Shown here: in pieces, positions 1 to 64,000 of the stretch
Position numbering within the stretch: the first letter of the stretch is position 1
How the letters are laid out: each line of letters starts with the position of its first letter
NCBI RefSeq assembly: GCF_004917065.1
Contig: NZ_SSYA01000002.1
Coordinates: forward strand, 597,897 to 661,896
Length of the DNA stretch: 64,000 nt
Direction: 5' to 3'
Source: Geomonas ferrireducens
GTDB lineage: Bacteria; Desulfobacterota; Desulfuromonadia; Geobacterales; Geobacteraceae
The notes under the pieces: model-generated
Told to the model about the DNA's origin: nothing
What the model saw: only the letters and a program-made list of their open reading frames with translations
Database searches by the model: none
Made by a program: the position numbers and the translations under genes

Positions 1-309
1 CTTAAGGCCTTCTTTCTCGTCAACTGCACCGACGCCGGTTTCAACATGGCGGAACTCACCAACTGCGTGACCATCTTCGTGATCGATTACAGCGTGCCGC
101 GCGCGTTGGTCGAGATGTCGCTGCGCCATGTGAGCCGGCACTACGAGGGTGGGGCGATGCCGGCCCTGGTGTTCCCGCACTCGTATGCCGTCGAAAAGGC
201 CTTTCCGGTCGAAAAGACCTACCTGCTCTGGATCCTCGACATGCGTTACACGGACCATTTTCTGCACTACTGCGACGGGCTCCTCAAGGGGCCGCGCAAG
301 GCGCAGTGA
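1..309 (+). CDS. C-terminal end of an unidentified protein (5' truncated by window)
   Basis: The reading frame is open from base 1 and ends at the TGA at 307-309, so about 102 C-terminal residues are visible and the start lies outside the window. There is an internal ATG at 46 but no ribosome-binding site in front of it, and the frame before it is equally protein-like (hydrophobic stretch LKAFFLV). I do not recognise the family: the tail is rich in Tyr, His and Phe and contains Cys residues, without a clear motif. The next gene follows immediately, which suggests it is the upstream member of the signalling run. Confidence 0.6.
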   Translation, partial: LKAFFLVNCTDAGFNMAELTNCVTIFVIDYSVPRALVEMSLRHVSRHYEGGAMPALVFPHSYAVEKAFPVEKTYLLWILDMRYTDHFLHYCDGLLKGPRKAQ

Positions 310-323
310 TCGCCGGAGCCGAC

Positions 324-2564
324 ATGGAAGCTTCCCAGCGCGACAAGCCGCTATATAACAGCAGGATCATCAATTCCTTCATCCTGCTCATAAAGCACAA
401 GTACAGCCACGTCGACATCGCCGAGCTCCTGGAGTACGCGGGGATGAAGGAGTACGAGGTGGCCGACCAGGCGCACTGGTTCACCCAGAGCCAGGTGGAT
501 CGCTTCTATGAAAAGCTCCTGCAGATGACGGGCAACCCGCGCATCGCAAGGGAGGCCGGACGCTACGCCGCCTCTCCCGACGTGCTGGGCGCCATGCGCC
601 AGTACATCCTCGGGCTCGTGGACGCCTCGAGCACCTTCGAGATCATCAGCAAGGCGACCGCTAACTTCACCAGAAGTACGAGCTACCGGTCGCGCCGCCT
701 CGCCTCCAACTCGGTCGAGATCACGGTCACTCCGGTGGACGGGGGGATGGAACAGCAGTACCAGTGCGAAAACCGCATCGGCTTTTTCGAGGCGATCGTC
801 CTCATGTTCAACCACAAGCTTACCGACCTGCAGTACTTCCCTGAGATCAGGCACCTCCCCACCATCCAGCAGCCCGAGTGCATCTTCCGCGGCGACCCGG
901 TTTGCCGCTACGTGGTGACCTGGGAGAAGAGCGCCTACACCTACCTGAAGAAGCTGCGCAACACCCTGGTGCCGACCCTGGCGCTGGCGAACATCGTCCT
1001 TGCCGCCGTCGGCATGGCATCGGGATACGCCCTGCTCGGGTCGCTGGTCCTGCTGCTCCTGGTGGCGCTGGCCGCCGAGTCGAGCGAGAAGCGGGCCGTA
1101 AAGGACAGCCTGAGCAGCACCAAGGACTCCATCGACAACCTTCTGGAACTGATCGATTTGAACTACAACACCGCGATGCTTACCAACGAGATAGGGCAGC
1201 GGCTCGGCAATTTTACGCGCATCGAGGAGATGCTCATCGATGTCGCCGACATCATGCAGCGCCGGCTCGAATACGACCGTGGCGCCATCTTCCTCGCCGA
1301 CGGCAACAGCGGGAGACTCGAACTGCGGGCCTCGTACGGCTACGGCGCGCGGGAGCTGGAATGTCTGAACGGGCTGTCGCTTCCCCTTGACCAAAACGGT
1401 TCCGGTCGCGACGTCTACGTCGCCTGCTTCAACGAAAAACGCCCCTTTCTCGTCAACGACCTCGAACGTGAGCAGGAGACCCTCGGCAGACGCACCCTGG
1501 CCTGCGCCGTCAAAAACGGCACGAGGTCGTTCATCTGCTGTCCCATCACCTCTGAGGGGATGTCCATCGGGGTTCTGACCGCGGAGAACGTGAGGAGCAA
1601 GCGCCCTCTTGTGGAGCGTGACGTGAGCCTCATGATGGGCACCGCGTCGGTCATCGGCATCAGCTACCGCAACTGCGAGCTCATCGGTGCCCTGGAGCAG
1701 GCAAAGGAGGATCTGGAGGCCCGGGTAGCCGAGCGGACCGCCGATCTTGAGTTGAGCCGGAAGAAGGTGGAAATGCAGCACGAGGAGCTTTCTCGGACCC
1801 TTTTCGAACTTGAGGAGGAGACCGCGCAGAGGATGCAGGCACTTGAGGAGTTGGGCGAAAAGGAGCGCATGCTGCTGCAGCAAAGCCGTCTGGCTGCGCT
1901 TGGGGAGATGATCAGCAACATCGCGCACCAGTGGCGCCAGCCGTTGAACGAGCTTGGTCTCATCGTGCAGGAACTGCCGGTCATGTACGACCACGGCAGT
2001 TTTACCCGTGACTACCTAAACGACAGCGTCGCGAGGTTCATGAAGGTGCTGAACCATACCTCGCGCACCATCGACGATTTCCGCAATTTCTTCAGGCCGG
2101 ACAAGGCCGCCGCACCCTTCAAGGTTGCCGAGGTTGTGGGGCGCACGCTGTCGCTGGTCCAGGACAGCTTCCGACACCTGCACATCGACGTAGTGTTCAA
2201 CGCCGTGGACGACCCGGTAGTGACAGGGCACCAGAACGAGTTTTCCCAGGCGATCCTCAACATCCTCTTCAACGCCCGCGACGCCTTTCTGGACCGCAAG
2301 GTCGAACGACGCACCATCACCATATCGGTCAAAGAAGAGGGAGGATACGCCGCGGTGAGGATACTGGATAACGCGGGGGGGGTCCCGGAAGAGATAATGG
2401 ACCGCATCTTCGATCCCTATTTCACTACCAGAGGCCCTGAGCAGGGGACCGGGATCGGCTTGTACATGTCCAAGGTGATCATTGAAAAGAACATCCCCGG
2501 GCGGCTCACTGTTCGCAACGTGGACAGGGGGGCAGAGTTCACCATCGAGGTTCCCGTAGGGTGA
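324..2564 (+). CDS. Membrane sensor histidine kinase: V4R-like N-domain, two TM helices, GAF, HisKA, HATPase
   Basis: A 746-residue sensor kinase. Residues 1-205 form a ligand-domain-like region ending in a Cys-x4-G-x3-Cys motif (ECIFRGDPVCRY) that resembles the end of 4-vinyl-reductase (V4R) domains. A hydrophobic hairpin of two helices follows (about 212-250), then a GAF-type domain (about 300-455), a coiled coil (about 465-525), an H-box with AHQWRQPLN (His535) and a HATPase domain with N, G1 and GTGIGL motifs. It probably autophosphorylates and feeds the receivers encoded downstream. The ATG at 324 is preferred because GGAG lies 6 nt upstream; a GTG at 306 overlaps the previous stop (GTGA) and would add six residues. 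V4R assignment is inference; the kinase core is certain. Confidence 0.88.
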   Translation: MEASQRDKPLYNSRIINSFILLIKHKYSHVDIAELLEYAGMKEYEVADQAHWFTQSQVDRFYEKLLQMTGNPRIAREAGRYAASPDVLGAMRQYILGLVDASSTFEIISKATANFTRSTSYRSRRLASNSVEITVTPVDGGMEQQYQCENRIGFFEAIVLMFNHKLTDLQYFPEIRHLPTIQQPECIFRGDPVCRYVVTWEKSAYTYLKKLRNTLVPTLALANIVLAAVGMASGYALLGSLVLLLLVALAAESSEKRAVKDSLSSTKDSIDNLLELIDLNYNTAMLTNEIGQRLGNFTRIEEMLIDVADIMQRRLEYDRGAIFLADGNSGRLELRASYGYGARELECLNGLSLPLDQNGSGRDVYVACFNEKRPFLVNDLEREQETLGRRTLACAVKNGTRSFICCPITSEGMSIGVLTAENVRSKRPLVERDVSLMMGTASVIGISYRNCELIGALEQAKEDLEARVAERTADLELSRKKVEMQHEELSRTLFELEEETAQRMQALEELGEKERMLLQQSRLAALGEMISNIAHQWRQPLNELGLIVQELPVMYDHGSFTRDYLNDSVARFMKVLNHTSRTIDDFRNFFRPDKAAAPFKVAEVVGRTLSLVQDSFRHLHIDVVFNAVDDPVVTGHQNEFSQAILNILFNARDAFLDRKVERRTITISVKEEGGYAAVRILDNAGGVPEEIMDRIFDPYFTTRGPEQGTGIGLYMSKVIIEKNIPGRLTVRNVDRGAEFTIEVPVG

Positions 2565-2581
2565 AGTACGGAAGGCGCCGT

Positions 2582-2609
2582 TTGACAAGGTGGTGCATGC
2601 GGATAGAAT
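2582..2609 (+). promoter_or_regulatory. Sigma-70-type promoter for the receiver/kinase run
   Basis: A perfect -35 box TTGACA (2582-2587) is followed 16 nt later by TAGAAT (2604-2609), a 5/6 match to TATAAT. It sits just after the stop of the first kinase and about 125 bp before the receiver gene at 2735, so it could drive the four downstream signalling genes independently. Confidence 0.55.
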
Positions 2610-2658
2610 AAGCGGGTGCTAATGTTCGACGGTAAATGTAGTGCGTCGCAGCACAATC

Positions 2659-2697
2659 AGCCGAGCCGAAACCTTACTCCAAGCGCTCGGCTGTTTT
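2659..2697 (+). terminator. Terminator-like hairpin in the leader of the receiver gene
   Basis: AGCCGAG (2659-2665) pairs with CTCGGCT (2686-2692), followed by GTTTT. It lies between the promoter at 2582 and the receiver start at 2735, so it is either a weak terminator for the upstream kinase or an attenuator. The loop is long (20 nt) and the T-run short. Confidence 0.3.
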
Positions 2698-2734
2698 GCG
2701 GTCTGCAGTTACCCTCCGGGGCGCGGAGAAGCCG

Positions 2735-3133
2735 ATGGCTCAGTCATTCATCCTGCTCGTTGAAGATAACCCCGACGACGTGTTCCTTGCCAGTCGCATC
2801 ATACGTAAGGTCTGCACTGACGAGATACTGGTCGCAAGGGACGGCGAAGAGGCGAGTGAGCTTTTGCGGCGCATGGAACAGGAAAGTGGCCATGACCGGA
2901 TCAGGCTGGTGCTTTTGGATCTCAAGCTCCCAAAGATAAGCGGCCTCGACATCCTGCAGTACATACGTCAAAACGAGCGGCTGCGCCGGCTTCCCGTTGC
3001 CATACTCACCTCCTCGGACAACGAGACCGATCAGGAAACATGCTGGGACCTCGGTGTCGTTGACTACATCTACAAGCCGATGACCGCCGACCGGCTCAAA
3101 AGTGTACTGTTGCGGGGCGGGGGGGGCGAATGA
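2735..3133 (+). CDS. Stand-alone response regulator receiver (Rcp1/CheY-like)
   Basis: A 132-residue single receiver domain with no output domain. It has the acidic pair in LLVEDNPDD, the phosphoacceptor Asp in LLDLKLP, a Thr/Ser in LTSSDN and the conserved Lys in YKP. Such receivers act as phosphate shuttles or sinks for bacteriophytochrome-like kinases. The ATG at 2735 is chosen because GGAG (2725-2728) lies 6 nt before it; a longer frame from a TTG at 2696 has no such site. Its stop overlaps the next start as ATGA at 3130-3133, implying translational coupling with the receiver-kinase downstream. Confidence 0.9.
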   Translation: MAQSFILLVEDNPDDVFLASRIIRKVCTDEILVARDGEEASELLRRMEQESGHDRIRLVLLDLKLPKISGLDILQYIRQNERLRRLPVAILTSSDNETDQETCWDLGVVDYIYKPMTADRLKSVLLRGGGGE

Positions 3134-4713
3134 GCGAAGGGGCCGGGGAATTGGGTGCTGCCAGCATGCTCTACGTCGAGGACGAGGCGGATGCCCGTCA
3201 GATGGTGACGAGGATGCTCGCCATGAACTACCCGATGCTCGAGGTCTACGTGGCGGAGAACGGGCTCGCCGCACTGGAACTGTACCGCGAGCATAAAGCC
3301 GACATCGTCATGACCGACATCAACATGCCGCTGATGGACGGGATCAGGATGTCGCGAGAGATCAAGGAGATAAACCCCGCGGTGACGATCATAGCCGTCA
3401 CGGCCCACAGCGACACCTCCTACCTTTTGAGCGCCATAGAAATCGGTGTTCACAACTACGTACTGAAACCCCTCAACTACCAGGAACTCTTCGCGGTTCT
3501 CGACAAGGTGCTGGAACAGATCGCGTTGAAACGGCTCGTGGAGCAGCAGCACCGGCGTCTTGAAGAAAACGAGCGGCAGCTTGCAGTGGCGCAGCGCATC
3601 GCACGACTGGGGAGCTGGCAGCAGGACCTGGACTCCGGCACCATGAGCTGGTCCGACGAGCTGTACCGGATCTGCGGCGTCGAGCCCGGCACTGTCACCC
3701 CCTCGCCGGCTTCCTTTCTGGAGCGCTTCCTCCCTGAAGACCGCGATTCTGTACTGAGGACCATCTGGGGGACAGGGGAGGCGGGCCTTACCGAGCCCCT
3801 TTTTTGCCGCGTGCTGCGCCCGGACGGATCGACGAGGATTGTCCGGCTTGAAGCTGAGGCCGTCGTGGAGGCGTGCGGCAGCCGGACCGTGATCGGGACT
3901 TGCCATGACGTAACCGAGTTGAAGCGGGCCGAGGAGCAGGTGCGTACCCTCACCGGTGAGTTGGAGCGGCGTGTCGAGCAGCGGACTTCGCTGCTGCAGG
4001 CTACGGTGAGCGAACTGGAGACCTTCAGCTACTTCGTCTCTCATGATCTCAGGGCGCCGGTGGCACGCCTGGAGGGATACTGCACGGCGCTCCTCGAGGA
4101 CTGCGGGACCTGCGGCCACGCCGATTGCCGCCAGTACGCCGAGCGTGCCGGGCTCGTGGTACAGCAGATCAAGCTGATCATGGACGCCTTCAACAGCCTC
4201 ACGCACCTTGCGCGCTGCACCCTCACCATCGGCGACGCAGACTTGACCGACATCGCGAGGACCGTCGCACGTGATCTCTCCGCCGACCAGCCCGATCGCA
4301 AGGTGGAATTGGTCATAGCCGAAGGCATGAAGGTGAACGGTGACCCGGCCCTGCTAAAAAAGGCGCTCGAGCATCTGCTGCACAACGCCTGGAAGTTCAC
4401 CTCCAAAACCGAGCACCCCCGCATCGAGATCGGCGTCATGTACCGCGAGGGGGCTCCGGTCTATTTCGTCAGGGACAACGGCGTCGGCTTCAACATGAAA
4501 TACGCCGACAAGCTCTTCAAGCCTTTTCAGACCATCCATACGCCCGGCGAGTTCGCCTGGAACGGTACCGGTATCGGGCTCGCCATCGTGCACAGCATCG
4601 TGCTAAGGCACGGCGGGCGCATCTGGGCGGAAGGGGAGGTTGGTGAGGGTGCGACTTTTTATTTCACCCTGGCTGAGAACCCGGAATCGGGCAGCTACCT
4701 CAGGCAGGGATGA
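3130..4713 (+). CDS. Receiver-PAS-histidine kinase (phytochrome-type kinase core)
   Basis: 527 residues with an N-terminal receiver (about 12-130; Asp63 in MTDINMP, Lys in LKPLNY), a PAS fold (about 155-275, ending in the usual DVTELKRAEE linker), a coiled-coil linker and a HisKA domain with SHDLRAPV (His305), then a HATPase domain with NAWKFT, DNGVGF and GTGIGLA. It has no membrane segment, so it is cytoplasmic. The N-terminal receiver makes this an intermediate relay kinase rather than a primary sensor. The receiver is close in sequence to that of the GGDEF-EAL protein at 8247 (LNYP/MNYP, ADDG/AENG, ITDLNMP/MTDINMP). It overlaps both neighbours by ATGA. Confidence 0.9.
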   Translation: MSEGAGELGAASMLYVEDEADARQMVTRMLAMNYPMLEVYVAENGLAALELYREHKADIVMTDINMPLMDGIRMSREIKEINPAVTIIAVTAHSDTSYLLSAIEIGVHNYVLKPLNYQELFAVLDKVLEQIALKRLVEQQHRRLEENERQLAVAQRIARLGSWQQDLDSGTMSWSDELYRICGVEPGTVTPSPASFLERFLPEDRDSVLRTIWGTGEAGLTEPLFCRVLRPDGSTRIVRLEAEAVVEACGSRTVIGTCHDVTELKRAEEQVRTLTGELERRVEQRTSLLQATVSELETFSYFVSHDLRAPVARLEGYCTALLEDCGTCGHADCRQYAERAGLVVQQIKLIMDAFNSLTHLARCTLTIGDADLTDIARTVARDLSADQPDRKVELVIAEGMKVNGDPALLKKALEHLLHNAWKFTSKTEHPRIEIGVMYREGAPVYFVRDNGVGFNMKYADKLFKPFQTIHTPGEFAWNGTGIGLAIVHSIVLRHGGRIWAEGEVGEGATFYFTLAENPESGSYLRQG

Positions 4714-7700
4714 GCACCTTGCGAGGCGTCATGACAGGAAAAACGGGCGCAATCCAGGCGGCAGGTAACGAAGAGGCCATGGCTCATCTTGCCGCCATAG
4801 TCGACTCTTCCGATGACGCAATTCTGAGCAAGAGCCGTGAAGGGATCATCACCAGTTGGAACCATGCCGCTGAAACGCTCTACGGCTACAGCGCCGAAGA
4901 GGCGGTCGGACGTAACATATCCTTCCTCGTCCCGGAAAGCCGGCGTGACGAGCTGCGCGAGATCACCGAGAAGATCCTGCGCGGCGAACGCATTCGCAAC
5001 CTGCAGACGGTGCGCCTGGCCAAAGGGGGGCGCGAAGTCCCCGTGTCCCTCACCCTCTCCCCGATCCTCGATAGCGGCGGAAATCTGACCGGCATCTCCA
5101 TCATCGCCCGCGAAGACGCCGAGCGCGCCCAGATGGAGCGTCTCTTGCGGGAAAGCGAGCGGTACTACCGTACCCTGGTGGAAATGGCCCCGGACCCGGT
5201 GCTGGTGCACCGCGGCGGCGACTTTCTCTACGCGAACTGCGCCGCGCTCGGCGTCTTCGGGGCGCAGGATCTCCATACGCTGCGCAGTCACACGCTGTAC
5301 GAACTGATTCATCCTGACGACAGGGAGGCGATGGAGCATAAGATCGTGGCGATGAAGGACGGGGAGGAAATCCCGCTGCTTGAGTTCCGCATCAGACGCC
5401 TGGACGGCGAGGAGCGGTTCATGGAAGGGTCTTCCACGGTCATCGTGTACCGGGGTAGCCCGGCGGTCCAGACCATCGCGCGCGACGTCTCCGAGCGTAA
5501 GGCGGCCCAGGCCGAGCATGAGGCCATGCTTCGCGAGCTCGCTTTTCAGCAAAGCCGCTTTGAGCTGGTAGTCGAGCAACTTCCCGTCGGCGTGGTGGTA
5601 GCAGAAGCGTCCTCCGGGAAGGTCGTCTACCAAAACGACGTCGTCCGTGACATTTTCCGCGTTCAACCGGAAGAGACGACCTCCGTTTCCGATTTCGACA
5701 GCTGGAAGCTGTACCGGTTGGATGGAAGCCATGTCTCGGCCCCGGAAATCCCCTTGAGCCGCGCCATAACCAGGGGGGAGACCGTGTTCGGCGAAGAGTA
5801 CCAGGTACTAAGGGGAGACGGCTCACGCGGTTTTGTGAGCATCAACGCGACCCCGCTGCGCGACATGTCCGGCAGCATCATATCCGGACTTGCCACTTTT
5901 ACCGACGTAACGGAAAGCAGGGTGGCGGCCAAGGCGCTTGCCGAGAGCGAGGAACGCCTGAAGCTTGCCCTCGATGCCGCCGAGATGGGGGCCTGTGACA
6001 TCGACGTAGCTACCGGAGAGGGTAACTGGTCACGCAGACACTTCCTCCTCATGGGATATCCTGCGCCGGACAGGGATCCCGCCCCCGCCTCACTTTCCAT
6101 GTGGCAGGACCTGATTCACGCCGAGGACAGGGAACGGGTCCTGTCGGCTCTTGATGAGGCCTGTCACCAGAACCAACTCTTCAGTTCGGAGCACAGGATC
6201 ATTCGCGCAGATAAAGGTGATGCCGTATGGGTCAACGTGATTGGGCGCTTCGTCTGCGAGCCCGCGGGAAGCTCCTGCCGTTTCATCGGTGTCATTTTCG
6301 ACGTGACCCGCCGCAAGGCGACCGAGGAGGAACTCCTGCGTTCCACGAGGAGGCTGCGCAACCTCGCCGATTCCATGCCCCAAATCGTCTGGACCGCGGG
6401 TCCCGACGGCACCATAGATTACCTGAACGCACACTTTCACAGCTATACCGGCATCGGCCCGGATTTCCTGAACGAATGCGGCGGGTCACCTTCGGGACTG
6501 ATCGCGTGTTGCATCCACCCGGACGACCGGCAGCGCACTGCCGAGCTCTGGGGGGAGGCGATTGCCACCGGGACGACATACCAGAACGAACAGCGCATCC
6601 TTGGCGCCGACGGTAGTTATCGCTGGCACCTAAGCCGTGCTACCGCCGAACGCGACGAACATGGCAAAGTAGCCAAGTGGTACGGGACCTCCACCGACAT
6701 TCACGAACTGAGGGGGGTGCAGGAGCGGCTGCGCTCCAGCGAGACGAAGTTTCGCTGGCTTTACGAGTCCAACCTGATCGCCATATTCTTCTGGAACCGC
6801 GATGGCAGGATCACCGACGCAAACGATGCCTACTGTGACCTGATCGGCCACACCGGGATAGAGTGCAGAAGCGGTGACCTGAACCTCGCCGATGTAACCG
6901 CCCCTGAGGATCGCGCAAAGGACCGGAGCGCGATGGACGAGATCATCTCCCGCGGTATCAGCAAGACCTACGAGAAGGTCTTTGTCCGTTCCAGAAACGG
7001 TCAGCGTGTTGCCGCGCTGACCGCCCTCGCTCGCATGGCCGACACCGACGAGGAAGGGATCGGTTTCGCCGTCGATCTTACGGAACTAAAACGCGCCGAG
7101 CAGGCGCTCAAGGACAATGAGGCCACCCTGAAGCTCGCGGTTGAGACGACCGGGCTCGGCATTTTTTCCATGGATCTGGCCACCGGATCGGGGGAGTGGT
7201 CGGCAATCGCGCGGCAGCATTACGGCCTTCCCAAAGATGCCGAGACCGATCTGGCGACTGTCCTGCGGTGTGTTCACCCGGAAGACAGGGGAAGGCTGGA
7301 GCAGATCGTTAAAGACGCACGCACCCCCGCCGGCGCCGGGCTTTACAGCGCAGAGTACCGAACCGTCGGATCTGTTGACGGTAAGGTGCGCTGGATCAGC
7401 ATGCGGGCGCGGGTCTCTTATGCCGAAGACGGTACACCGCTCAGGCTTGTGGGCGCCTGTATGAACATATCGGACATCGTCATGTCCCAGGAGGCGCTCA
7501 GGGAGGAGATGACCGAGCGTCTCAGGGCGGTGGAGGAGTTGCGCCGCCAGGAACAGCTTCTCATCAGGCAGGGGCGGCTTGCCGCCATGGGGGAGATGAT
7601 CGCCAACATCGCGCACCAGTGGCGTCAGCCCCTTAACACCCTTGGTCTCATCGTGCAGGAATTGCCCACCTACTACAACCAGGGGCTCTTCAACGAGGAT

Positions 7701-8243
7701 TACCTCGACACGAGCGTGGCCCGCGCCATGAAGGTGATCAACTACATGTCCCAAACCATCGACGGTTTCAGAAACTTCTTCGGCCCCGACAAGGAAAAGC
7801 AGAGGTTCAGGGCCCTCGACGTCCTGGAACAGACCTTGACCATACTTCAGGGGGCCTTCGCTGCGGCAAAGGTGGATATCGACCTGCAGGCCGACCCGGA
7901 CGCGTGGGTGGTCGGCATCCCGAACGAGTTCGCGCAGGTGCTCTTAAATATCCTTATGAACGCGAAGGACGCCTTGGTGGAGCGAAAAGTCGAGCGCCCG
8001 CGGGTGGAAGTGAGGCTGAGCGTGGCGGAAGGTAAGACGGTGATCACCATCGAGGACAACGCGGGAGGGATCCCCCAGGAGATCATCGATAAGGTTTTCG
8101 ACCCGTACTTCACCACCAAAGGGCCGGACAAGGGGACCGGCATAGGGCTTTTCATGTCGAAGACCATAGTGGAAAAGAACATGAAGGGGGCACTCACCGT
8201 GACCAACACCGGGGAAGGCGCCCGGTTCCGTATCGAGGTGTAG
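4710..8243 (+). CDS. Seven-PAS sensor histidine kinase
   Basis: A 1177-residue soluble kinase with no signal peptide or TM helix. About seven consecutive PAS/PAC units are marked by repeated linkers (AREDAERAQ, ARDVSERKA, FTDVTESR, IFDVTRRKA, TDIHELRG, AVDLTELKRA, NISDIVMSQ), covering residues about 25-930. The kinase core starts with a coiled coil and AHQWRQPLN (His969), followed by a HATPase domain with DNAGG and GTGIGL. The H-box and following region are very similar to those of the kinase at 324 (for example TIDGFRNFF versus TIDDFRNFF), so the two cores are paralogues and may share response regulators. The start overlaps the preceding stop as ATGA. Confidence 0.9.
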   Translation: MSTLRGVMTGKTGAIQAAGNEEAMAHLAAIVDSSDDAILSKSREGIITSWNHAAETLYGYSAEEAVGRNISFLVPESRRDELREITEKILRGERIRNLQTVRLAKGGREVPVSLTLSPILDSGGNLTGISIIAREDAERAQMERLLRESERYYRTLVEMAPDPVLVHRGGDFLYANCAALGVFGAQDLHTLRSHTLYELIHPDDREAMEHKIVAMKDGEEIPLLEFRIRRLDGEERFMEGSSTVIVYRGSPAVQTIARDVSERKAAQAEHEAMLRELAFQQSRFELVVEQLPVGVVVAEASSGKVVYQNDVVRDIFRVQPEETTSVSDFDSWKLYRLDGSHVSAPEIPLSRAITRGETVFGEEYQVLRGDGSRGFVSINATPLRDMSGSIISGLATFTDVTESRVAAKALAESEERLKLALDAAEMGACDIDVATGEGNWSRRHFLLMGYPAPDRDPAPASLSMWQDLIHAEDRERVLSALDEACHQNQLFSSEHRIIRADKGDAVWVNVIGRFVCEPAGSSCRFIGVIFDVTRRKATEEELLRSTRRLRNLADSMPQIVWTAGPDGTIDYLNAHFHSYTGIGPDFLNECGGSPSGLIACCIHPDDRQRTAELWGEAIATGTTYQNEQRILGADGSYRWHLSRATAERDEHGKVAKWYGTSTDIHELRGVQERLRSSETKFRWLYESNLIAIFFWNRDGRITDANDAYCDLIGHTGIECRSGDLNLADVTAPEDRAKDRSAMDEIISRGISKTYEKVFVRSRNGQRVAALTALARMADTDEEGIGFAVDLTELKRAEQALKDNEATLKLAVETTGLGIFSMDLATGSGEWSAIARQHYGLPKDAETDLATVLRCVHPEDRGRLEQIVKDARTPAGAGLYSAEYRTVGSVDGKVRWISMRARVSYAEDGTPLRLVGACMNISDIVMSQEALREEMTERLRAVEELRRQEQLLIRQGRLAAMGEMIANIAHQWRQPLNTLGLIVQELPTYYNQGLFNEDYLDTSVARAMKVINYMSQTIDGFRNFFGPDKEKQRFRALDVLEQTLTILQGAFAAAKVDIDLQADPDAWVVGIPNEFAQVLLNILMNAKDALVERKVERPRVEVRLSVAEGKTVITIEDNAGGIPQEIIDKVFDPYFTTKGPDKGTGIGLFMSKTIVEKNMKGALTVTNTGEGARFRIEV

Positions 8244-8246
8244 CCG

Positions 8247-9953
8247 ATGGACCGGGGCGGAAAGCTCTTCAGCGGAGCGGCGCTTTTGCTCGTCGAGGAT
8301 GAGGTCGAAGCGCGGGAGATGCTCGGCAGGATGCTCTCCCTAAACTATCCCGAGGCGAAGATCTACCAGGCCGACGACGGAACCGCCGGCCTCGAGATGT
8401 ACCGTGAGTTCAGGCCCGAGGTCGTGATCACCGACCTCAACATGCCCCACATGAACGGCATCGCGATGGCCCGTGAGATCAAGGAGATCGACCGGGATGC
8501 AACCATCGTTGCAGTCACCGCACACAGCGAAACATCCTACCTCTTGAACGCCATCGAGATCGGCATCGACCACTACCTGCTCAAACCGGTGAACTACCCG
8601 GAACTGTTCCGCATCATGGAAAGGGTAGGGGAGAAGATCAAACTAAGGCGTATGGAACAGCTCATGATGCACCAGGCGCAGCACGATACGCTCACCGACC
8701 TGCCGAACCGGAAGCTGTTCCTGGACTTTCTTACCCTGGAGCTTGCCCAGGCGCGCCGCAACAGAAAGAGCCTGGCGGTACTTTTTCTGGACCTGGACCA
8801 CTTCAAACAGATCAACGACACCCTCGGTCATGCCGCTGGAGATGAACTCCTGCAGGCGGTCGCTCGCAGGTTGAAAGGTTGTGTGCGCGAGTCCGACACG
8901 GTCGCGCGCATCGGAGGGGACGAGTTCAACGTCCTGATGCCGGACCTGTCCCAGACCGACGACGTGGGGGTAGTGGTGCACAAGATCATGGGGGTGTTCG
9001 AAGCTCCTTTCCGGCTGGAGGGGGTAGAGGTGAAGGCGACCACCAGCGTCGGCGTCAGTATGTACCCCGAAGACGGAGACAGCACCGAGGAGTTGCTGAA
9101 AAAAGCGGATGCGGCGATGTACGCGGCGAAGCAGCGTGACGGTAGCAGCTACCTTTTTTACAACGACGAGATCAACGAGCGGACTGCGAACCGTCAAAGC
9201 ATTCTGCTGAGCCTGCGCGTCGCGGCTCATAACGGGGAACTCGAGCTTCTGTATCAGCCGCTTTACAGCCTGGGAAGCCGATGCATATGCGGCGCCGAGG
9301 CGCTTTTGCGCTGGCGCCACCCCCAACAAGGCGTTCTCCTGCCCGCGCAGTTTTTAACCGTGGCCGAAGAGACCGGCGCCATCATACCGATCGGTGCCTG
9401 GGTGATAAGTCGTGCCTGTGCACAGGCAAGGAAATGGCGGGATCTGGGGCTCGACCTGAAGCTTACCGTGAACCTTACCAGCCGTGAGCTGCAGCAGCCC
9501 GACCTGCCGGAGATGGTGCTGAGGGAACTTTCGGATAACGGGTTGAGCCCCCGGGCCCTCGAACTGGACGTGCCGGAGCGCGCCATCATGGACGGCGGAT
9601 CGCTCGGCCAAAAGAACATGCATCGGCTCACCGAGCGTGGCGTCGCGTTTGCCGTCGACGACTTCGGCACCGGGGCCTCGTCGCTGCAAAGGATCAGGCG
9701 GCTTCCTGTCGCGAAATTGAAGATCGACCGGAGTTTCATCAGCAACACCGTGATCGAACCGGAGGCGCTTGATGTGGTGACGGCGGTGGTCTGCATGTCG
9801 CACAGCATGAGGCTGCGGGTAAGTGCGGTCGGCGTCGAGAGCCCCGAGCAACTAACGCTCATGGAGAACCGGGGCTGCGATGAGGTACAGGGTGATCTGA
9901 TAAGCAAGCCGCTTACGGCCGCCGAATTCGAGAGGCTGGTCGTATCGGCATAG
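8247..9953 (+). CDS. Response regulator with GGDEF and degenerate EAL domains (cyclic-di-GMP signalling)
   Basis: 568 residues. The receiver (Asp63 in ITDLNMP) is followed by a GGDEF domain with intact GGDEF (223-227) and an inhibitory site RESD (214-217) exactly five residues upstream. A C-terminal EAL domain (about 320-568) keeps EAL (Glu351), VNLTSR and DDFGTG. The motif normally read ELEITE is ELDVPE (Asp441), and the AEGVE motif is AVGVE (Val528), so two residues normally used for metal binding and catalysis are altered. The likely role is a phosphorylation-controlled diguanylate cyclase with a non-catalytic or c-di-GMP-sensing EAL domain. It begins 3 nt after the seven-PAS kinase and is the probable output of the run. 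Confidence 0.9.
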   Translation: MDRGGKLFSGAALLLVEDEVEAREMLGRMLSLNYPEAKIYQADDGTAGLEMYREFRPEVVITDLNMPHMNGIAMAREIKEIDRDATIVAVTAHSETSYLLNAIEIGIDHYLLKPVNYPELFRIMERVGEKIKLRRMEQLMMHQAQHDTLTDLPNRKLFLDFLTLELAQARRNRKSLAVLFLDLDHFKQINDTLGHAAGDELLQAVARRLKGCVRESDTVARIGGDEFNVLMPDLSQTDDVGVVVHKIMGVFEAPFRLEGVEVKATTSVGVSMYPEDGDSTEELLKKADAAMYAAKQRDGSSYLFYNDEINERTANRQSILLSLRVAAHNGELELLYQPLYSLGSRCICGAEALLRWRHPQQGVLLPAQFLTVAEETGAIIPIGAWVISRACAQARKWRDLGLDLKLTVNLTSRELQQPDLPEMVLRELSDNGLSPRALELDVPERAIMDGGSLGQKNMHRLTERGVAFAVDDFGTGASSLQRIRRLPVAKLKIDRSFISNTVIEPEALDVVTAVVCMSHSMRLRVSAVGVESPEQLTLMENRGCDEVQGDLISKPLTAAEFERLVVSA

Positions 9954-9973
9954 CCGTGGCGGCCAAACAGCAG

Positions 9974-10276
9974 CTACCGGCCGAAAGCGCGCAGGAACTG
10001 AGGTAGCAGCAACGGGTTGTCGCAAACGATCGCACCGGACAGAAAATCCATGATCCCGGGGCGGTACCCTTCGTACCAGATCTTGCGGAAGAGCTCGGCA
10101 CTGGTTGCACAGTCGCAGTCCGCAACTGCCGTGCCGCCTCTTTCTACCTGATAGCCATCCCCATCCACGGTTATCACGATGGTGGTATCTTCAAGTCGGA
10201 ACCTGAAGGTCGTTTTCTTGCTGAAGACACCTTTGCAGAATGCGGACTCCATCTCCGAAATCATGGTTTCAATCAT
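9974..10276 (-). CDS. Small SCP2 sterol-carrier-like protein
   Basis: A 100-residue protein resembling the SCP2 lipid-binding fold: a beta-rich N-terminal half (TTFRFRLEDTTIVITV, then YQVERG), a DCDCATSAELF segment, and the FLSGAIVCDNP..LPQFLRAF tail that corresponds to the FxSGK..I.G region of the family. SCP2-like proteins bind acyl-CoA or lipids, which fits its position next to the beta-oxidation operon. The start at 10276 is chosen because AAGGAG lies 6-7 nt upstream; the frame extends 38 codons further without a better site. It converges with the GGDEF-EAL gene, with only 20 bp between the stops. Confidence 0.7.
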   Translation of the reverse strand: MIETMISEMESAFCKGVFSKKTTFRFRLEDTTIVITVDGDGYQVERGGTAVADCDCATSAELFRKIWYEGYRPGIMDFLSGAIVCDNPLLLPQFLRAFGR

Positions 10277-10591
10277 AGTTAACTCCTTGCGCTTTGCAGC
10301 TTTTTTAAAAGTGCCGAATGCCTTACCGCACGCTGACTGACTGTATCTGCGGCGCAGTTCCCTTCTCAAGAAAACCGAAGTCAGGGGCAATACGTATTCC
10401 GGGATAGTATTGATCTACCGCAGACTTGTCAAATCCTTCATCTCCAAAATGCTGCGACTGTCATGTAAGTCACTGGCAGCAACAGATACTGTCTTTTTTT
10501 GCGACTGGCTCTCTTTCTGCTTGTAATGCGCTTTGCATCCATTATCTTTTAACTGTGGGAGAGAGCTTTTTCCTGCTCCGAGGAGTCTGCC
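10277..10591 (+). other. Divergent intergenic region, SCP2-like gene / beta-oxidation operon
   Basis: 315 bp without a credible gene. It is more AT-rich than its neighbours and must hold the promoters for the SCP2-like gene (minus) and the fatty-acid operon (plus). The only promoter-like element I can support is the -24/-12 element at 10506. No clear palindromic operator for the FadR-like regulator was found by eye. Confidence 0.5.
10506..10521 (+). promoter_or_regulatory. Possible sigma-54 promoter of the beta-oxidation operon
   Basis: TGGCTCT-N4-CTGCT keeps the GG and GC dinucleotides at the -24/-12 spacing. It lies about 70 bp before the GTG start of the acyl-CoA synthetase. Two of the usual TGGCACG positions differ, so this is a moderate match. 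Confidence 0.35.
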
Positions 10592-12400
10592 GTGGAAAAG
10601 GTGCCGTTTCGATCCATACCCGACCTGCTGCGGCATCAGGCGACCAAACAGGACGCCCGACTTGCCGTGAAGTTTAGAAAGCAGGGGAACTGGGTCACCC
10701 TGAGTTACGCCCAGTTCTACAACCGCGCCCTCATGGTGGCGCGTGGCCTGCGCAAACTCGGCATAAAGCCGGGCGACAAGGTTGCCATACTCTCGGAAAA
10801 CCGCGCCGGGTGGATCATCGCGGACATGGGGATCCTGTGTGCCGGTGCCGTCACCGTTCCAGTTTATCCGAGCAACACGCCGGACCAGATCGCATACACC
10901 CTGAATCACGGCGATGCGCGCATCGTCTTCATCTCCGGGAAGTGGCAGTACCGGAAGCTTTTAAAGGTGAAAGACGCCATCCCCATGGTGCAGCTCGTGG
11001 TCTCCTTCGAGCGCTTCCTCGGTGAGCCCGGCCTGCCGCTCACCACGCTTTACCAGCTCTCCGAGATCGACGACCCGATCACCGAGCAGGAGCGGGCCGA
11101 GCTGGAGGCGGTCGTGGATTCCATCGAATCGGAAAGCCTCGCGTCCATCATATACACCTCGGGAACGACCGGCATTCCGAGGGGCGCCATGCTGTCGCAC
11201 CGAAACATCCTCTTCGACGTCTTTGCCACCATGGAGAAGGTCGCCGTTTTAGGGGATGGCGAGGTGTTCCTGAGCTTTCTCCCCTTGAGCCACGTACTCG
11301 AGAGGACCACCGGCTACTATCTCCCCATCGCGAAGGGGGCGATGATCGCCTTTGCCGACAGCATCGAGAAGATCGCGGAGAACATGCTCGAGATTCAGCC
11401 GAGTATCATGGTCTGCGTGCCGAGGCTTTTCGAGAAGATCCATTCGCGCATCTACGAGCACGTGCACCAGCTCTCGCTCTACAAGAGAAAGCTCTTCAGG
11501 ACGGTCCTTGCCATCGGTCGCGCTTGGGTCCAGGCGCAATACGTGGATAAAAAAGTGCCGCTCATGCTCGCCCTCAAGCACGCCATCGCGGACCGGATCG
11601 TTTTCAGCAAGCTGCGCCTGCGTTTCGGCGAGAACCTGAAGTTCTGCTCCAGCGGCGGGGCCCCCCTCGATCCCGCGATCAACGAATTTTTCTGGAGCAT
11701 CGGCGTGCCGATCCTCGAGGGGTACGGGCTCACCGAGACGAGTCCCGTCGTCTGCGCCAACACCTTTTCCGAACTGCGCTTTGGCAGCGTCGGCACCCCG
11801 CTCGAGGGAACCGAGATCGCCGTAGCGGATGACGGCGAAATACTGGTGCGCGGTCCGCAGGTGATGATGGGCTACTACAAGGAAGAGGCGGAGACTAAGG
11901 ATGCGCTGCGTGATGGGTGGCTCAGAACCGGCGACATCGGCCGCATCGAGGGGCGCTTCGTGTTCGTTACGGACCGGAAAAAGGAGCTCATCGTCACGGC
12001 AGGGGGTAAGAACGTCGCTCCCCAGCCGATCGAGAACCTCCTGAAACGGGACAAATACATCTCCCAGGCATACGTCTACGGCGACCGCAGGCCCTACCTG
12101 ACTGCGCTTCTCGTCCCTACGCTGGAGAAGCTCCTCGAGTTCGCGCGCGAGCAGAATATCACCTACAACGACCTGGAAGAACTCGTGGTGCACGAGCCGG
12201 TACAGGAGCTGTACCGGCAGCGAGTAGAGGCCGTGAACGCGGACCTCGCCCACCACGAGACGATCAAACACTTCGTGCTGCTGCCGCGCGATTTCACCCT
12301 GGAGGCGGGCGAGCTCACCCCGACCCTCAAGTTGAAGCGGCGCGTGATTTCCGAGCGTTACAAGGACGCCATTGACAGGATGTACGCCACCGAGAACTGA
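10592..12400 (+). CDS. Long-chain acyl-CoA synthetase (AMP-forming, FadD-like)
   Basis: 602 residues. It activates fatty acids to acyl-CoA through an acyl-adenylate. Family signatures are present in order: the P-loop-like IIYTSGTTGIPRG, the adenine motif SSGGAPL and GYGLTETSPVV, the hinge/ATP motif TGDIGRIEG...DRKKELI, and the C-terminal AGGKNVAPQPIEN with the catalytic-lysine region. No membrane segment is evident. The GTG start at 10592 has AGGAG at 10581-10585, a 6-nt spacing. It is the first gene of a four-gene operon (23-nt gap to the next) for fatty-acid beta-oxidation. Confidence 0.93.
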   Translation: MEKVPFRSIPDLLRHQATKQDARLAVKFRKQGNWVTLSYAQFYNRALMVARGLRKLGIKPGDKVAILSENRAGWIIADMGILCAGAVTVPVYPSNTPDQIAYTLNHGDARIVFISGKWQYRKLLKVKDAIPMVQLVVSFERFLGEPGLPLTTLYQLSEIDDPITEQERAELEAVVDSIESESLASIIYTSGTTGIPRGAMLSHRNILFDVFATMEKVAVLGDGEVFLSFLPLSHVLERTTGYYLPIAKGAMIAFADSIEKIAENMLEIQPSIMVCVPRLFEKIHSRIYEHVHQLSLYKRKLFRTVLAIGRAWVQAQYVDKKVPLMLALKHAIADRIVFSKLRLRFGENLKFCSSGGAPLDPAINEFFWSIGVPILEGYGLTETSPVVCANTFSELRFGSVGTPLEGTEIAVADDGEILVRGPQVMMGYYKEEAETKDALRDGWLRTGDIGRIEGRFVFVTDRKKELIVTAGGKNVAPQPIENLLKRDKYISQAYVYGDRRPYLTALLVPTLEKLLEFAREQNITYNDLEELVVHEPVQELYRQRVEAVNADLAHHETIKHFVLLPRDFTLEAGELTPTLKLKRRVISERYKDAIDRMYATEN

Positions 12401-12423
12401 GTCGGCGTTTAGCGGGAGGATTT

Positions 12424-14772
12424 ATGAGACAGATCAACAAGGTTGCCGTGCTGGGCGCGGGTGTTATGGGTGCCGCCATCGCAGCGCATCTCGCCAATGC
12501 GGGGCTTGAGGTGCTGCTGCTCGACCTGGTCCCGGAATCGGCCGGAAACAACCGCAGCGTTGTCGCGCAGCGCGCGGTGGCCGCTCTTTTGGAGTCCAAG
12601 CCTGCGGCGCTCTACCTCCCTGATTACGCCCGCTACATCGAGATCGGCAATTTCGAGGATGACGCGCAGCGGCTCAAGGAGTGCGATTGGGTGATCGAGG
12701 TGGTCGTGGAGAACCTCGAAGTGAAGAAACGGCTTTTGCAGGACGTGGTGGTGCCCAATCTCTCCGAAAGCGCCGTGCTGTCCACCAACACGAGCGGGCT
12801 GTCGGTAAACGAGCTGGCCCAGGTACTCCCGGCCTCGTTGCGCCCCCGTTTCATGGTGACCCACTTTTTCAACCCGCCCCGCTACATGCGCCTCATGGAG
12901 ATGGTTCCCTGCGCCGAGACCGACCTCGGCACGTTCAAGGCCATGGCCGGTTTCCTGCGCAGGCGCCTCGGCAAGGGGGTGGTCTTCGCCAAGGACACCC
13001 CGAACTTCATCGCAAACCGGATTGGCACCTACGCCGGAGCCGCCACCTGGCGCCACATGGAGGAGATGGGGCTCACCGTCGAGGAGGTGGACGCCGTGAC
13101 CGGCCAGGCGATGGCGCGCCCGAAAACGGCGACTTTCGCCCTGTGGGACCTGGTCGGCATCGATACCGTGGTCCGCGTGATGGACAACAGCTATCAGCTT
13201 CTTGGCGGTGACGACGAACGCGAGCTGTTCCGGGTGCCGGAGAGCGTGCGGCGCATGGTGGCCGACGGGCTCACCGGGCGTAAAGGGAAGGGGGGCTTCT
13301 TCAAACGCGAGACCGTCGACGGCGTCAGCACCAAGTTCTTCTACGACCCGACGACCGGCGCCTACCGCCCGGCCGCCTCCCCGAAGTTCGCCTCGGTGGG
13401 TGCGGCAAAGCAGGTCGACGACCCTGCGGCACGGGTGAGGACCCTGATCCAGGGGGACGACAAGGGCGCCCGCCTCGCCTGGTGCACGCTAAGGGACACG
13501 CTCATCTACACGGTGAAGCGCATCCCGGAAATCGCCGACGACGTGGTGAACGTCGATAACGCCATGCGGTGGGGGTACAACTGGGAGCTCGGTCCGTTCG
13601 AGCTTCTCGACGCCATTGGGGTCGCCGCCTTCGTGGCGCGCGCCGGGAACGACGGCGTCGCAGTGCCGCAGCTTCTCAACGAGGTGGAAAGTTTCTACCG
13701 CACCGAGGATGGCAAGCGCCTTTTCTACAGCATTACGGAGAGGGAGTGGCGCGAGGTGCCGAGAAGCGACGGGGAGATCTCCCTCACCCTGCTGAAGAGC
13801 GCGGGGAACGTCGTGGAGAGGAACAGCGCCGCCTCCCTCGTCGATCTGGGGGACGGGGTCTTCTGCCTCGAGTTTCATTCCAAGATGAACACCATCGGCA
13901 ACGACACCCTCTCCATGATCCAGAAAGGGGTGCGCCGGACCGAACAGGAAGGCATCGGCATGGTCATCGCCAATGAGGGGAGCCTCTTCTCCGCCGGGGC
14001 GAACCTCATGCTGATCGCCATGGCCGTGGCGGAAGGGGCGTGGGACGACCTGAACCTCACGGTACGCGCCTTCCAGCGCGCCATGATGGCCATCAAGTAC
14101 GCCAAGGTTCCGGTTGTGGCGGCTCCGCACGCCCTGGTGATGGGGGGCGGGTGCGAGACCTGCCTGCACGCGGACGCCATCAACGCCCATGCCGAGACCT
14201 ACATGGGACTCGTGGAGATCGGCGTGGGACTCATCCCGGCAGGCGGCGGAACGAAGGAAATGGCCCTGCGCGCCATCAGGCTTGCCGAGGAGCAGGACGC
14301 CGACGTGATGCCGTTCATCCTCAAGAACTACCGCAACATCGCCATGGCCAAGGTGAGCACGTCCGCCGCCGACCTGATGCGGATGGGGCTCATGCGGCCG
14401 GGCGACGGCATCTCCCTTGCGCTCGACCGGCGCATCCATGATGCGAAGCTGAAGTCGATCGCGCTTTCGGCGAACTACCGCCCCGGCCGACCGGCGACTG
14501 ATCTCAAGGCCCCGGGGCGCTCCATCGCGGCGAGTATCAAGACGCAGCTCTGGAACCTGGAAGAGGGGGGCTTCATCTCGGCCTACGACCGCTACCTGGC
14601 CTCGGGAATCGCCGATGTCATCACCGGCGGCGACGTGCCGGCCGGGACCATGATTACCGAGGAGCATCTTCTGGACCTGGAGCGCGAGATGTTTCTCAAG
14701 TTCTGCGGTCAGAAAAAGACCCTCGAGCGCATCCAGCACATGCTGAAGAAAGGAAGGCCGCTCAGGAACTAG
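12424..14772 (+). CDS. 3-hydroxyacyl-CoA dehydrogenase / enoyl-CoA hydratase fusion (FadN-type order)
   Basis: A 782-residue bifunctional beta-oxidation enzyme. The N-terminal NAD-binding Rossmann fold (VLGAGVMGAAIAAHLANAG), the HFFNPP motif and a GKGVVFAKDTPNFIANR segment define the dehydrogenase. A second dehydrogenase C-domain follows to about residue 470, and the crotonase-type enoyl-CoA hydratase is C-terminal, with the oxyanion-hole motifs SAGANLMLI and ALVMGGGCE and the VEIGVGLIPAGGG active-site loop. The dehydrogenase-first order is that of Bacillus FadN rather than of E. coli FadB. The start has GGAGGA just upstream. It sits between the synthetase and the thiolase. Confidence 0.93.
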   Translation: MRQINKVAVLGAGVMGAAIAAHLANAGLEVLLLDLVPESAGNNRSVVAQRAVAALLESKPAALYLPDYARYIEIGNFEDDAQRLKECDWVIEVVVENLEVKKRLLQDVVVPNLSESAVLSTNTSGLSVNELAQVLPASLRPRFMVTHFFNPPRYMRLMEMVPCAETDLGTFKAMAGFLRRRLGKGVVFAKDTPNFIANRIGTYAGAATWRHMEEMGLTVEEVDAVTGQAMARPKTATFALWDLVGIDTVVRVMDNSYQLLGGDDERELFRVPESVRRMVADGLTGRKGKGGFFKRETVDGVSTKFFYDPTTGAYRPAASPKFASVGAAKQVDDPAARVRTLIQGDDKGARLAWCTLRDTLIYTVKRIPEIADDVVNVDNAMRWGYNWELGPFELLDAIGVAAFVARAGNDGVAVPQLLNEVESFYRTEDGKRLFYSITEREWREVPRSDGEISLTLLKSAGNVVERNSAASLVDLGDGVFCLEFHSKMNTIGNDTLSMIQKGVRRTEQEGIGMVIANEGSLFSAGANLMLIAMAVAEGAWDDLNLTVRAFQRAMMAIKYAKVPVVAAPHALVMGGGCETCLHADAINAHAETYMGLVEIGVGLIPAGGGTKEMALRAIRLAEEQDADVMPFILKNYRNIAMAKVSTSAADLMRMGLMRPGDGISLALDRRIHDAKLKSIALSANYRPGRPATDLKAPGRSIAASIKTQLWNLEEGGFISAYDRYLASGIADVITGGDVPAGTMITEEHLLDLEREMFLKFCGQKKTLERIQHMLKKGRPLRN

Positions 14773-14811
14773 TGGCCTTCCCGTTTGTCGGAAATAAAAA
14801 AGGAGCGAGCC

Positions 14812-15984
14812 ATGCGCGCAGCATACATAGTTGAGGCAGTACGCACCCCGGCCACCAGGGCCTACAAAGGAAAACTGAAGGACGTCCGACCGGACGACCT
14901 GGCGGCGGCCGCAATCCGGGGGCTTGTGGAGCGCACTGGGGTCGACCCTATGCAGGTCGAAGACGTCATCATGGGGTGCGCCTTTCCGGAAGGGGAACAG
15001 GGGATGAATGTCGCGCGCATCGCCGCGCTGAGGGCGGGGATCCCCTACCAGGTCCCCTGCCAGACCGTGAACCGGTTCTGCTCCTCCGGGCTGCAGACCA
15101 TCGCCGCGGCGGCGGACCGGATCATCGCGGGGTTTGCCGACTGCATCATCGCCGGTGGGACCGAGAGCATGTCCATGATCCCGATGGGTGGCAACAAGTA
15201 CAGCGCCAACCCGGGGCTTGTCGCCACCTGGCCCGAGAGCTACGCCTCGATGGGGATCACGGCGGAGTTCCTGGTTGCGAAATACGGCATCTCCCGCGGT
15301 GATCAGGACGCCTTCGCCCTGGGAAGCCACCAGAAAGCGGCGCGCGCCATCGCCGAGGGGAGGTTTGCCGAGGAGATCATCCCGGTGACCGCCTCTCGTT
15401 GCGCCCTCGAAAAGGGGAAGATGAAGTGCCATGACGAGGTGGTAGACGCGGACGACGGGGTGAGAAGCGACACCACCCTGGAGGCGTTGGCAAAACTGAA
15501 ACCGGCCTTCAAGGTGAACGGCACGGTCACCGCCGGGAACTCTTCCCAGATGACGGACGGCGCCGCGGCCACCCTCGTAGTCTCCGAGGAGTTCCTCAAA
15601 AGAAGCGGCATGAAACCGCTGGCCCGCTTCATCTGCTTCGCCGTCAGGGGGGTCCCCCCCGAGATCATGGGGATCGGTCCGGTCGAGGCGGTGCCGGCGG
15701 CGCTCAAAATGGCGTGGCTTACCGCCGATCAGATCGATCTTTTCGAATTCAACGAGGCCTTCGCGGTGCAGACGCTTGCCTGCATCGGTGAGCTGGGACT
15801 CGACCCCGCGCGGGTGAACGTGAACGGCGGTGCCATCGCCCTGGGCCACCCGCTTGGGTGCACCGGTGCCAAACTTACCGCCACCTTGCTGCACGAGATG
15901 CGGCGCCGGCAGGCGCACCACGGCATGGTCACCATGTGCATCGGCGGCGGCATGGGAGCGGCGGGGATCTTCGAACTGCTCTGA
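14812..15984 (+). CDS. Acetyl-CoA C-acyltransferase (3-ketoacyl-CoA thiolase)
   Basis: A 390-residue thiolase of the usual length that cleaves 3-ketoacyl-CoA to acetyl-CoA and a shortened acyl-CoA. The nucleophile is Cys90 in NRFCSSG; the C-terminal catalytic His is in GGAIALGHPLGCTG and the second Cys in MCIGGGMGAAG. The ATG at 14812 is preferred: AGGAG at 14801-14805 is 6 nt upstream, whereas a TTG at 14785 in the same frame has none. It lies 39 nt after the hydratase/dehydrogenase gene and before the acyl-CoA dehydrogenase in the same operon. Confidence 0.94.
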   Translation: MRAAYIVEAVRTPATRAYKGKLKDVRPDDLAAAAIRGLVERTGVDPMQVEDVIMGCAFPEGEQGMNVARIAALRAGIPYQVPCQTVNRFCSSGLQTIAAAADRIIAGFADCIIAGGTESMSMIPMGGNKYSANPGLVATWPESYASMGITAEFLVAKYGISRGDQDAFALGSHQKAARAIAEGRFAEEIIPVTASRCALEKGKMKCHDEVVDADDGVRSDTTLEALAKLKPAFKVNGTVTAGNSSQMTDGAAATLVVSEEFLKRSGMKPLARFICFAVRGVPPEIMGIGPVEAVPAALKMAWLTADQIDLFEFNEAFAVQTLACIGELGLDPARVNVNGGAIALGHPLGCTGAKLTATLLHEMRRRQAHHGMVTMCIGGGMGAAGIFELL

Positions 15985-16021
15985 GCCTTAGAGCAGCAAC
16001 CACCATTTCGTGAGGTGTGTC

Positions 16022-17800
16022 ATGGCAGCGAGAATATTCAAGGGAGCGGAATTCCTGATCACCGAAGCGGGCAAGGACGACGTCTTCGTCCCTGAGGATT
16101 TCAGCGACGAGCAGCGCCAGATCGGCGCCACCACCGAGCAATTCGTCACCAATGAGGTGATCCCGGTCCGGGACGACATAGAGCACCAGGACTTTGAGAA
16201 GGTCGTGCACCTGCTGCGCCGCTGCGGCGAGTTGGGCCTCCTCATGATCGACGTCCCCGAGGAATACGGAGGCCTCGAGCTCGACAAGGCGACCAGCATG
16301 CTGGCGGCCGAGAAGATCTCCGGCTCGGGCTCCTTCTCGGTAGTCTATGCGGCCCACAGCGGCATCGGGACGCTACCTCTCGTCTATTACGGCACCGAGG
16401 AGCAGAAGGCGCGTTACCTGGAGAAACTGACCACCGGGGAGTGGGTGGCGGCTTACTGCCTCACCGAGCCCGAGTCCGGCAGTGACGCCCTCGGGGCCCG
16501 GGCGAGCGCAACCCTCTCCGCCGACGGCAGCCACTACATCCTGAACGGCACCAAGCAGTTCACCACCAACGGCGCCATCGCCAACCTCTACACCGTGTTC
16601 GCCAAGATCGACAAGGAGCACTTCACCGCGTTCCTTGTCGAGCGGAGCATGGAAGGGGTGAGCGTCGGCCCGGAAGAGAAGAAGATGGGGATCAAGGGAT
16701 CATCGACCACCCAGGTGATCCTCGACAACGTGAAGGTGCCCGTGGAGAACCTCTTGGGTGAGATCGGCAAGGGGCACAAGATAGCCTTCAACGTGCTGAA
16801 CGTAGGACGCTTCAAGCTCGGCGCGGCGGTCACCGGCTCGGCCAAGGGCGCCCTGGCCGACGGCGCGAAGTATGCGGTGCTGAGAAAGCAGTTCGGCCGT
16901 CCCATCGCCTCGTTCGGGGCCATCCGGGAGAAACTCGCCGACATGGCCGCCGGGATCTTCGCTTCCGAATCGCTCGTTTACCGCCTTGCCGGACTGATCG
17001 ACGACCGGCTCGCCACCATCCCGAAGGAAACCCCGAACTACTACGACGTCTACCAGCGTGGCATCGAGGAGTACGCCATGGAGTGCGCCATCGCCAAGGT
17101 GTTCTGCTCCGAGGTGCTCGCCTTCGTGGCCGACGAGGTGGTGCAGATACACGGCGGTTACGGTTTCATTCAGGAGTATCCGGCTGAGCGCTACTACCGG
17201 GACGAGCGCATCAACCGGATCTTCGAGGGGACCAACGAGATCAACCGCCTGCTCATCCCGGGTACCCTTTTGACCCGGGCGATGAAAGGCGAGCTTCCGC
17301 TCGAGCGCGAGGCGATGAAGGCGCTCGATGCCCTCACCACACCGTCCTTCGAAGAGTTCGACGAAACGGTTACCTTCGCGCGTGAAAAGGCGCTCCTCGC
17401 AGGCCTCAAGCAGCTCTTCCTCGTTCTGGCGGGATCCGCGGCACGGAAATACCAGGCCCGGATCAAGGAGGAACAGGAGCTTCTCCTGGCTCTTGCCGAC
17501 GTGGTGATCGGAATCTTCGCGCTCGAAAGCGTAGTGCTGCGCGCGGAGAAGATCCTGCCCGCTCTCAGTGAAGCACGCCGAAAAACCGTTGCCGCAGCGG
17601 TCCTTACCTTCACCTTCAGCGCCAACGAGCAGGCGGCCTCCGCGGCACGCAAGGCCGCTTTCTACGTGGAAGAGGGGGATGCCCTCGCCGTCTTGCTGGG
17701 AGCAGTCAGACGCTTCACCAAGTTCGACGCGTCCGGTCTTCTGGATGCGAAGCGGCTTTTAGCCGATGCGGTCATAGAGTCCGAAAGATATCCCTTCTAG
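16022..17800 (+). CDS. Acyl-CoA dehydrogenase (long form, FadE/VLCAD-like)
   Basis: A 592-residue FAD enzyme catalysing the first oxidation of beta-oxidation and handing electrons to ETF. Signatures include AYCLTEPESGSDA and TKQFTTNG (FAD/substrate contacts), IHGGYGFIQEYPAERYYRDERI and FEGTNEINRLLI, whose EGT glutamate corresponds to the family catalytic base. About 170 extra C-terminal residues follow the 400-residue core, as in VLCAD-like enzymes. ATG 16022 is preferred over GTG 16010 because GAGG lies 6 nt upstream. No etfAB genes are present nearby, so the acceptor must be encoded elsewhere. A strong terminator follows. Confidence 0.93.
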   Translation: MAARIFKGAEFLITEAGKDDVFVPEDFSDEQRQIGATTEQFVTNEVIPVRDDIEHQDFEKVVHLLRRCGELGLLMIDVPEEYGGLELDKATSMLAAEKISGSGSFSVVYAAHSGIGTLPLVYYGTEEQKARYLEKLTTGEWVAAYCLTEPESGSDALGARASATLSADGSHYILNGTKQFTTNGAIANLYTVFAKIDKEHFTAFLVERSMEGVSVGPEEKKMGIKGSSTTQVILDNVKVPVENLLGEIGKGHKIAFNVLNVGRFKLGAAVTGSAKGALADGAKYAVLRKQFGRPIASFGAIREKLADMAAGIFASESLVYRLAGLIDDRLATIPKETPNYYDVYQRGIEEYAMECAIAKVFCSEVLAFVADEVVQIHGGYGFIQEYPAERYYRDERINRIFEGTNEINRLLIPGTLLTRAMKGELPLEREAMKALDALTTPSFEEFDETVTFAREKALLAGLKQLFLVLAGSAARKYQARIKEEQELLLALADVVIGIFALESVVLRAEKILPALSEARRKTVAAAVLTFTFSANEQAASAARKAAFYVEEGDALAVLLGAVRRFTKFDASGLLDAKRLLADAVIESERYPF

Positions 17801-17818
17801 CACAGCAGGTAGTGCACA

Positions 17819-17861
17819 ATGAGCCGGCGCACACAGCCGTGTCGCCGGCTCATGTAGTTTT
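17819..17861 (+). terminator. Rho-independent terminator of the beta-oxidation operon
   Basis: ATGAGCCGGCG (17819-17829) pairs perfectly with CGCCGGCTCAT (17843-17853), followed by GTAGTTTT. It lies 18 nt after the acyl-CoA dehydrogenase stop. Confidence 0.75.
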
Positions 17862-18036
17862 CAGAAAAAACTTATGCCGGTCGTACAGACTCTCTGACTA
17901 ACACCCTTTTCTGACATTGTCTTTCTTTAGAACAAAAATAATGCTTTCGGGGATAGTCTGAAGGCAATTCTTGTGGCACAATGTCCCTTTAAGAGAGTTT
18001 TAAGATTCTCTGTGCCAGTAGCGTAGGGAGGGAAAG

Positions 18037-18954
18037 ATGGCGGGGCCGAAGAGCGTCGTTGATGAGCACGGAAAGCATGGGACCACGGCTGCGGCCGCGG
18101 CTGAGCCCGTCGCAAAGCGCGACACCGGGCACGAGACGCAGGGGAACTCTGAGGAGTTGGAACTCCGTCTGGGGCAAGTGGAGGCGAAGCTCAAGCAGGA
18201 GCAGGCCGCACGTGCCGAAGCCGAGCGGGAGCTTGGCCGCCTGCACGACGAGACGGTACGCCTGAAGGCTTCTCTGGACAACGTGAGCCGCGAGCTTGAG
18301 TCCCTCAGTTACTCCATCTCCCACGACCTGCGCGCCCCTGTCAGGCATATGATCGGCTTCAGCAACGCTTTGCAGGAAGATTTCGGCGACAAACTGGAAC
18401 CCACAGCGCTTAGCTACCTCGATTGCATCGTCAGGGCGGGCCGGAAAATGGAGAACCTGGTCGAAGCTCTCCTTGGGCTTTCCAGGATCGGGCGGCAGGA
18501 GATGACCCTGCTCAACCTCGATTTGAGCCAGATGGCAACGAGTCACGCTGCGACTTTGAAGGAGGCGGATCCGGCAAGGAAGGCGGAGTTCAAGATCCAG
18601 GAGCATCTGCACGCGCACGGTGACGCGGTCCTTATGAGAGCCGTCCTTGAACAACTGATCGGCAACGCCTGGAAGTTCACCGTGAGGAGCGACCCCGCCA
18701 TCATCGAGGTGGGGAGCAAAGAGGAGGGGGGAGAGCGCGTCTTCTTCGTGCGCGACAACGGTGTCGGGTTCGATATGCGCTTCGCCGACCGGCTCTTCAG
18801 CCCGTTTCAGCGCATGCACCGCGAGGAGGATTTCCCGGGGCTCGGGGTCGGACTTGCGACGGTGCAGCGCATCGTGCACCGCCATGGCGGCAGGGTCTGG
18901 GCAGAGGCGCAGCCAGACGCCGGCGCTTCTTTTTACTTCACCATCGCCACGTGA
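18037..18954 (+). CDS. Soluble sensor-less histidine kinase
   Basis: 305 residues with no signal peptide, TM helix or recognisable sensor domain. The N-terminal 85 residues are charged and Ala-rich with a coiled coil (ELELRLGQVEAKLKQEQ). The HisKA domain follows with SHDLRAPV (His96), then a HATPase domain with NAWKFT, DNGVGF and GLGVGLATV. The core resembles that of the phytochrome-type kinases at 3130 and 19985. The SD GGGAGG is directly upstream of the ATG. In the upstream region TGGCACA (17974-17980) and TGTGCCA (18011-18017) form a long inverted repeat that could be a leader structure. It sits between the beta-oxidation operon and the FadR-like regulator, with no receiver gene adjacent. 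Confidence 0.85.
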   Translation: MAGPKSVVDEHGKHGTTAAAAAEPVAKRDTGHETQGNSEELELRLGQVEAKLKQEQAARAEAERELGRLHDETVRLKASLDNVSRELESLSYSISHDLRAPVRHMIGFSNALQEDFGDKLEPTALSYLDCIVRAGRKMENLVEALLGLSRIGRQEMTLLNLDLSQMATSHAATLKEADPARKAEFKIQEHLHAHGDAVLMRAVLEQLIGNAWKFTVRSDPAIIEVGSKEEGGERVFFVRDNGVGFDMRFADRLFSPFQRMHREEDFPGLGVGLATVQRIVHRHGGRVWAEAQPDAGASFYFTIAT

Positions 18955-18967
18955 AAACGGCCAAGGT

Positions 18968-19672
18968 TCAGGCTGGGGCCGGCAGTTCCCCCTGCAGAGG
19001 GGCGAAACAGTTCTTGAAATCGTTCAACCTGAAGAGCATCGCCGTGCGGGTGATGTTCTCGGCCAGCAGCGCGTTGCCGGCACTTGCCGCGGCGAGCATC
19101 TCGCGGTAGTAGCTGCGCAATTGCAGCCGGTGTTTCTCTTTGGTGAAAAGCGAAGACCTGAGCTTTGAGTAGACGCCGGAAAAGCTGTTCAGTACGAGCG
19201 GGTACACACGGTTTCCTGACATGACGGCCATCGCCAGGTGCAACTCCCAGTCGAACTTCACCAGTGCTGAGGCACAGTTTCGCAACTTCTCCGCCTTGCT
19301 AAGGATCGCAGCGACCCCGGCCGCGTTGTTTTCGATCGCCCTGCGCGCATAGTCCGGGGCGAACTGGAGCCTCAACTCCAGCAGGTGCGCGCCCAGATCG
19401 GGCGGGAACTCCTCGCTGTTTCTCGTTATCGAGGAGAGGATTTCCAGGTCGCCGTGAGACCAAAAATCGTTGACTACGGTGGTGTGGCGCTGCTGCACCG
19501 AGATCCACCCGGCGCTCTGCAGTTTTTGAAGCGCCTCCCGCACCGTCGCCCTGCTAACCCCGAACCTCGCCGCAAGTTCCCGTTCACTCGACAGCGGACA
19601 CCCCGGTTTGAACTCCCCTTTAAGCAGTTCTTCCACCAAGGCCCTCTCCACCATCTGGCAGCTTTTTTTCAT
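18968..19672 (-). CDS. GntR-family FadR-like transcriptional regulator
   Basis: A 234-residue regulator. The N-terminal winged helix-turn-helix is typical of GntR proteins (PLSSERELAARFGVSRATVREALQKLQSAGWI, in two blocks) and the C-terminal all-helical domain resembles the FadR acyl-CoA-binding domain. FadR proteins sense acyl-CoA and control fatty-acid degradation, which fits its position beside the beta-oxidation genes, although it is transcribed in the opposite direction. The start at 19672 has GAGGG 5 nt upstream; a longer frame from 19735 has only a weak site. The upstream 60 bp are AT-rich and include TTGTT-N5-AACAA, a possible autoregulatory site (inference). Confidence 0.85.
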   Translation of the reverse strand: MKKSCQMVERALVEELLKGEFKPGCPLSSERELAARFGVSRATVREALQKLQSAGWISVQQRHTTVVNDFWSHGDLEILSSITRNSEEFPPDLGAHLLELRLQFAPDYARRAIENNAAGVAAILSKAEKLRNCASALVKFDWELHLAMAVMSGNRVYPLVLNSFSGVYSKLRSSLFTKEKHRLQLRSYYREMLAAASAGNALLAENITRTAMLFRLNDFKNCFAPLQGELPAPA

Positions 19673-19963
19673 AAAGCCCTCGCATGTGATACCGCAGGCA
19701 ACTCTTGTCGCGCTAGTTGCGGTGTCGCTATTCATGGCATCCGGAGTTTTGTTAATTGTAAAACATAGTTTTGTTGAAATAACAACTCTTTTTCTTGCGG
19801 GTAAGAAGAAAAAGTGTCGTATAAGGGTGAATTGTAAAGGGGGGGTGGGGGGTGCATTGGCTGTGAGGGACGCAGCGTTGACAACTGGAGTGACGGTGGG
19901 ATACCGTTGCGGTGAGTTTGTTGGACGCTGTTTTATAAATGCGAAGAGCTGTGCTGCGAGTCC

Positions 19964-19986
19964 GAGAGGGGGGTGCCCCCCCTCTC
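19964..19986 (-). terminator. GC-rich hairpin at the end of the four-PAS kinase gene
   Basis: GAGAGGGGGG and CCCCCCCTCTC form a near-perfect hairpin with a 2-3 nt loop that includes the stop codon of the kinase at 19985. There is no T-run after it on the minus strand, so it may act as a transcript-end stabiliser rather than a classical terminator. Confidence 0.4.
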
Positions 19987-22324
19987 AGGCCTTGCGTGGG
20001 TGAGACAGGGTGAAGTAGAAGGTCGCGCCTTCGCCTTCCTTCCCCTCGGCCCAAATGCTCCCGCCATGGCGCTCGATGATGCGCCGCACCGTCGCGAGCC
20101 CGATGCCGGTCCCCTCGAATTCCGAGCCATGCAGGCGCTGGAAGGGTTGGAACAGCTTTTCCACGTAGGCCATGTCGAAGCCGACACCGTTGTCCCTGAC
20201 GAAGAATACGGAAGCGCCGTTGACCGTGGTCTGACCGAATTCGATGCGCGGGTTTGGATTCCTAGACGAGTATTTCACCGAGTTGCCTAGCAGGTTCTGC
20301 AGCACGAGGCGCACCAGTGCGGCGTCGCCGTAGGCATTGATCGCTGGGTGCACGACGAATTCGGCCGCGTTGGACGCATCATCGTCCTGGATCATGTCCA
20401 CGACTTCCGCGGCTAGCTGGCTGATGTTGAAATTGGTGCGTTTCATGATGGCGCGACCTACCCGGGTGAGGGCGAGCAGGTCATCGATCTGTTTCCCCAT
20501 TCTGTTGCTTGCCGTGCAGATCCGCTCCAGGTAGTAGCGTGCCTCATCCGGCAGGGCGGCGCCGTGTTCCTCAACCAGAATCGAGCTGTAACTGTTGATG
20601 TGCCTGAGCGGCGCACGTAGGTCGTGAGATACGGAATAGCTGAACGATTCGATCTCTTTCTTCGCCGCAACGAGCTGCGAAGTGCGCTCGATGACCCTGC
20701 GGTCCAATTCGTTATTGAGGTTGCGGATCGCCTCTTCGGCCGCCTTGCGTTCCGTGATGTCCTTTATCGTCCCGATCATGCGCCGTTTCTTGCCCGCTGT
20801 GTCCCGTGTCACCTCGCAACACTCGGTCACCCAACGCTCTTCGCCGTCGCTGTGCCTCTTGATCTTGTACTCCATCTCGAACGGGCGTGAGTGGGCGATT
20901 GCCGAACGGTAGCTTTCAACGAAACGGGCACGGAACTCCTCGCGGACGAGGTCAAAATGCCCCTGCAGGGTCATCGGATAATGCTCGTTGATGCCGAGGA
21001 TCTCACGCAGCTTGCTGGAACATCCCCAATGCTGCTGTTCCAGGTCCAGGACGTAGCTTCCGAGTTGCGCTATCCTCTGGGTTTCCTGCAACAGGTGATC
21101 GTTGTCCGAGATGACCTGTTCGCGCCGTTTTTGTTCAGTTACATCCTCGAGGGTCACTACGGTGCCGCTCACCTTGCTCGCCTTGTCAAGAAAAGGTGCT
21201 GTGCTTATCGAGAGAAAAACGCTGGAACCGTCGGGACGCGTGAAGAGAAAACAGGTATTTTGCAGGCATACTCCCTGTCGCAGCACATCTTCCAGCGATT
21301 CCTCCTCGCCGCCGTCTTTCTCCGGCGAACGGATCGTCCTTAAAAGGGACCAATCCCCGCTTATCAGCATCTCTTTCTTGGCAAGCCCCAGGATTCTTTC
21401 CGCTCTTGGGTTGGCGAAAGCAGTGTTGCCGTCGGGCTCGATGAACATGATACCCACGGGGCTTGTTGCCGTGATCAGGTTCAGCAGGTCATGCTCCATG
21501 CGCAGCAGGTGTTCCATCAGTTTGGCCTGATTGACGTCCAAAAGGGTGCCCGCCAGCCGGAAACCACGGCCCGAAGCATCCCTCGTCGCCGCCTTGCCGG
21601 TGCAACGGAACCAGCGCCACTTCCCCTCGTTGGTCTTCAAACGGAATTCGAGCTCGAACTTGTCGATGCGACCTTCAATGCACTCCTCCAGCGACCTGCG
21701 CGCGTTTTCCAGGTACTCCGGATGAATGATGTTGATCCAGTCGGCCAGGCTCCCTTGCATCTGGCCTGGGGCGTAGCCGAGCATTTGGTAACAGTAGGGG
21801 CTGAAGAAACAGCTGCCGGCCAAGACGTCCAGGTCCCAGATCCCCAGTTCGGCCGCCTCGATCGCAAGCCGCTGGCGCTCCTCGTTGACCGCCACCTCGT
21901 GTTTTTCATGAACCTCGTGCGTCACGTCAGTGGTGAACCCCTGGTAGCCGATCTGGGTACCGTTTTCATCTTTTAGTTTCGCAATGACGGTCTCCAGCCA
22001 ACGGACGCGATCATCGGCGGTGCGCCGGCAAAACCGCTGCGACCACTGGGCCTCATTTTCCATGGCGCAGCGAAAGCTTTCAGTGAGCGCCTTGCGCTCC
22101 CCCGCAGTCAACCGGAGCCTGTTTTCCCTGGTCGTCGCGCCGGACGGAAACGGCACCTCTCCGGTGAGGTCGGTCCAGTAAAGCCCCAACGGCGTGTGCT
22201 CCAAAATGTTGCACAAAACCTGTTCCCAGGAAAGGGTAGGGGGCGTGGGGTTCCCTGCCCGGCTGGCGGAGGTGTTCCGGAGCTGGTTCTTTAGGTGGTT
22301 TTGCAGATGCGTCACTCGATTCAT
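19985..22324 (-). CDS. Four-PAS sensor histidine kinase (phytochrome-type core)
   Basis: A 779-residue soluble kinase. Four PAS/PAC units lie at about residues 30-155, 160-285, 295-420 and 425-540, marked by linkers GFTTDVTHE, GTLLDVNQA, LEDVTEQKR and IKDITERKAAEE. They are followed by a coiled coil, SHDLRAPLRHI (phosphoacceptor His) and a HATPase domain ending in GTGIGLATVRRIIERHGG. The frame stays open upstream to 23065, but that would run antisense through mutM and the Cys-rich gene, so the start at 22324 is chosen, with AAGGGG about 7 nt upstream. A good sigma-70 promoter lies at 22494-22522. Confidence 0.88.
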   Translation of the reverse strand: MNRVTHLQNHLKNQLRNTSASRAGNPTPPTLSWEQVLCNILEHTPLGLYWTDLTGEVPFPSGATTRENRLRLTAGERKALTESFRCAMENEAQWSQRFCRRTADDRVRWLETVIAKLKDENGTQIGYQGFTTDVTHEVHEKHEVAVNEERQRLAIEAAELGIWDLDVLAGSCFFSPYCYQMLGYAPGQMQGSLADWINIIHPEYLENARRSLEECIEGRIDKFELEFRLKTNEGKWRWFRCTGKAATRDASGRGFRLAGTLLDVNQAKLMEHLLRMEHDLLNLITATSPVGIMFIEPDGNTAFANPRAERILGLAKKEMLISGDWSLLRTIRSPEKDGGEEESLEDVLRQGVCLQNTCFLFTRPDGSSVFLSISTAPFLDKASKVSGTVVTLEDVTEQKRREQVISDNDHLLQETQRIAQLGSYVLDLEQQHWGCSSKLREILGINEHYPMTLQGHFDLVREEFRARFVESYRSAIAHSRPFEMEYKIKRHSDGEERWVTECCEVTRDTAGKKRRMIGTIKDITERKAAEEAIRNLNNELDRRVIERTSQLVAAKKEIESFSYSVSHDLRAPLRHINSYSSILVEEHGAALPDEARYYLERICTASNRMGKQIDDLLALTRVGRAIMKRTNFNISQLAAEVVDMIQDDDASNAAEFVVHPAINAYGDAALVRLVLQNLLGNSVKYSSRNPNPRIEFGQTTVNGASVFFVRDNGVGFDMAYVEKLFQPFQRLHGSEFEGTGIGLATVRRIIERHGGSIWAEGKEGEGATFYFTLSHPRKA

Positions 22325-22673
22325 GTCTTTACCCCTTTGGGCAATCATGATCATCCTCATAACGTCGAGCCGTTTTCCCGGAAGGTAGCAGGGAGCATGC
22401 ACAGCCATCATCTTGTTACTGTTAGTGCCGGCAGTGTCTGGCATTGTGAAGGCAGCAGGTCGTCTGTTAAGATTGATATTAACAATGCTTTCTAATATAA
22501 CCACATTTTTTTCCTGTGGCAACTGTAAATTATGAAAAAATTTTCTAGATACTGTGCATGAGGACACGGCTGCTCGGACCTTGTGCCAGAAACCACGGAA
22601 CCTATTGACTGCAAATGCCCTTTTGCAGTACCTTCTGAGAGCCGGATCGGCCATTTTGAGACGAGGAGACGTC
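22325..22673. other. Divergent intergenic region between the four-PAS kinase and the Cys-rich gene
   Basis: 349 bp without a credible gene. It holds the kinase promoter (22494-22522), an inverted repeat TGTTAA-N8-TTAACA (22465-22484) inside the kinase leader, and on the plus strand a weak TTGACT (22605-22610) element overlapping CTGCAAA-N6-TTTGCAG (22609-22628), which could be an operator for the Cys-rich gene. Confidence 0.45.
22494..22522 (-). promoter_or_regulatory. Sigma-70-type promoter of the four-PAS kinase
   Basis: Read on the minus strand, TTGCCA is followed after exactly 17 nt by TATATT. The transcript would have a leader of about 160 nt, within which TGTTAA-N8-TTAACA (22465-22484) could bind a regulator. 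Confidence 0.55.
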
Positions 22674-22856
22674 ATGGAAACTAAAATCTGCCAATGTGGA
22701 GCTGAGCACAAAGGACATATATGCATGCTTAAGAGCATGGGGCGCTTTGAAGAAATCGAACACATAACGAAAAACCCCACCGTGGTCTGCTTTACCTGCG
22801 GAGTTGAGGCAAACTCCCCGGAGAACGTCTGCAACCCGATGCCGCTCGAAAAGTAA
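22674..22856 (+). CDS. Cys-rich 60-residue protein, probable zinc-binding
   Basis: A 60-residue protein with Cys6-x-Cys8, Cys17, Cys39-x2-Cys42 and Cys53, and His residues at 12, 15 and 30. The pattern suits a small zinc ribbon or treble-clef-like site; no known family is recognised. The start is well defined by GAGGAG about 5 nt upstream of the ATG. It ends 12 nt before mutM and so is likely cotranscribed with it. The function is unknown; a role in DNA repair or redox protection is only suggested by the neighbour. Confidence 0.7.
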   Translation: METKICQCGAEHKGHICMLKSMGRFEEIEHITKNPTVVCFTCGVEANSPENVCNPMPLEK

Positions 22857-22868
22857 AAAGGAACCTCG

Positions 22869-23681
22869 ATGCCTGAATTGCCGGAAGTCGAAGTCACCCG
22901 TCTCGGTATCACCCGTGCCCTTACCGGTGCCCGCATCAGTGCGGTTTCCGTGCACAGCTCAAAGCTGCGCGCCATGGTCCCGGCGGGACTACCGCAACTG
23001 CTGTGCGGCCAGACCATAGCGTCGGTGCTGCGTCGTGGCAAATACCTGATCATCGAGTGTCCCAACGGGTCTTTGCTGCTTCACCTCGGCATGACCGGGC
23101 ATCTGAGGCTTGTGTCTGCCACGGCGGCACCCGGGCCACATGACCACTTCGATCTTGCACTCGACTCGGGGCTCGTCTTGCGGCTTAACGACTACCGTCG
23201 CTTCGGCTCGATCCATTGGACCATCGAGAACCCCATGCAGCATCAGCTCTTGCGAAAGATCGGCCCGGAGCCACTGACAGGTGCCTTCAACACCGAGTAT
23301 CTGTACCGTTTGAGCCGCAACAGGAAGGTTGCCATCCAACGCTTTATCATGGACAGCGCCGTTGTAGCCGGGATCGGGAACATCTACGCGGCGGAAAGTC
23401 TTTTCCGCTGCCGCATGCTCCCCGACACCCTCGCAGGTGGCCTCACTGAGGCCCAATGCGCGGCCCTCGTCGACGCCGTCAAGGAGACGCTATCCGTATC
23501 CATCGCCACCGGTAGCTCCAGCATGGACTTCACCCGCGCCGAAGAGAAACTCGCCTACTTTCCGCAAGAGCTCTACGTTTATGGCCGGGAGGGGAAACCG
23601 TGCCGGAAATGCGGGGCACCCGTTCAACGGGGCAGGCTCGGCAACCGCTCCACTTTTTTCTGCGCTCACTGTCAGAGTTGA
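22869..23681 (+). CDS. mutM: Formamidopyrimidine-DNA glycosylase
   Basis: A 270-residue base-excision repair glycosylase/AP lyase for 8-oxoguanine and formamidopyrimidines. The protein starts with the diagnostic PELPEVE, in which Pro2 is the Schiff-base nucleophile and Glu3 the catalytic acid. It contains the helix-two-turn-helix region with GIGNIYAAESLF and ends with the zinc finger CRKCG...FFCAHCQ. Length and motif order match Fpg, and the residue order is that of Fpg rather than Nei. AAAAGGAACC precedes the start. Confidence 0.96.
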   Translation: MPELPEVEVTRLGITRALTGARISAVSVHSSKLRAMVPAGLPQLLCGQTIASVLRRGKYLIIECPNGSLLLHLGMTGHLRLVSATAAPGPHDHFDLALDSGLVLRLNDYRRFGSIHWTIENPMQHQLLRKIGPEPLTGAFNTEYLYRLSRNRKVAIQRFIMDSAVVAGIGNIYAAESLFRCRMLPDTLAGGLTEAQCAALVDAVKETLSVSIATGSSSMDFTRAEEKLAYFPQELYVYGREGKPCRKCGAPVQRGRLGNRSTFFCAHCQS

Positions 23682-23802
23682 ACGCAGAGCCCTCGACGGC
23701 ATGTCGAGTCCTTAGAGCATGCTTTCTTCCTCTCTCATTGAAATTGATACGCTGCCTGGTAAACTGCCGCAGATGTCAAACCAACCTGGAGGTCATCTCA
23801 AC

Positions 23803-24867
23803 ATGAGCCGTCTCTTCACCCCGCTTACCCTGCGCGAACTGGTCATCAGAAATCGCATCTTCGTCTCTCCGATGTGCATGTACTCGAGCAGGGACGGGCT
23901 CCCTACCGACTGGCACATGGTGCATCTCGGAAGCCGTGCTGTCGGGGGAGCAGGACTGGTCATGGTGGAGGCCACCGCGGTGACGCCGCAGGGAAGGATC
24001 TCGCCTGACGACAGCGGCATCTGGAGCGCCGAGCACGCCGCAGCCTTCGCACCGATAACCCGTTTCATCAAGGAGCACGGCTCCGTGCCGGGGATCCAGT
24101 TGGCCCATGCTGGGCGCAAAGCCTCCACCGATCTCCCGTGGAAAGGGGGACGCCCCGTCGACGCCCGAAACCGCGGCTGGCAGACCATCGCCCCGAGTGC
24201 GGTCCCCTTCTCAAAAGAGGAACCGGTACTTCCCAGGGAAGCCACCGTTCAGGATCTGGAGACTCTCCTTGGCCAGTTTGCCGCAGCGGCCCGCCGCAGT
24301 ATCGATGCCGGTTTCGAGGTCGTGGAAATCCACATGGCGCACGGATATCTCCTGCATGAGTTCCTGTCGCCTCTTTCGAACCGGCGCAGCGACGATTTCG
24401 GCGGGTCGCTTGAGAACCGTTGCCGTTTCCCTCTAAGGGTTGCGAAGGCTGTGCGCGACATCTGGCCCGAACATCTCCCCGTGTTCGTCCGGGTGTCCGC
24501 TTCGGATTGGATGGAGGGTGGCTGGGACTTGGAGCAGACGCTATACCTCGTCCGTGCGCTCAAGGAAATGGGGATCGATTTTATCGACTGTTCCTCAGGA
24601 GGACTCGTCCCGGAGGCCATGCCCCCGTTTGGTCCAGGCTTCCAGGTGCCGTTTGCTGCCGAGATAAAGAAGGAGGTGGGGATCGCCACCGGGGCCGTGG
24701 GGGTCATCACCGACCCGGCTCAAGCCGAACAGATCGTTGCCACCGGGCTTGCCGACGCCGTGCTGCTTGCCCGCGCCATGCTGCGGGACCCATACTGGCC
24801 GCTGCATGCCGCCAAGGAACTCGGGGTGGATCTGCCGTGGCCCTTGCAGTATGAAAGGGCGAAATAG
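23803..24867 (+). CDS. Old-yellow-enzyme family NADH:flavin oxidoreductase (YqjM/NamA-like)
   Basis: A 354-residue FMN-dependent TIM-barrel ene-reductase. It has the YqjM-type cysteine in SPMCMYSS, the substrate-binding HAGRK segment, the HMAHGYLLHEFLSP motif with SNRRSDDFGGSLENR, and the C-terminal flavin-phosphate region (GAVGVITDP, ADAVLLARAMLRDPYWP). These enzymes reduce activated C=C bonds or nitro compounds. ATG 23803 is preferred: GGAGG lies about 10 nt upstream and the protein then begins at the usual SRLFTPL. The frame extends 28 codons further upstream. A perfect terminator follows. Confidence 0.92.
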   Translation: MSRLFTPLTLRELVIRNRIFVSPMCMYSSRDGLPTDWHMVHLGSRAVGGAGLVMVEATAVTPQGRISPDDSGIWSAEHAAAFAPITRFIKEHGSVPGIQLAHAGRKASTDLPWKGGRPVDARNRGWQTIAPSAVPFSKEEPVLPREATVQDLETLLGQFAAAARRSIDAGFEVVEIHMAHGYLLHEFLSPLSNRRSDDFGGSLENRCRFPLRVAKAVRDIWPEHLPVFVRVSASDWMEGGWDLEQTLYLVRALKEMGIDFIDCSSGGLVPEAMPPFGPGFQVPFAAEIKKEVGIATGAVGVITDPAQAEQIVATGLADAVLLARAMLRDPYWPLHAAKELGVDLPWPLQYERAK

Positions 24868-24903
24868 GATTTACAGGTGGTAAAGGGTAGGGGAGCTTAG
24901 GGG

Positions 24904-24939
24904 AAGGGGGGCAGGAAGTTTTTCCTGCCCCCCTTTTTT
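24904..24939 (+). terminator. Rho-independent terminator of the OYE-family gene
   Basis: A 14-bp perfect stem (24904-24917 with 24922-24935) with a GTTT loop is followed by a run of six T (24934-24939). It points along the plus strand and separates this gene from the convergent small gene at 24944. Confidence 0.85.
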
Positions 24940-24943
24940 GACG

Positions 24944-25267
24944 CTAGTCTGCGGCCACCACATGTATGGCCACGATCGCCGCGACGGCGCCGACCCAGTA
25001 CACCCAACGGTACTCGCCGAAGTGGACGTCGCAGAATTCCTTGAAAGTAAGACCGGTGTGCGTCTTTTTCGGGCGCTCCTCCCGGGTCCCCTGCATATCG
25101 TTCGCAGCCAGGGTCACGCCGGTACGGTTTTCCTGGGGCATGAGGTTCACCGTGGCAGGTGCCTCCTGCGCAGGCTGCGCCTGGGCAAGAAGGGCTACAT
25201 CCTGGGCGCCGGCCGCAGCCGGAACCATCGACATAAGACAGACAAGGATGGCTAACTTTTTCAACAT
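24944..25267 (-). CDS. Small exported protein with C-terminal membrane segment
   Basis: A 107-residue protein. MLKKLAILVCLMSMVPAAAGAQ is a Sec signal peptide with an AxA-type site; the middle is Gln/Ala/Pro-rich, and residues about 88-105 (WVYWVGAVAAIVAIHVVAA) form a C-terminal TM helix. AGGAGG precedes the ATG at 25267; the frame continues upstream but without a site. The family is not recognised. It would be anchored in the inner membrane with most of its short chain outside. A small Cys/His set (FCDVHFG) lies just before the TM helix. Confidence 0.7.
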   Translation of the reverse strand: MLKKLAILVCLMSMVPAAAGAQDVALLAQAQPAQEAPATVNLMPQENRTGVTLAANDMQGTREERPKKTHTGLTFKEFCDVHFGEYRWVYWVGAVAAIVAIHVVAAD

Positions 25268-25491
25268 GGTACGTCCTCCTTTATATGTGCGGCAAAAAGC
25301 CGTAGTAGCGGCGTCTTCTTTGGACGCTCGCGAAAACGAAAGCCTAGATTGTATCACGCCCTCTTGAAAAATCAGGCGGTGGTGTTTATTTTGATGTCCT
25401 GGTGCAAGCTGTAATGGTATAAATAACGACTGGGCCGAAACTACGAACATGACCTCCGGTTCTAAAAGAGTCGGACACACAAGGAGCATCA

Positions 25492-26166
25492 ATGGAAAGA
25501 TACCAGACGCAGTACAGAACCATAACCATCGCAAACAGCACAGTGATGCGTGGCGTCTACGGCTGGATGGGGGGAGGGTTGTTCCTTACCGCCTTCGTCG
25601 CCATGATTACCGCATCTTCGCCGGTTCTTTTACAGGCCATTTTAGGTAACCGGATTCTCTTCTACGCCCTTGTCTTCGGCGAACTCGGCCTCGTTGTTGC
25701 CATTAGCGGTGCCATCAACAGGATCAGCAGCGCCACTGCGAGCGCCCTTTTCCTGCTCTATGCAGCCTTGAACGGCGTCACCATGTCCACGATCTTCGTC
25801 GCCTATACCCAATCCTCCATCGCGTCGACCTTTCTGGTGACAGCCGGCATGTTCGGTGCCATGAGCCTCTACGGCTACCTCACCAAAAGCGATCTCTCTT
25901 CATGGGGAAGCTTTCTGTTCATGGGGCTTGTCGGTGTGGTGATCGCATCTTTAGTGAACATCTTCCTGCAAAGCCCGATGGTCAGCTGGGTCATGAGCCT
26001 GTGCGGCGTCATCGTCTTCACGGGTCTCACCGCCTACGACACGCAGAGGATCAAGCAGATGGGCGGCTCGGGAGGGAAGGGGGCCATTCTCGGCGCACTC
26101 ACCCTTTACCTCGACTTCATCAACATGTTCCTCCTCCTGCTCAGGTTCTTCGGTAACCGCAGGTAA
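25492..26166 (+). CDS. Bax inhibitor-1 / YccA family membrane protein
   Basis: A 224-residue protein with about seven TM helices, of the BI-1/YccA family (YRTITIANSTVMRGVYGWMGGG at the N-terminus in two blocks; C-terminal TAYDTQRIKQM and YLDFINMFLLLLRFFGNRR are family-typical). In bacteria YccA modulates FtsH proteolysis and BI-1 homologues act as pH-sensitive calcium leak channels; the substrate here is unknown. AAGGAG lies 5-6 nt before the ATG. It is single and is followed by a bidirectional terminator shared with the convergent cvfB-like gene. Confidence 0.93.
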   Translation: MERYQTQYRTITIANSTVMRGVYGWMGGGLFLTAFVAMITASSPVLLQAILGNRILFYALVFGELGLVVAISGAINRISSATASALFLLYAALNGVTMSTIFVAYTQSSIASTFLVTAGMFGAMSLYGYLTKSDLSSWGSFLFMGLVGVVIASLVNIFLQSPMVSWVMSLCGVIVFTGLTAYDTQRIKQMGGSGGKGAILGALTLYLDFINMFLLLLRFFGNRR

Positions 26167-26198
26167 CACCGGCGGGGTGCCCCCCCTGGCGAAGAAAC

Positions 26199-26237
26199 AA
26201 AAAGAGCCCCGGCGTGAAGACCACCCGGGGCTCTTTT
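26199..26237. terminator. Bidirectional Rho-independent terminator
   Basis: AAAAGAGCCCCGG and CCGGGGCTCTTTT form a 13-bp perfect stem flanked by A- and T-runs, between convergent genes ending at 26166 (plus) and 26254 (minus). Confidence 0.88.
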
Positions 26238-26253
26238 CATCGTTGCGACACGA

Positions 26254-27078
26254 CTAGCGTAACCTGATCCCGTCCTTGGTTATCTCGATGACTCCCTCCT
26301 TGTAGAGGTTTCCGATCAAGGTCTTGAAGCTCTTCTTGCTCATCCTGAACATCTCTGCGATAAGTTCCGGAGGGGACTTGTCCCCGATCGGCAGAAAACC
26401 GCCGCGCTCACTCAGAATCCGCAGCAGCGTTTCCCGGCCACCGGAGGTGTCCTGTTTTCCTGACTTGCGTAAAGTCACGTCGATCTTGCCGTCGTTTCTG
26501 ATCTTGCCGATATAGCCGGAAAGGGTGTCGCCCACCTGGTAACTGCCGAAAAGCTCGCTTCTGAATAAGAGGCCGTCGTAGCGCCCGTCAATAATCGCCT
26601 TGGCGCCTAGGTCACCGAATTCGTACAAGGTGAGTTGCACCTCTTGCCCTTCTTTCAACCCAGACGGGGACTTCTCAAGGAACTTGGCGAGCCGCGCCGA
26701 AGCCGCGATGCGGCCGGACGGGTCGAGGTAGACCCGCACCATGTACCTCTCCCCTTTTTGCATCGGGCGGGGCTGTTCCCTAAACGGTACCAGCAGGTCC
26801 TTTTCCAGCCCCCACTCGAGAAAGGCGCCGACGCGGCTTACGTCCTTCACCTCGAGGAGGGCGAACTCGCCGACCTGTGCCTTGGGCTCCAGGGTGGTGG
26901 CGATAAGGCGGTCCTCCGAGTCGAGATAGACGAATACCTTCAGGTGCTCGCCGTGGTGCAACCCGGGAGGCATGTACTTGGTCGGCAGCAGGATCTCCCC
27001 AAGCTCCGAGTCCAGATAGGCGCCGATAGCGCTAAGTTTCTTAACTTCAAGACGGTTGTACTTGCCGATCTCAAGCAT
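26254..27078 (-). CDS. cvfB: CvfB-like S1 RNA-binding protein
   Basis: A 274-residue protein made of consecutive S1-like OB-folds followed by a winged helix at the C-terminus (SPPELIAEMFRMSKKSFKT and GVIEITKDGIRLR). The N-terminus IGKYNRLEVKKLSAIGAYLD and the motif VSRVGAFLEWGLEKDLLVPFREQ are typical of CvfB/YitL, a nucleic-acid-binding protein first known as a staphylococcal virulence regulator. GGAGCG precedes the ATG. It is cytoplasmic. No operon partner is seen. Confidence 0.9.
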   Translation of the reverse strand: MLEIGKYNRLEVKKLSAIGAYLDSELGEILLPTKYMPPGLHHGEHLKVFVYLDSEDRLIATTLEPKAQVGEFALLEVKDVSRVGAFLEWGLEKDLLVPFREQPRPMQKGERYMVRVYLDPSGRIAASARLAKFLEKSPSGLKEGQEVQLTLYEFGDLGAKAIIDGRYDGLLFRSELFGSYQVGDTLSGYIGKIRNDGKIDVTLRKSGKQDTSGGRETLLRILSERGGFLPIGDKSPPELIAEMFRMSKKSFKTLIGNLYKEGVIEITKDGIRLR

Positions 27079-27341
27079 TTGTTTCGCTCCTTTTCCTAAT
27101 GCATTGCCGGCGAGGCACCGATACTATAACAAATCGCTCCCTCTGCCTAACGATCTTTTTCACCTCTTCTAGGCACGTCGGCGCCCCTTGGGCGGAGAGG
27201 ACGAGAAAAGCATTGTCAAACCGGCTTTTCCGCTCTCACCGCCGTCCATGTTTTATATGGACATCGCTTCTTCTTTCATACTATGTTTGCAAGTTGCACG
27301 AGCAGCCACCGTGCGAGCACGTCACCGCGTAAGGAGGCCCC

Positions 27342-30300
27342 TTGCGGTCCTTGAGCATGAAGACCAAGATGACGGTTACCATCTCCCTGCTTTTCGCCGG
27401 GTTGCTCACCGTTCTTGCGCTCACTGCCCAGTTGTACTTCGTCGACCAGCTCAAGGCCCTGCTGTTCACCCAGCAGTTCAACATGGTTTCCGCCATCGCC
27501 GACCAGATCGACGACAGGTTCCGCATCATGCAGACGGAGCTCGTCGCCACGGCGAGCACGCTTAAAAAGGAAGACCTGCATAACCCTTCCGCTCTGAGCC
27601 GTTTTTTCGGTGCGCGCCCCGATACTCTGGCCATGTTCGACAACGGGCTGTTCCTATTTTCGCCCCAGGGGACCCTCATCTCAGGGAACCCCTACGAACC
27701 GGGCATCTTCGGGAAGAATTTCCTCTACCGTGACTACCTGAAGGAAACCTTGGCCACGCGCCAGCCCCGTATCTCCCAACCGTTCATCTCTGCTCAGCCG
27801 CACCATCATCCCATCGTCATGCTCACCGCGCCGTTACTGGATGAACATGGAGAGGTGGCGGGTGTTCTCGCCGGAAGCCTTGACCTCACGAGGCCCAACG
27901 TCATCACCAAGCTGGGCACCATAGTCCTTGGGGAGAAAGGTTATATCTACCTCTACAACAGGGACCGGGTAATGATTGCCCACCCCGATCGCAGCCGGAT
28001 CCTGAAGCAGGACGTCCCTGCGGGGGTGAACCAGCTCTATGACAAGGCGATAGCCGGGTTTGAAGGCACCGGTGAGACGATAAACTCACGCGGCGTGCGT
28101 GTCATCAGCTCCTTCAGACGGCTCAAAACGACCGGCTGGATCCTTGCCAGCAACTTCCCGCAGCAGGAGGCGTACGCCCCGATCCGCAAGGTCCGCAGTT
28201 ACATCGCAGGCGCCCTCGTCGTGGTGCTGCTCGCCTCCACGGTCGTCGTTTGGCTCTGCATGAAATTCCTCGCCGCACCGCTCGTCTCGTTCACCGAGCA
28301 AATCAGGAAGCTCGCTCAGAGCAAGGGAGAGAACGCCGCCCCCATCGTCGTCGAAACTGGTGACGAAATCGGGGTCCTGGGTGACGCCTTCAACCAGCTT
28401 CTTCACGAGCTTAATCAGCAAAAGACCGAGCTGCAGCGGCAGTTGGAGTTCTCGCAGAAGCTCATCGAGGTGACCCCGATCCCGGTCTTCTACAAGGGGC
28501 CGGATGGCAGATACCTCGGCTGCAACCAGGCCTTCCTCGATTTCACCGGTATGGGCAGGGAGGCTGTGCTTGGCAAGACAGTGCTGGATTTGACCACTTC
28601 CGCGCTCGCCGACATCCATCAGCGTGCCGACCTCGAACTTTTGTCCAAAGGCGGGGTGCAGGTATACGAATGCCGGGCTTACGACGGCAACCATGCCCCC
28701 AGGGAAGTAATGTTCTTCAAGACCAGCTTCGCCGCACCCAACGGCTCCTGCGGCGGTCTGGTCGGAGTCATGCTCGACATAACCGAGCGAAAACATGCGG
28801 AAGCTGCGCTCCAGGCGCAGAAGGAGTTTGCGGAAAGCTTGGTGCTTAATTCCGCGATGCCGACCTTCGTACTCGATAGCGAGCACCGAGTGAGCATTTG
28901 GAATTTCGCACTCGAGGCACTCAGCGGCGTGAAGGCGGCTGATGTTCTCGGTCGGCGACAGGTCTCAAGCTTCTTCTATGACAGCGACAGGCCTCTGCTA
29001 GCCGACCTCGTCCTTGACGGCGATATCGCCGGAATCGAGAGGTACTTCAGTAACACCATGAGCTCCGGACTGATCTCGGGGGCGATTCAGGCGGAGACGT
29101 CCTATCATGATCCGAAGGGTGAGCTGCATCACCTGACCATAACGGCCGCTCCGATTCGCGACAGAAACGGCACCGTGCTCGCTGCCATCCAGACCGTCGA
29201 GGACATAACCGCGCGCAAGAAGGCCGAGGAGGCGCACGAAAAGACCAGGCGCCAATTTCAGCTCATCCTCGATGCAGCTGGCGAGGGAATCAACGGCGTC
29301 GACAGGGACGGCAAAATCACCTTTGTTAATCCCGCAGCAGCCCAGATGGTCGGTTGGTCTCAGGAAGAGCTCTTGGGCCGGTCCCAGCATGCCCTCATGC
29401 ATCACACCCGTGAGGATGGCTCACACTACCCTGAAGAGGAATGCGCCATGGCAGCCGCCTGCTGCGAGGGGCGCTCCTACCATGGCAGTGACGAGCTGTT
29501 CTGGCGCAAGGACGGCTCCAGTTTCTATGCGGAATACACCTGCAGTCCCATCCGTGAGGGGGGTGAACTGGTCGGTTCCGTGGTGACCTACAAGGATGTG
29601 ACGGAGCGGAGGCAATCGGAGGAACAGTTGCTCAAGCTCTCCCAGGCCGTCATGCAGAGCCCGGTCTCCATACTGATCACCGATCCTTCCGGCAACATCG
29701 AGTATGTGAACCCTAAATTCACTCAGGTGAGCGGCTATAGCGCAGACGAAGTGGCCGGTCAGAATCCACGCATCTTCAAGAGTGGGACAACCGCTCCGGA
29801 ACTGTATCAGGGGATGTGGGAGACGATCTCGGCTGGACGAGTCTGGACCGGAGAGTTGTATAACCGTCGCAAGGACGGCAGCATGATCTGGGAGCATGCC
29901 ACCATCTCGCCCATCCGTAACGCTTCCGGTGCGATCAGCCATTACATGGCCTTTATGGAGAACATAGGCGAGCGAAAAAAGCTCGAAGAGCAGTTGCGTC
30001 AGGCGCAGAAGATGGAGGCGGTCGGTCAGTTGGCAGGCGGCGTTGCGCACGACTTCAACAACATCCTCACGGTAATCATGGGGTTCGGCCAGTTACTCCA
30101 GCACTCGCTACCCGAAGGGGATCCCATGCTGGAAAACATGGAGCAGATCCTCGATGCCGCAGACCGTGCCACGCACCTCACGAAGAGTCTGCTCGCTTTC
30201 AGCAGGAAGCAGGTCATGGTGATGCAGCAGGTCGAACTTAACGAGCTGGCGCGCCGGCATTCCAAATTCCTTATGCGGATCATCGGCGAAGATGTTGCTC

Positions 30301-31127
30301 TGAAGACCGATTTCAGTGACGTACCGCTTCCGGTTATGGCAGACAGCGGGCAGTTGGAGCAGGTGCTTATGAACCTCGCTACCAACGCAAGAGACGCCAT
30401 GCCCGGCGGCGGAGAACTCAGCATCAAGACCGCGGCGGTCACCCTCGACAACGAATTTCACCGCCTGCACGGCTATGGCGTTCCAGGTCGCTATGCCCTT
30501 ATTACCGTTGCCGACACCGGGTCCGGGATGGACACCGAGACCCAGCGGAAGATCTTCGAACCCTTCTTCACCACCAAGCTTCCGGGACGCGGCACCGGCC
30601 TCGGTCTTTCCATCGTCTACGGCATCATCAAGCAGCATGGAGGCTACATCACCATAAGAAGCCAGAAAGGCTTCGGAACAACGTTCAGCATATACCTTCC
30701 GCTGGCGGAGAAGACCGTCAGATCGAAAGTAGCCACCCAAACGTTCCTTCCTGAAGGGGGGAACGAAACCATCCTGGTGGTCGAAGACGACCCGGCTGTG
30801 GGGAGACTCGTGGAATCGGTCTTGAAGCGTTACGGCTATCGGGTCATGCTGGCCGGCAGCGGCGAGGACGCCTTGGAGCTCTTCGAGTCGGACGGAAATG
30901 ACATCGGCCTGGCGCTGCTCGACGTGATCATGCCCAAGATGAACGGGAAACAGCTCTGCGAGGCTCTCCGGGAGCGCTCCCCGCACCTCAAGGTTTTGTT
31001 CCTGAGCGGCTACACCGCGGACGTCATCGAAGACAAGGGAATTTTCATGGAAGGGGTCGATATCATTAAAAAGCCTGCGAAACCGCTCGAGCTCGCGAGA
31101 AAGGTTCGGGAGATGCTCGACGCATAG
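27342..31127 (+). CDS. Membrane hybrid histidine kinase: dCache, HAMP, four PAS, kinase, receiver
   Basis: A 1261-residue hybrid kinase. TM1 lies at about 8-30 and TM2 at about 283-305, bracketing a periplasmic dCache-type sensor ([25 protein letters not shown] and [13 protein letters not shown] are typical). HAMP (about 306-360), four PAS units (about 370-885), AHDFNNIL with His903, a HATPase domain with DTGSGMD and GTGLGLS, and a C-terminal receiver (Asp1194 in LLDVIMP) follow. It would sense a small extracellular ligand. The start is uncertain: AAGGAGG (27331-27337) sits 4 nt before TTG 27342, while ATG 27357 is too far from it. The gene is followed by a hairpin at 31132. Confidence 0.9.
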
Positions 31128-31131
31128 CCGG

Positions 31132-31160
31132 CTCCCCTCTTCATTTTGCAAAGAGGGGAG
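31132..31160 (+). terminator. Hairpin after the dCache hybrid kinase
   Basis: CTCCCCTCTT (31132-31141) pairs perfectly with AAGAGGGGAG (31151-31160). No T-run follows, so termination is plausible but not certain. Confidence 0.4.
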
Positions 31161-31201
31161 GGTGGTTAAATGTCATAAAAACAAATGCTTAGGCGGTGGA
31201 A

Positions 31202-31921
31202 ATGATTGTTGAAAATATGACTATGGAGGAATTCGTAGCGGGATTGCGCACTTGCAAGACCGTATATATACCGTTTGGTTCGGTCGAGGAACATGGGAGT
31301 CACTTGCCTTTGTCGACGGACACCATCGAGGCATACGAAGTCGGCAAACGTGCAGCCGAGCGGATACCGCTCTTTGTCGTGCCGCCGATTCATTACGGTT
31401 CCTGCCGGTCCACGTCTCGTCATCCCGGCACAATTTCCATCAGCACCGGAACCTTGAAGGTGCTTCTCAAGGACATCGTACGTTCGCTGCATGCACAGGG
31501 ACTTGCAAACTTTATAGTTTTGACCGGGCATGCCGGAGGATCGCATCGCATGGCGCTGCAGGACGCCGGTGAAGAGCTGATTCAGGAGTTGCCGGAGATA
31601 AACATGGCCGTGGTCACGGAGTACGATCTGGCCAAGGAAACAGGCGCACACCTGATCGAGACGCGCGGCGACGCACATGCAGGCGAGATCGAGACCTCGC
31701 GTATCATGCACTCGCATCCGCATCTGGTCAAGGGAACCGCCGCAGCCGAATACCCGAGTTTTCCGACCGGCATCCTGGTGCGCGACAAGCGCAGCTTCTG
31801 GCCCGGCGGTGTCTGGGGGGATCCCGGCAAAGCCACCGCGGAAAAAGGCAAGTTGCTGGAATCACTGGTGGCTGACAAGGTCGTCGAGCTTGTGCGGGCG
31901 CTCGAAAGCAGGCGCTGGTGA
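31202..31921 (+). CDS. Creatininase-family amidohydrolase
   Basis: A 239-residue metal-dependent amidohydrolase of the creatininase/MftE family. Motifs: PFGSVEEHGSHLPLSTDT (metal ligands Glu, His, Asp), LTGHAGGSHRMAL, and RGDAHAGEIETSRIMH, where the E of HAGE is catalytic. Members hydrolyse cyclic amides, or release peptides in mycofactocin and riboflavin-related pathways; the substrate cannot be told here. The start is uncertain: ATG 31202 (or GTG 31196) has a close, imperfect GGTGG site. No mycofactocin or creatine genes are nearby. A terminator follows at 31970. Confidence 0.85.
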   Translation: MIVENMTMEEFVAGLRTCKTVYIPFGSVEEHGSHLPLSTDTIEAYEVGKRAAERIPLFVVPPIHYGSCRSTSRHPGTISISTGTLKVLLKDIVRSLHAQGLANFIVLTGHAGGSHRMALQDAGEELIQELPEINMAVVTEYDLAKETGAHLIETRGDAHAGEIETSRIMHSHPHLVKGTAAAEYPSFPTGILVRDKRSFWPGGVWGDPGKATAEKGKLLESLVADKVVELVRALESRRW

Positions 31922-31969
31922 GGCGCCGAAAAACCGGCTTCCAAATTTGGCTTTTAAAGGGACTTTTTG

Positions 31970-32002
31970 ATCCGGTGTAGGGGTAGGCCTGCACCGGATT
32001 TT
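31970..32002 (+). terminator. Probable terminator after the creatininase-family gene
   Basis: ATCCGGTGTAG (31970-31980) pairs with CTGCACCGGAT (31989-31999; one G-U pair), followed by TTTT. Confidence 0.6.
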
Positions 32003-32465
32003 GCTAGAGAGGCGCCGGCAGGTGATCTTGGGGGCAAATCGGAGCGTTTGGATCTTACGTGCCGTCCCGAGCGGGGTGGATGGAGCATCCCGTGAGAATC
32101 ATGTGGTGCTAGGTCGCTGACAGGTATGCGCGGCACGAGGTACAGCAGAGTGTCAGCCTCAACCGGCTCAAGGTGGTGTCCCATAGGGCGGGACCGTCGT
32201 AAGATAACGAAGGAAACGCGACCGAGATAAGACCGATCCTATGATTTGACGTCTTCCGCGTTTGTAAGCCGGTTCCGGAGCAGTGCTCCTTCAATATGGA
32301 CACCTTCAACTTGACATAATATATCTTATGGGACGTAAGATAAGGGTAGGCGAGAGAGGGTCCCCTTCGTCGGTCGTCGTCGGTCGCTCGCTCGCGTCGT
32401 TCGAGGACGGTGTTGCTCTCTCCTCTTTTCCAAACTGCGTTGTTCCCGCAATGGCAGACTATTCA
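32003..32465. other. Non-coding stretch, possibly structured RNA remnant
   Basis: 463 bp with no credible gene. From about 32030 to 32280 the plus strand is rich in short complementary words (GGCGCCGGC, GTGGTGTCCCATAGGGC, GGGACCGTCGTAAGATAACG, GGAGCAGTGCTCC) and reads like structured RNA, with a style reminiscent of group II intron domain I. No reverse transcriptase is nearby. At 32311 TTGACA precedes TATCTTA-N7-TAAGATA (32322-32342). The short ATG frame from 32329 begins MGRKIRVGERG, faintly like the start of REP-associated transposases, but then degenerates. A low-complexity GTCGGTC/GCTCGCTCG run lies at about 32369-32403. All identities here are inference. Confidence 0.3.
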
Positions 32466-32771
32466 CTACTCAGAGACAGGAGGCGCCCATTTGAAGGTGG
32501 GACCTGTTTTTTTAGTGGCTGGCGGTTGCTCATTCCCCGAGGGCTGCTGTGCAGGCTTTTCTCCTTTGAAGAATTCCCTGATCTTTTCCGGCAACGGCAC
32601 TGCGGCTACCTCTTTTAGCCTGATGTCTTTCACTTCCTTGGCCTTACCTTCAAGTTCGATGGTCTGAACCTTCCCCGAACTGTAGGTGACCTCGATAGTA
32701 TCTGCCCCGGCGCCCCTCGCACCACACACAAGGCTCATCACCGCACATATTGCAACAGTCGTTTTCTTCAT
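32466..32771 (-). CDS. Small exported hypothetical protein
   Basis: A 101-residue protein with a Sec signal peptide (MKKTTVAICAVMSLVCGARGAGA). A short beta-rich segment follows (DTIEVTYSSGKVQTIELEGKAKEVKDI), then a Pro/Gln/Lys-rich tail. GGGAGA precedes the ATG at 32771; eleven in-frame codons upstream lack a site. The family is not recognised. It diverges from the binding-protein/kinase operon, with overlapping promoters, so the two may be co-regulated. Confidence 0.65.
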   Translation of the reverse strand: MKKTTVAICAVMSLVCGARGAGADTIEVTYSSGKVQTIELEGKAKEVKDIRLKEVAAVPLPEKIREFFKGEKPAQQPSGNEQPPATKKTGPTFKWAPPVSE

Positions 32772-32829
32772 TGTTCTCCCTTTCCAGAGGATAATTTCAG
32801 TCATAGTGAGTCCATCATATTAGGCTTAT

Positions 32830-32858
32830 ATTATAAATCAAGTCGCAATGACTGACAT
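32830..32858 (-). promoter_or_regulatory. Sigma-70-type promoter of the small exported protein gene
   Basis: On the minus strand ATGTCA is followed after 17 nt by a perfect TATAAT, about 55 nt before the start codon. Its -35 box overlaps that of the divergent promoter at 32852. Confidence 0.5.
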
Positions 32859-32880
32859 TTCCAAAATACATGGTATTAAT
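32852..32880 (+). promoter_or_regulatory. Sigma-70-type promoter of the binding-protein/kinase operon
   Basis: CTGACA is followed after 17 nt by ATTAAT, about 60 nt before the start of the PhnD-like gene. The -35 box shares bases 32852-32858 with the promoter on the opposite strand. Confidence 0.45.
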
Positions 32881-32939
32881 ATCTTGGTCGTGAGTTTTTT
32901 TATGACCAAAGAAGCTGAGCTTATACGAGGAGGGAAATG

Positions 32940-33788
32940 ATGTTTCACCTCAAGAATGGCTTTTGTTGTCTTACGTTGTTACTACTTCTGCTGGCTGCCC
33001 TCCCCTGCTCCTCTCCGGCGGCTGAAAAGGTCTACACGCTGGCCGTTGTACCCAACCTCCCCGCGGTCACATTGCACAAGAACTGGAGACCACTGGTCGA
33101 GTATCTATCCAAAGAAACCGGTGCCAGGATCGAGCTTAAGCTTTATGACAAGATCAACACCTTCCTGGCCGATGCACAGGCCGGGCAGGCTGACTTTCTC
33201 TACGCCCCCCCAAACATGTATTTCCTCGCTTACCAGAGGCAGAAATACATACCGCTCGTGCGCAGCGCCCACATGATCCGTGGACAGGTCTTCGTGCGCA
33301 AGGACTCGCCTTATACCAAGGTGAACGAATTGAAGGGAAAGACCATCGCCTTTGTCGGACCGAGAAACGTCTGCAGCGTCATCACGCGTCATTCCATGCT
33401 GACCGGCCAGGGCGCGATCGACTACAACGTCTCGTTCAGCGGTTCGACCATAAATGTAGCGAAGAGCGTCCTGGTCGGAAAGGCCGATGCGGGGGCCACG
33501 CTCGACACAAGCATGATGAACGACCTGCCCGAGATGCGAAAGGAGTTCCGCGTCATCATGGAAACGGAAAGAATGGCACCCCACCCTTTCGCCGCCCATC
33601 CGCGTGTACCGAAGCAGGTACAGGAAGTGGTAACTGCGGCCCTGCTTCGACTTGATGAGTCTGACCATGGAAGAAAGATCCTGGACACGGTGAAACTGAC
33701 CAAGCCGATCCGTGCCGACTATAACCGTGATTACTCCTTCTTCGCCAAAGTGGACTTCGAGCGATTGGACAAACAGCAACCGAAGTAA
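32940..33788 (+). CDS. PhnD-like periplasmic substrate-binding protein
   Basis: A 282-residue exported protein of the phosphate/phosphite/phosphonate binding family (PhnD/SsuA/transferrin fold). A Sec signal (CCLTLLLLLLAALPCSSPAAA-like) is followed by YTLAVVPNLPAVTLHKNWRPL, YLSKETGARIELKLY, the ligand-lobe segment GQADFLYAPPNMYFLA, and FVRKDSPYTKVNELKGKTIAFV. AGGAGG (32928-32933) is spaced 6 nt from ATG 32940 and only 3 nt from ATG 32937, so the second Met is preferred. No ABC permease is present; the gene lies 14 nt before a hybrid kinase, so the protein probably presents its ligand to that sensor. Confidence 0.85.
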   Translation: MFHLKNGFCCLTLLLLLLAALPCSSPAAEKVYTLAVVPNLPAVTLHKNWRPLVEYLSKETGARIELKLYDKINTFLADAQAGQADFLYAPPNMYFLAYQRQKYIPLVRSAHMIRGQVFVRKDSPYTKVNELKGKTIAFVGPRNVCSVITRHSMLTGQGAIDYNVSFSGSTINVAKSVLVGKADAGATLDTSMMNDLPEMRKEFRVIMETERMAPHPFAAHPRVPKQVQEVVTAALLRLDESDHGRKILDTVKLTKPIRADYNRDYSFFAKVDFERLDKQQPK

Positions 33789-33802
33789 CCGGGATTCACT
33801 CA

Positions 33803-36064
33803 ATGTTCAAACGTCTCGACGTAAAAATTATCGTATCCCTTGCCCTGATCCTCGCTGCGATGATCGCTGTCTACGGCTGGCGCATAGGCAGCAGACAGCA
33901 GTCGGTCTACGTGCAGTCTCTGTCGAACAATCTTAGAGTGCTGTCTCATAGTTACGCGGATAACGCTGCGAATTTTCTTGTTGTTCAGGATTATGCCGGG
34001 CTGGAAAGCCAGATGATGAATGCGGCCCACATCCCCGAGGTGCTGAGTGTCCTGGTCGTCGAGCCGGACGGCAACGTGCTTTGCAACGTTGAACGACCCT
34101 CGCGTGGAGAGGCGCCGCACCTGACCTACGATGTCAGGCATTTTCCGGTGCCGCGCGGACGCGAGCCGAGTCTCGGCCGCGAAGGGGACCAGTTGGTCAG
34201 TTGGGCTCCGATCTTGGCCGGAAACCACCTCGGTTGGGTGCGGATGGCACTCACGCTGGAAACAGCGCGTGATTTGCAGCGCGCCGCATGGCGCAGTTCA
34301 CTCCAGATAGGGGTGCTCTGGATCCTGGTGGGAACCTTTTTGATGATCTTAGTGGTGCGTCCGCCGCTGCGTGCGATCCGCGAACTGAGCCGCTTCGCGG
34401 GTGAGTTGCAGGACCGCAAGGGGGCACAGGTGCCGGTCCAACGCGGGGTCTTGGAGATCGATACCCTTGCCGACGCGCTCAACTACTCGTCCGCCCGTTT
34501 GCTGGAGGCGGAAAAGCGCCTTATGGCAGAGCAGGAACGTCTCGCAGTCACCTTGCAGTCCATAGGCGATGGTGTGATCGCTACCGATACCGAGTGCAGG
34601 ATCGTCTTCTTGAACCACGTAGCCGAGACGCTTACTGGATGGACGCAGGATGAGGTCCGGGGGGAGCATCTCGATCACGTGCTCAGAATCGAGGGGACGC
34701 CCGAAGACGCGGGCGCCCTCCCTGCGCTATTCTCCGTGCTTGAGGCGCGACGCACCCTTGAATTGCCGGGCACGCGCCGGCTGCGCTCGAAAACCGGGAC
34801 CGACCGTACGGTTACCGTCAACGGTGCCCCGATCGTCGATGCCGCTGACCAACTTGGCGGCATGGTACTGGTGATCAGGGACGTCACCGAGAAGACCGAG
34901 ATGGAGGAAGAGCGTCGCGTGCTCGCCCACCAGCTTGCACAATCGCAGAAGATGGAGGCGATCGGTCAACTGGCGGGCGGCGTGGCGCACGACTTCAACA
35001 ACATGCTCGGGGTCATCATAGGGCATGCCGAACTAGCCTTGCTGGCACCAGACCTTTCCGGGCAGCTGCAGGACAGGCTCCGGGAGATTCTGGACGCCGC
35101 CAGCCGCTCCGCCGAGATAACCCGGCAGCTCCTAGCCTTCTCCCGTAAGCAGCACGCCGAGCCAAAGGTGCTTGATCTGAACGAGACCATCGCCAGGATG
35201 CTTAAGATGCTGCATCGCCTCATCGGAGAGGACATTGACCTTTCCTGGTCCCCCGGCTTCGAGCTAAGTCATGTGCGTATAGATCCGAGCCAGTTGGACC
35301 AGGTTATGGCCAACCTGTGCGTCAACGCCCGCGACGCCATCGCCGGCATCGGTAAGATCGAGATCTTCACCGACAACGTCATGGTGGGCACGGCGGAACG
35401 GGCACGTGTCGGAGACCTTGCACCCGGCCAATACGTAAGGTTGGTGGTGGCGGACAGCGGGTGCGGCATGAGCGCAGAGGTAATGGAAAGGATCTTTGAG
35501 CCCTTCTACACAACCAAACAGCTCGGGCGCGGCACCGGACTGGGGCTTGCGACCGTCTTCGGCATCGTGAAGCAAAACGGAGGTCACATCGAGGTTACCA
35601 GCTCGGTCGGCAAGGGTTCCGTATTCACCGTGTATCTTCCGGCCGTCACCAAAAGCCCCGAAGAACTCGAGCAGGAGAAGAAACGTCCAGCCGGAGGAAC
35701 TGAATCGGTGCTACTGGTCGAGGACGAGCCCGCCATCATGGAAATCGGTGCCACCATCTTGAAGCAGCTTGGATATCGAGTCTATCCGGCAGCCTCACCA
35801 GAGGAAGCGATCGACATAGCCGAGAACAGCAAAGCGAAGATAGACCTGCTTTTGACCGACATCATCATGCCGGGTATGAACGGCAGAGACCTGTCGGAAC
35901 GGCTGTTGGAAAGCCGCCCCGACATGAAGTGCCTGTTCATGTCAGGGTACACGTCAGACGTCATAGCCGAGAGGGGCAAGATAGGAGCGGAGATGTGCTT
36001 TCTGCAGAAGCCTTTCAGCGTGGAGTCTCTTGCCTTGAAGGTACGAGAAGCGCTGTCAGGTTGA
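33803..36064 (+). CDS. Membrane hybrid histidine kinase with HAMP, PAS and receiver
   Basis: 753 residues. TM1 (about 9-27) and TM2 (about 172-194) enclose a periplasmic domain of about 140 residues, followed by HAMP (about 195-245), PAS (about 250-370), AHDFNNMLGVIIGHAEL with His396, a HATPase domain with DSGCGMS and GTGLGLA, and a receiver (Asp686 in LTDIIMP, Lys in LQKPF). It is cotranscribed with the PhnD-like binding protein, which suggests the pair senses an extracellular anion or small molecule. The receiver and kinase regions resemble those of the dCache hybrid kinase at 27342. Confidence 0.9.
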   Translation: MFKRLDVKIIVSLALILAAMIAVYGWRIGSRQQSVYVQSLSNNLRVLSHSYADNAANFLVVQDYAGLESQMMNAAHIPEVLSVLVVEPDGNVLCNVERPSRGEAPHLTYDVRHFPVPRGREPSLGREGDQLVSWAPILAGNHLGWVRMALTLETARDLQRAAWRSSLQIGVLWILVGTFLMILVVRPPLRAIRELSRFAGELQDRKGAQVPVQRGVLEIDTLADALNYSSARLLEAEKRLMAEQERLAVTLQSIGDGVIATDTECRIVFLNHVAETLTGWTQDEVRGEHLDHVLRIEGTPEDAGALPALFSVLEARRTLELPGTRRLRSKTGTDRTVTVNGAPIVDAADQLGGMVLVIRDVTEKTEMEEERRVLAHQLAQSQKMEAIGQLAGGVAHDFNNMLGVIIGHAELALLAPDLSGQLQDRLREILDAASRSAEITRQLLAFSRKQHAEPKVLDLNETIARMLKMLHRLIGEDIDLSWSPGFELSHVRIDPSQLDQVMANLCVNARDAIAGIGKIEIFTDNVMVGTAERARVGDLAPGQYVRLVVADSGCGMSAEVMERIFEPFYTTKQLGRGTGLGLATVFGIVKQNGGHIEVTSSVGKGSVFTVYLPAVTKSPEELEQEKKRPAGGTESVLLVEDEPAIMEIGATILKQLGYRVYPAASPEEAIDIAENSKAKIDLLLTDIIMPGMNGRDLSERLLESRPDMKCLFMSGYTSDVIAERGKIGAEMCFLQKPFSVESLALKVREALSG

Positions 36065-36078
36065 AACGTTGAGTTCAA

Positions 36079-36108
36079 AGGCGCCCGGCTGGTGTGATCC
36101 GGGCGCCT
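36079..36108 (-). terminator. Hairpin between convergent genes
   Basis: AGGCGCCCGG (36079-36088) pairs perfectly with CCGGGCGCCT (36099-36108). On the minus strand it is followed by TTTGAAC, so it may end the Gly/Met-rich operon. Confidence 0.5.
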
Positions 36109-36117
36109 GGTCCGGCG

Positions 36118-36930
36118 TTACATTCCCATGCCGCCGCCCGACATCATGCCCTGGCGGTAGTACGAAGACATGTTGTGGAAGGGTTGAGCGATGCTGATCG
36201 TATCAAGCGTCGAAGTCATCTGATTCATCAGCTGGGTCATGTCCGTATTGGTGTTAGCGGCGCGCACCGAGGACATGTTGCTGAACATGGCCCCCATCAT
36301 GCCGCGGTAACGGTTCACGTTCACCGTAGTCGTCATGCCGGAAGTCGTGAATACCTGGACCATCTGCCCACCCATGATGGTCGCCATGTTTTGCGCCGTG
36401 CTGTGCATGGTCTGGTTCTGCCCCTGGATGTAATCGCCCATCACGCTAGAACTTGAATCAAGGTGGAGCCTGTCCCTTAACTGGGTCATGGCCTGGTCCA
36501 TGGTGTAGTTGCCGGTCTCAAGCATCTCGCGTACCTGGGTGGTGAGAGGACTTATGAAGTTGCTGCTCACCGTGCCGGAGACGCTTTCCTTCGGCATGCT
36601 CATCAGGTAGCTCTTTGTCACAGTCGAGCCGGTATCCTTGTCGATGGTAACGCCCTGCACAGCCATAGCGACGATGGGGTATTTCCCGACGTCGGCAGGA
36701 TCGACGGTGAGTGTGTATGCGCCGTTTTCGTCGGTCTGGGTGGAAGGCTCGCCTGCATCAAGGAGGTAGTTGCCGTTTTTGTCCATGAACACGGTGGCAT
36801 TCTGCAGATAGCCGTCAGCCACCTTCCCTGCGACCTTGGCCGTATCCGTCGTAGAAGAACCACCGCCGCCACAACCTGCCAACATCCCTGCCGCGACGAC
36901 CGCCGCGACCCCAATAAGCCGCTTTTTCAT
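36118..36930 (-). CDS. Lipoprotein with carboxypeptidase-regulatory-like domain and Met/Gly-rich tail
   Basis: A 270-residue lipoprotein: signal peptide with lipobox LAGC (Cys20), then GGGGSSTTD linker. Residues about 32-120 resemble a CarboxypepD_reg/SdrB-like beta-sandwich (VAGKVADGYLQNATVFMD, DENGAYTLTVDPAD). The C-terminal 120 residues are rich in Met, Gln, Asn and Thr and end in MMSGGGMGM. The Met-rich end is of the kind used for Cu(I)/Ag(I) binding, which fits the surrounding copper genes, but this is inference. It is the last gene of the operon starting at 38533. Confidence 0.75.
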   Translation of the reverse strand: MKKRLIGVAAVVAAGMLAGCGGGGSSTTDTAKVAGKVADGYLQNATVFMDKNGNYLLDAGEPSTQTDENGAYTLTVDPADVGKYPIVAMAVQGVTIDKDTGSTVTKSYLMSMPKESVSGTVSSNFISPLTTQVREMLETGNYTMDQAMTQLRDRLHLDSSSSVMGDYIQGQNQTMHSTAQNMATIMGGQMVQVFTTSGMTTTVNVNRYRGMMGAMFSNMSSVRAANTNTDMTQLMNQMTSTLDTISIAQPFHNMSSYYRQGMMSGGGMGM

Positions 36931-36970
36931 ATCAATCCTCCTGTAACTGTTCTTATAGCTATGAAATTTT

Positions 36971-37864
36971 TTAGAAATCGTAAGTGACCGAGACCCCGCT
37001 TGTGAAATCGGGGCTGCTGCGGGTCCACCCTTTGCCGGCGTAGGCTTCGATGCCGGTGTTCTTAGTGGCCAGGTACTTCACTTTGAGTCGTGTCTCCAGC
37101 AGGTCACTGCTCCCCGAGATGGGCGCTGTAGACGTTTTAACGATGAGCATCGGTAGCAGCTTTTCGCTTACGGCATAACCGGTTCCGGCGTTGAAGCTCG
37201 CGTAATCCTTGAGAGGCAAGACCGACGAGTGCCCCTGGAAGGTGTAGCCAAGTTCGGCGAAGGAGTACCAGTTGCCTAGCTGCTTGAAAAACTCGACCGC
37301 GGCCCCTTCATCGAAGGAGCCGGTACCCAGGGCGCGGTCTTTGTCCCCGGTGGGGAACTTTACCGAAAGATAAGGCCTGATCCGCGGCATGAGCTCTCCT
37401 TCCTCCACCAGCACGTACCCCGCCTTCGCTGTTACATCCCCTACTCCGCTGGCGGAACGTCCATAGTTATCAGGGTTGGCCGATGACATCGAACCGCCTC
37501 CGCTACCGCTTGAGGAACCGCCCATTGATCCACTCATGACTGCAGTCTCTTTCCGCATCCCGGCCATCTGGCCACCGGAGCCAAGGAGTACGCCGGTGTT
37601 GACCGCCGAGTTGCTCTGGTAGACGTAGGGGACTTCCAGTGTGAAGCCGAGTCGTTCGGTAGGCGCGACGGTCAGGGTAAAGGGAAGATATATCGACCGC
37701 GTCGTGGTCCCTGTTCCGTAGTCGCCTGAGGCAAACTCGAAGCCAAGCGAGGCAGAGACGGCAGGACCCGCCCCCATGGCCGGTCCTGGAATGGCTAAAG
37801 CAACAACTGCCAGCATCAACCCGAACCAGACCTCGCAACGGTGCAATTTGTTTGTCATTACCAC
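36971..37864 (-). CDS. Outer-membrane beta-barrel protein (transporter-like)
   Basis: A 297-residue exported protein with a signal peptide ending in PAMGAG. It has the alternating aromatic/hydrophobic strands of a beta-barrel and the C-terminal SVTYDF with a terminal Phe, needed for BAM insertion. The pattern (LGFEFASGDYGT, SIYLPFTLTVAPTERLGFTLEVPYVY, GDVTAKAGY, PYLSVKFPTGDKD, FFKQLGNWYSFAELGYTF) is that of the MetA-pathway/transporter family barrels. A long loop at about 108-140 is unusually Ser/Gly/Met-rich (SGSMGGSSSGSGGGSMSS). It lies 40 nt upstream of the lipoprotein gene and 15 nt downstream of the next exported protein. Confidence 0.8.
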   Translation of the reverse strand: MVMTNKLHRCEVWFGLMLAVVALAIPGPAMGAGPAVSASLGFEFASGDYGTGTTTRSIYLPFTLTVAPTERLGFTLEVPYVYQSNSAVNTGVLLGSGGQMAGMRKETAVMSGSMGGSSSGSGGGSMSSANPDNYGRSASGVGDVTAKAGYVLVEEGELMPRIRPYLSVKFPTGDKDRALGTGSFDEGAAVEFFKQLGNWYSFAELGYTFQGHSSVLPLKDYASFNAGTGYAVSEKLLPMLIVKTSTAPISGSSDLLETRLKVKYLATKNTGIEAYAGKGWTRSSPDFTSGVSVTYDF

Positions 37865-37879
37865 TCCATCGCGCCGCCG

Positions 37880-38425
37880 CTAGCGCCGCATCATGCCGCC
37901 ACCGCCCATCATGCCGCCGCCTCGCATAAATCCGCCACCGAAGCGTCCGTCCTGAGACCGGAACCCTGAAGAGCCTGCATTTTTGCCGGACCAGACCGGT
38001 GCACCGTTTTCGCTGCGCAGTTCTGCCGTGGTGCCCGTGGTACGATTCACCAGCTTCTGAGTAAGCAGGTACTGCTTTCCATCCTGGCCTTGTGCTTTCG
38101 CGCCTTTGGCGCTGATTTCGTCGTTGATCCGGAGGGCGATCCCGGATTTTTGCCAGTAAGAGCCTGGCCCGACGGTCACGTTGACGGGGCCGGTCCCGGT
38201 TTGGACCTCAAAGGCGTACTGCTCGTTTTCAACCGCGTGCGGCAGCGATGAGACATGCCCGTTTACGACCCCCACTGTGTTGAGGTCGTAGCCCCGGTTG
38301 AAGTCCAACCCGGTTTTCCCTTTCTCCTCGGAACCGAAACCGAGAAATCCAGCGTAAGCGTTTCCCGTGGGACCGCTGAGAAAGATCGACAAGATCAGCG
38401 TTAAGGTCAACCTCCTGTACGACAT
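37880..38425 (-). CDS. Exported protein with Gly/Met/Arg-rich tail
   Basis: A 181-residue exported protein with a signal peptide (LTLTLILSIFLSGPTGNAYA). The middle domain is beta-rich (DFNRGYDLNTVGVVNGHV, YAFEVQTGTGPVNVTVGPGSYW). The tail is low-complexity Gly/Met/Arg (GGGFMRGGGMMGGGGMMRR). The family is not recognised. AAGGTGG lies about 9 nt before the ATG. The Met-rich repeats suggest soft-metal binding (inference). Its operon partners are the mini-lipoprotein upstream and the barrel and lipoprotein downstream. Confidence 0.7.
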   Translation of the reverse strand: MSYRRLTLTLILSIFLSGPTGNAYAGFLGFGSEEKGKTGLDFNRGYDLNTVGVVNGHVSSLPHAVENEQYAFEVQTGTGPVNVTVGPGSYWQKSGIALRINDEISAKGAKAQGQDGKQYLLTQKLVNRTTGTTAELRSENGAPVWSGKNAGSSGFRSQDGRFGGGFMRGGGMMGGGGMMRR

Positions 38426-38452
38426 AACATTTCACCACCTTGTCATTGGTCA

Positions 38453-38533
38453 CTACATCGGATGCAACATGCAGCATCCGTTCAGCAGAACTGCGAACGA
38501 TAAAACTACCAGTACCACCGTCCAAACTCTCAT
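38453..38533 (-). CDS. 26-residue mini-lipoprotein (candidate)
   Basis: A short frame with ATG at 38533 and TAG at 38453-38455. It encodes MRVWTVV..., a hydrophobic signal core, then a lipobox-like LLNGC followed by a second Cys and MLHPM. GAGAGGG lies 7 nt before the ATG. The mature lipopeptide would be only about seven residues, with Cys, Cys, Met, His and Met. It is the first frame behind the sigma-54 promoter at 38621 and ends 27 nt before the exported protein gene. It could be an entericidin-like lipopeptide, a leader peptide, or chance. Confidence 0.42.
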   Translation of the reverse strand: MRVWTVVLVVLSFAVLLNGCCMLHPM

Positions 38534-38620
38534 CGTGTTTCCCTCTCAGTTAGTTGCCTTGGAGTGGCGGACTGCAGATCCGCGCACTCTTTCCTTGCAG
38601 TGCACCACGATGAGAAGAAG

Positions 38621-38636
38621 AGCACGGTCTGTGCCA
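38621..38636 (-). promoter_or_regulatory. Sigma-54 (-24/-12) promoter of the Gly/Met-rich operon
   Basis: On the minus strand TGGCACA-N4-GTGCT keeps TGGCAC and the GC of the -12 element at the right spacing. It is about 90 bp before the start at 38533, and a palindromic enhancer-like site lies about 75 bp upstream. Confidence 0.65.
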
Positions 38637-38709
38637 GCCAAGGCCGACCAGTTAAAGCATTGAAATACAGCGCTTTCAATGAATGAATCTTCCGCCATGG
38701 CGTCAGATC

Positions 38710-38749
38710 GGTGCAACAAATTGCACCATGGATGCAGACGCCTTGCACC
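38710..38749 (-). promoter_or_regulatory. Palindromic enhancer-like site upstream of the sigma-54 promoter
   Basis: GGTGCAA-CAAA-TTGCACC (38710-38727) is a perfect 7-bp inverted repeat; another TTGCACC half-site begins at 38743, 22 bp from the first. The position, 75-110 bp upstream of the -24/-12 element and just beyond the stop of the NtrC-family gene, is typical for the binding site of such an activator. Confidence 0.6.
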
Positions 38750-38751
38750 AC

Positions 38752-40101
38752 CTAACTCTCGTCGAGCAGGCTGTGTTCCTTCAACTTGTACTGCAGCGAA
38801 CGGCGCGACATACCGAGTTCCTCGGCAGCTAACCGCCTGTTGCCGCCGTGCCTGGCCAGCGCCTGGGTGATCATCTCGCGTTCCGTCCCTTTCAGACGGT
38901 CACGGCTGCAGAGGCAACGCCCGTCCGACTGGCACACGATTTCTTCCGGAAGCGCCTCCTGTCTCACCATGTCCCGGGACAGGATCACCGCACGCTCCAT
39001 GACGTTTTGCAGTTCCCGGATGTTCCCGGGCCAGTGATAGCGGCGCAGCGTCGCAATCGCGTCGTAATCGATCCCTTTGAGGGATTTCCCCATCTGCTGA
39101 CAGAAACGCTGCATGAAGTATTCGACCAGGATGGGAATGGCGTCCTCCCTGTCGCGCAGCGGCGGCAGCGGTAACGGAAAGACGTTGAGCCGGTAGTACA
39201 GGTCCTCACGGAAGCGCTTCTCAGCCACTTCCTCGCGCAGGTTGCGGTTGGTGGCGGCGATGATCCTGACGTCCGCCTTGATTTCCCGTGTCCCCCCTAC
39301 CCTTTCAAAAGCGCGCTCCTGGATCACGCGCAACAGCTTGGCCTGCAGGGAAAGTGGCATCTCGCCGATCTCGTCCAGGAAGATGGTTCCACCTTTGGCA
39401 AGCTCGAATTTCCCCTGTCTGGCCTGGACGGCACCGGTGAAGGCACCTTTCTCGTGCCCGAAAAGTTCGCTCTCCAAAAGGTTTTCCGGGATCGCGGCGC
39501 AGTTAATGGCGACGAAGGCGGCGTTTTTGCGCGGGCTCAAGAGATGCACGGTACGCGCGACGAGTTCCTTGCCGGTACCGCTTTCCCCCATAATGAGGAC
39601 GTTCGCCATGGTGCCGGAGACGTCGTACACAAGCTGCCGCACCACGCGCATCGCGTCCCCGGCGAAAAGAAGCTCCTCGGGTGGAAGTCCAGCTGCCACA
39701 GCTTCCTTAAGGGAAAGGTACTCGCGCGCCCTTCCTTCAGCCTCTACCGTGCGCTGCACGAGGGCCAGGAGCGCCTGCGGGTCGTTCAGCGGCTTGGTCA
39801 GAAAATCCACCGCTCCTTCCTTGATGGCGGATACCGCCTCCTCTACGGCGCCAAATGCGGTTAGAAATATAAATGGCGGGGCGGCCAGGTCTGCGCGCGT
39901 TTCGCGAAAGATCTCGAGGCCGCTCTTTCCGGGCAGTTTCAGGTCGGAGACTACTACGTCGAAGCTGCGCCGGCGCAATTCGCGCAAGGCTTTCACACCG
40001 TCCGCGGCGCATTCGACCTCGTACCCTGCGTCCTGTAGGATGGTCTGCAGGAAACTGCGAAAGGTGTCGTCGTCCTCGATTACCAGCACTGTTCCCTTCA
40101 T
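38752..40101 (-). CDS. Sigma-54-dependent response regulator (NtrC/ZraR family)
   Basis: 449 residues: an N-terminal receiver (Asp53 in VSDLKLP, Lys in LTKPL), an AAA+ sigma-54 activation domain with Walker A GESGTGKE, the intact GAFTGA loop that contacts sigma-54, Walker B GGTIFLDEIGEM and the R-finger region, and a Fis-type helix-turn-helix (GGNRRLAAEELGMSRRSLQYKLKE). It is the downstream partner of the kinase at 40116 (14-nt gap). Sigma-54 promoters with upstream repeats occur at several metal operons of this island, and this is the only NtrC-type activator in the window, so it is the best candidate regulator (inference). Confidence 0.94.
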   Translation of the reverse strand: MKGTVLVIEDDDTFRSFLQTILQDAGYEVECAADGVKALRELRRRSFDVVVSDLKLPGKSGLEIFRETRADLAAPPFIFLTAFGAVEEAVSAIKEGAVDFLTKPLNDPQALLALVQRTVEAEGRAREYLSLKEAVAAGLPPEELLFAGDAMRVVRQLVYDVSGTMANVLIMGESGTGKELVARTVHLLSPRKNAAFVAINCAAIPENLLESELFGHEKGAFTGAVQARQGKFELAKGGTIFLDEIGEMPLSLQAKLLRVIQERAFERVGGTREIKADVRIIAATNRNLREEVAEKRFREDLYYRLNVFPLPLPPLRDREDAIPILVEYFMQRFCQQMGKSLKGIDYDAIATLRRYHWPGNIRELQNVMERAVILSRDMVRQEALPEEIVCQSDGRCLCSRDRLKGTEREMITQALARHGGNRRLAAEELGMSRRSLQYKLKEHSLLDES

Positions 40102-40115
40102 CTCGGCTCCTTCTT

Positions 40116-41342
40116 TTATCTATGCGTAGCTGCGGGGAGGCTGAGGATCACCCTGGTCCCCACCCCTTCCCTGCTATGCAGCGTGATGCTGCCGCCGTTT
40201 CCTTCAACAATTTTCTTGCATAGCGCGAGTCCCAAGCCGGTGCCGCGCGACTTGGTGGTGAAAAACGGCTCGAATACGTGCGGGCGGTGCTCGTCAGCGA
40301 TGCCGTGACCGTTATCCTCTACGGTGATGACCGTCTCCCTTCCTTGCCCCTCTGCGGTGAACCGCAACATCCCGCCGTCCGGCATAGCCTGGAGCGCGTT
40401 CCGCCCTAGGTTCAGCAGCGCCTGTTCCACGCGGTCCCGGTTCGCACGAGCCGAAACGTCGCCGGTACAATCCATCTTTATCTCGACTCCTTGGGCGCGC
40501 GCCTCTGGCTCCAGTAGGGAACGGACTTGATCGATCAGGTCACGGAGTTGGAAATCCCCACTTGCCGACGGCTCGTGCGCCGCATAGGTAAGTAGATCGT
40601 TGACCAGGGCCTCGAGACGCACCGCTTCGGTAACGATGCTCTGGGCGAAAGGACCGTTGCGCGACTCCTGCGGCTTCGCCGCGATGACCTGGGCGAACCC
40701 CTTGATGCCGGCCAGCGGGTTGCGGATCTCGTGGGCCAGCAGCGCGCCCATTTCGCCAAGTTTTGCCAGAGCATCCCGGCGAGCCAGTTCCTGCTTGTGG
40801 TTTTCCTCCCGCCGCGCATAACGTATCAGTACCGCGCAGAGCAGCCATCCGGCCAGGACAAGACCAAAGACAATGGTCGCATTGAGGCGGGCTCTGCGGA
40901 TCACCGCGTCGGCCCGGTAGGTGTGCAGCGTGAGCACCAAGGCAAGAGGTTCCCCCTGCACGGTGACCGGGGAAGTGAACTGGTAGGCGCGCTCTCCGGT
41001 GCCAAGGAGCACCCTGGTTTCAGACCGGGTCAGCAGCTGAGTTTTCCCTGCGGATTTAGGATCGGATGCGACGCCGATAAGATCCTTGTTGGAATGGAAA
41101 CGGTAGACACCACGACGGTCGATGAGCGCGAAGTAGGCGACATCGACCGGGTGGAAGGCGTGCAGGGTCTTGAAAGAAGGATCGTTCGCAGCCAGGTTTT
41201 CTATGGCCGTGGTGAGGGAAAGGGCAAGACCGCGCAGGTTCTCCTGTGCGATGGGGCCGGCTTGCCGGTAATCGTAAATCGAGAACCAGAGCATGGGGAC
41301 AGTGACGAGGATGACCAGCAGAACCGCTGCCTTCTTAAACAT
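40116..41342 (-). CDS. Membrane sensor histidine kinase (ZraS/AtoS-like)
   Basis: 408 residues. TM1 (about 5-23) and TM2 (about 150-172) enclose a periplasmic PAS/Cache-like domain of about 125 residues. The cytoplasmic part has HisKA with [19 protein letters not shown] (His204) and a HATPase domain with [16 protein letters not shown] and [12 protein letters not shown]. It is the cognate kinase of the NtrC-family regulator immediately downstream. By position its signal is probably periplasmic copper or silver, but no His/Met-rich metal site is obvious in the sensor domain. Confidence 0.9.
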
Positions 41343-41419
41343 GAGCTTTAACCGTCATCTTTCGGATCGGTGACTGTGCCACCGCCTCCCTCAACGTTCG
41401 CAACAGTGCCCGACTAAGG

Positions 41420-42310
41420 TCAGTGCTCTTTTACTTCCAAAGCGACATCGGTGTCGCCAGATGAGGCGCGCCCGATCTTGTCGACCACCTTCCAGTGCAC
41501 TTTGATGGTAGTTCCCGGCGGGTATGGTTGCGGCTTCTTCGCCTTCAGAACGCCTGCCATGTCGAAGACCGATTGAAAGATCTCACCGTCGATCTTCTTG
41601 CCGTTAGCGCCGGAGAGTGTGAGTTCCTTGATGTCGACCGGACGATCGAAAAACGCATCGATCTCCTCTATGTCGGTGCGCCCCTTTTCCTTCATCCCGG
41701 TTACGCCCAAAAGCCTGGGTGGAGCAAGAGGGAGAACGCTCTTTTCATCGGCGGATGCGGTTAGTTTGTTGAGCGGTGTATCAGCACCGTCCACCTTGAT
41801 GGCCACGCGGGACACGCCGGGGAACTGCCGCAGGGTCAGGACGACCGCGTTGACCAGGGACTGCTGCGCCTTTGCATCAAGCTGTGCCCCGGCAAGTTCC
41901 TTGCTGAAGTTGACGGACACGGTGTCGCCGGACTGTGAGACATCGAGAACACGGGTACCGGCAGAAAACGGCTGGGCCAGTTCTCCATGGTAGGCGGGAA
42001 AATCCCCCATGCCGGCCACCAGTTTGCCGAGGGCCACCTTCTTGAGGCTCCCCTCGTCGAAACTGAAGAACGGGAAAGGGAGCACCTTCCCCGGCTCCTT
42101 TGCCGAAGGGAAGTAAATGACGAAGCCGTAGCAGGTCCCTTTGTCGATGGGCGGGACCGGACCGAACTGTGAAACGAAGGCGCCGGTGGCATGCACCCTT
42201 CCTTTTGCCTCGGCGGACGGCTCCTTGCGCGCGTTGCATCCGGCAAAGACGACCATCAGGAAAAGGAGAGCGGCCATACTGGAGAGCCTGAAAAGGTTAG
42301 AATTTTCCAT
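41420..42310 (-). CDS. GerMN-domain lipoprotein
   Basis: A 296-residue lipoprotein with lipobox FAGC (Cys25). Residues about 60-180 correspond to a GerMN domain (GFVIYFPS, GTRVLDVSQSGDTVSVNFSKELAGA, QQSLVNAVVLTLRQFPGVSRVAIKVDG). The C-terminal half adds an unassigned beta domain (ELTLSGANGKKIDGEIFQSVF, TIKVHWKVVDKIGRA). GerMN proteins bind peptidoglycan or act in envelope assembly; the function here is unknown. AGGAT precedes the ATG. It is 77 nt upstream of the kinase gene and may be transcribed with it. Confidence 0.8.
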   Translation of the reverse strand: MENSNLFRLSSMAALLFLMVVFAGCNARKEPSAEAKGRVHATGAFVSQFGPVPPIDKGTCYGFVIYFPSAKEPGKVLPFPFFSFDEGSLKKVALGKLVAGMGDFPAYHGELAQPFSAGTRVLDVSQSGDTVSVNFSKELAGAQLDAKAQQSLVNAVVLTLRQFPGVSRVAIKVDGADTPLNKLTASADEKSVLPLAPPRLLGVTGMKEKGRTDIEEIDAFFDRPVDIKELTLSGANGKKIDGEIFQSVFDMAGVLKAKKPQPYPPGTTIKVHWKVVDKIGRASSGDTDVALEVKEH

Positions 42311-42443
42311 AGAAGATCCTCTAAGCCATTTTAGGTAAAAACGCCAGATGATTAATCTAATAGTTCAATAAGATGCGCTTTGCATCAGCTGTAGCAGGGG
42401 CGGAAGAAGATGACTGAACATTGCAGTGTGGGAGGTAGAACGA

Positions 42444-42470
42444 GGGCGGCTCCTTATACAGAAGCCGCCC
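42444..42470 (-). terminator. Hairpin after the Met/His-rich gene
   Basis: GGGCGGCT (42444-42451) pairs perfectly with AGCCGCCC (42463-42470), 10 nt beyond the stop of the gene at 42480. A strong T-run is absent. Confidence 0.4.
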
Positions 42471-42479
42471 CAGCTTGCA

Positions 42480-42950
42480 CTACTTTACCGTGTACCAGAA
42501 CTTCGAGCTGCGCACCTGCCCGTCTTTCACCTTAAATTTGCACATGACGCCATACTTCCCTTTTTTTGAGAGGTCGAAGTCCGCACCGAAGTGTCCCTGC
42601 ATCCCCATCAGGTCCTTGGTCTGCTCCGCCTTGTCCGGCCCCTGAACTTTGACCTTCACGTCGCCCTCGGTGATGGCTTTGCCGGTCTTGGCGTCCTTGA
42701 ACGTGACCATAATATGATGGGTCTCCTTCATACCCTTGGGCATCTCCATGTCCATCGCCTTCATGTGCTCTTTCATGCTCAGGACCTTGAAGGTTGCCTT
42801 GACACCGTTGACGACCTCTTCGTGGGCGAGACTCCCCTCTTTCATCATCGACCCGTGATCCATATTCATTGAGCCGTGGTCCATGGCGAAGGAAGCGATC
42901 GGGGCGGTCAGTGCGAGTGCTGCTGCTACGAGGACGATGAGTTTCTTCAT
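42480..42950 (-). CDS. Met/His-rich periplasmic metal-binding protein with FixH/YtkA-like domain
   Basis: A 156-residue periplasmic protein: a signal peptide ending in IASFA, then a MDHGSMNMDHGSMM segment with repeated Met and His (a typical Cu/Ag ligand cluster), further Met-rich stretches (MKEHMKAMDMEMPKGM), and a beta-sandwich of the FixH/YtkA type (HHIMVTFKDAKTGKAITEGDVKVKVQGP, HFGADFDLSKKGKYGVMCKFK). It probably binds periplasmic Cu(I)/Ag(I). AAAGGAGA precedes the ATG. A clear sigma-54 promoter and GAATATTC-type repeats lie upstream, showing separate control from cusCBA. Confidence 0.82.
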   Translation of the reverse strand: MKKLIVLVAAALALTAPIASFAMDHGSMNMDHGSMMKEGSLAHEEVVNGVKATFKVLSMKEHMKAMDMEMPKGMKETHHIMVTFKDAKTGKAITEGDVKVKVQGPDKAEQTKDLMGMQGHFGADFDLSKKGKYGVMCKFKVKDGQVRSSKFWYTVK

Positions 42951-42992
42951 GTTTCATTCTCCTTTGATGTGAAAAGTAATCATGCTTCGTTT

Positions 42993-43008
42993 AGCATGCG
43001 GTATGCCA
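42993..43008 (-). promoter_or_regulatory. Sigma-54 (-24/-12) promoter of the Met/His-rich gene
   Basis: On the minus strand TGGCATA-N4-ATGCT has the GG and GC dinucleotides at exact spacing, with the -12 GC about 45 nt before the start codon at 42950. Confidence 0.7.
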
Positions 43009-43058
43009 AGAGCTGAAGGTGCGTATTTGCTGGATCCGTGACTCCCGATGGCGGAGTG

Positions 43059-43098
43059 GGTGCAGAATATTCCACTCACGCAGTAGCATATTCCGCTG
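43059..43098 (-). promoter_or_regulatory. Paired GAATATTC-type enhancer sites
   Basis: GAATATTC at 43065-43072 and GCATATTC at 43086-43093 are 21 bp apart, 57-85 bp upstream of the -24/-12 promoter. The first is embedded in GTGCA-N6-TCCAC, the same span as the palindrome GTGCA-N6-TGCAC at 38711-38726. Confidence 0.55.
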
Positions 43099-46000
43099 TC
43101 AGTGCTTCATCCCGGAGTATTTCAGTTTTCCTTTTTTAAGATCGTGCTTCTTCATCAGGACGAAGATCACCGGGGTCATGATGAGTACGTGGACTGCCGA
43201 GGAGATCATGCCGCCGATCATCGGCGCCGCGATCGGTTTCATTACGTCGGCACCGGTTCCCGACGACCACATGATCGGAACGAGGCCGAGGAGCGCGACG
43301 GCAACAGTCATCAGCTTCGGTCTCAGGCGCAAGACCGCTCCCTCGAAGGTAGCGTCATAGATGTCCTGCTCGGTTACGGGCCCCTTGAGGAGCCTTCGGT
43401 CGAGCGCCTCGTGCAGATAGATGACCATGACCACCCCGGTCTCGACCGCAATGCCGTAAAGGGCGATGAAGCCGACCCATACCGCGACGGACATGTTGTA
43501 ACCGAGGAGCTTCACCAGGTAAACTCCGCCCACCAGCGCGAATGGTACGGAGAGCATGACCATGCTCGCCTCGAGCGCCGAATGGAAGGTGAAGTATAGC
43601 AGGATGAAGATGATCAGAATCCCTGCAGGTACCAGCATCTGCAGCCTCGCCTTCGCGCGGACCTGGTTCTCCCACTGTCCCGACCAGGCGACGTAATATC
43701 CCGGGGGGAGCTTCAGCTGTTTTTCGAGAACCGTCTTCGCCTCGTTCACGAAGCCGCCCATGTCACGTCCGCGCACGTTCAGGAAGACGATGGAGCGCAA
43801 AAGCCCCCCCTCGCTGTTGATCTCGGGCGCACCGGTGGAGACCTTCAGCTTCGTGACCAGCGAAAGCGGGACCTGCGATCCCTCCATGCCGGAGACCAGG
43901 ATGCGCTGAATGGACGGAATGTCGCTGCGCAACTCGCGCATGTAACGCAGGCGGATCGGGAAGCGGTTGCGCCCCTCGACCGAGGTGGAGAGCATCTCGC
44001 CGCCGAGCGCCGTTGAAATCACTTCCTGGATGTCCCCAACCTGCACGCCGTAGCGCGCGGCCGCTTCACGGTCGATATCGATGTCGATGTAGTTGCCGCC
44101 GGTGACACGTTCGGCGACGACGTCGGCGGCTCCCGGTACCGTCTTCAGGATCCCCTCGGCCTGCACCGCCAGATCCTTCAGGACGTTCAGGTCGGAGCCG
44201 AAGATCTTGACGCCGAGGTCGGTGCGCACGCCGGTTGAGAGCATGTTGATGCGGTTGATGATCGGCTGGGTCCAGCCGTTTCTAACACCTATCTGCTGCA
44301 GCTTGCCGTCCAGCTCGGAGACGATGTCCGCCTTCGTTACACCGGGGCGCCATTGCTCCTTGGGCTTCAGGATTATGATGCTCTCGAACATGGAAACCGG
44401 CGCCGGGTCCGTGGAGGTCTCCGCGCGCCCCACCTTGCCGAGCACGTGCTCCACCTCAGGGACGCTCTTGATCACGGTGTCCTGTACCTGGATCAGGCGT
44501 TTCGCCTCATTGATCGAGATGTTCGGAAGCGTAACCGGCATGTACAGTAGCGATCCCTCGTCCAGAGGCGGCATGAACTCGCTGCCGATGCTCATGAACA
44601 TCGGGATGGCGATGGCGAGCGCCACTACGTTCAGCGCTATGGTGGTCTTCTTCCACTTGAGCACCCACCTGATGACCGGCGAGTACAGCTTTATGAAGAA
44701 GCTGGAGACCGGGTTGGAGCTCTCCGGCGGCATCTTCCCCTTCATGAAGAAGTACATGAGCACCGGGACCAGGGTGATGGCGATGAACGCCGACCCCATC
44801 ATGGAGAAGGTCTTGGTGAAGGCGAGCGGATGGAACATCTTCCCTTCCTGTCCCTCGAGCAGGAAGACCGGGACGAAGGAGAGGATGATGATGGCGAGCG
44901 AGAAGAAGATGGCGCGTCCCACCTGCTTGGCCGAGGTGATGATCACCTCGAGGCGCTTCTCTTTGCGCTCCTCGGGCGGCATCTCGGAAAGGTGTCGGTA
45001 GCAGTTCTCCACCATGATGACGCCCGCGTCGACCAGGACGCCGATGGCGATGGCGATCCCCCCTAGCGACATTATGTTCGACGTCACTCCCATGAGCTTC
45101 ATGGTGATGAAGGAGATGAGCACGGCGATGGGCAGGGTCAGCACGATGACAAGGGCGCTCTGGAAGTGGAGCAGGAACACGAGGATCACCAGCGAGACGA
45201 CAATCGATTCCTCTATGAGCGAGTGTTTCAGCGTGTCGATGGCGCGGGCGATGAGGTCGCTTCGGTCGTAGGAGACCATGATCTTCACGCCGGGAGGAAG
45301 CCCCTTCTCGAGCGAAACGATCTTCTCCTTGACCCGGTCGATGACGTCCTTGGCGTTTTCACCGTAGCGCATGACCACGATGCCGCCTACGGCCTCACCC
45401 TGCCCGTTCATGTCGAGCATGCCGCGGCGGATGGCGCCACCCAGTTGCACGGTGCCGAGATTTTTCACGTAGATCGGGGTGCCGCGCATGTCGGCGCCCA
45501 CGACGATGTCTTCAAGGTCGGCGGTCGACTTCACGTAGCCTCGGCCGCGGATCAGGTACTCGGCGTCGGCCTGCTCGAGCAGCCTCCCCCCCACGTCGTT
45601 GTTCGACTTCTTGATCGCCTCGGCCACCTGCCCCACCTTGATGTTGTAGGCAAAGAGGCGGTTGGGATCGAGGTCGACCTGGTACTCGCGTACGAAGCCG
45701 CCGATGGAGGCGACCTCGGCCACGCCTGGAACGGTATTCAACTGGTAACGGACGAACCAGTCCTGCAGCGTGCGCAGCTGTTCGAGGTCGTACCCCTTCC
45801 CTTCCAGCGTGTACCAGAAGACGTGTCCGACACCGGTGCCGTCAGGGCCAAGCGTCGGCACCACGCCTGCCGGAAGCAGCGAGGCGGCGTAGTTCAGGCG
45901 CTCCAGAACGCGTGTCCTCGCCCAGTAGATGTCCGCCTTGTCCTCGAAGATCACGTAGATCATGGAGAAACCGAAGGCGGAGGAGGCACGCACCGCGCGT

Positions 46001-46236
46001 ACCTGCGGGAGCCCCTGCAGGTTCACGGCGAGCGGATAGGTCACCTGGTCCTCGACCACCTGCGGAGAACGGCCGGGGTAATCGGTGAAGACGATTACCT
46101 GGTTGTCGGAAAGGTCCGGGATGGCATCCACCGGCGTCTTATAGACGGCCCACACGCCCCAGGCGATCACCAGAGCGAACATCATCAGGATGACGACTCG
46201 GTTGCGGGCGGAATATTCGATGATCTTTTCAATCAT
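43099..46236 (-). CDS. cusA: Cu(I)/Ag(I) RND efflux pump, CusA family
   Basis: A 1045-residue heavy-metal RND transporter (E. coli CusA is 1047). It has two large periplasmic loops, twelve TM helices, and the TM4 motif LVDAGVIMVENCYRHL with the proton-relay acidic residues. Met566 (SLLYMPVTLP), Met616 (PVSMFES) and Met665 (RINMLSTG) have the 50- and 49-residue spacing of the E. coli three-methionine site (573/623/672), which indicates Cu(I)/Ag(I) rather than Zn/Co. It is the third gene of cusCBA, 33 nt after cusB. The gene is full length. Confidence 0.95.
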   Translation of the reverse strand: MIEKIIEYSARNRVVILMMFALVIAWGVWAVYKTPVDAIPDLSDNQVIVFTDYPGRSPQVVEDQVTYPLAVNLQGLPQVRAVRASSAFGFSMIYVIFEDKADIYWARTRVLERLNYAASLLPAGVVPTLGPDGTGVGHVFWYTLEGKGYDLEQLRTLQDWFVRYQLNTVPGVAEVASIGGFVREYQVDLDPNRLFAYNIKVGQVAEAIKKSNNDVGGRLLEQADAEYLIRGRGYVKSTADLEDIVVGADMRGTPIYVKNLGTVQLGGAIRRGMLDMNGQGEAVGGIVVMRYGENAKDVIDRVKEKIVSLEKGLPPGVKIMVSYDRSDLIARAIDTLKHSLIEESIVVSLVILVFLLHFQSALVIVLTLPIAVLISFITMKLMGVTSNIMSLGGIAIAIGVLVDAGVIMVENCYRHLSEMPPEERKEKRLEVIITSAKQVGRAIFFSLAIIILSFVPVFLLEGQEGKMFHPLAFTKTFSMMGSAFIAITLVPVLMYFFMKGKMPPESSNPVSSFFIKLYSPVIRWVLKWKKTTIALNVVALAIAIPMFMSIGSEFMPPLDEGSLLYMPVTLPNISINEAKRLIQVQDTVIKSVPEVEHVLGKVGRAETSTDPAPVSMFESIIILKPKEQWRPGVTKADIVSELDGKLQQIGVRNGWTQPIINRINMLSTGVRTDLGVKIFGSDLNVLKDLAVQAEGILKTVPGAADVVAERVTGGNYIDIDIDREAAARYGVQVGDIQEVISTALGGEMLSTSVEGRNRFPIRLRYMRELRSDIPSIQRILVSGMEGSQVPLSLVTKLKVSTGAPEINSEGGLLRSIVFLNVRGRDMGGFVNEAKTVLEKQLKLPPGYYVAWSGQWENQVRAKARLQMLVPAGILIIFILLYFTFHSALEASMVMLSVPFALVGGVYLVKLLGYNMSVAVWVGFIALYGIAVETGVVMVIYLHEALDRRLLKGPVTEQDIYDATFEGAVLRLRPKLMTVAVALLGLVPIMWSSGTGADVMKPIAAPMIGGMISSAVHVLIMTPVIFVLMKKHDLKKGKLKYSGMKH

Positions 46237-46269
46237 GTAAAACCTCAGTGCTCAATGGAATGCCGGCAA

Positions 46270-47673
46270 CTACATCTTCATGTCGTCCATGTTCATACCG
46301 CCCTTCTTGGGAGCAGCCGGTGCGGCCGGGGCGCCGTGCCCTTCGTGTCCGCCACTCGCGCCGGGAGCGGCAGGAGTCCCTTTAGCGGGAGCCGCGGCAC
46401 CGCCGTGTCCCTCGTGGCCGCCTCCGCCTGAGCCGCCGGCAAGCTGCGCCTCGGAGTCGATCAGGTAGCCGCCGGAAGCCGCAACCTTCTCGCCCTGCTT
46501 CACCCCGGAGAGGATCTGCACCTTGTCGCCCACGCGGGCACCCACCTGTACGTCGCGCGGCTCGAACATCCCCGGCTGGGACTCGACCCAGACCACCTGG
46601 CGCTTCCCGGTGTCCATGAGCGCGGTGACCGGAACCACCAGAGCGTTCCCGAGCGGCGCCTTGATGCTCGCGTTGACGAACATGTCGGGCTTCAGTTTCA
46701 GCCCCGGGTTGGGAAGATCCACCCTCACCTTCACGGTACGGGTTTTGGGATCGAGGAAGGGGTAGATGAAGGAGACGCGCCCCGCGAAGGTCTTGCCCGG
46801 GTAGGACTGCGAGACGATCTCGACGCGCTGCCCCATCTTCACGAAGGAGAACTCGTTTTCGTACACCTCGACCTCGACCCAGACACTGGAGAGGTCGGCG
46901 ATGCTGAAGAGGGGATCACCCATGTTGACGTATTGCCCCTCCTGGACGATTTTCTCGATGACGATCCCGGAGAGCGGCGTGTAGATGGGAAGCTTGATGT
47001 TCGGGTGCCCCGCCTTCTCGAGTCCTGCGATCTGTGCATCCTTGACGCCCAGAAGCTTGAGCCTTTGGCGTGCCGAAGCGACCAGTCCCTCGCCTCCCTG
47101 CGAAATGGCCTCTATGGTTGATTTCTTGAACTGGTCGCGGCTTCTCAGGGCGAGAAGGTATTCCTGCTGGGCGGCAACAAGGTCGGGCGAGTAAACCTCG
47201 GCAACCGGCCTTCCCTTGGAAACATAGGCGCCGACCGTGTTCACGTTCAGCTTATCGATGCGTCCCGCCACCCATGCGGTCACCTTCGCCTGCCTCGCCT
47301 GGTCGTACTGCACGATGCCGACTGCGTTGATCTCCTTGGATAGAGGCGCGTAATCGGCGGCTACCGTAGCCACGTTGGCCATGACCGACTGGGTCGGCGA
47401 GAGGGAGACATGGCCGAGCATCTTCTGCTCTTCAGGGCTTGCCTGAGCTCCTTCGACCTTCTTGATCAGCTGCATCCCGCAGATTGGGCAGGTTCCGGGC
47501 TTGTCCTTGATGATAAAGGGGTGCATGGCGCAGGTGTAGAGCACCGGTCCCTGGGCGGTTTTTTCCTTCCCTGCGGGAGCCTGGTGTTTCTGCTGCCAGA
47601 AGTAGTATCCTCCGCCTGCTGCCGCAACCAGGACCAGGATGATGGGAACCGCAACCTTCAAGCTTTTGTTCAT
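46270..47673 (-). CDS. cusB: Periplasmic adaptor of the Cus efflux system, with N-terminal metal-binding domain and His/Met tail
   Basis: A 467-residue membrane-fusion protein. An N-terminal anchor helix is followed by a heavy-metal-binding domain (Cys48, His51, Cys62, Cys65 in CAMHP...CPICGM), the barrel-sandwich and alpha-hairpin (AEVYSPDLVAAQQEYLLALRS), and the beta-barrel and membrane-proximal domains (PIYTPLSGIVIEKIVQEGQYV, LSSVWVEVEVYENE). The C-terminus carries two HEGHG repeats and MNMDDMKM, an extra His/Met site not found in E. coli CusB. It connects CusA with the TolC-type channel. The SD is upstream of the ATG at 47673. Confidence 0.93.
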   Translation of the reverse strand: MNKSLKVAVPIILVLVAAAGGGYYFWQQKHQAPAGKEKTAQGPVLYTCAMHPFIIKDKPGTCPICGMQLIKKVEGAQASPEEQKMLGHVSLSPTQSVMANVATVAADYAPLSKEINAVGIVQYDQARQAKVTAWVAGRIDKLNVNTVGAYVSKGRPVAEVYSPDLVAAQQEYLLALRSRDQFKKSTIEAISQGGEGLVASARQRLKLLGVKDAQIAGLEKAGHPNIKLPIYTPLSGIVIEKIVQEGQYVNMGDPLFSIADLSSVWVEVEVYENEFSFVKMGQRVEIVSQSYPGKTFAGRVSFIYPFLDPKTRTVKVRVDLPNPGLKLKPDMFVNASIKAPLGNALVVPVTALMDTGKRQVVWVESQPGMFEPRDVQVGARVGDKVQILSGVKQGEKVAASGGYLIDSEAQLAGGSGGGGHEGHGGAAAPAKGTPAAPGASGGHEGHGAPAAPAAPKKGGMNMDDMKM

Positions 47674-47707
47674 AGGTAAGTACCTCGTGGGTGGAAATTA
47701 AATAACA

Positions 47708-49057
47708 TCACTGGTGCCCATCGGCATGTTCGCTCTCGCTGCCCTGCTCGTGCACCGAAGGTGCGTTAGAGGGAGGCGCCGAAGAGAGATCCCTGCCGAC
47801 CAGCGCTTCCAACTGGGCCAGCTTCATCTGGTAGTCCGCCATGGAGTCGTAGTACTCGCGCTCGTAGTTGAAGAGCGTCACCCGGTTGTCGAGCAGGGTC
47901 AGGAAATCGACCTTGTTGACCCGGTAACCGATGACGGCAGATTCCAGCGACTGCTCGGCCTGCGGGAGGATCCCGGTGGTGTAGAGATCGACCAGTTTCC
48001 TGCGCCGGTCCATCTGGGCCAGAAGATCGTTGATACCCGAGGATATGGTGTTTCTAGCGGCCGCGAGCTCGGCGTCGCCCATGCTCACCTCGGAGGTGGA
48101 CTCAGCAACCATCGCCTGGCGGCGCGCCTTCTGGATGGGAAGGTTGAAGGTGACCCCCAGCGAGTACATGTCGGAGCCGTCGCTCCCCATCGCCTTGTCG
48201 CGCTGCATGTACTCGAAGGAGACGTTGAAATCCGGGTAGGATTCCTTCTGCGCAAGCAGGCGCCCCGCTTTCCCCTTCTCGATCTGGGCCCGGACCGTTT
48301 TCAACTGCGGACGGCTATCCTCGGCCATGTCGAGCAACTGCTCTGAGGTGTAACCGAACGGGGGGAGCTTGAAGTCGCTTATCTCACCCACCTTGGTGCT
48401 CTGCGGACGGTTCAGCAGCGAGTTGAGATTGACCTCGAGGCTTCTGCGCTGCTGTTCCAGGGAGATCTTCATGTCGAGCATCTTAGAGCGCTCGAGGAGC
48501 GCCTTGTAGATGTCCTGCTGCGCCCCCTGCCCCACCGAGTACTTGGTCTGGGCCAAGGTAATGAAGTCGTCTAGGATCTTGATGTTTTTGTCGAGGATCG
48601 CGAGGGATCTGTCAGTGAAATAGATCTGGTAGTAGGTTTCCTTCACCATCCTGGTGAGTTCCAGCTTTCTTTCCTCGACGCTCCAGCGGTACCCTTCCGC
48701 CTCGGCGGCTGCGATGTCTTCTTTCAGCTGCCTTTTTCCCGCGAACGGGAACAGCTGGCTTATGCCGATAACCTTCTGAGTCATGCCGTCGCGCTTGAAG
48801 TTGACCGGATCGGTGACGACGCCGTTCTGGATCTTCAGCATCAGCATGGGATCTTCCAGGGCGCCGGCTTGCTTGATGCGGTTTCGGTACATCTGCCACC
48901 GCGCGGAGGAGGACTTCAGCTCAGGGTTGTTCTCCAGGGCGGATTGCACCAACAGGTCGAGGTTTTCGGGGGTGGGCTTTGTGGCGTCGGCGTGGACTGC
49001 AGGAGCGGCCAACAGAAGTGACAGTAACAGGTACAGCGGAAATAGCCGGTATTTCAT
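47708..49057 (-). CDS. cusC: Outer-membrane efflux channel, TolC/CusC family
   Basis: A 449-residue exported protein with a signal peptide (LLLSLLLAAPAVHADA) and two outer-membrane-efflux repeats typical of TolC channels (NPELKSSSARWQMYRNRIKQAGALEDP; AKTRYSVGQGAQQDIYKALLERSKML-like region; QARRQAMVAESTSEVSMG and LLDNRVTLFNYEREYYDSM). The C-terminus is His/Glu-rich (HEQGSESEHADGHQ). It is the first gene of the cus operon and provides the outer-membrane exit duct. A sigma-54-like promoter and four phased AT-rich sites lie upstream. Confidence 0.92.
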   Translation of the reverse strand: MKYRLFPLYLLLSLLLAAPAVHADATKPTPENLDLLVQSALENNPELKSSSARWQMYRNRIKQAGALEDPMLMLKIQNGVVTDPVNFKRDGMTQKVIGISQLFPFAGKRQLKEDIAAAEAEGYRWSVEERKLELTRMVKETYYQIYFTDRSLAILDKNIKILDDFITLAQTKYSVGQGAQQDIYKALLERSKMLDMKISLEQQRRSLEVNLNSLLNRPQSTKVGEISDFKLPPFGYTSEQLLDMAEDSRPQLKTVRAQIEKGKAGRLLAQKESYPDFNVSFEYMQRDKAMGSDGSDMYSLGVTFNLPIQKARRQAMVAESTSEVSMGDAELAAARNTISSGINDLLAQMDRRRKLVDLYTTGILPQAEQSLESAVIGYRVNKVDFLTLLDNRVTLFNYEREYYDSMADYQMKLAQLEALVGRDLSSAPPSNAPSVHEQGSESEHADGHQ

Positions 49058-49097
49058 GGTGACTCCGGAAACTTGGCGATATCTTTAGCTTTGACAG

Positions 49098-49113
49098 TAC
49101 ACAATCCGTGCCG
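49098..49113 (-). promoter_or_regulatory. Sigma-54-like promoter of cusCBA
   Basis: On the minus strand CGGCACG-N4-GTGTA resembles TGGCACG-N4-TTGCW, but the invariant -12 GC reads GT, so the match is partial. It lies about 40 nt before cusC and 58-107 bp downstream of the phased sites. Confidence 0.4.
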
Positions 49114-49170
49114 TACACGTAACATACTGACTTAGCGTGATTCACTGCTTAAGACGGTGCTGTGCGAGAA

Positions 49171-49240
49171 GGATATTCACCAGTCGGCGTGGAATATTAT
49201 ACAACCACCGGGAAATATTTAACGCAATGCCCTGATATTT
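49171..49240 (-). promoter_or_regulatory. Four phased AT-rich sites upstream of cusCBA
   Basis: Eight-base words begin at 49171 (GGATATTC), 49192 (GAATATTA), 49213 (AAATATTT) and 49233 (TGATATTT), at intervals of 21, 21 and 20 bp, all sharing ATATT at positions 3-7. They lie in the 306-bp gap 49058-49363, which otherwise holds no credible gene. Confidence 0.55.
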
Positions 49241-49324
49241 CTCGGCATAAAAGGAAAAATCTGAAGAACACACAGTGGGAAAAAGAGTGTTCTCCAGATT
49301 CTTCAGACTAAAGTCGTCGGCCTC

Positions 49325-49355
49325 GCCCCCCACGTGACAGAGGAACGCGGGGGGC
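49325..49355 (-). terminator. Hairpin after the ABC transporter operon
   Basis: GCCCCCC (49325-49331) pairs with GGGGGGC (49349-49355), 9 nt beyond the stop at 49364. No clear T-run follows on the minus strand. Confidence 0.4.
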
Positions 49356-49363
49356 TTGCAAAA

Positions 49364-50032
49364 CTAATCGCTGATCAGGCCGTCCTTTAAGCGTATGGTC
49401 CGGTCCGAATAAGCGCCGTTCTCCTGGTTGTGCGTGACCATTACCACGGTCTGCCCCGCCTCGTTCAGTTGCCTGAAAAGCGCCATGACTTCCTCGCTCG
49501 TCTTGGAGTCGAGGTTTCCCGTCGGCTCGTCGGCAAGAAGGATGTGCGGGTTGTTGACGATGGCCCGGGCGATGGCGACGCGCTCCTGCTCACCGCCGGA
49601 AAGCTGGTTCGGAAGCCGGTCCGTTTTCGCGCCGAGACCGACCCGCTCGAGCGCCTTGCGCGCAGCATCCCTCTTCTCTGCCGTGCTCATCTTCACGATG
49701 GCAAGCGGGAGCATGACGTTTTCCAGCGCGGTAAGGTATTGGATCAAGTGAAAGGATTGGAACACGAACCCGAGGTTCTGAGCCCTGAAGTCGGCCAACT
49801 GCTCGCTTCCCAACTGGTAAAGCTTGACGCCTGCCATCTCGACATCCCCGCTCGTGGGATGGTTCATGCCGCCGAGAACGGACAGCAGGGTACTCTTCCC
49901 AGAACCGGACTGCCCCATGATGGTGATGAACTCTCCAGCCTCGATGGTTATGTCGACTCCGCGCAGCGCCTCAACCAGGTCCGCTCCGGTCTGATACTGC
50001 TTCTTCACGTTCTTGATTTCTATGATAGCCAT
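49364..50032 (-). CDS. ABC transporter ATP-binding protein (LolD/MacB type)
   Basis: 222 residues with Walker [12 protein letters not shown], signature [15 protein letters not shown], Walker [14 protein letters not shown] and the H-loop VTHNQE, all intact. The LolD/MacB/FtsE class works with FtsX-type permeases in mechanotransmission rather than classical transport. It starts 9 nt after the permease gene and forms a two-gene operon with it. Its place between copA and cusCBA suggests a role in envelope copper handling (inference). Confidence 0.93.
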
Positions 50033-50041
50033 GTCGTCCTC

Positions 50042-51202
50042 TTATAGAGCCCTGAGGGCTTCGGTCGGATCCATCTTGCTTGCGTGCAGCGCCGGGTAGA
50101 GGCTTGCCAGGATGCCCAGGAGAAGCGCGAGCCCGACGGAACCGAAGGCGATGGTGGTATCCCATACCAGGTGGGCGTTCTTGCTTTCAGCCATGAAAGG
50201 CAGGGCAAGTTTCGCACCTCCCATGCCCGCGGCGTATCCAAGGAGCCCGGCCAGGATGCTAACCAGGGCAGCTTCGAGCAGTATGATGCGCATGATGTGA
50301 CTCTTCCTGAAGCCGATGGCGCGGAAGACGCCGATCTCAGTGGTGCGCTCGTTCACGCTCCCCATCATGGTCACGAAGACGATCAGGGAGCCGATGAAGA
50401 CGACCACCCCCGCCATGGCGTAGGAGAAACGTTTGAACTGGTCCAGCGCTTTAAGACGTCCGGCGACTACCTGCTGAATCGCGGAAACCTTGCTGTCGGG
50501 AAGCAGTTCGGCGATCTGGTTCACCATGTCGCTGATCGGGCAGCCGGAGCAAAGTGCCGCCACCTCTGCCATGGTGATCTTCCCCTCCTTGCCGAGGATC
50601 TTCTGCACCTTCGGGAGCGAGGCGAAGACCAGCGAGTCGTCCTGAGAGCCGGTCTGGTTCAATACACCCGCCACCTTGAACTTCTCCCCTTTTATCTCGA
50701 TGGTGTCGCCGGAACTTGCGTTCAGCGTATTGGACGCGTCACTGCCTAGCAGGATGTCGTTCTCACCCTTCGGTTCCTCACCGAAAATCTGCCACCACTG
50801 TTTCATCTTCAGTTCGGCGGGGAATTCAACCCCAACCAGCAGCACGTCGTGACCATTTATCTTCACGCCGCCCAGCACCTTGGGCGAGATCGCCGAGATG
50901 TTCTTGTTGTTCTTGATCTTGCGGACCTTGTCGAGGTCTTCCTGCTTGATCTCGCGCTGGTCGAAGGTGACGCCGCCAAGGCTGATGCCGCCGTAGTTCA
51001 TGGACAGGCCGTTACTCTGCGGCGTGATCAGGATGTTCGCACCGAACTCGTCCATCTTGCGTTCTATGTCGTTGGACATGGAGCGGGTCAGGGTGACGAG
51101 GGTTACGATGGTGGCGATGCCGACCATAAGGCCGATGGTGAGGAAAGCCATCTTTGCCTTGCGCCGTTTCAGGTTGTTGATCGAGATGGTGTGCAGTTTC
51201 AT
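50042..51202 (-). CDS. FtsX-like ABC permease with extracytoplasmic CxxC
   Basis: 386 residues. TM1 (about 18-40), an extracytoplasmic MacB-PCD domain of about 210 residues, then three C-terminal TM helices (about 260-285, 305-335, 350-378), the architecture of FtsX/LolC/MacB permeases. In the extracytoplasmic domain Cys218 and Cys221 (ALCSGCPIS) form a CxxC motif not generally part of this family, which could be a redox or Cu(I) site. A strong sigma-54 promoter lies about 200 bp upstream, with GAATATTC repeats further up. Confidence 0.88.
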   Translation of the reverse strand: MKLHTISINNLKRRKAKMAFLTIGLMVGIATIVTLVTLTRSMSNDIERKMDEFGANILITPQSNGLSMNYGGISLGGVTFDQREIKQEDLDKVRKIKNNKNISAISPKVLGGVKINGHDVLLVGVEFPAELKMKQWWQIFGEEPKGENDILLGSDASNTLNASSGDTIEIKGEKFKVAGVLNQTGSQDDSLVFASLPKVQKILGKEGKITMAEVAALCSGCPISDMVNQIAELLPDSKVSAIQQVVAGRLKALDQFKRFSYAMAGVVVFIGSLIVFVTMMGSVNERTTEIGVFRAIGFRKSHIMRIILLEAALVSILAGLLGYAAGMGGAKLALPFMAESKNAHLVWDTTIAFGSVGLALLLGILASLYPALHASKMDPTEALRAL

Positions 51203-51276
51203 CTTGTCTCCGTGATGCGATATCGATCGATTGAGTTGCTGCTGAATGCTTCAAGACGTCCAGTATTCGCTTCTGG

Positions 51277-51345
51277 TTCCCCTCCCCTTGCGGGAGGGGG
51301 GGAGTGATCCGCCGAAGCGCGCACGCGAAGGCGGGTGAGGAAGAT
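51277..51345. repeat. Dispersed intergenic repeat (CCCTCCCC...GGGTGAGG type)
   Basis: CCCCTCCC-CTTGC-GGGAGGGG hairpin followed by CGAAGGCGGGTGAGG. It resembles the longer element at 54743 and belongs to the widespread family of short non-coding repeats in proteobacterial genomes. It lies in the untranslated leader between the sigma-54 promoter at 51409 and the permease. Confidence 0.5.
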
Positions 51346-51408
51346 GCCGCGGGACCGAGGAGGCGGTATCCCACGGCATCCTTTCCAACGACTACCGGGT
51401 TCCTCATT

Positions 51409-51424
51409 ATCAAGGTACGTGCCA
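51409..51424 (-). promoter_or_regulatory. Sigma-54 (-24/-12) promoter of the ABC operon
   Basis: On the minus strand TGGCACG-N4-TTGAT differs from the consensus TGGCACG-N4-TTGCW only at one base (C to A in the -12 GC). It is about 205 bp from the permease start. The remainder of the 346-bp gap 51203-51548 holds the repeat at 51277 and the paired sites at 51503, with no gene. Confidence 0.6.
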
Positions 51425-51502
51425 ACCCTGGGGGACCGCTCAAGTAGGCGAAACTTCGTCATATCCAGACACGACAGGGAAAAACGCGGCACGGCCGCGG
51501 AA

Positions 51503-51532
51503 GAATATTCAACGTACCCCGAGGAATATTCC
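51503..51532 (-). promoter_or_regulatory. Paired GAATATTC enhancer sites
   Basis: Two exact GAATATTC words (51503-51510 and 51524-51531) are 21 bp apart, 79-107 bp upstream of the -24/-12 promoter at 51409; the second extends to GGAATATTCCAC. Confidence 0.6.
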
Positions 51533-51548
51533 ACACACGGCCGTCCTG

Positions 51549-51767
51549 CTACTTCCCGACTTCGTCGCTCTTGACGAGCTTCATGCCGCAGATCGAGCAG
51601 TCCGCGGTGGGGTCGCTGCTGGTGATCCAGGGATGCATGGGGCAGGCATAGAGGGCGCTCTTCGATGAAGAAGGCTGGCTGGTGCTCTTTTTGCCGAAAA
51701 AGAACCAGAGGGTGAAGGCTATCAGGGCGATGCCGCCCAAGGTGACGATGATCTGTGCGGTATCCAT
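51549..51767 (-). CDS. Membrane-anchored heavy-metal-binding mini-protein
   Basis: 72 residues: one TM helix (about 6-24, facing out by charge), a Ser/Lys linker, and a heavy-metal-binding domain with Cys42, His45, Cys57 and Cys60 (ACPMHP...CSICGM). The same domain is at the N-terminus of CusB. It starts 3 nt after copA and is probably cotranscribed. It may deliver Cu(I) from CopA to periplasmic acceptors (inference). Confidence 0.82.
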   Translation of the reverse strand: MDTAQIIVTLGGIALIAFTLWFFFGKKSTSQPSSSKSALYACPMHPWITSSDPTADCSICGMKLVKSDEVGK

Positions 51768-51770
51768 GAC

Positions 51771-54272
51771 CTATCCCCTTTCCACGGTGAACCCGCGCAG
51801 GCGCAGGGCGTTGGTGACGACGCTTACCGACGACATCGCCATGGTCAGCGAGGCGATGATCGGGCTCAACAGCCAGCCGGTGAACGGGTACAGGATGCCC
51901 GCCGCGATCGGGATGCCGAGGATGTTGTAGATGAAGGCGAAGAACAGGTTCTGCTTGATGTTGGCGATGGTGGCCCGCGACAGGGCGATGCTCGAGATGA
52001 CGCCGTTCAGATCCCCTTTTACGAGGGTGATGTCGGCCGCCTCGATGGCGACGTCGGTGCCGCTTCCCATGGCGATGCCGACGTCCGCCTGGGCCAGTGC
52101 CGGTGCGTCGTTGATGCCGTCGCCCACCATGGCGACCACCTTGCCCTGCACCTGCAGTTTCCTGATTTCCTCCCCCTTGCCGTCCGGGAGAACCTCGGCG
52201 ACGACACGGTCGAGCCCCACCTGGCGTGCGATGGAGTCGGCGGTGCGCCTGTTGTCTCCGGTAAGCATGATCACTTCCAGCCCGAGCTCATGCAGCCTCT
52301 TTACGGCCCCGGCAGAACCATCCTTGATCGGGTCGGCGATGGCGATGACGCCGGCATAGGCGCCATCTACGGCCATGAAGATGGGCGTTTTCCCTGCATC
52401 GGCAAGATCGTGTGCGGATGCCGCGTCGACGGCTATGCCGTGATTCTTAAGCAGCAACGGCGTTCCGATCAGCACCTTCTTGCCGCCGACCTCGGCTTCG
52501 ATGCCGTGTCCCGGGATGGCGTTGAAGCCGGAGACCGAGAGCTTCTCGATTCCCTCCTCCTCCGCGCTGCGCTGTATCGCTTCACCAAGAGGATGCTCGC
52601 TTCCCGCTTCCGCTGATGCGGCGAGCTGAAGGAGATCTCTACGGTCCATCCCCTGCGCTTCGATATCGGTCACCGACGGGACGCCGCGGGTGATGGTCCC
52701 GGTCTTGTCGAGGACGATGGTGGTCAGCTTGTGCGCCGTCTCGAGCGCCTCGCCCCCTTTGATCAGGATGCCGCTTTGCGCGCCCCGCCCTGTGCCTACC
52801 ATGATGGCGGTAGGCGTGGCGAGCCCGAGCGCGCAGGGGCAGGCGATGATCAGCACGGAGACGAAGGTGAGTACGGCCATGTTGAGCCGGGTCTCGGGCG
52901 GGGAGACGTCGAACCAGACCACGAAGGTGGCGATGGCGAGGCTGATCACCACCGGAACGAAGTAGCTCGCTATCAGGTCGGCCAGGCGCTGGATGGGCGC
53001 CTTGCTCCCCTGCGCCTGCTGCACAAGTCGAACGATCTGCTGCAGGACGGTGTCCTTGCCAATTCTGGTGGCGCGCATGCGGAAGGAGCCGGTCTTGTTC
53101 ATGGTTGCACCGATCACGGTGTCCCCGGTCTGCTTTTGCACCGGCAACGGCTCACCGGTCAGCATGCTCTCGTCGATGGACGAGTTCCCCTCGATCACCT
53201 CGCCGTCCACCGGAACCTTCTCGCCGGGACGCACCACGATGACATCGCCCAGTTGCACCTCCGCAATCGGGATGTCCTGTTCCTTGCTGTCACGCACGAC
53301 GCGCGCGAGCTTCGGCTGCAGGCCGATCAGGGCGTGGATGGCGCCGCTTGTCTTGCTGCGGGCGCGGGCTTCGAGCAGGCGCCCCATGAGGATCAGGGTG
53401 ACGATGATGGCGGCGACCTCGTAGTAGACGCCTACCGGTGCCGCCATGCCATGTGCATGTCCGGCGGCCGCGCCATCCGCGGCGGTGGCACCGGCCATGA
53501 GCCATTCGGGCGCTATGGTCGCGACGAGGCTGAAGATATAGGCGGACAGGGTGCCCAGGGAGACCAGGGTGTTCATGTCCGCAACACGATGCTTGGCGGC
53601 AGCCCAGGCGCCGGTGAAGAACTCGCGGCCGGCCCAAAAAAGAACCGGCGTGGTGAGCGCAAGTTCCACCCAGGCGCGACCGGGGAAGTTAAGGGCGTCG
53701 GAGAGAGCCGGTACCACGTGCCCCGCCATCGCCAGGAAGGCAACCGGAATGGTGAGGGCGAGCGCTATGAAAAACCTGGTCCTGTTTTTCCGGTACTGCG
53801 CCTCGTGTACCTGCGTCTGGGCCTCAAGCATCTCGGCCTCGTCGGTCGCCAAGCCGCCTGTGCCCGTTTCCAGCACGTCGTAGCCCATGTCGCGCACCAC
53901 CTGCTTAAGAGCATCAGGATCGGTGGCCTGCGGGTCGTATTTGACCGTCGCGCGCGTCGTCGCGAAGTTGACCGCCGCGGTAACGACGCCCGGGGTCGTG
54001 TTCAGCGTCTTTTCGATGCGTCCTGCGCACCCGGCGCAGTTCATCCCCAAAAGGGGAAACTCGCACTGATCTACCGTACCCGGTGCGGGTGCGGCCTTCG
54101 GCGCGTCAGCGGGCGCCTCCTTCAGAAACGTCTCCGGCAAGGCGACGAACTTCTCCTTGCAGCTTGCCGAGCAGAACTTGTAGGTAACCCCCTCGTGGAC
54201 GGCTTCAATCGGCGCCGTTTCCTCCACGTCCATGCCGCAGACAGGATCGCGTAAAACCAGTTGTTCCGACAT
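51771..54272 (-). CDS. copA: Cu(I)-exporting P1B-type ATPase
   Basis: 833 residues. An N-terminal YHS/TRASH-like domain (Cys12, Cys34, Cys38 in CGMD...FCSASC) is followed by an HMA domain with NCAGCAG (GMNCAGCAG), then eight TM helices. The metal site ACPCALGLA in TM6, the phosphorylation loop DKTGTITRG, the HP motif [25 protein letters not shown], and the [12 protein letters not shown] motif of Cu(I)-ATPases complete the enzyme. It pumps Cu(I) from cytoplasm to periplasm at the cost of ATP. It is 18 nt downstream of csoR and shares its copper-responsive promoter. The extra YHS domain is not present in E. coli CopA. Confidence 0.95.
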
Positions 54273-54290
54273 ATCATTTTCCTCCCATGG

Positions 54291-54581
54291 CTACTTTAAA
54301 AAACGCGACAGCGCCGTCTTAACCTCGTCCAGCAGTTGCTGCTGGCTCATCGGTTTCGCGCTGTCATGCTGCTTGTCGCTCCCCTGCCCCAGCACGCAGT
54401 TCTCCAGGTGACGAGTCAAAAGTTCCACCCCAAGCGCGTCCAGCGCAGAGCGGACTGCAGAGATCTGGTTCAGGATGTCGACGCAATAGCGCTTCTCATC
54501 CAGCATCCGCTCAATCCCGGCCACCTGCCCGGCAATTTTCTTGACGCGAGTCGTCAGCTTGTCTTTAGGCGAGTCAGTCAT
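54291..54581 (-). CDS. csoR: Copper-sensing repressor CsoR
   Basis: A 96-residue all-helical repressor of the CsoR/RcnR family. Cys33, His58 and Cys62 (RYCVD, RHLENC) form the copper-binding C-H-C set with the spacing of Mycobacterium tuberculosis CsoR. Cu(I) binding releases it from DNA. The start has GGAGGGAGCC just upstream. Two ATACCCC-N3-GGGGTAT operators lie in its promoter region, so it represses its own operon with copA and the mini-protein. Confidence 0.95.
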   Translation of the reverse strand: MTDSPKDKLTTRVKKIAGQVAGIERMLDEKRYCVDILNQISAVRSALDALGVELLTRHLENCVLGQGSDKQHDSAKPMSQQQLLDEVKTALSRFLK

Positions 54582-54602
54582 GGCTCCCTCCGGCTTTCTT
54601 TG

Positions 54603-54619
54603 ATACCCCTGGGGGGTAT
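54603..54619 (-). promoter_or_regulatory. CsoR operator, distal from -35
   Basis: ATACCCC-N3-GGGGTAT, a perfect 7-bp inverted repeat with a 3-bp centre, just upstream of the csoR ribosome-binding site and 32 bp from the second operator. Confidence 0.7.
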
Positions 54620-54631
54620 AGATGCAAAGCC

Positions 54632-54660
54632 AGCATACCCCCTAGGGGTATTGTCGTCAA
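54632..54660 (-). promoter_or_regulatory. csoR-copA promoter with CsoR operator in the spacer
   Basis: On the minus strand TTGACG-N17-TATGCT is a sigma-70 promoter. The spacer and -10 contain ATACCCC-N3-GGGGTAT (54635-54651), so bound CsoR would block RNA polymerase. Geometry and palindrome match known CsoR operators. Confidence 0.75.
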
Positions 54661-54742
54661 GAGGGAATTGTTGTGGACGGAATCAGGGAGGAACTGTCGA
54701 ATACTGACGCCAGGACGGCATGGTCTAAGGGCGGATCACATA

Positions 54743-54857
54743 CTCCCTCTCCCCCTGGGAGAGGGCTAGGGTGAGGGCGTTGGCAACTGCAATTTCTCAC
54801 TTCGCGGCAGCGCCCTCACCCGCCCTCCGGGCACCCCCTCCCAGAGGGAGAGGGAAC
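54743..54857. repeat. Dispersed intergenic inverted repeat
   Basis: CCCTCTCCCCCTGGGAGAGG...GGGTGAGGGCG at the left and its near-complement CGCCCTCACCC...CTCCCAGAGGGAGAGGG at the right, with arms of about 40 bp. This is a well-known type of non-coding repeat in proteobacteria. It accounts for most of the 305-bp gap between csoR and acnA (54582-54886). Confidence 0.6.
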
Positions 54858-54886
54858 CAGCGGAAGATGGATCTAAATGGTTGCAG

Positions 54887-57688
54887 TTATGCCTTGAGGA
54901 ACTGCCTCAGTACGTACGGCAGGATGCCGCCGTGGTGGTAATAGTCGAGCTCGTTGGAAGTGTCGATGCGGGCGAGGACCTTGAAGGACCCCGTATTCCC
55001 GTCGATCCTGGAGAAGGCGACTTCCACCTCCTGCCCCGGAACTAGCGCGTCTAGGCCGGTGATCTCGAAGGTCTCGGTCCCGTCCAGCCCTATGCTCTTG
55101 TAGTTCTCGCCCGGTCGGAACTGCAGCGGCAGAATCCCCATGCCTACGAGGTTCGAGCGATGGATCCTCTCGAAACTCTCCGCGATGACCGCGCGGATAC
55201 CGAGGAGCTTGGTCCCTTTAGCCGCCCAGTCGCGCGAGGAGCCGGTGCCGTACTCTTTGCCTGCGATGACGACCAGCGGAACCCCTTCGGCCTGGTACTT
55301 CTCGGACGCCTCGAAGATCGATGTCTGCGTCCCGGTGGCGTCGCCTGCTGCGAAATGCTTGGTGACGCCACCTTCAACACCGGCCACCAGCGCGTTCCTG
55401 ATCCTCGTGTTGGCGAAGGTGCCTCGCACCATCACTTCGTGGTTGCCGCGACGCGCCCCGTAGGAGTTGAAATCCTTCGGCTCGATGCCGAGCGACATGA
55501 GGTAGCGTCCCGCCGGAGTGGCCTTGCCGATCGAGCCCGCCGGTGAGATGTGGTCGGTTGTGATGGAATCGCCAAGCAGTGCCAGGCAGCGGGCACCCTT
55601 GATGTCTGCGATCGACTCCGGTTGCGCCGGCAGGTCGAGGAAGAACGGCGGCTCCTTGATGTAGGTGGAGTCCTGTTGCCACTGGTACAACTCGCCGCTT
55701 GGGACGGAGAGCCCGCGCCACTGGTCGTCGCCATGGAAGACGTCCGCGTAGTTGGTGGCGAAGGACTCGGCGTGCACGCAGCTCTGAACGAGTTGGGCGA
55801 CTTCCTTGTCGTCCGGCCAGATGTCCTTCAGGTAGACCGGCATGCCGTTGGGATCAGTGCCGAGGGGGTCGCGGGTCAGGTCGATGTTGATGTTGCCCGC
55901 CAGTGCGTAGGCGACCACCAGTGGCGGCGAGGCGAGGTAGTTGGCCCTTACGTGCGCGTTGATGCGCCCCTCGAAGTTGCGGTTGCCGGAAAGCACCGCG
56001 GCAACGGCGAGGTCACCCTCCACCACGGCGCGCGAAATGTGGTCCGCCAGCGGTCCGCTGTTGCCGATGCAGGTGGTGCAACCGTAGCCCACCAGATGGA
56101 AGCGCAGGGCATCCAGGTACGGGGTGAGTCCCGCCGCAGCCAAGTAATCGGTGACCACCTTGGAGCCGGGGGCGAGGCTCGTCTTCACCCAGGGGCGCAC
56201 CTGGAGACCGCGTCGCACCGCGTTCCTTGCGAGGACACCTGCGCCGATCATTACCGACGGGTTCGAGGTGTTGGTGCAGCTTGTGATGGCCGCGATCACG
56301 ATGGAGCCGTGGCAGAGGTTGTAGCTCGTTCCGTCCGGCTGGCGTACCGGGACGCATTGCCCGAGGTTGCCAAGCGCCTTGTCGGGGTGCTCCGCCATGA
56401 GCTCGGGTGCGACGGTGACCGGTGAGCCCCCTTCACCCAACCAGCGGTTCAGGGTCTCCTTGTCGACGTGTGCGGCGTCCTGCTGCTTGAGAGTGACGAG
56501 CTGTTTGCGGAACGAGCCGCGCACCTCCTTGAGGCGGACGCGGTCCATCGGACGACTCGGCCCGGCAAGGGATGGTTCCACGTCGGCAAGGTCGAGCTCG
56601 AGGGTGTCGCTGAAGACAGGCTCCGGGCGGTCTGAGGAACGCCACAACTCCTGCTCGCGGAAATACGCCTCGACCCGCGGGACAAACTTTCCCCTGCCGG
56701 AAAGCTGCAGGTACGCCGTGGTCTGCTCATCCACCGGGAAAACGCCGATGGTGGCGCCGTATTCGGGTGCCATGTTGCCGATAGTGGCGCGGTCGGCGAT
56801 ATTGAGCGAAGCGGCGCCCGGGCCGTAAAATTCGACGAACTTGCCGACCACCCCTTTCTTCCTGAGCATCTGGGTGATGGTAAGCACCAGGTCGGTCGCC
56901 GTGGCACCGGGACTAAGAGAGCCGGTCAGGCGGAAGCCGACCACCTGCGGGATCAGCATGGAACATGGCTGTCCCAGCATGGCCGCCTCGGCTTCGATCC
57001 CCCCCACGCCCCAGCCGACCACGCCGAGACCGTTGATCATGGTGGTGTGGGAGTCCGTCCCTACCAGGGTGTCCGGAAGCACCCAATCCTCGCCGTCGAC
57101 CGTGTTCACCAGGGCTACCTGTGCCAGGTACTCGAGGTTGACCTGGTGGCAGATGCCGGTTGCGGGGGGGACCACGCTGAAGTTTCTAAAGGCGGACTGC
57201 CCCCAGCGCAGGAACTGGTAACGCTCGTGGTTTCTTTCGAATTCGAGGACCGAGTTGGCCTGGAGGGCGAGCTGGCTGCCGTACTGGTCCACCTGGACCG
57301 AGTGGTCGATGACTAGATCGGCGCGCTGCATCGGATTGATGTCGGCGGGGCGTCCGCCGAGCCGGTCGAGCGCCGAGCGCATCGCGGCAAGATCGGCGAC
57401 GGCAGGGACACCGGTGAAATCCTGCAACAGGATGCGGGCCGGCATAAACTGCAGCTCCTTGTCCGGCTCCGCCTTCGCGTCCCAGCGGGCGACCGCCTCG
57501 ATATCCTCCTTTTTCACCACCACTCCGTCTTCGCGGCGCAGCAGGTTCTCCAGGAGGATCTTCATGGAGTAGGGAAGTTTCGAGATGTCGATACCGGAGT
57601 TAGCCGAGAAAGCCTTCAGCGAGTGATACCGGTAGGTCTTGCCGTCCACGTTGAGCGTGGAGAGGGTGTTGTAGCTGTTGTTGCCCAT
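54887..57688 (-). CDS. acnA: Aconitate hydratase A
   Basis: A 933-residue monomeric [4Fe-4S] aconitase of the AcnA/IRP1 class, converting citrate to isocitrate in the TCA cycle. Cluster ligands appear in TSCTNTSNPSV and GYGCTTCIGNSG; the C-terminal swivel domain has GKEYGTGSSRDWAAKG and ESFERIHRSNLVGMGILPLQF. The N-terminus (SLKAFSANSGIDISKLPYSMKILLENLLR, in two blocks) is AcnA-typical, and the length agrees with about 890-930 for the family. It is single on the minus strand, 10 nt downstream of the CoA-disulfide reductase gene, with which it may be cotranscribed. Confidence 0.95.
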   Translation of the reverse strand: MGNNSYNTLSTLNVDGKTYRYHSLKAFSANSGIDISKLPYSMKILLENLLRREDGVVVKKEDIEAVARWDAKAEPDKELQFMPARILLQDFTGVPAVADLAAMRSALDRLGGRPADINPMQRADLVIDHSVQVDQYGSQLALQANSVLEFERNHERYQFLRWGQSAFRNFSVVPPATGICHQVNLEYLAQVALVNTVDGEDWVLPDTLVGTDSHTTMINGLGVVGWGVGGIEAEAAMLGQPCSMLIPQVVGFRLTGSLSPGATATDLVLTITQMLRKKGVVGKFVEFYGPGAASLNIADRATIGNMAPEYGATIGVFPVDEQTTAYLQLSGRGKFVPRVEAYFREQELWRSSDRPEPVFSDTLELDLADVEPSLAGPSRPMDRVRLKEVRGSFRKQLVTLKQQDAAHVDKETLNRWLGEGGSPVTVAPELMAEHPDKALGNLGQCVPVRQPDGTSYNLCHGSIVIAAITSCTNTSNPSVMIGAGVLARNAVRRGLQVRPWVKTSLAPGSKVVTDYLAAAGLTPYLDALRFHLVGYGCTTCIGNSGPLADHISRAVVEGDLAVAAVLSGNRNFEGRINAHVRANYLASPPLVVAYALAGNINIDLTRDPLGTDPNGMPVYLKDIWPDDKEVAQLVQSCVHAESFATNYADVFHGDDQWRGLSVPSGELYQWQQDSTYIKEPPFFLDLPAQPESIADIKGARCLALLGDSITTDHISPAGSIGKATPAGRYLMSLGIEPKDFNSYGARRGNHEVMVRGTFANTRIRNALVAGVEGGVTKHFAAGDATGTQTSIFEASEKYQAEGVPLVVIAGKEYGTGSSRDWAAKGTKLLGIRAVIAESFERIHRSNLVGMGILPLQFRPGENYKSIGLDGTETFEITGLDALVPGQEVEVAFSRIDGNTGSFKVLARIDTSNELDYYHHGGILPYVLRQFLKA

Positions 57689-57698
57689 GCTGGTCTCC

Positions 57699-59033
57699 TC
57701 AGACTTTTTTTACGGCGACGTTTGCCGCCACGAGAATCGGATCCCAAACCGGTGCGTACGGAGGGGAGTAACTAAGGTCGAGCTCGGCGACTTCGAAAAC
57801 CGTCATCCCCTTGTAGATCGCAGTCGCGAGGACGTCGAGCCGCTTGGCCACCACGTCCTCGCCCACCATCTGGCACCCGAGCACGAGGCCGCTTCCCTTC
57901 TCGCAGAAAAGGACGATACGCACGGTGCCGCCGCCGGGGAACTCACCGCGTGTGGGGGCGTCTACCGTGACCTTGACGACGTTCTTTCCAAGCGTCTGCA
58001 TCTGCAATTCGGAAAGGCCGGTGGTGGCGACGGTGTATTCGAAGAACTTGAAGACGGCGGTCTGGTCGACGCCCCAGAACTCGGTCATCTTTTCCGGGTT
58101 GCAGATGTTCTGGCCGATCACGCGCCCCTGCTTGTTGGCAGCAGGACCAAGGGGGAAGTAGGAGTTCCGCCCGAGCTGCCGCACGTAATGCTCAGCGCAG
58201 TCGCCGCCGGAGAAGACACCGTCCAGGTTTGTGCGCAGGAAACGGTCGACCTTCACGGCACCGGCGACGCCGAGCTCGCCTCCTGCCGCCGCGAAGAGAG
58301 CGGTGTTCGGACGCGCACCTGCCGCGACTACGACCATGTCCGCCTCAAAAGTGCCGGCCGAGGTGCGGACTATTCGTCCGGCCTTCTCCTCGATGTCCAC
58401 CCCGGTCAGGAGCTCGATCCCCTTCTCGGCCGCCTTTTCCATCACCTTGGCGCGCACTTCCTCGCAAAAGGAGGGAAGGATCATGGCAGCTTTCTCGACG
58501 ATCACCGGCTTCAGTTTCATGTTGGTGAGGACATCGGCCACTTCGAGATTGGTGTAACCGGCGCCGATGAGCAGCACCTTGGCGGGAGGTTTACCGTAGA
58601 GGAAAGACTTTGCCCGACGGGTGTCTTCGAGGGTTCTGAAATAGAAGATGTCTTCGCTGTCAAAGCCGGGATAATCGAGGCGGATGGCCTTGTTTCCAGT
58701 GGCATATACCAGAAAATCGTAACTCTCTCGGTAGCTTTTACCGCTCGTCAGATCGGTCACCTCGACGCTCTTTCCTGACGCATCGATCCTGGTGACCTCC
58801 TGGTGCAGTCGGTAGTCCACCCCCCTCTCCTTCCGGATCGTGTCGAGTGGCATCGCGTACAGCTTTTCCACCGGCTTTTCCTTGAAGTAGAGGTTGTAGG
58901 GCATGCCGCAGGCGGCGTAGGAGACGTCGCCGCTTTTCTCCAGCACGACGACCTCGGCATCCGGATCCTGCCTCTTTATCTGGCTCGCCGCGGACAACCC
59001 GGCGGCAATGCCGCCTATGATGACAGTCTTCAT
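57699..59033 (-). CDS. CoA-disulfide reductase / NADH oxidase family flavoprotein
   Basis: A 444-residue FAD enzyme of the CoADR/Nox group: the FAD motif GGIAAGLSAA, the redox-active single cysteine Cys42 in SYAACGMPY, the NAD(P)H motif LLIGAGYTNLEVAD, GVFSGGDCAEH for FAD, and the C-terminal dimerisation domain with YSPPYAPVWDP, in which the Tyr pair is characteristic of CoADR. It reduces CoA disulfide, oxygen or peroxide, or sulfur compounds. Immediately upstream (13 nt) is a rubredoxin gene, which suggests a rubredoxin-linked oxygen or peroxide detoxification role. Confidence 0.9.
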   Translation of the reverse strand: MKTVIIGGIAAGLSAASQIKRQDPDAEVVVLEKSGDVSYAACGMPYNLYFKEKPVEKLYAMPLDTIRKERGVDYRLHQEVTRIDASGKSVEVTDLTSGKSYRESYDFLVYATGNKAIRLDYPGFDSEDIFYFRTLEDTRRAKSFLYGKPPAKVLLIGAGYTNLEVADVLTNMKLKPVIVEKAAMILPSFCEEVRAKVMEKAAEKGIELLTGVDIEEKAGRIVRTSAGTFEADMVVVAAGARPNTALFAAAGGELGVAGAVKVDRFLRTNLDGVFSGGDCAEHYVRQLGRNSYFPLGPAANKQGRVIGQNICNPEKMTEFWGVDQTAVFKFFEYTVATTGLSELQMQTLGKNVVKVTVDAPTRGEFPGGGTVRIVLFCEKGSGLVLGCQMVGEDVVAKRLDVLATAIYKGMTVFEVAELDLSYSPPYAPVWDPILVAANVAVKKV

Positions 59034-59046
59034 GGAAACTCCGAAG

Positions 59047-59205
59047 TTAGGCGGGCTCGAACATGCTCTTATCTACGCCGCAGACAGGACAGACCCAGTC
59101 CTCGGGAATGTCTTCAAAGGCAGTCCCCGGAGCTACACCACTGTCGATGTCGCCTACTTCCGGGTCATAGATGTACCCACACACTGTGCAACGATATTTT
59201 TGCAT
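59047..59205 (-). CDS. Rubredoxin
   Basis: A 52-residue protein starting [15 protein letters not shown] with Cys6-x2-Cys9 and Cys39-x2-Cys42 (VCPVCGVDK), the exact rubredoxin fold for a mononuclear Fe(Cys)4 centre. Aromatic Tyr11, Tyr13 and Trp38 are at the usual places. AAGGAGG precedes the ATG at 59205. It carries single electrons, often between NAD(P)H-dependent flavoproteins and oxygen-detoxifying enzymes, and its gene is directly upstream of the CoADR-type flavoprotein. The frame is short and complete. Confidence 0.95.
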
Positions 59206-59431
59206 GACATCCTCCTTTTTCACCGCGAGTTACTGGTCCGGTCTTAAGTCATTCACCCACCTGGGGTCGAAAAAACATTCATAAAAAGTAGCCGCCGGCA
59301 AAGTAATGTCAAGTCGTCCAGATCATTAGAGAGAGCAGTATATACAGCGGGAATTATTGGTGCTAAAGATAGCCGACCGCCCCGCTCGTTAATTGTGCGC
59401 AGCAGCGAAAAATCACGACAACGGAGTACGG

Positions 59432-60634
59432 ATGAAAGCTGTACCAGGCAAACTCGACACCTCTCTGCTGACTTCTGAGCAGCGCCCGATGCTGCGCTTT
59501 CTGGTGGTGCTTACCGCCGCTTCCACTATCGGGCTTCAGGGATACACCATCCTTTTCAACAACTTCGCCGCCGAGATGGTGCACCTGAACGGCAGCCAGG
59601 TCGGCATCACCCAGTCAGTCCGGGAGATCCCGGGCCTTCTAACGCTGCTCGTAGTGTTCGTGCTTTTGCTGGTCCGCGAACACAAACTAGCCGCGCTCTC
59701 CGTGGCCCTTTTGGGGCTCGGCACAGGGATCACCGCCCTCATCCCGTCCTACGGTTGGGTCATCTTCACAACAGTGGTGATGAGCTTCGGATTTCACTAT
59801 TACGAGACCACGAACCAGTCCCTCACGCTGCAGTACTTCTCGACCGCCGTCTCTCCGCTCATTTTCGGCCGATTGCGGGCTCTCGCCGCGGTTTCCAGCG
59901 TCATTGCCGGCATCATCGTTTTCTGTCTTAGTGGGGTTGTTCAGTACCGGGGGATGTACCTGGCCATCGGCGCTATCGTGTTTGTCGCCGGCATCTGGGG
60001 ACTTTTCCAGAACCCGACCCACGCGGGGATCATACCGCAGCGCAAAAAGATGATCTTCAGACGAAGATACTCGCTCTTCTACATCCTGACCCTGCTCTCC
60101 GGCGCGCGCAGGCAGATCTTCGTGGTGTTCTCCATCCTACTGCTCGTCCAGGTCTTTCACTTCACAGTGCGGGAGATGACCGTCCTTTTCATCGTCAATA
60201 ACGTGGTCGCCTATATCCTCAACTCCCAGATCGGCAAGGCGATCAACCATTTCGGCGAACGCTCCATCTCCTCCATCGAGTACAGCGGCGTCATCGTCAT
60301 CTTCCTCGTCTATGCCTTCACCTCGTCGAAAAATCTCGTCATGTTCATGTACATACTGGACAACATCCTCTACAATTTCGACGTCGCCATCAGAACCTAC
60401 TTCCAGAAGGTGGCCGATCCGGCCGATATAGCGTCATCCATGTCAGTCGGATTCACCATCAATCACATAGCAGCCGTTTTCCTGCCCGCCCTGGGCGGAT
60501 ACTTCTGGATGATGGACTACCGCATCCCTTTCATAGCCGGCAGCGTACTAGGTGTCATTTCGCTCATCGCGGCACAGTGGATGCGGGTTCCTGACAAAGC
60601 GCCTGAAGCTGCACTCATTGAGAATCCAAACTGA
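59432..60634 (+). CDS. Major facilitator superfamily transporter
   Basis: A 400-residue membrane protein with about 11-12 TM helices of the MFS type. Loops contain few conserved motifs (LVREHKLAALS between TM2 and TM3, then VMSFGFHYYETTNQSLTLQYFSTAVSP, in two blocks), and the central cytoplasmic loop is charged (PQRKKMIFRRRY). The substrate cannot be told. The ATG at 59432 has GGAG about 5 nt upstream; a GTG at 59393 would extend the frame by 13 codons. It is divergent from the rubredoxin/CoADR operon and followed by a perfect palindrome and the VOC gene. Confidence 0.85.
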   Translation: MKAVPGKLDTSLLTSEQRPMLRFLVVLTAASTIGLQGYTILFNNFAAEMVHLNGSQVGITQSVREIPGLLTLLVVFVLLLVREHKLAALSVALLGLGTGITALIPSYGWVIFTTVVMSFGFHYYETTNQSLTLQYFSTAVSPLIFGRLRALAAVSSVIAGIIVFCLSGVVQYRGMYLAIGAIVFVAGIWGLFQNPTHAGIIPQRKKMIFRRRYSLFYILTLLSGARRQIFVVFSILLLVQVFHFTVREMTVLFIVNNVVAYILNSQIGKAINHFGERSISSIEYSGVIVIFLVYAFTSSKNLVMFMYILDNILYNFDVAIRTYFQKVADPADIASSMSVGFTINHIAAVFLPALGGYFWMMDYRIPFIAGSVLGVISLIAAQWMRVPDKAPEAALIENPN

Positions 60635-60650
60635 TTATCTGTACAGATAA
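60635..60650. promoter_or_regulatory. Perfect 16-bp palindrome (candidate operator)
   Basis: TTATCTGTACAGATAA lies immediately after the MFS stop codon (TGA 60632-60634), about 35 bp before the VOC gene. It is a perfect inverted repeat of 8 bp arms, like sites for dimeric repressors. No adjacent regulator gene is in the window. Confidence 0.5.
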
Positions 60651-60683
60651 GGCGGTAAGTACATACACTGATAAGAGGTGACT

Positions 60684-61064
60684 ATGTTTAAACGAATCGA
60701 TCACATAGAGATAATCCCCACCGACTTCGAACGGTCAATCGCCTTTTACACAGAAATTCTAGGGTTTTCTGTTAAACAAAGGATGACCGTGACAGCTGCT
60801 CCGCTTGAGGAAATCGCGTACCTGGCGTTGGGCGATACGGTGCTGGAGCTGATGCGGGTTAAGGACCCGACGATAACCGCGGCAGAGCCGTGGGGAACCG
60901 GTTACCGGATGATGGCGCTGGAGGTGGAAGACATGGACGCCGCCCTCGCCTATCTTGCCGGCAAAGGCATTACCCCAAGTTGGGGACCCGTGACACTTGG
61001 GCCGTCCAAACGCGCTGAAATCCATGACTGCGACGGCTTTCACATCGAACTGAGACAGTCGTAG
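60684..61064 (+). CDS. VOC-superfamily (glyoxalase/bleomycin-resistance-like) protein
   Basis: A 126-residue protein with the paired beta-alpha-beta-beta-beta modules of the VOC fold: IDHIEIIPTDFERSIAFYTEILGFSV at the N-terminus (in two blocks) and MMALEVEDMDAALAYLAGKGI later, with the C-terminal HIELRQS. Possible metal ligands are His7, Glu9 and Glu at the end. It could be a glyoxalase or ring-opening enzyme; the substrate is unknown. AAGAGG lies 5 nt before ATG 60684. It is followed 17 nt later by the FMN-binding protein and is probably cotranscribed with it. Confidence 0.85.
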   Translation: MFKRIDHIEIIPTDFERSIAFYTEILGFSVKQRMTVTAAPLEEIAYLALGDTVLELMRVKDPTITAAEPWGTGYRMMALEVEDMDAALAYLAGKGITPSWGPVTLGPSKRAEIHDCDGFHIELRQS

Positions 61065-61081
61065 CCACCAAAGGAGGAACT

Positions 61082-61456
61082 ATGATGATTCCCGACAAGA
61101 TGAAAGAAGTGATGGCGCACGAAGGCGTGGTGGCGATTGTGACACAGGGGATCGAAGGGCCCCACATGGTCAACACCTGGAACAGCTACCTAAGGATAAG
61201 CGATGACGGCAAGCTTCTCGTGCCGGTGGGTTACATGCATCTCACGGAAAACAACCTGGCGCAGAACCCGCGAGTCCTCATGACGCTGGGAACCCGTGAA
61301 GTTGAGGGAACGCACGGTCCGGGCACCGGTTTTCTCGTTGAAGGACAAGGAACCGTGGTCGACAGCGGCGCAACCTTCGATTCGACGAAGGCACAGTTCC
61401 CCTGGGCGCGCGCCGTTCTCGAAATAAAAGTCACCTCGGCAAAGCAGACCCTATAA
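61082..61456 (+). CDS. FMN-binding protein of the Desulfovibrio type (PNPOx-like split barrel)
   Basis: A 124-residue flavin-binding protein closely resembling the FMN-binding protein of Desulfovibrio vulgaris: EGVVAIVTQGIEGPHMVNTWNSYL, VPVGYMHLTENNLAQNPRVLMTLG and HGPGTGFLVEG align with it along the whole length, ending in the same TVTSAKQTL-like tail (KVTSAKQTL). The fold is a pyridoxamine-phosphate-oxidase-like split barrel that binds FMN as a homodimer; its partner is unknown. GGAGG lies just before the double ATG at 61082. No signal peptide is present, so it is cytoplasmic. Confidence 0.9.
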   Translation: MMIPDKMKEVMAHEGVVAIVTQGIEGPHMVNTWNSYLRISDDGKLLVPVGYMHLTENNLAQNPRVLMTLGTREVEGTHGPGTGFLVEGQGTVVDSGATFDSTKAQFPWARAVLEIKVTSAKQTL

Positions 61457-61527
61457 CACAGCGTAAGGCGTCATTCCGGCATTCCGGAAACCCACGCCGC
61501 AGTCCCCAACGCAGCACTGCACGCGCC

Positions 61528-61567
61528 CTGACGTCCCCCCTTTGCGAAGGGGGGACAGGGGGGATTT
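61528..61567. repeat. Dispersed G/C-rich intergenic repeat
   Basis: CCCCCCTTTGCGAAGGGGGG followed by ACAGGGGGGATTTG, a common intergenic repeat of proteobacteria. It lies between the FMN-binding protein and the terminator. Confidence 0.55.
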
Positions 61568-61590
61568 GCCTTTCCCCAACCCGGAAAAAC

Positions 61591-61624
61591 AAAGGGCGTC
61601 CGGTACATTACCGGGCGCCCTTTT
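61591..61624. terminator. Bidirectional terminator between FMN-binding protein and NrfD-like genes
   Basis: AAAGGGCGTCCGGT (61591-61604) pairs with ACCGGGCGCCCTTT (61610-61623; one G-U/mismatch), followed by TTTT on the plus strand and A-runs on the other side, between convergent genes. Confidence 0.75.
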
Positions 61625-61633
61625 CGCATCTCC

Positions 61634-62659
61634 TTACCCACCCATCTTTCTTCGCTGCGGCCTCGTTGCCGCCAGCGGCTCACGGGCCGCCGTCCTACCC
61701 GTCTCCAGCAGCGCGAATCGAAGGCAAACCGCCCCCAGCGTGGTAAGCGCTCCGCTGATCTTCCTTTTCGCTGGCGAGCGCCCAGGAACCAGTTCCACCA
61801 GGATCCCCGCAACCAGGGCCACCTTCGCCGCTTGCCACAACACGCCCCCCTTCCCTTTTTTCATGGCGGTGGCCGCTTCCGGTGTCGATTGATGCACGTG
61901 TTCCATGGCAAGCATGCAAGCGGCCTCTCCCGCCTTCCCTGCCATGCCGAAACGCTGCACCCCCCCCTCCTCCTTCCGGTCGAGCGGCATCATCTCCAGA
62001 ACGCCCGCGGTACTCGCAACGGCGGAAGAGATGAATAGAAGCGGCAACAGGCGCCTTCGATCCTGCCACAAAGGGTTGGCGCTGTTGCCTAGGAGGACCC
62101 CGGTGTACCCAGCAACCATGAGCCCGCCAAGCGCGGTCGCCAAGTTAGCCGGCTTGGCAGAGGGACGGTCTCCCTGCAGGAGGGCCAGGGTCGCCGCCAT
62201 GCCGGTCCCGGCAAGGGACCACGAACCTACGCTCATGGGCGAAGACGGCCGAAAAACGCGCAGCATGTTCAGAAAACGGCTCATCCTGCCGAGGTCATAG
62301 GTCAAAAGGGCGGGACCAACGGTGGTTCCGAGAAAGGCGAGGACCCGGCACCAGGAGGCCAAGCGGCGTAGCGGCCTCTTTCCATGCAGCGCCGCTGCTA
62401 GAACGGCACCACCGCCCGCCACGCCCCCCATATAGAAATACGCCGGTACGGACCAGATCCAGACCGGCTCCTTGAGAAGCGCCAGCCCGTAATAGTCACC
62501 CGCCTGGGCCGGCAACGACGGCACATCGTGCCAGAGCGGCACGATACCGCCGGCATCCGGTTCCGCCTGCCTCAAGCGCTGCCCGGCCGCCTCGCCGGTC
62601 AGTACCGCGAATTCCTCCTCCATTTCCCTTCCCGTCGTTTCCTTTCGCGCATGGATCAT
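61634..62659 (-). CDS. NrfD/PsrC-like membrane subunit of a formate-dehydrogenase-type complex
   Basis: A 341-residue membrane protein with about eight TM helices, of the NrfD/PsrC family that anchors molybdoenzyme complexes and exchanges electrons with quinones. PVWIWSVPAYFYMGGVAGGGAVLAAA and LLTYDLGRMSRFLNMLRVFRP SSPMSVGSW (in separate blocks) are family-typical. The ATG at 62659 overlaps the ferredoxin stop (ATGA) and has GGAGAAAAGAG upstream; the 26 codons further upstream are not used. It completes a three-subunit operon with the ferredoxin and catalytic subunits. Confidence 0.88.
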   Translation of the reverse strand: MIHARKETTGREMEEEFAVLTGEAAGQRLRQAEPDAGGIVPLWHDVPSLPAQAGDYYGLALLKEPVWIWSVPAYFYMGGVAGGGAVLAAALHGKRPLRRLASWCRVLAFLGTTVGPALLTYDLGRMSRFLNMLRVFRPSSPMSVGSWSLAGTGMAATLALLQGDRPSAKPANLATALGGLMVAGYTGVLLGNSANPLWQDRRRLLPLLFISSAVASTAGVLEMMPLDRKEEGGVQRFGMAGKAGEAACMLAMEHVHQSTPEAATAMKKGKGGVLWQAAKVALVAGILVELVPGRSPAKRKISGALTTLGAVCLRFALLETGRTAAREPLAATRPQRRKMGG

Positions 62660-63453
62660 CTCTTTTCTCCTCCCGCCCGCGATGCGGCTACCGCCGCCGC
62701 GACCATCCCGGCGAGCCCAAGAGCCATCATCCCCCATGAGCCCCCTACCCCTTTGGTCGGGACCGAGGGCGCCGGAGGAAGGTTGTAAGCCTCGGGGCGG
62801 TCCAGCAGCAGAAAGAAGGCATGCAGCCCCTCAGTTCCCGGCTGATCTTCATCATTCATCCCGTAGAGGTAGGCCTCGGTTACTCCCCGCCGGTGCAGCT
62901 CCTCCAGCCGTTTTTTCGCCTTTTCCTTCAACTCCTCCAAGGGACCGAAGGTGATGGAATCGGTCGGACAGGTCTTGGCGCAGGCGGGCTCCATCCCATC
63001 CTTTTGACGGTCGTAGCAGAGCGTGCATTTCCAGGCTCGGCCGTCGTCCTCGCGCCGGTTGATGACGCCGAACGGGCAGCAGACCACGCAGTATCCGCAT
63101 CCGTTGCAGACGTCGGGCTGGACGTAGACGCTGCCGAACTCGGTGCGCACGATGGCGCCGGTCGGGCAGGCTTCGAGACACCCTGCGCGTTCGCAGTGCT
63201 TGCAGACATCGGACATGAGAAGCCAGGAAAATGGTCGCGCCGTGCTCTGCCTGGAAAGGGAAACGCCACGTTCCACAAAGGCGACGTGGCGCCAGGTGGT
63301 CGCTTCGAGATGAATGGTGTTGTCGTAGGAACGGCCGCTGAAAAAATCACCGTCGGCAGGAAGCTGGTTCCACTGCTTGCAGGCAACCTCACATGCCTTG
63401 CAGCCGATGCAGACGCTCGTATCGGTGAAGAATCCCGTAATTGTCGTGGTCAT
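62656..63453 (-). CDS. Iron-sulfur subunit (four [4Fe-4S]) of formate-dehydrogenase-type complex
   Basis: A 265-residue ferredoxin-like subunit resembling FdnH/HybA. Cys-rich motifs are CIGCKACEVACKQW, CKHCERAGCLEACP, CNGCGYCVVCCPFG and CTLCYDRQKDGMEPACAKTCP, enough for four [4Fe-4S] clusters. The C-terminal stretch (WGMMALGLAGMVAAAVAASRAG) is a single TM anchor. It passes electrons from the molybdopterin subunit to the NrfD-like membrane subunit. The ATG overlaps the stop of the catalytic-subunit gene (ATGA at 63450-63453). Confidence 0.94.
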   Translation of the reverse strand: MTTTITGFFTDTSVCIGCKACEVACKQWNQLPADGDFFSGRSYDNTIHLEATTWRHVAFVERGVSLSRQSTARPFSWLLMSDVCKHCERAGCLEACPTGAIVRTEFGSVYVQPDVCNGCGYCVVCCPFGVINRREDDGRAWKCTLCYDRQKDGMEPACAKTCPTDSITFGPLEELKEKAKKRLEELHRRGVTEAYLYGMNDEDQPGTEGLHAFFLLLDRPEAYNLPPAPSVPTKGVGGSWGMMALGLAGMVAAAVAASRAGGEKR

Positions 63454-64000
63454 GCTTCCTCCGTGAGTTCCGTCTTGCCCGCATGCAGGCCGTGCTTGCC
63501 GGCAGGTTTCTCCCGCACTTCCGGCTGGTCGCGCTCAGGCCCTTCAACCTCGCGGTCGACCAAAGGCCCGGATGCTGCCGCTCGCCTTTTGCGCGACCTT
63601 CTCCCAGCCACGATCTGTACGGAAAAAGCCTTGGATTCCTCGATGCTCACGTTCGGGTCCGCGACGAAGGCCGTCAACTCGTTCGCCGCGTCACCCGTGG
63701 AACGGCCGATCCAGCTCCAGTGATACGGGATGCCGACGGTATGGAGCGTCCTCCCCTGCTGGACGAAAGAATGCATCCGCTCGGTAACGAGCACCCGCGC
63801 CTCGATCTCACCCCGCACGGTGCTGACCGTAGCCCATCCGCCGTTTTTCAGCCCGCGCAGCGCTGCCAGTTCCGGTGAAACCTCGACGAACATCTCCGGC
63901 TGAAGCTCGCAAAGCCATGGTACCCAACGGGTCATGCCCCCGGCGGTATGGTGCTCGGTCAGTCGATACGTGGTGGCGATGAAGGGGTAGTCGGGGTCGC
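63450..64000 (-). CDS. Formate-dehydrogenase catalytic subunit, C-terminal part (5' truncated by window end)
   Basis: The frame is open to base 64000; about 183 C-terminal residues are visible. They match the molybdopterin-dinucleotide-binding domain of FdnG-type enzymes: DPDYPFIATTYRLTEHHTAG, MTRWVPWLCELQPEMFVEVSPE, and ANELTAFVADPNVSIEESKAFSV near the normal end. After that about 50 residues of highly charged Arg/Glu/Pro/Lys sequence follow (SRKRRAAASGPLVDREVEGPE, EKPAGKHGLHAGKTE), unusual for the family. The active-site Sec/Cys region lies outside the window. It is translationally coupled to the ferredoxin gene. Confidence 0.92.
   Translation of the reverse strand, partial: DPDYPFIATTYRLTEHHTAGGMTRWVPWLCELQPEMFVEVSPELAALRGLKNGGWATVSTVRGEIEARVLVTERMHSFVQQGRTLHTVGIPYHWSWIGRSTGDAANELTAFVADPNVSIEESKAFSVQIVAGRRSRKRRAAASGPLVDREVEGPERDQPEVREKPAGKHGLHAGKTELTEEA

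Follow-up and report, generated by a model that had tools for sequence, protein, structure and literature searches.

Conserved paired sites upstream of metal-efflux operons in Geomonas ferrireducens and an NtrC-type pair as their candidate reader

From sequence comparison, we conclude that the palindromic words preceding three metal operons in the window (the whole 64,000-nucleotide stretch of Geomonas ferrireducens DNA analyzed here) are real, evolutionarily conserved switch sites before metal-efflux genes. The arrays formed by these words are very probably tandem dimer sites of R2, an NtrC-type response regulator encoded elsewhere in the genome, and the metal operons would be activated with sigma-54 via the HK2-R2 pair. 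The sites, their conservation, their register with the promoters, and their linkage and co-occurrence with HK2-R2 can all be read directly in the DNA.

Palindromic words and arrays in the window

The genes concerned are listed below. The product of ytkA, a label given here, had no Pfam or NCBIfam match.

50042..51202, minus strand: abcP, FtsX/MacB-like permease
49364..50032, minus strand: abcA, ABC ATPase
47708..49057, minus strand: cusC, outer-membrane efflux protein
46270..47673, minus strand: cusB, membrane-fusion protein with HMBD
43099..46236, minus strand: cusA, CusA/CzcA-family RND pump
42480..42950, minus strand: ytkA, Met/His-rich exported protein

The preliminary description placed eight GAATATTC-like words with ATATT at positions 3-7 in three intergenic regions, phased at 20 or 21 bp. 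All eight were found where it had put them, and the measured spacings were 21 bp upstream of ytkA, 21, 21, and 20 bp upstream of cusC, and 21 bp upstream of abcP. The unit of the arrays is a 14-bp palindrome, GTRGRATATYCYAC, repeated every 20-22 bp or so.

51498..51536, minus strand: abcP array of two palindromic sites at a spacing of 21 bp (words 51503 and 51524; profile R1, E 1.4e-6)
49166..49204, minus strand: conserved pair of the cusC array (words 49171 and 49192; profile R1, E 1.3e-6)
49211..49243, minus strand: two weak, lineage-specific sites distal in the cusC array (words 49213 and 49233)
43060..43098, minus strand: ytkA array of two sites at a spacing of 21 bp (words 43065 and 43086; profile R1, E 4.3e-6)

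ATATT occurs 18 times on the plus strand of the window, and five pairs are 20-22 bp apart, as compared to a mean of 0.015 and a maximum of one in 200 dinucleotide shuffles. Single sites, on the other hand, are at control level genome-wide, with 61 14-mers at most two mismatches away from GTRGRATATYCYAC versus 59 for the reversed pattern. The information sits in the pairing, and single 14-mers were ruled out as regulon markers. Among 15 same-genus sequences, both distal cusC sites can be seen in two, G000 and G010, and the third site alone in one more, G001. As these distal words are weak and lineage-specific, the pair 49171/49192 is regarded as the conserved cusC unit.

Conservation of the arrays and their promoter register

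The words are conserved in orthologous upstream regions, with paired sites recurring at each of the three positions in 12 loci of the genus. Arrays were found upstream of 96 out of 129 abcP, cusC, and ytkA homologues across the order, while the reversed control gave 0/129. The site matrix derives from 81 sites in 13 genomes and profile R1 from 33 arrays, taken from the own genome and its relatives, so both match their training sequences by construction; outside the 13 matrix genomes, arrays precede 59 of 92 homologues. For the other 33 homologues, which comprise 10 abcP, 9 cusC, and 14 ytkA rows, no array was detected within 1.5 kb upstream. An array is present elsewhere or further upstream in six of the 10 genomes with an array-less abcP row (G019, G022, G025, G026, G028, and G053), and arrays were found in G026 (31.7) and G048 (30.7).

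Altogether five arrays were identified in the own genome with R1, three of them in the window. The fourth adjoins HK2 on contig C3 and is predicted to drive a copper-chaperone-like gene; the fifth lies elsewhere on C2. Six ATATT pairs outside the window were not reported by R1. One of the six, at G000:C2:687925, was rejected as a further array, being located inside a 214-aa ORF and unreported at E ≤1; two of the remainder are on C1 and three on C3.

The sets of words had also been described as lying upstream of minus-strand -24/-12 promoters, and a -24/-12-like element is indeed present for all three. Distances are given from the centre of the proximal site to the GG of the -24 element.

51408..51425, minus strand: TTGGCACGTACCTTGATA, -24/-12 element of abcP, distance 83 bp; relatives have a similar element
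49097..49114, minus strand: ACGGCACGGATTGTGTAC, -24/-12-like element of cusC, distance 62 bp
42992..43009, minus strand: TTGGCATACCGCATGCTA, -24/-12 element of ytkA, distance 61 bp

The four cusC sites are centred 62, 83, 104, and 124 bp from the GG. Elements of this type accompany all five own-genome arrays, of which those of cusC, where the -12 reads GT, and of the TTGA class, such as abcP with TTGA instead of TTGC, are imperfect. Downstream of the arrays, 64 -24/-12 matches were counted, as compared to 1.3 in shuffled downstream DNA. The array-to-promoter distances cluster in helical-turn slots of approximately 62, 72, 83, and 94 bp, and over 20 genera the loop length steps by whole turns.

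HK2-R2 and RR as candidate readers

R2 consists of a REC domain, an AAA+ sigma-54 domain with GAFTGA, and a Fis-type HTH. It is encoded at C1:1973556 of the own genome in an ispB-R2-tlpA-ccdA cluster, as a member of an ispB-linked group, and no array was found in the 20 kb around it (locus L119). Its likely kinase partner HK2, which scores 124 bits against a TIGR01386 (heavy-metal kinase family) cut-off of 292.55, is encoded at C3:45651, so the pair is split and its genes are linked neither to each other nor to cus. In other genera, the NtrC-type pair HK2-R2 lies between abcA and cusC, and the order abcA-HK2-R2-cusC is contiguous in 12 of the 20 loci holding the best R2 matches. HK2 is followed by an array, at a distance of 7-18 bp, in at least 13 same-genus genomes.

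R2 was present in all 53 array-bearing genomes (G049, with R2 in two pieces, was counted as present) and in none of the five array-less ones, a co-occurrence for which Fisher values overstate the case, as the genomes are related. The R2-positive genomes were inspected for arrays more closely and in a more targeted way; among the R2-negative ones, only G046 and G050 were checked near abcP, and G021, G046, and G050 around RR. The counts from the untargeted profile alone therefore stand alongside, with arrays in 40/53 R2-positive and 0/5 R2-negative genomes. The recognition-helix motif IPRH was found in all 38 R2 rows, the own-genome copy included.

The activator named in the preliminary description was the NtrC-family protein at 38752 (RR). 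It has an AAA+ sigma-54 domain and an HTH by domain search, and GAFTGA is present. The genes linked to its orthologues are HK and, in most cases, p37880, p36971, and p36118; the link to cus is less steady. The palindrome GTGCA...TGCAC accompanies RR in 38 of 46 sequences.

38752..40101, minus strand: RR, NtrC-family regulator, the earlier candidate, not favoured as array reader
38710..38727, minus strand: GGTGCAATTTGTTGCACC, window copy of this palindrome and probable RR site (predicted), upstream of p37880
38620..38637, minus strand: CTGGCACAGACCGTGCTC, -24/-12 element for the p37880 operon, at a distance of 83 bp from the GGTGCAATTTGTTGCACC palindrome

HK2-R2 is most likely the better candidate than RR for reading the arrays. 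Possibly both regulators act, R2 being the ancestral reader and RR having been recruited to the arrays or cross-talking with them in the window genus. We regard this as unlikely: R2 and HK2 are indeed unlinked in the genus and RR lies near the targets, but the site sequence has not drifted toward the RR palindrome, which the genus keeps as a separate element, and the proximity of HK2 to an array is found within the genus itself.

It appears quite unlikely that RR, paired with HK 40116, is the protein that binds the arrays and turns on the three operons. RR is an intact regulator encoded on the ytkA strand, downstream of that gene, and its neighbourhood is the same in 12 same-genus loci. However, no RR orthologue of at least 57% identity was found in 17 of the 53 array-bearing genomes, among them G005 and G018, where all three arrays are retained (loci L200 and L201), and arrays occur in 36 of 39 genomes with RR and in 17 of 19 without it, i.e., there is no association. 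The recognition helix also differs, with IPRH in 0/45 RR rows. RR was thus rejected as array reader, having another palindrome, other genes, and a different recognition helix and being missing from these genomes. The earlier proposal of one sigma-54 activator acting through a dimer array on a metal regulon is supported by conservation and promoters, while its assignment to 38752 is not.

Palindrome pairs alone cannot separate an activator from a repressor, and the sites could in principle bind a dimeric repressor or another regulator that is not a sigma-54 activator. This is very improbable, as the distance from the sites to the downstream -24/-12 elements, 60-95 bp in helical steps, is typical of a distant activator and the sites are linked to HK2-R2. 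Chance AT-rich words, a reading in line with the control-level frequency of single sites, can be given virtually no credence in view of the excess of pairs over shuffles and the empty reversed control, and conservation at three places already refutes it.

Under the HK2-R2 reading, the tandem words would be dimer sites of R2. Envelope Cu(I) or Ag(I), the most likely signal, would lead HK2 to phosphorylate R2 despite the split of the two genes. R2 dimers would then fill at least two sites on one face of the DNA, assemble an AAA+ ring, and, through a loop of approximately 60-95 bp in helical register, open sigma-54 polymerase at the -24/-12 promoters. Presumably switched on would be, in the window, abcPA, cusCBA, and the gene of the Met/His-rich protein; on C3, an HMA/FtrD-like gene pair next to HK2; and, elsewhere on C2, the gene of a small secreted-looking protein. 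We consider it reasonably likely that this is an order-wide copper/silver-type regulon with a sigma-54 activator and helical array-promoter register, in which the kinase and regulator genes were parted in Geomonas and the sites were kept.

Relation to known systems and significance

In Escherichia coli, cusCBA is under the two-component control of CusSR, and CusR is an OmpR-type regulator of sigma-70 promoters. The regulators linked to cus here are instead NtrC-type, and such a pair adjoins cus in many relatives, as seen in the neighbourhoods of NtrC-type homologues. NtrC, ZraR, and AtoC share with the present system the REC, AAA+ sigma-54, and Fis-type HTH domains with the GAFTGA loop, and the paired palindromic upstream sites combined with -24/-12 promoters. 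The NCBIfam equivalog cut-offs were not reached for AtoC (465 of 714 bits), NtrC (458 of 558.6), or ZraR (R2 370.7 and RR 368.6 of 760). To our knowledge, the site sequence, the 21-bp array, and the cus/abc targets differ from those of the NtrC, ZraR, and AtoC systems. ZraSR is a metal-linked example (PMC12316311).

Many NtrC-type response regulators with assigned targets have been described in Desulfovibrio vulgaris, of the same phylum as the source organism (PMC4641369, PMC3333781). A term search of the main texts of these two papers returned neither ATATTC text nor a copper target. The motif words did not occur alongside sigma-54 terms among the matches listed, and no described regulon for this Geobacterales metal-defence system was found in the literature searched.

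The case cautions against choosing a regulator by proximity, as the NtrC-type pair next to the arrays goes with a different motif and probably with different targets. In the stepwise spacing of enhancers and promoters there is a natural data set on the rigidity of short bacterial enhancer loops; if the proposed reading is true, evolution has repeatedly carried out a face-of-the-helix experiment on short-loop enhancers. That reading would also supply a metal-defence system common in Geobacterales with its regulator, the motif bound, and five target operons.

Tandem sites in the window and in relatives

In the Geomonas ferrireducens genome (4.8 Mb; window at C2:597897-661896), the minus strand carries, in order, csoR, copA, a small HMBD protein, abcP-abcA (ABC permease and ATPase), cusC-cusB-cusA, the Met/His-rich protein gene ytkA, a Germane-domain protein, the kinase HK, the NtrC-family regulator RR, p37880 and onwards. 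Compared through one protein, the closest named records are those of Geomonas edaphica and G. oryzae (93-94%). Arrays of ATATT-type sites precede abcP, cusC and ytkA. All eight ATATT words of the preliminary description were found where it had placed them, and the window contained five ATATT pairs at 20-22 bp versus a shuffle mean of 0.015. Two more exact GAATATTC words, at window 46211 and 16032, are unpaired and lie within coding frames. Between abcA and cusC (49245-49308), an inverted repeat with a T-rich tract behind it resembles a terminator, and a similar one occurs in relatives. Ahead of csoR, window 54582-54700 carries a GC-rich, TACCCCC-GGGGGTA-type inverted repeat, which we take to be as expected for a separate CsoR-controlled csoR-copA unit.

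In 12 loci of the same genus that share this layout, pairs stand at these three positions with a spacing of 21-22 bp, and they do so again in G005 and G018. A matrix built from 81 sites yielded the palindrome GTRGRATATYCYAC; in the relative G009 one ytkA site reads GTAGGATATCCTAC, with both half-sites altered together. When the ytkA leaders of nine genomes were compared, the invariant positions fell mostly in the two sites, in the promoter (TGGCA and TGCT) and near the gene start, and the spacer between array and promoter had diverged in sequence.

To cover the relatives, 129 upstream regions of up to 1.5 kb were scanned with a pair score cut-off of at least 27. Pairs were found upstream of 45 of 55 abcP, 29 of 38 cusC and 22 of 36 ytkA genes, and in none of the same 129 regions read in reverse. 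Leaving out the 37 regions from the 13 matrix genomes, all of which were positive, pairs remained in 59 of 92. In many other genera HMA and FtrD-like genes intervene, which places the abcP array some 1.1 kb upstream. With E 0.001 as the cut-off, a profile built from 33 arrays matched 40 of 58 relatives, some of which had supplied profile arrays. At the same threshold it matched five places in the own genome, three in the window and the following two:

G000:C3:46740-46776 (L186 8739-8778): fourth array, directly 3' of the kinase gene HK2, ahead of genes for an HMA-domain and an FtrD-like protein; promoter element GTGGCACGTTCCTTGAAA
G000:C2:307229-307262 (L232, gene 7397-7708): fifth array, ahead of a gene for a 103-aa secreted-looking protein; promoter element TTGGCATGCCTGATGCTC

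The 103-aa protein had no family match; homologues with arrays were present in G002, G005 and G007.

Distance between array and promoter

From the centre of the proximal site to the GG of the -24 element, the distance in the own genome is 61 bp for ytkA, 62 for cusC, 83 for abcP, 84 for the HMA gene and 60 for the C2 gene. Counting all arrays, with one value per genus and distance, gave 64 distances of 50-110 bp from 20 genera, which group at 60-65, 71-74, 77-86 and 93-96 bp. The best period was 10.9 bp with a vector length of 0.67, a value reached by none of 2000 uniform draws (maximum 0.447), each given its own best period. Each promoter is the top-scoring match within 150 bp under a manually set scoring scheme, and genera do not count as independent samples; the precise strength of the register is accordingly uncertain. 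Shuffled downstream DNA gave a mean of 1.3 promoter hits versus the 64 observed. A single operon type occupies different slots in different genera, as would be expected if whole turns were gained or lost.

Two candidate regulators

RR (38752) had been proposed as the likely activator. Orthologues of at least 57% identity are present in 39 of the 58 genomes, and arrays were found in 36 of these 39 and in 17 of the 19 genomes lacking it. This absence of association, together with a different palindrome that accompanies RR, argues against the proposal. In all 46 RR sequences, from the window and 45 loci, HK adjoins RR; p37880 is usually nearby and cus genes are nearby in some only. A GTGCA-N5 to 9-TGCAC-type palindrome lies 19-37 bp past the RR stop in 34 of the 46; in four more it stands ahead of a p37880 located upstream of HK, and at neither place in the remaining eight. 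The window copy is:

38710-38727: GTGCA...TGCAC palindrome, with the GG of a good -24/-12 element 83 bp away

This palindrome is probably the site of RR itself, whose recognition helix reads MSRRSLQYKLKEH. The palindrome and the -24/-12 element upstream of p37880 (window 38620-38727) make up a further sigma-54 control unit, apart from the arrays, that RR probably reads; it is conserved in 38 of 46 related sequences.

As the reader of the arrays we favour R2, the regulator of a second NtrC-type pair, HK2-R2, with REC, AAA+ (GAFTGA present) and Fis-type HTH domains. R2 was found in 53 of 58 genomes, counting one (G049) that reads in two pieces, and arrays were detected by one method or another in all 53. 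No array was found in the five genomes without R2; G021, G031 and G034 are weak negatives, also lacking abcP at the search threshold, and in G046 and G050 an abcP relative (55-56%) is present and has no array. With the untargeted profile only, arrays were found in 40 of 53 genomes with R2 versus none of five without.

Of 20 R2 loci fetched as best R2 matches, 12 have HK2-R2 placed between abcA and cusC; ATATT pairs upstream of abcP, cusC or ytkA are present in many of these loci. The window genus has no HK2-R2 at that place. In this genus R2 (67%) is encoded at C1:1973556, within ispB-R2-tlpA-ccdA, and HK2 (60%) at C3:45651; in other genera, seven of the loci fetched (L187, L188, L189, L191, L192, L193 and L194) keep ispB-HK2-R2-tlpA-ccdA together. 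In at least 13 genomes of the window genus, compared by coordinates, the HK2 match ends 7-18 bp before an array. In G032 and G033, which carry arrays, HK2-R2 is missing from cus and R2 occurs in the ispB cluster only; action in trans is therefore not peculiar to Geomonas. G007 has, besides the window-type locus, a second cus locus (L131, G007:C1:2110000-2129900) with its own HK2-R2 and a weak cusC array (17.8).

A tree of 42 regulators separated R2 from RR with full support. All cus-linked R2 fell into one clade (95/90); the own R2 branches outside it, at an unresolved base together with ispB-linked R2. All 38 R2 rows, that of the own genome among them, carry the helix motif IPRHxxxYRxEK, and IPRH is found in none of 45 RR rows.

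A search of 297 genomes across the phylum for R2 relatives, with a cut-off of E 1e-165, gave 13 positive genomes, six of which lie outside the order. HK2-R2 stands close to cus-like genes in two of these six, G115 and G078, together with looser pairs such as GAATAGTC; G078 has abcPA and FtrD there as well. G253 has pairs and no cus in the stretch examined, and no pairs were seen in G318, G336 and G180.

Proposed control of the regulon

The arrangement of an NtrC-type activator, paired enhancers and a sigma-54 promoter is of a kind already known. No description of this regulon, its motif, the split pair or the stepwise register was found in the openly licensed papers searched. Two R2 dimers would sit 21 bp apart on one face of the DNA, and their ring would reach sigma-54 through a DNA loop some six to nine turns long. 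Cu(I) or Ag(I) is the probable signal, to judge by the predicted targets: CusCBA, a MacB-like ABC pair, Met/His-rich exported proteins, and proteins of the HMA and FtrD-like types.
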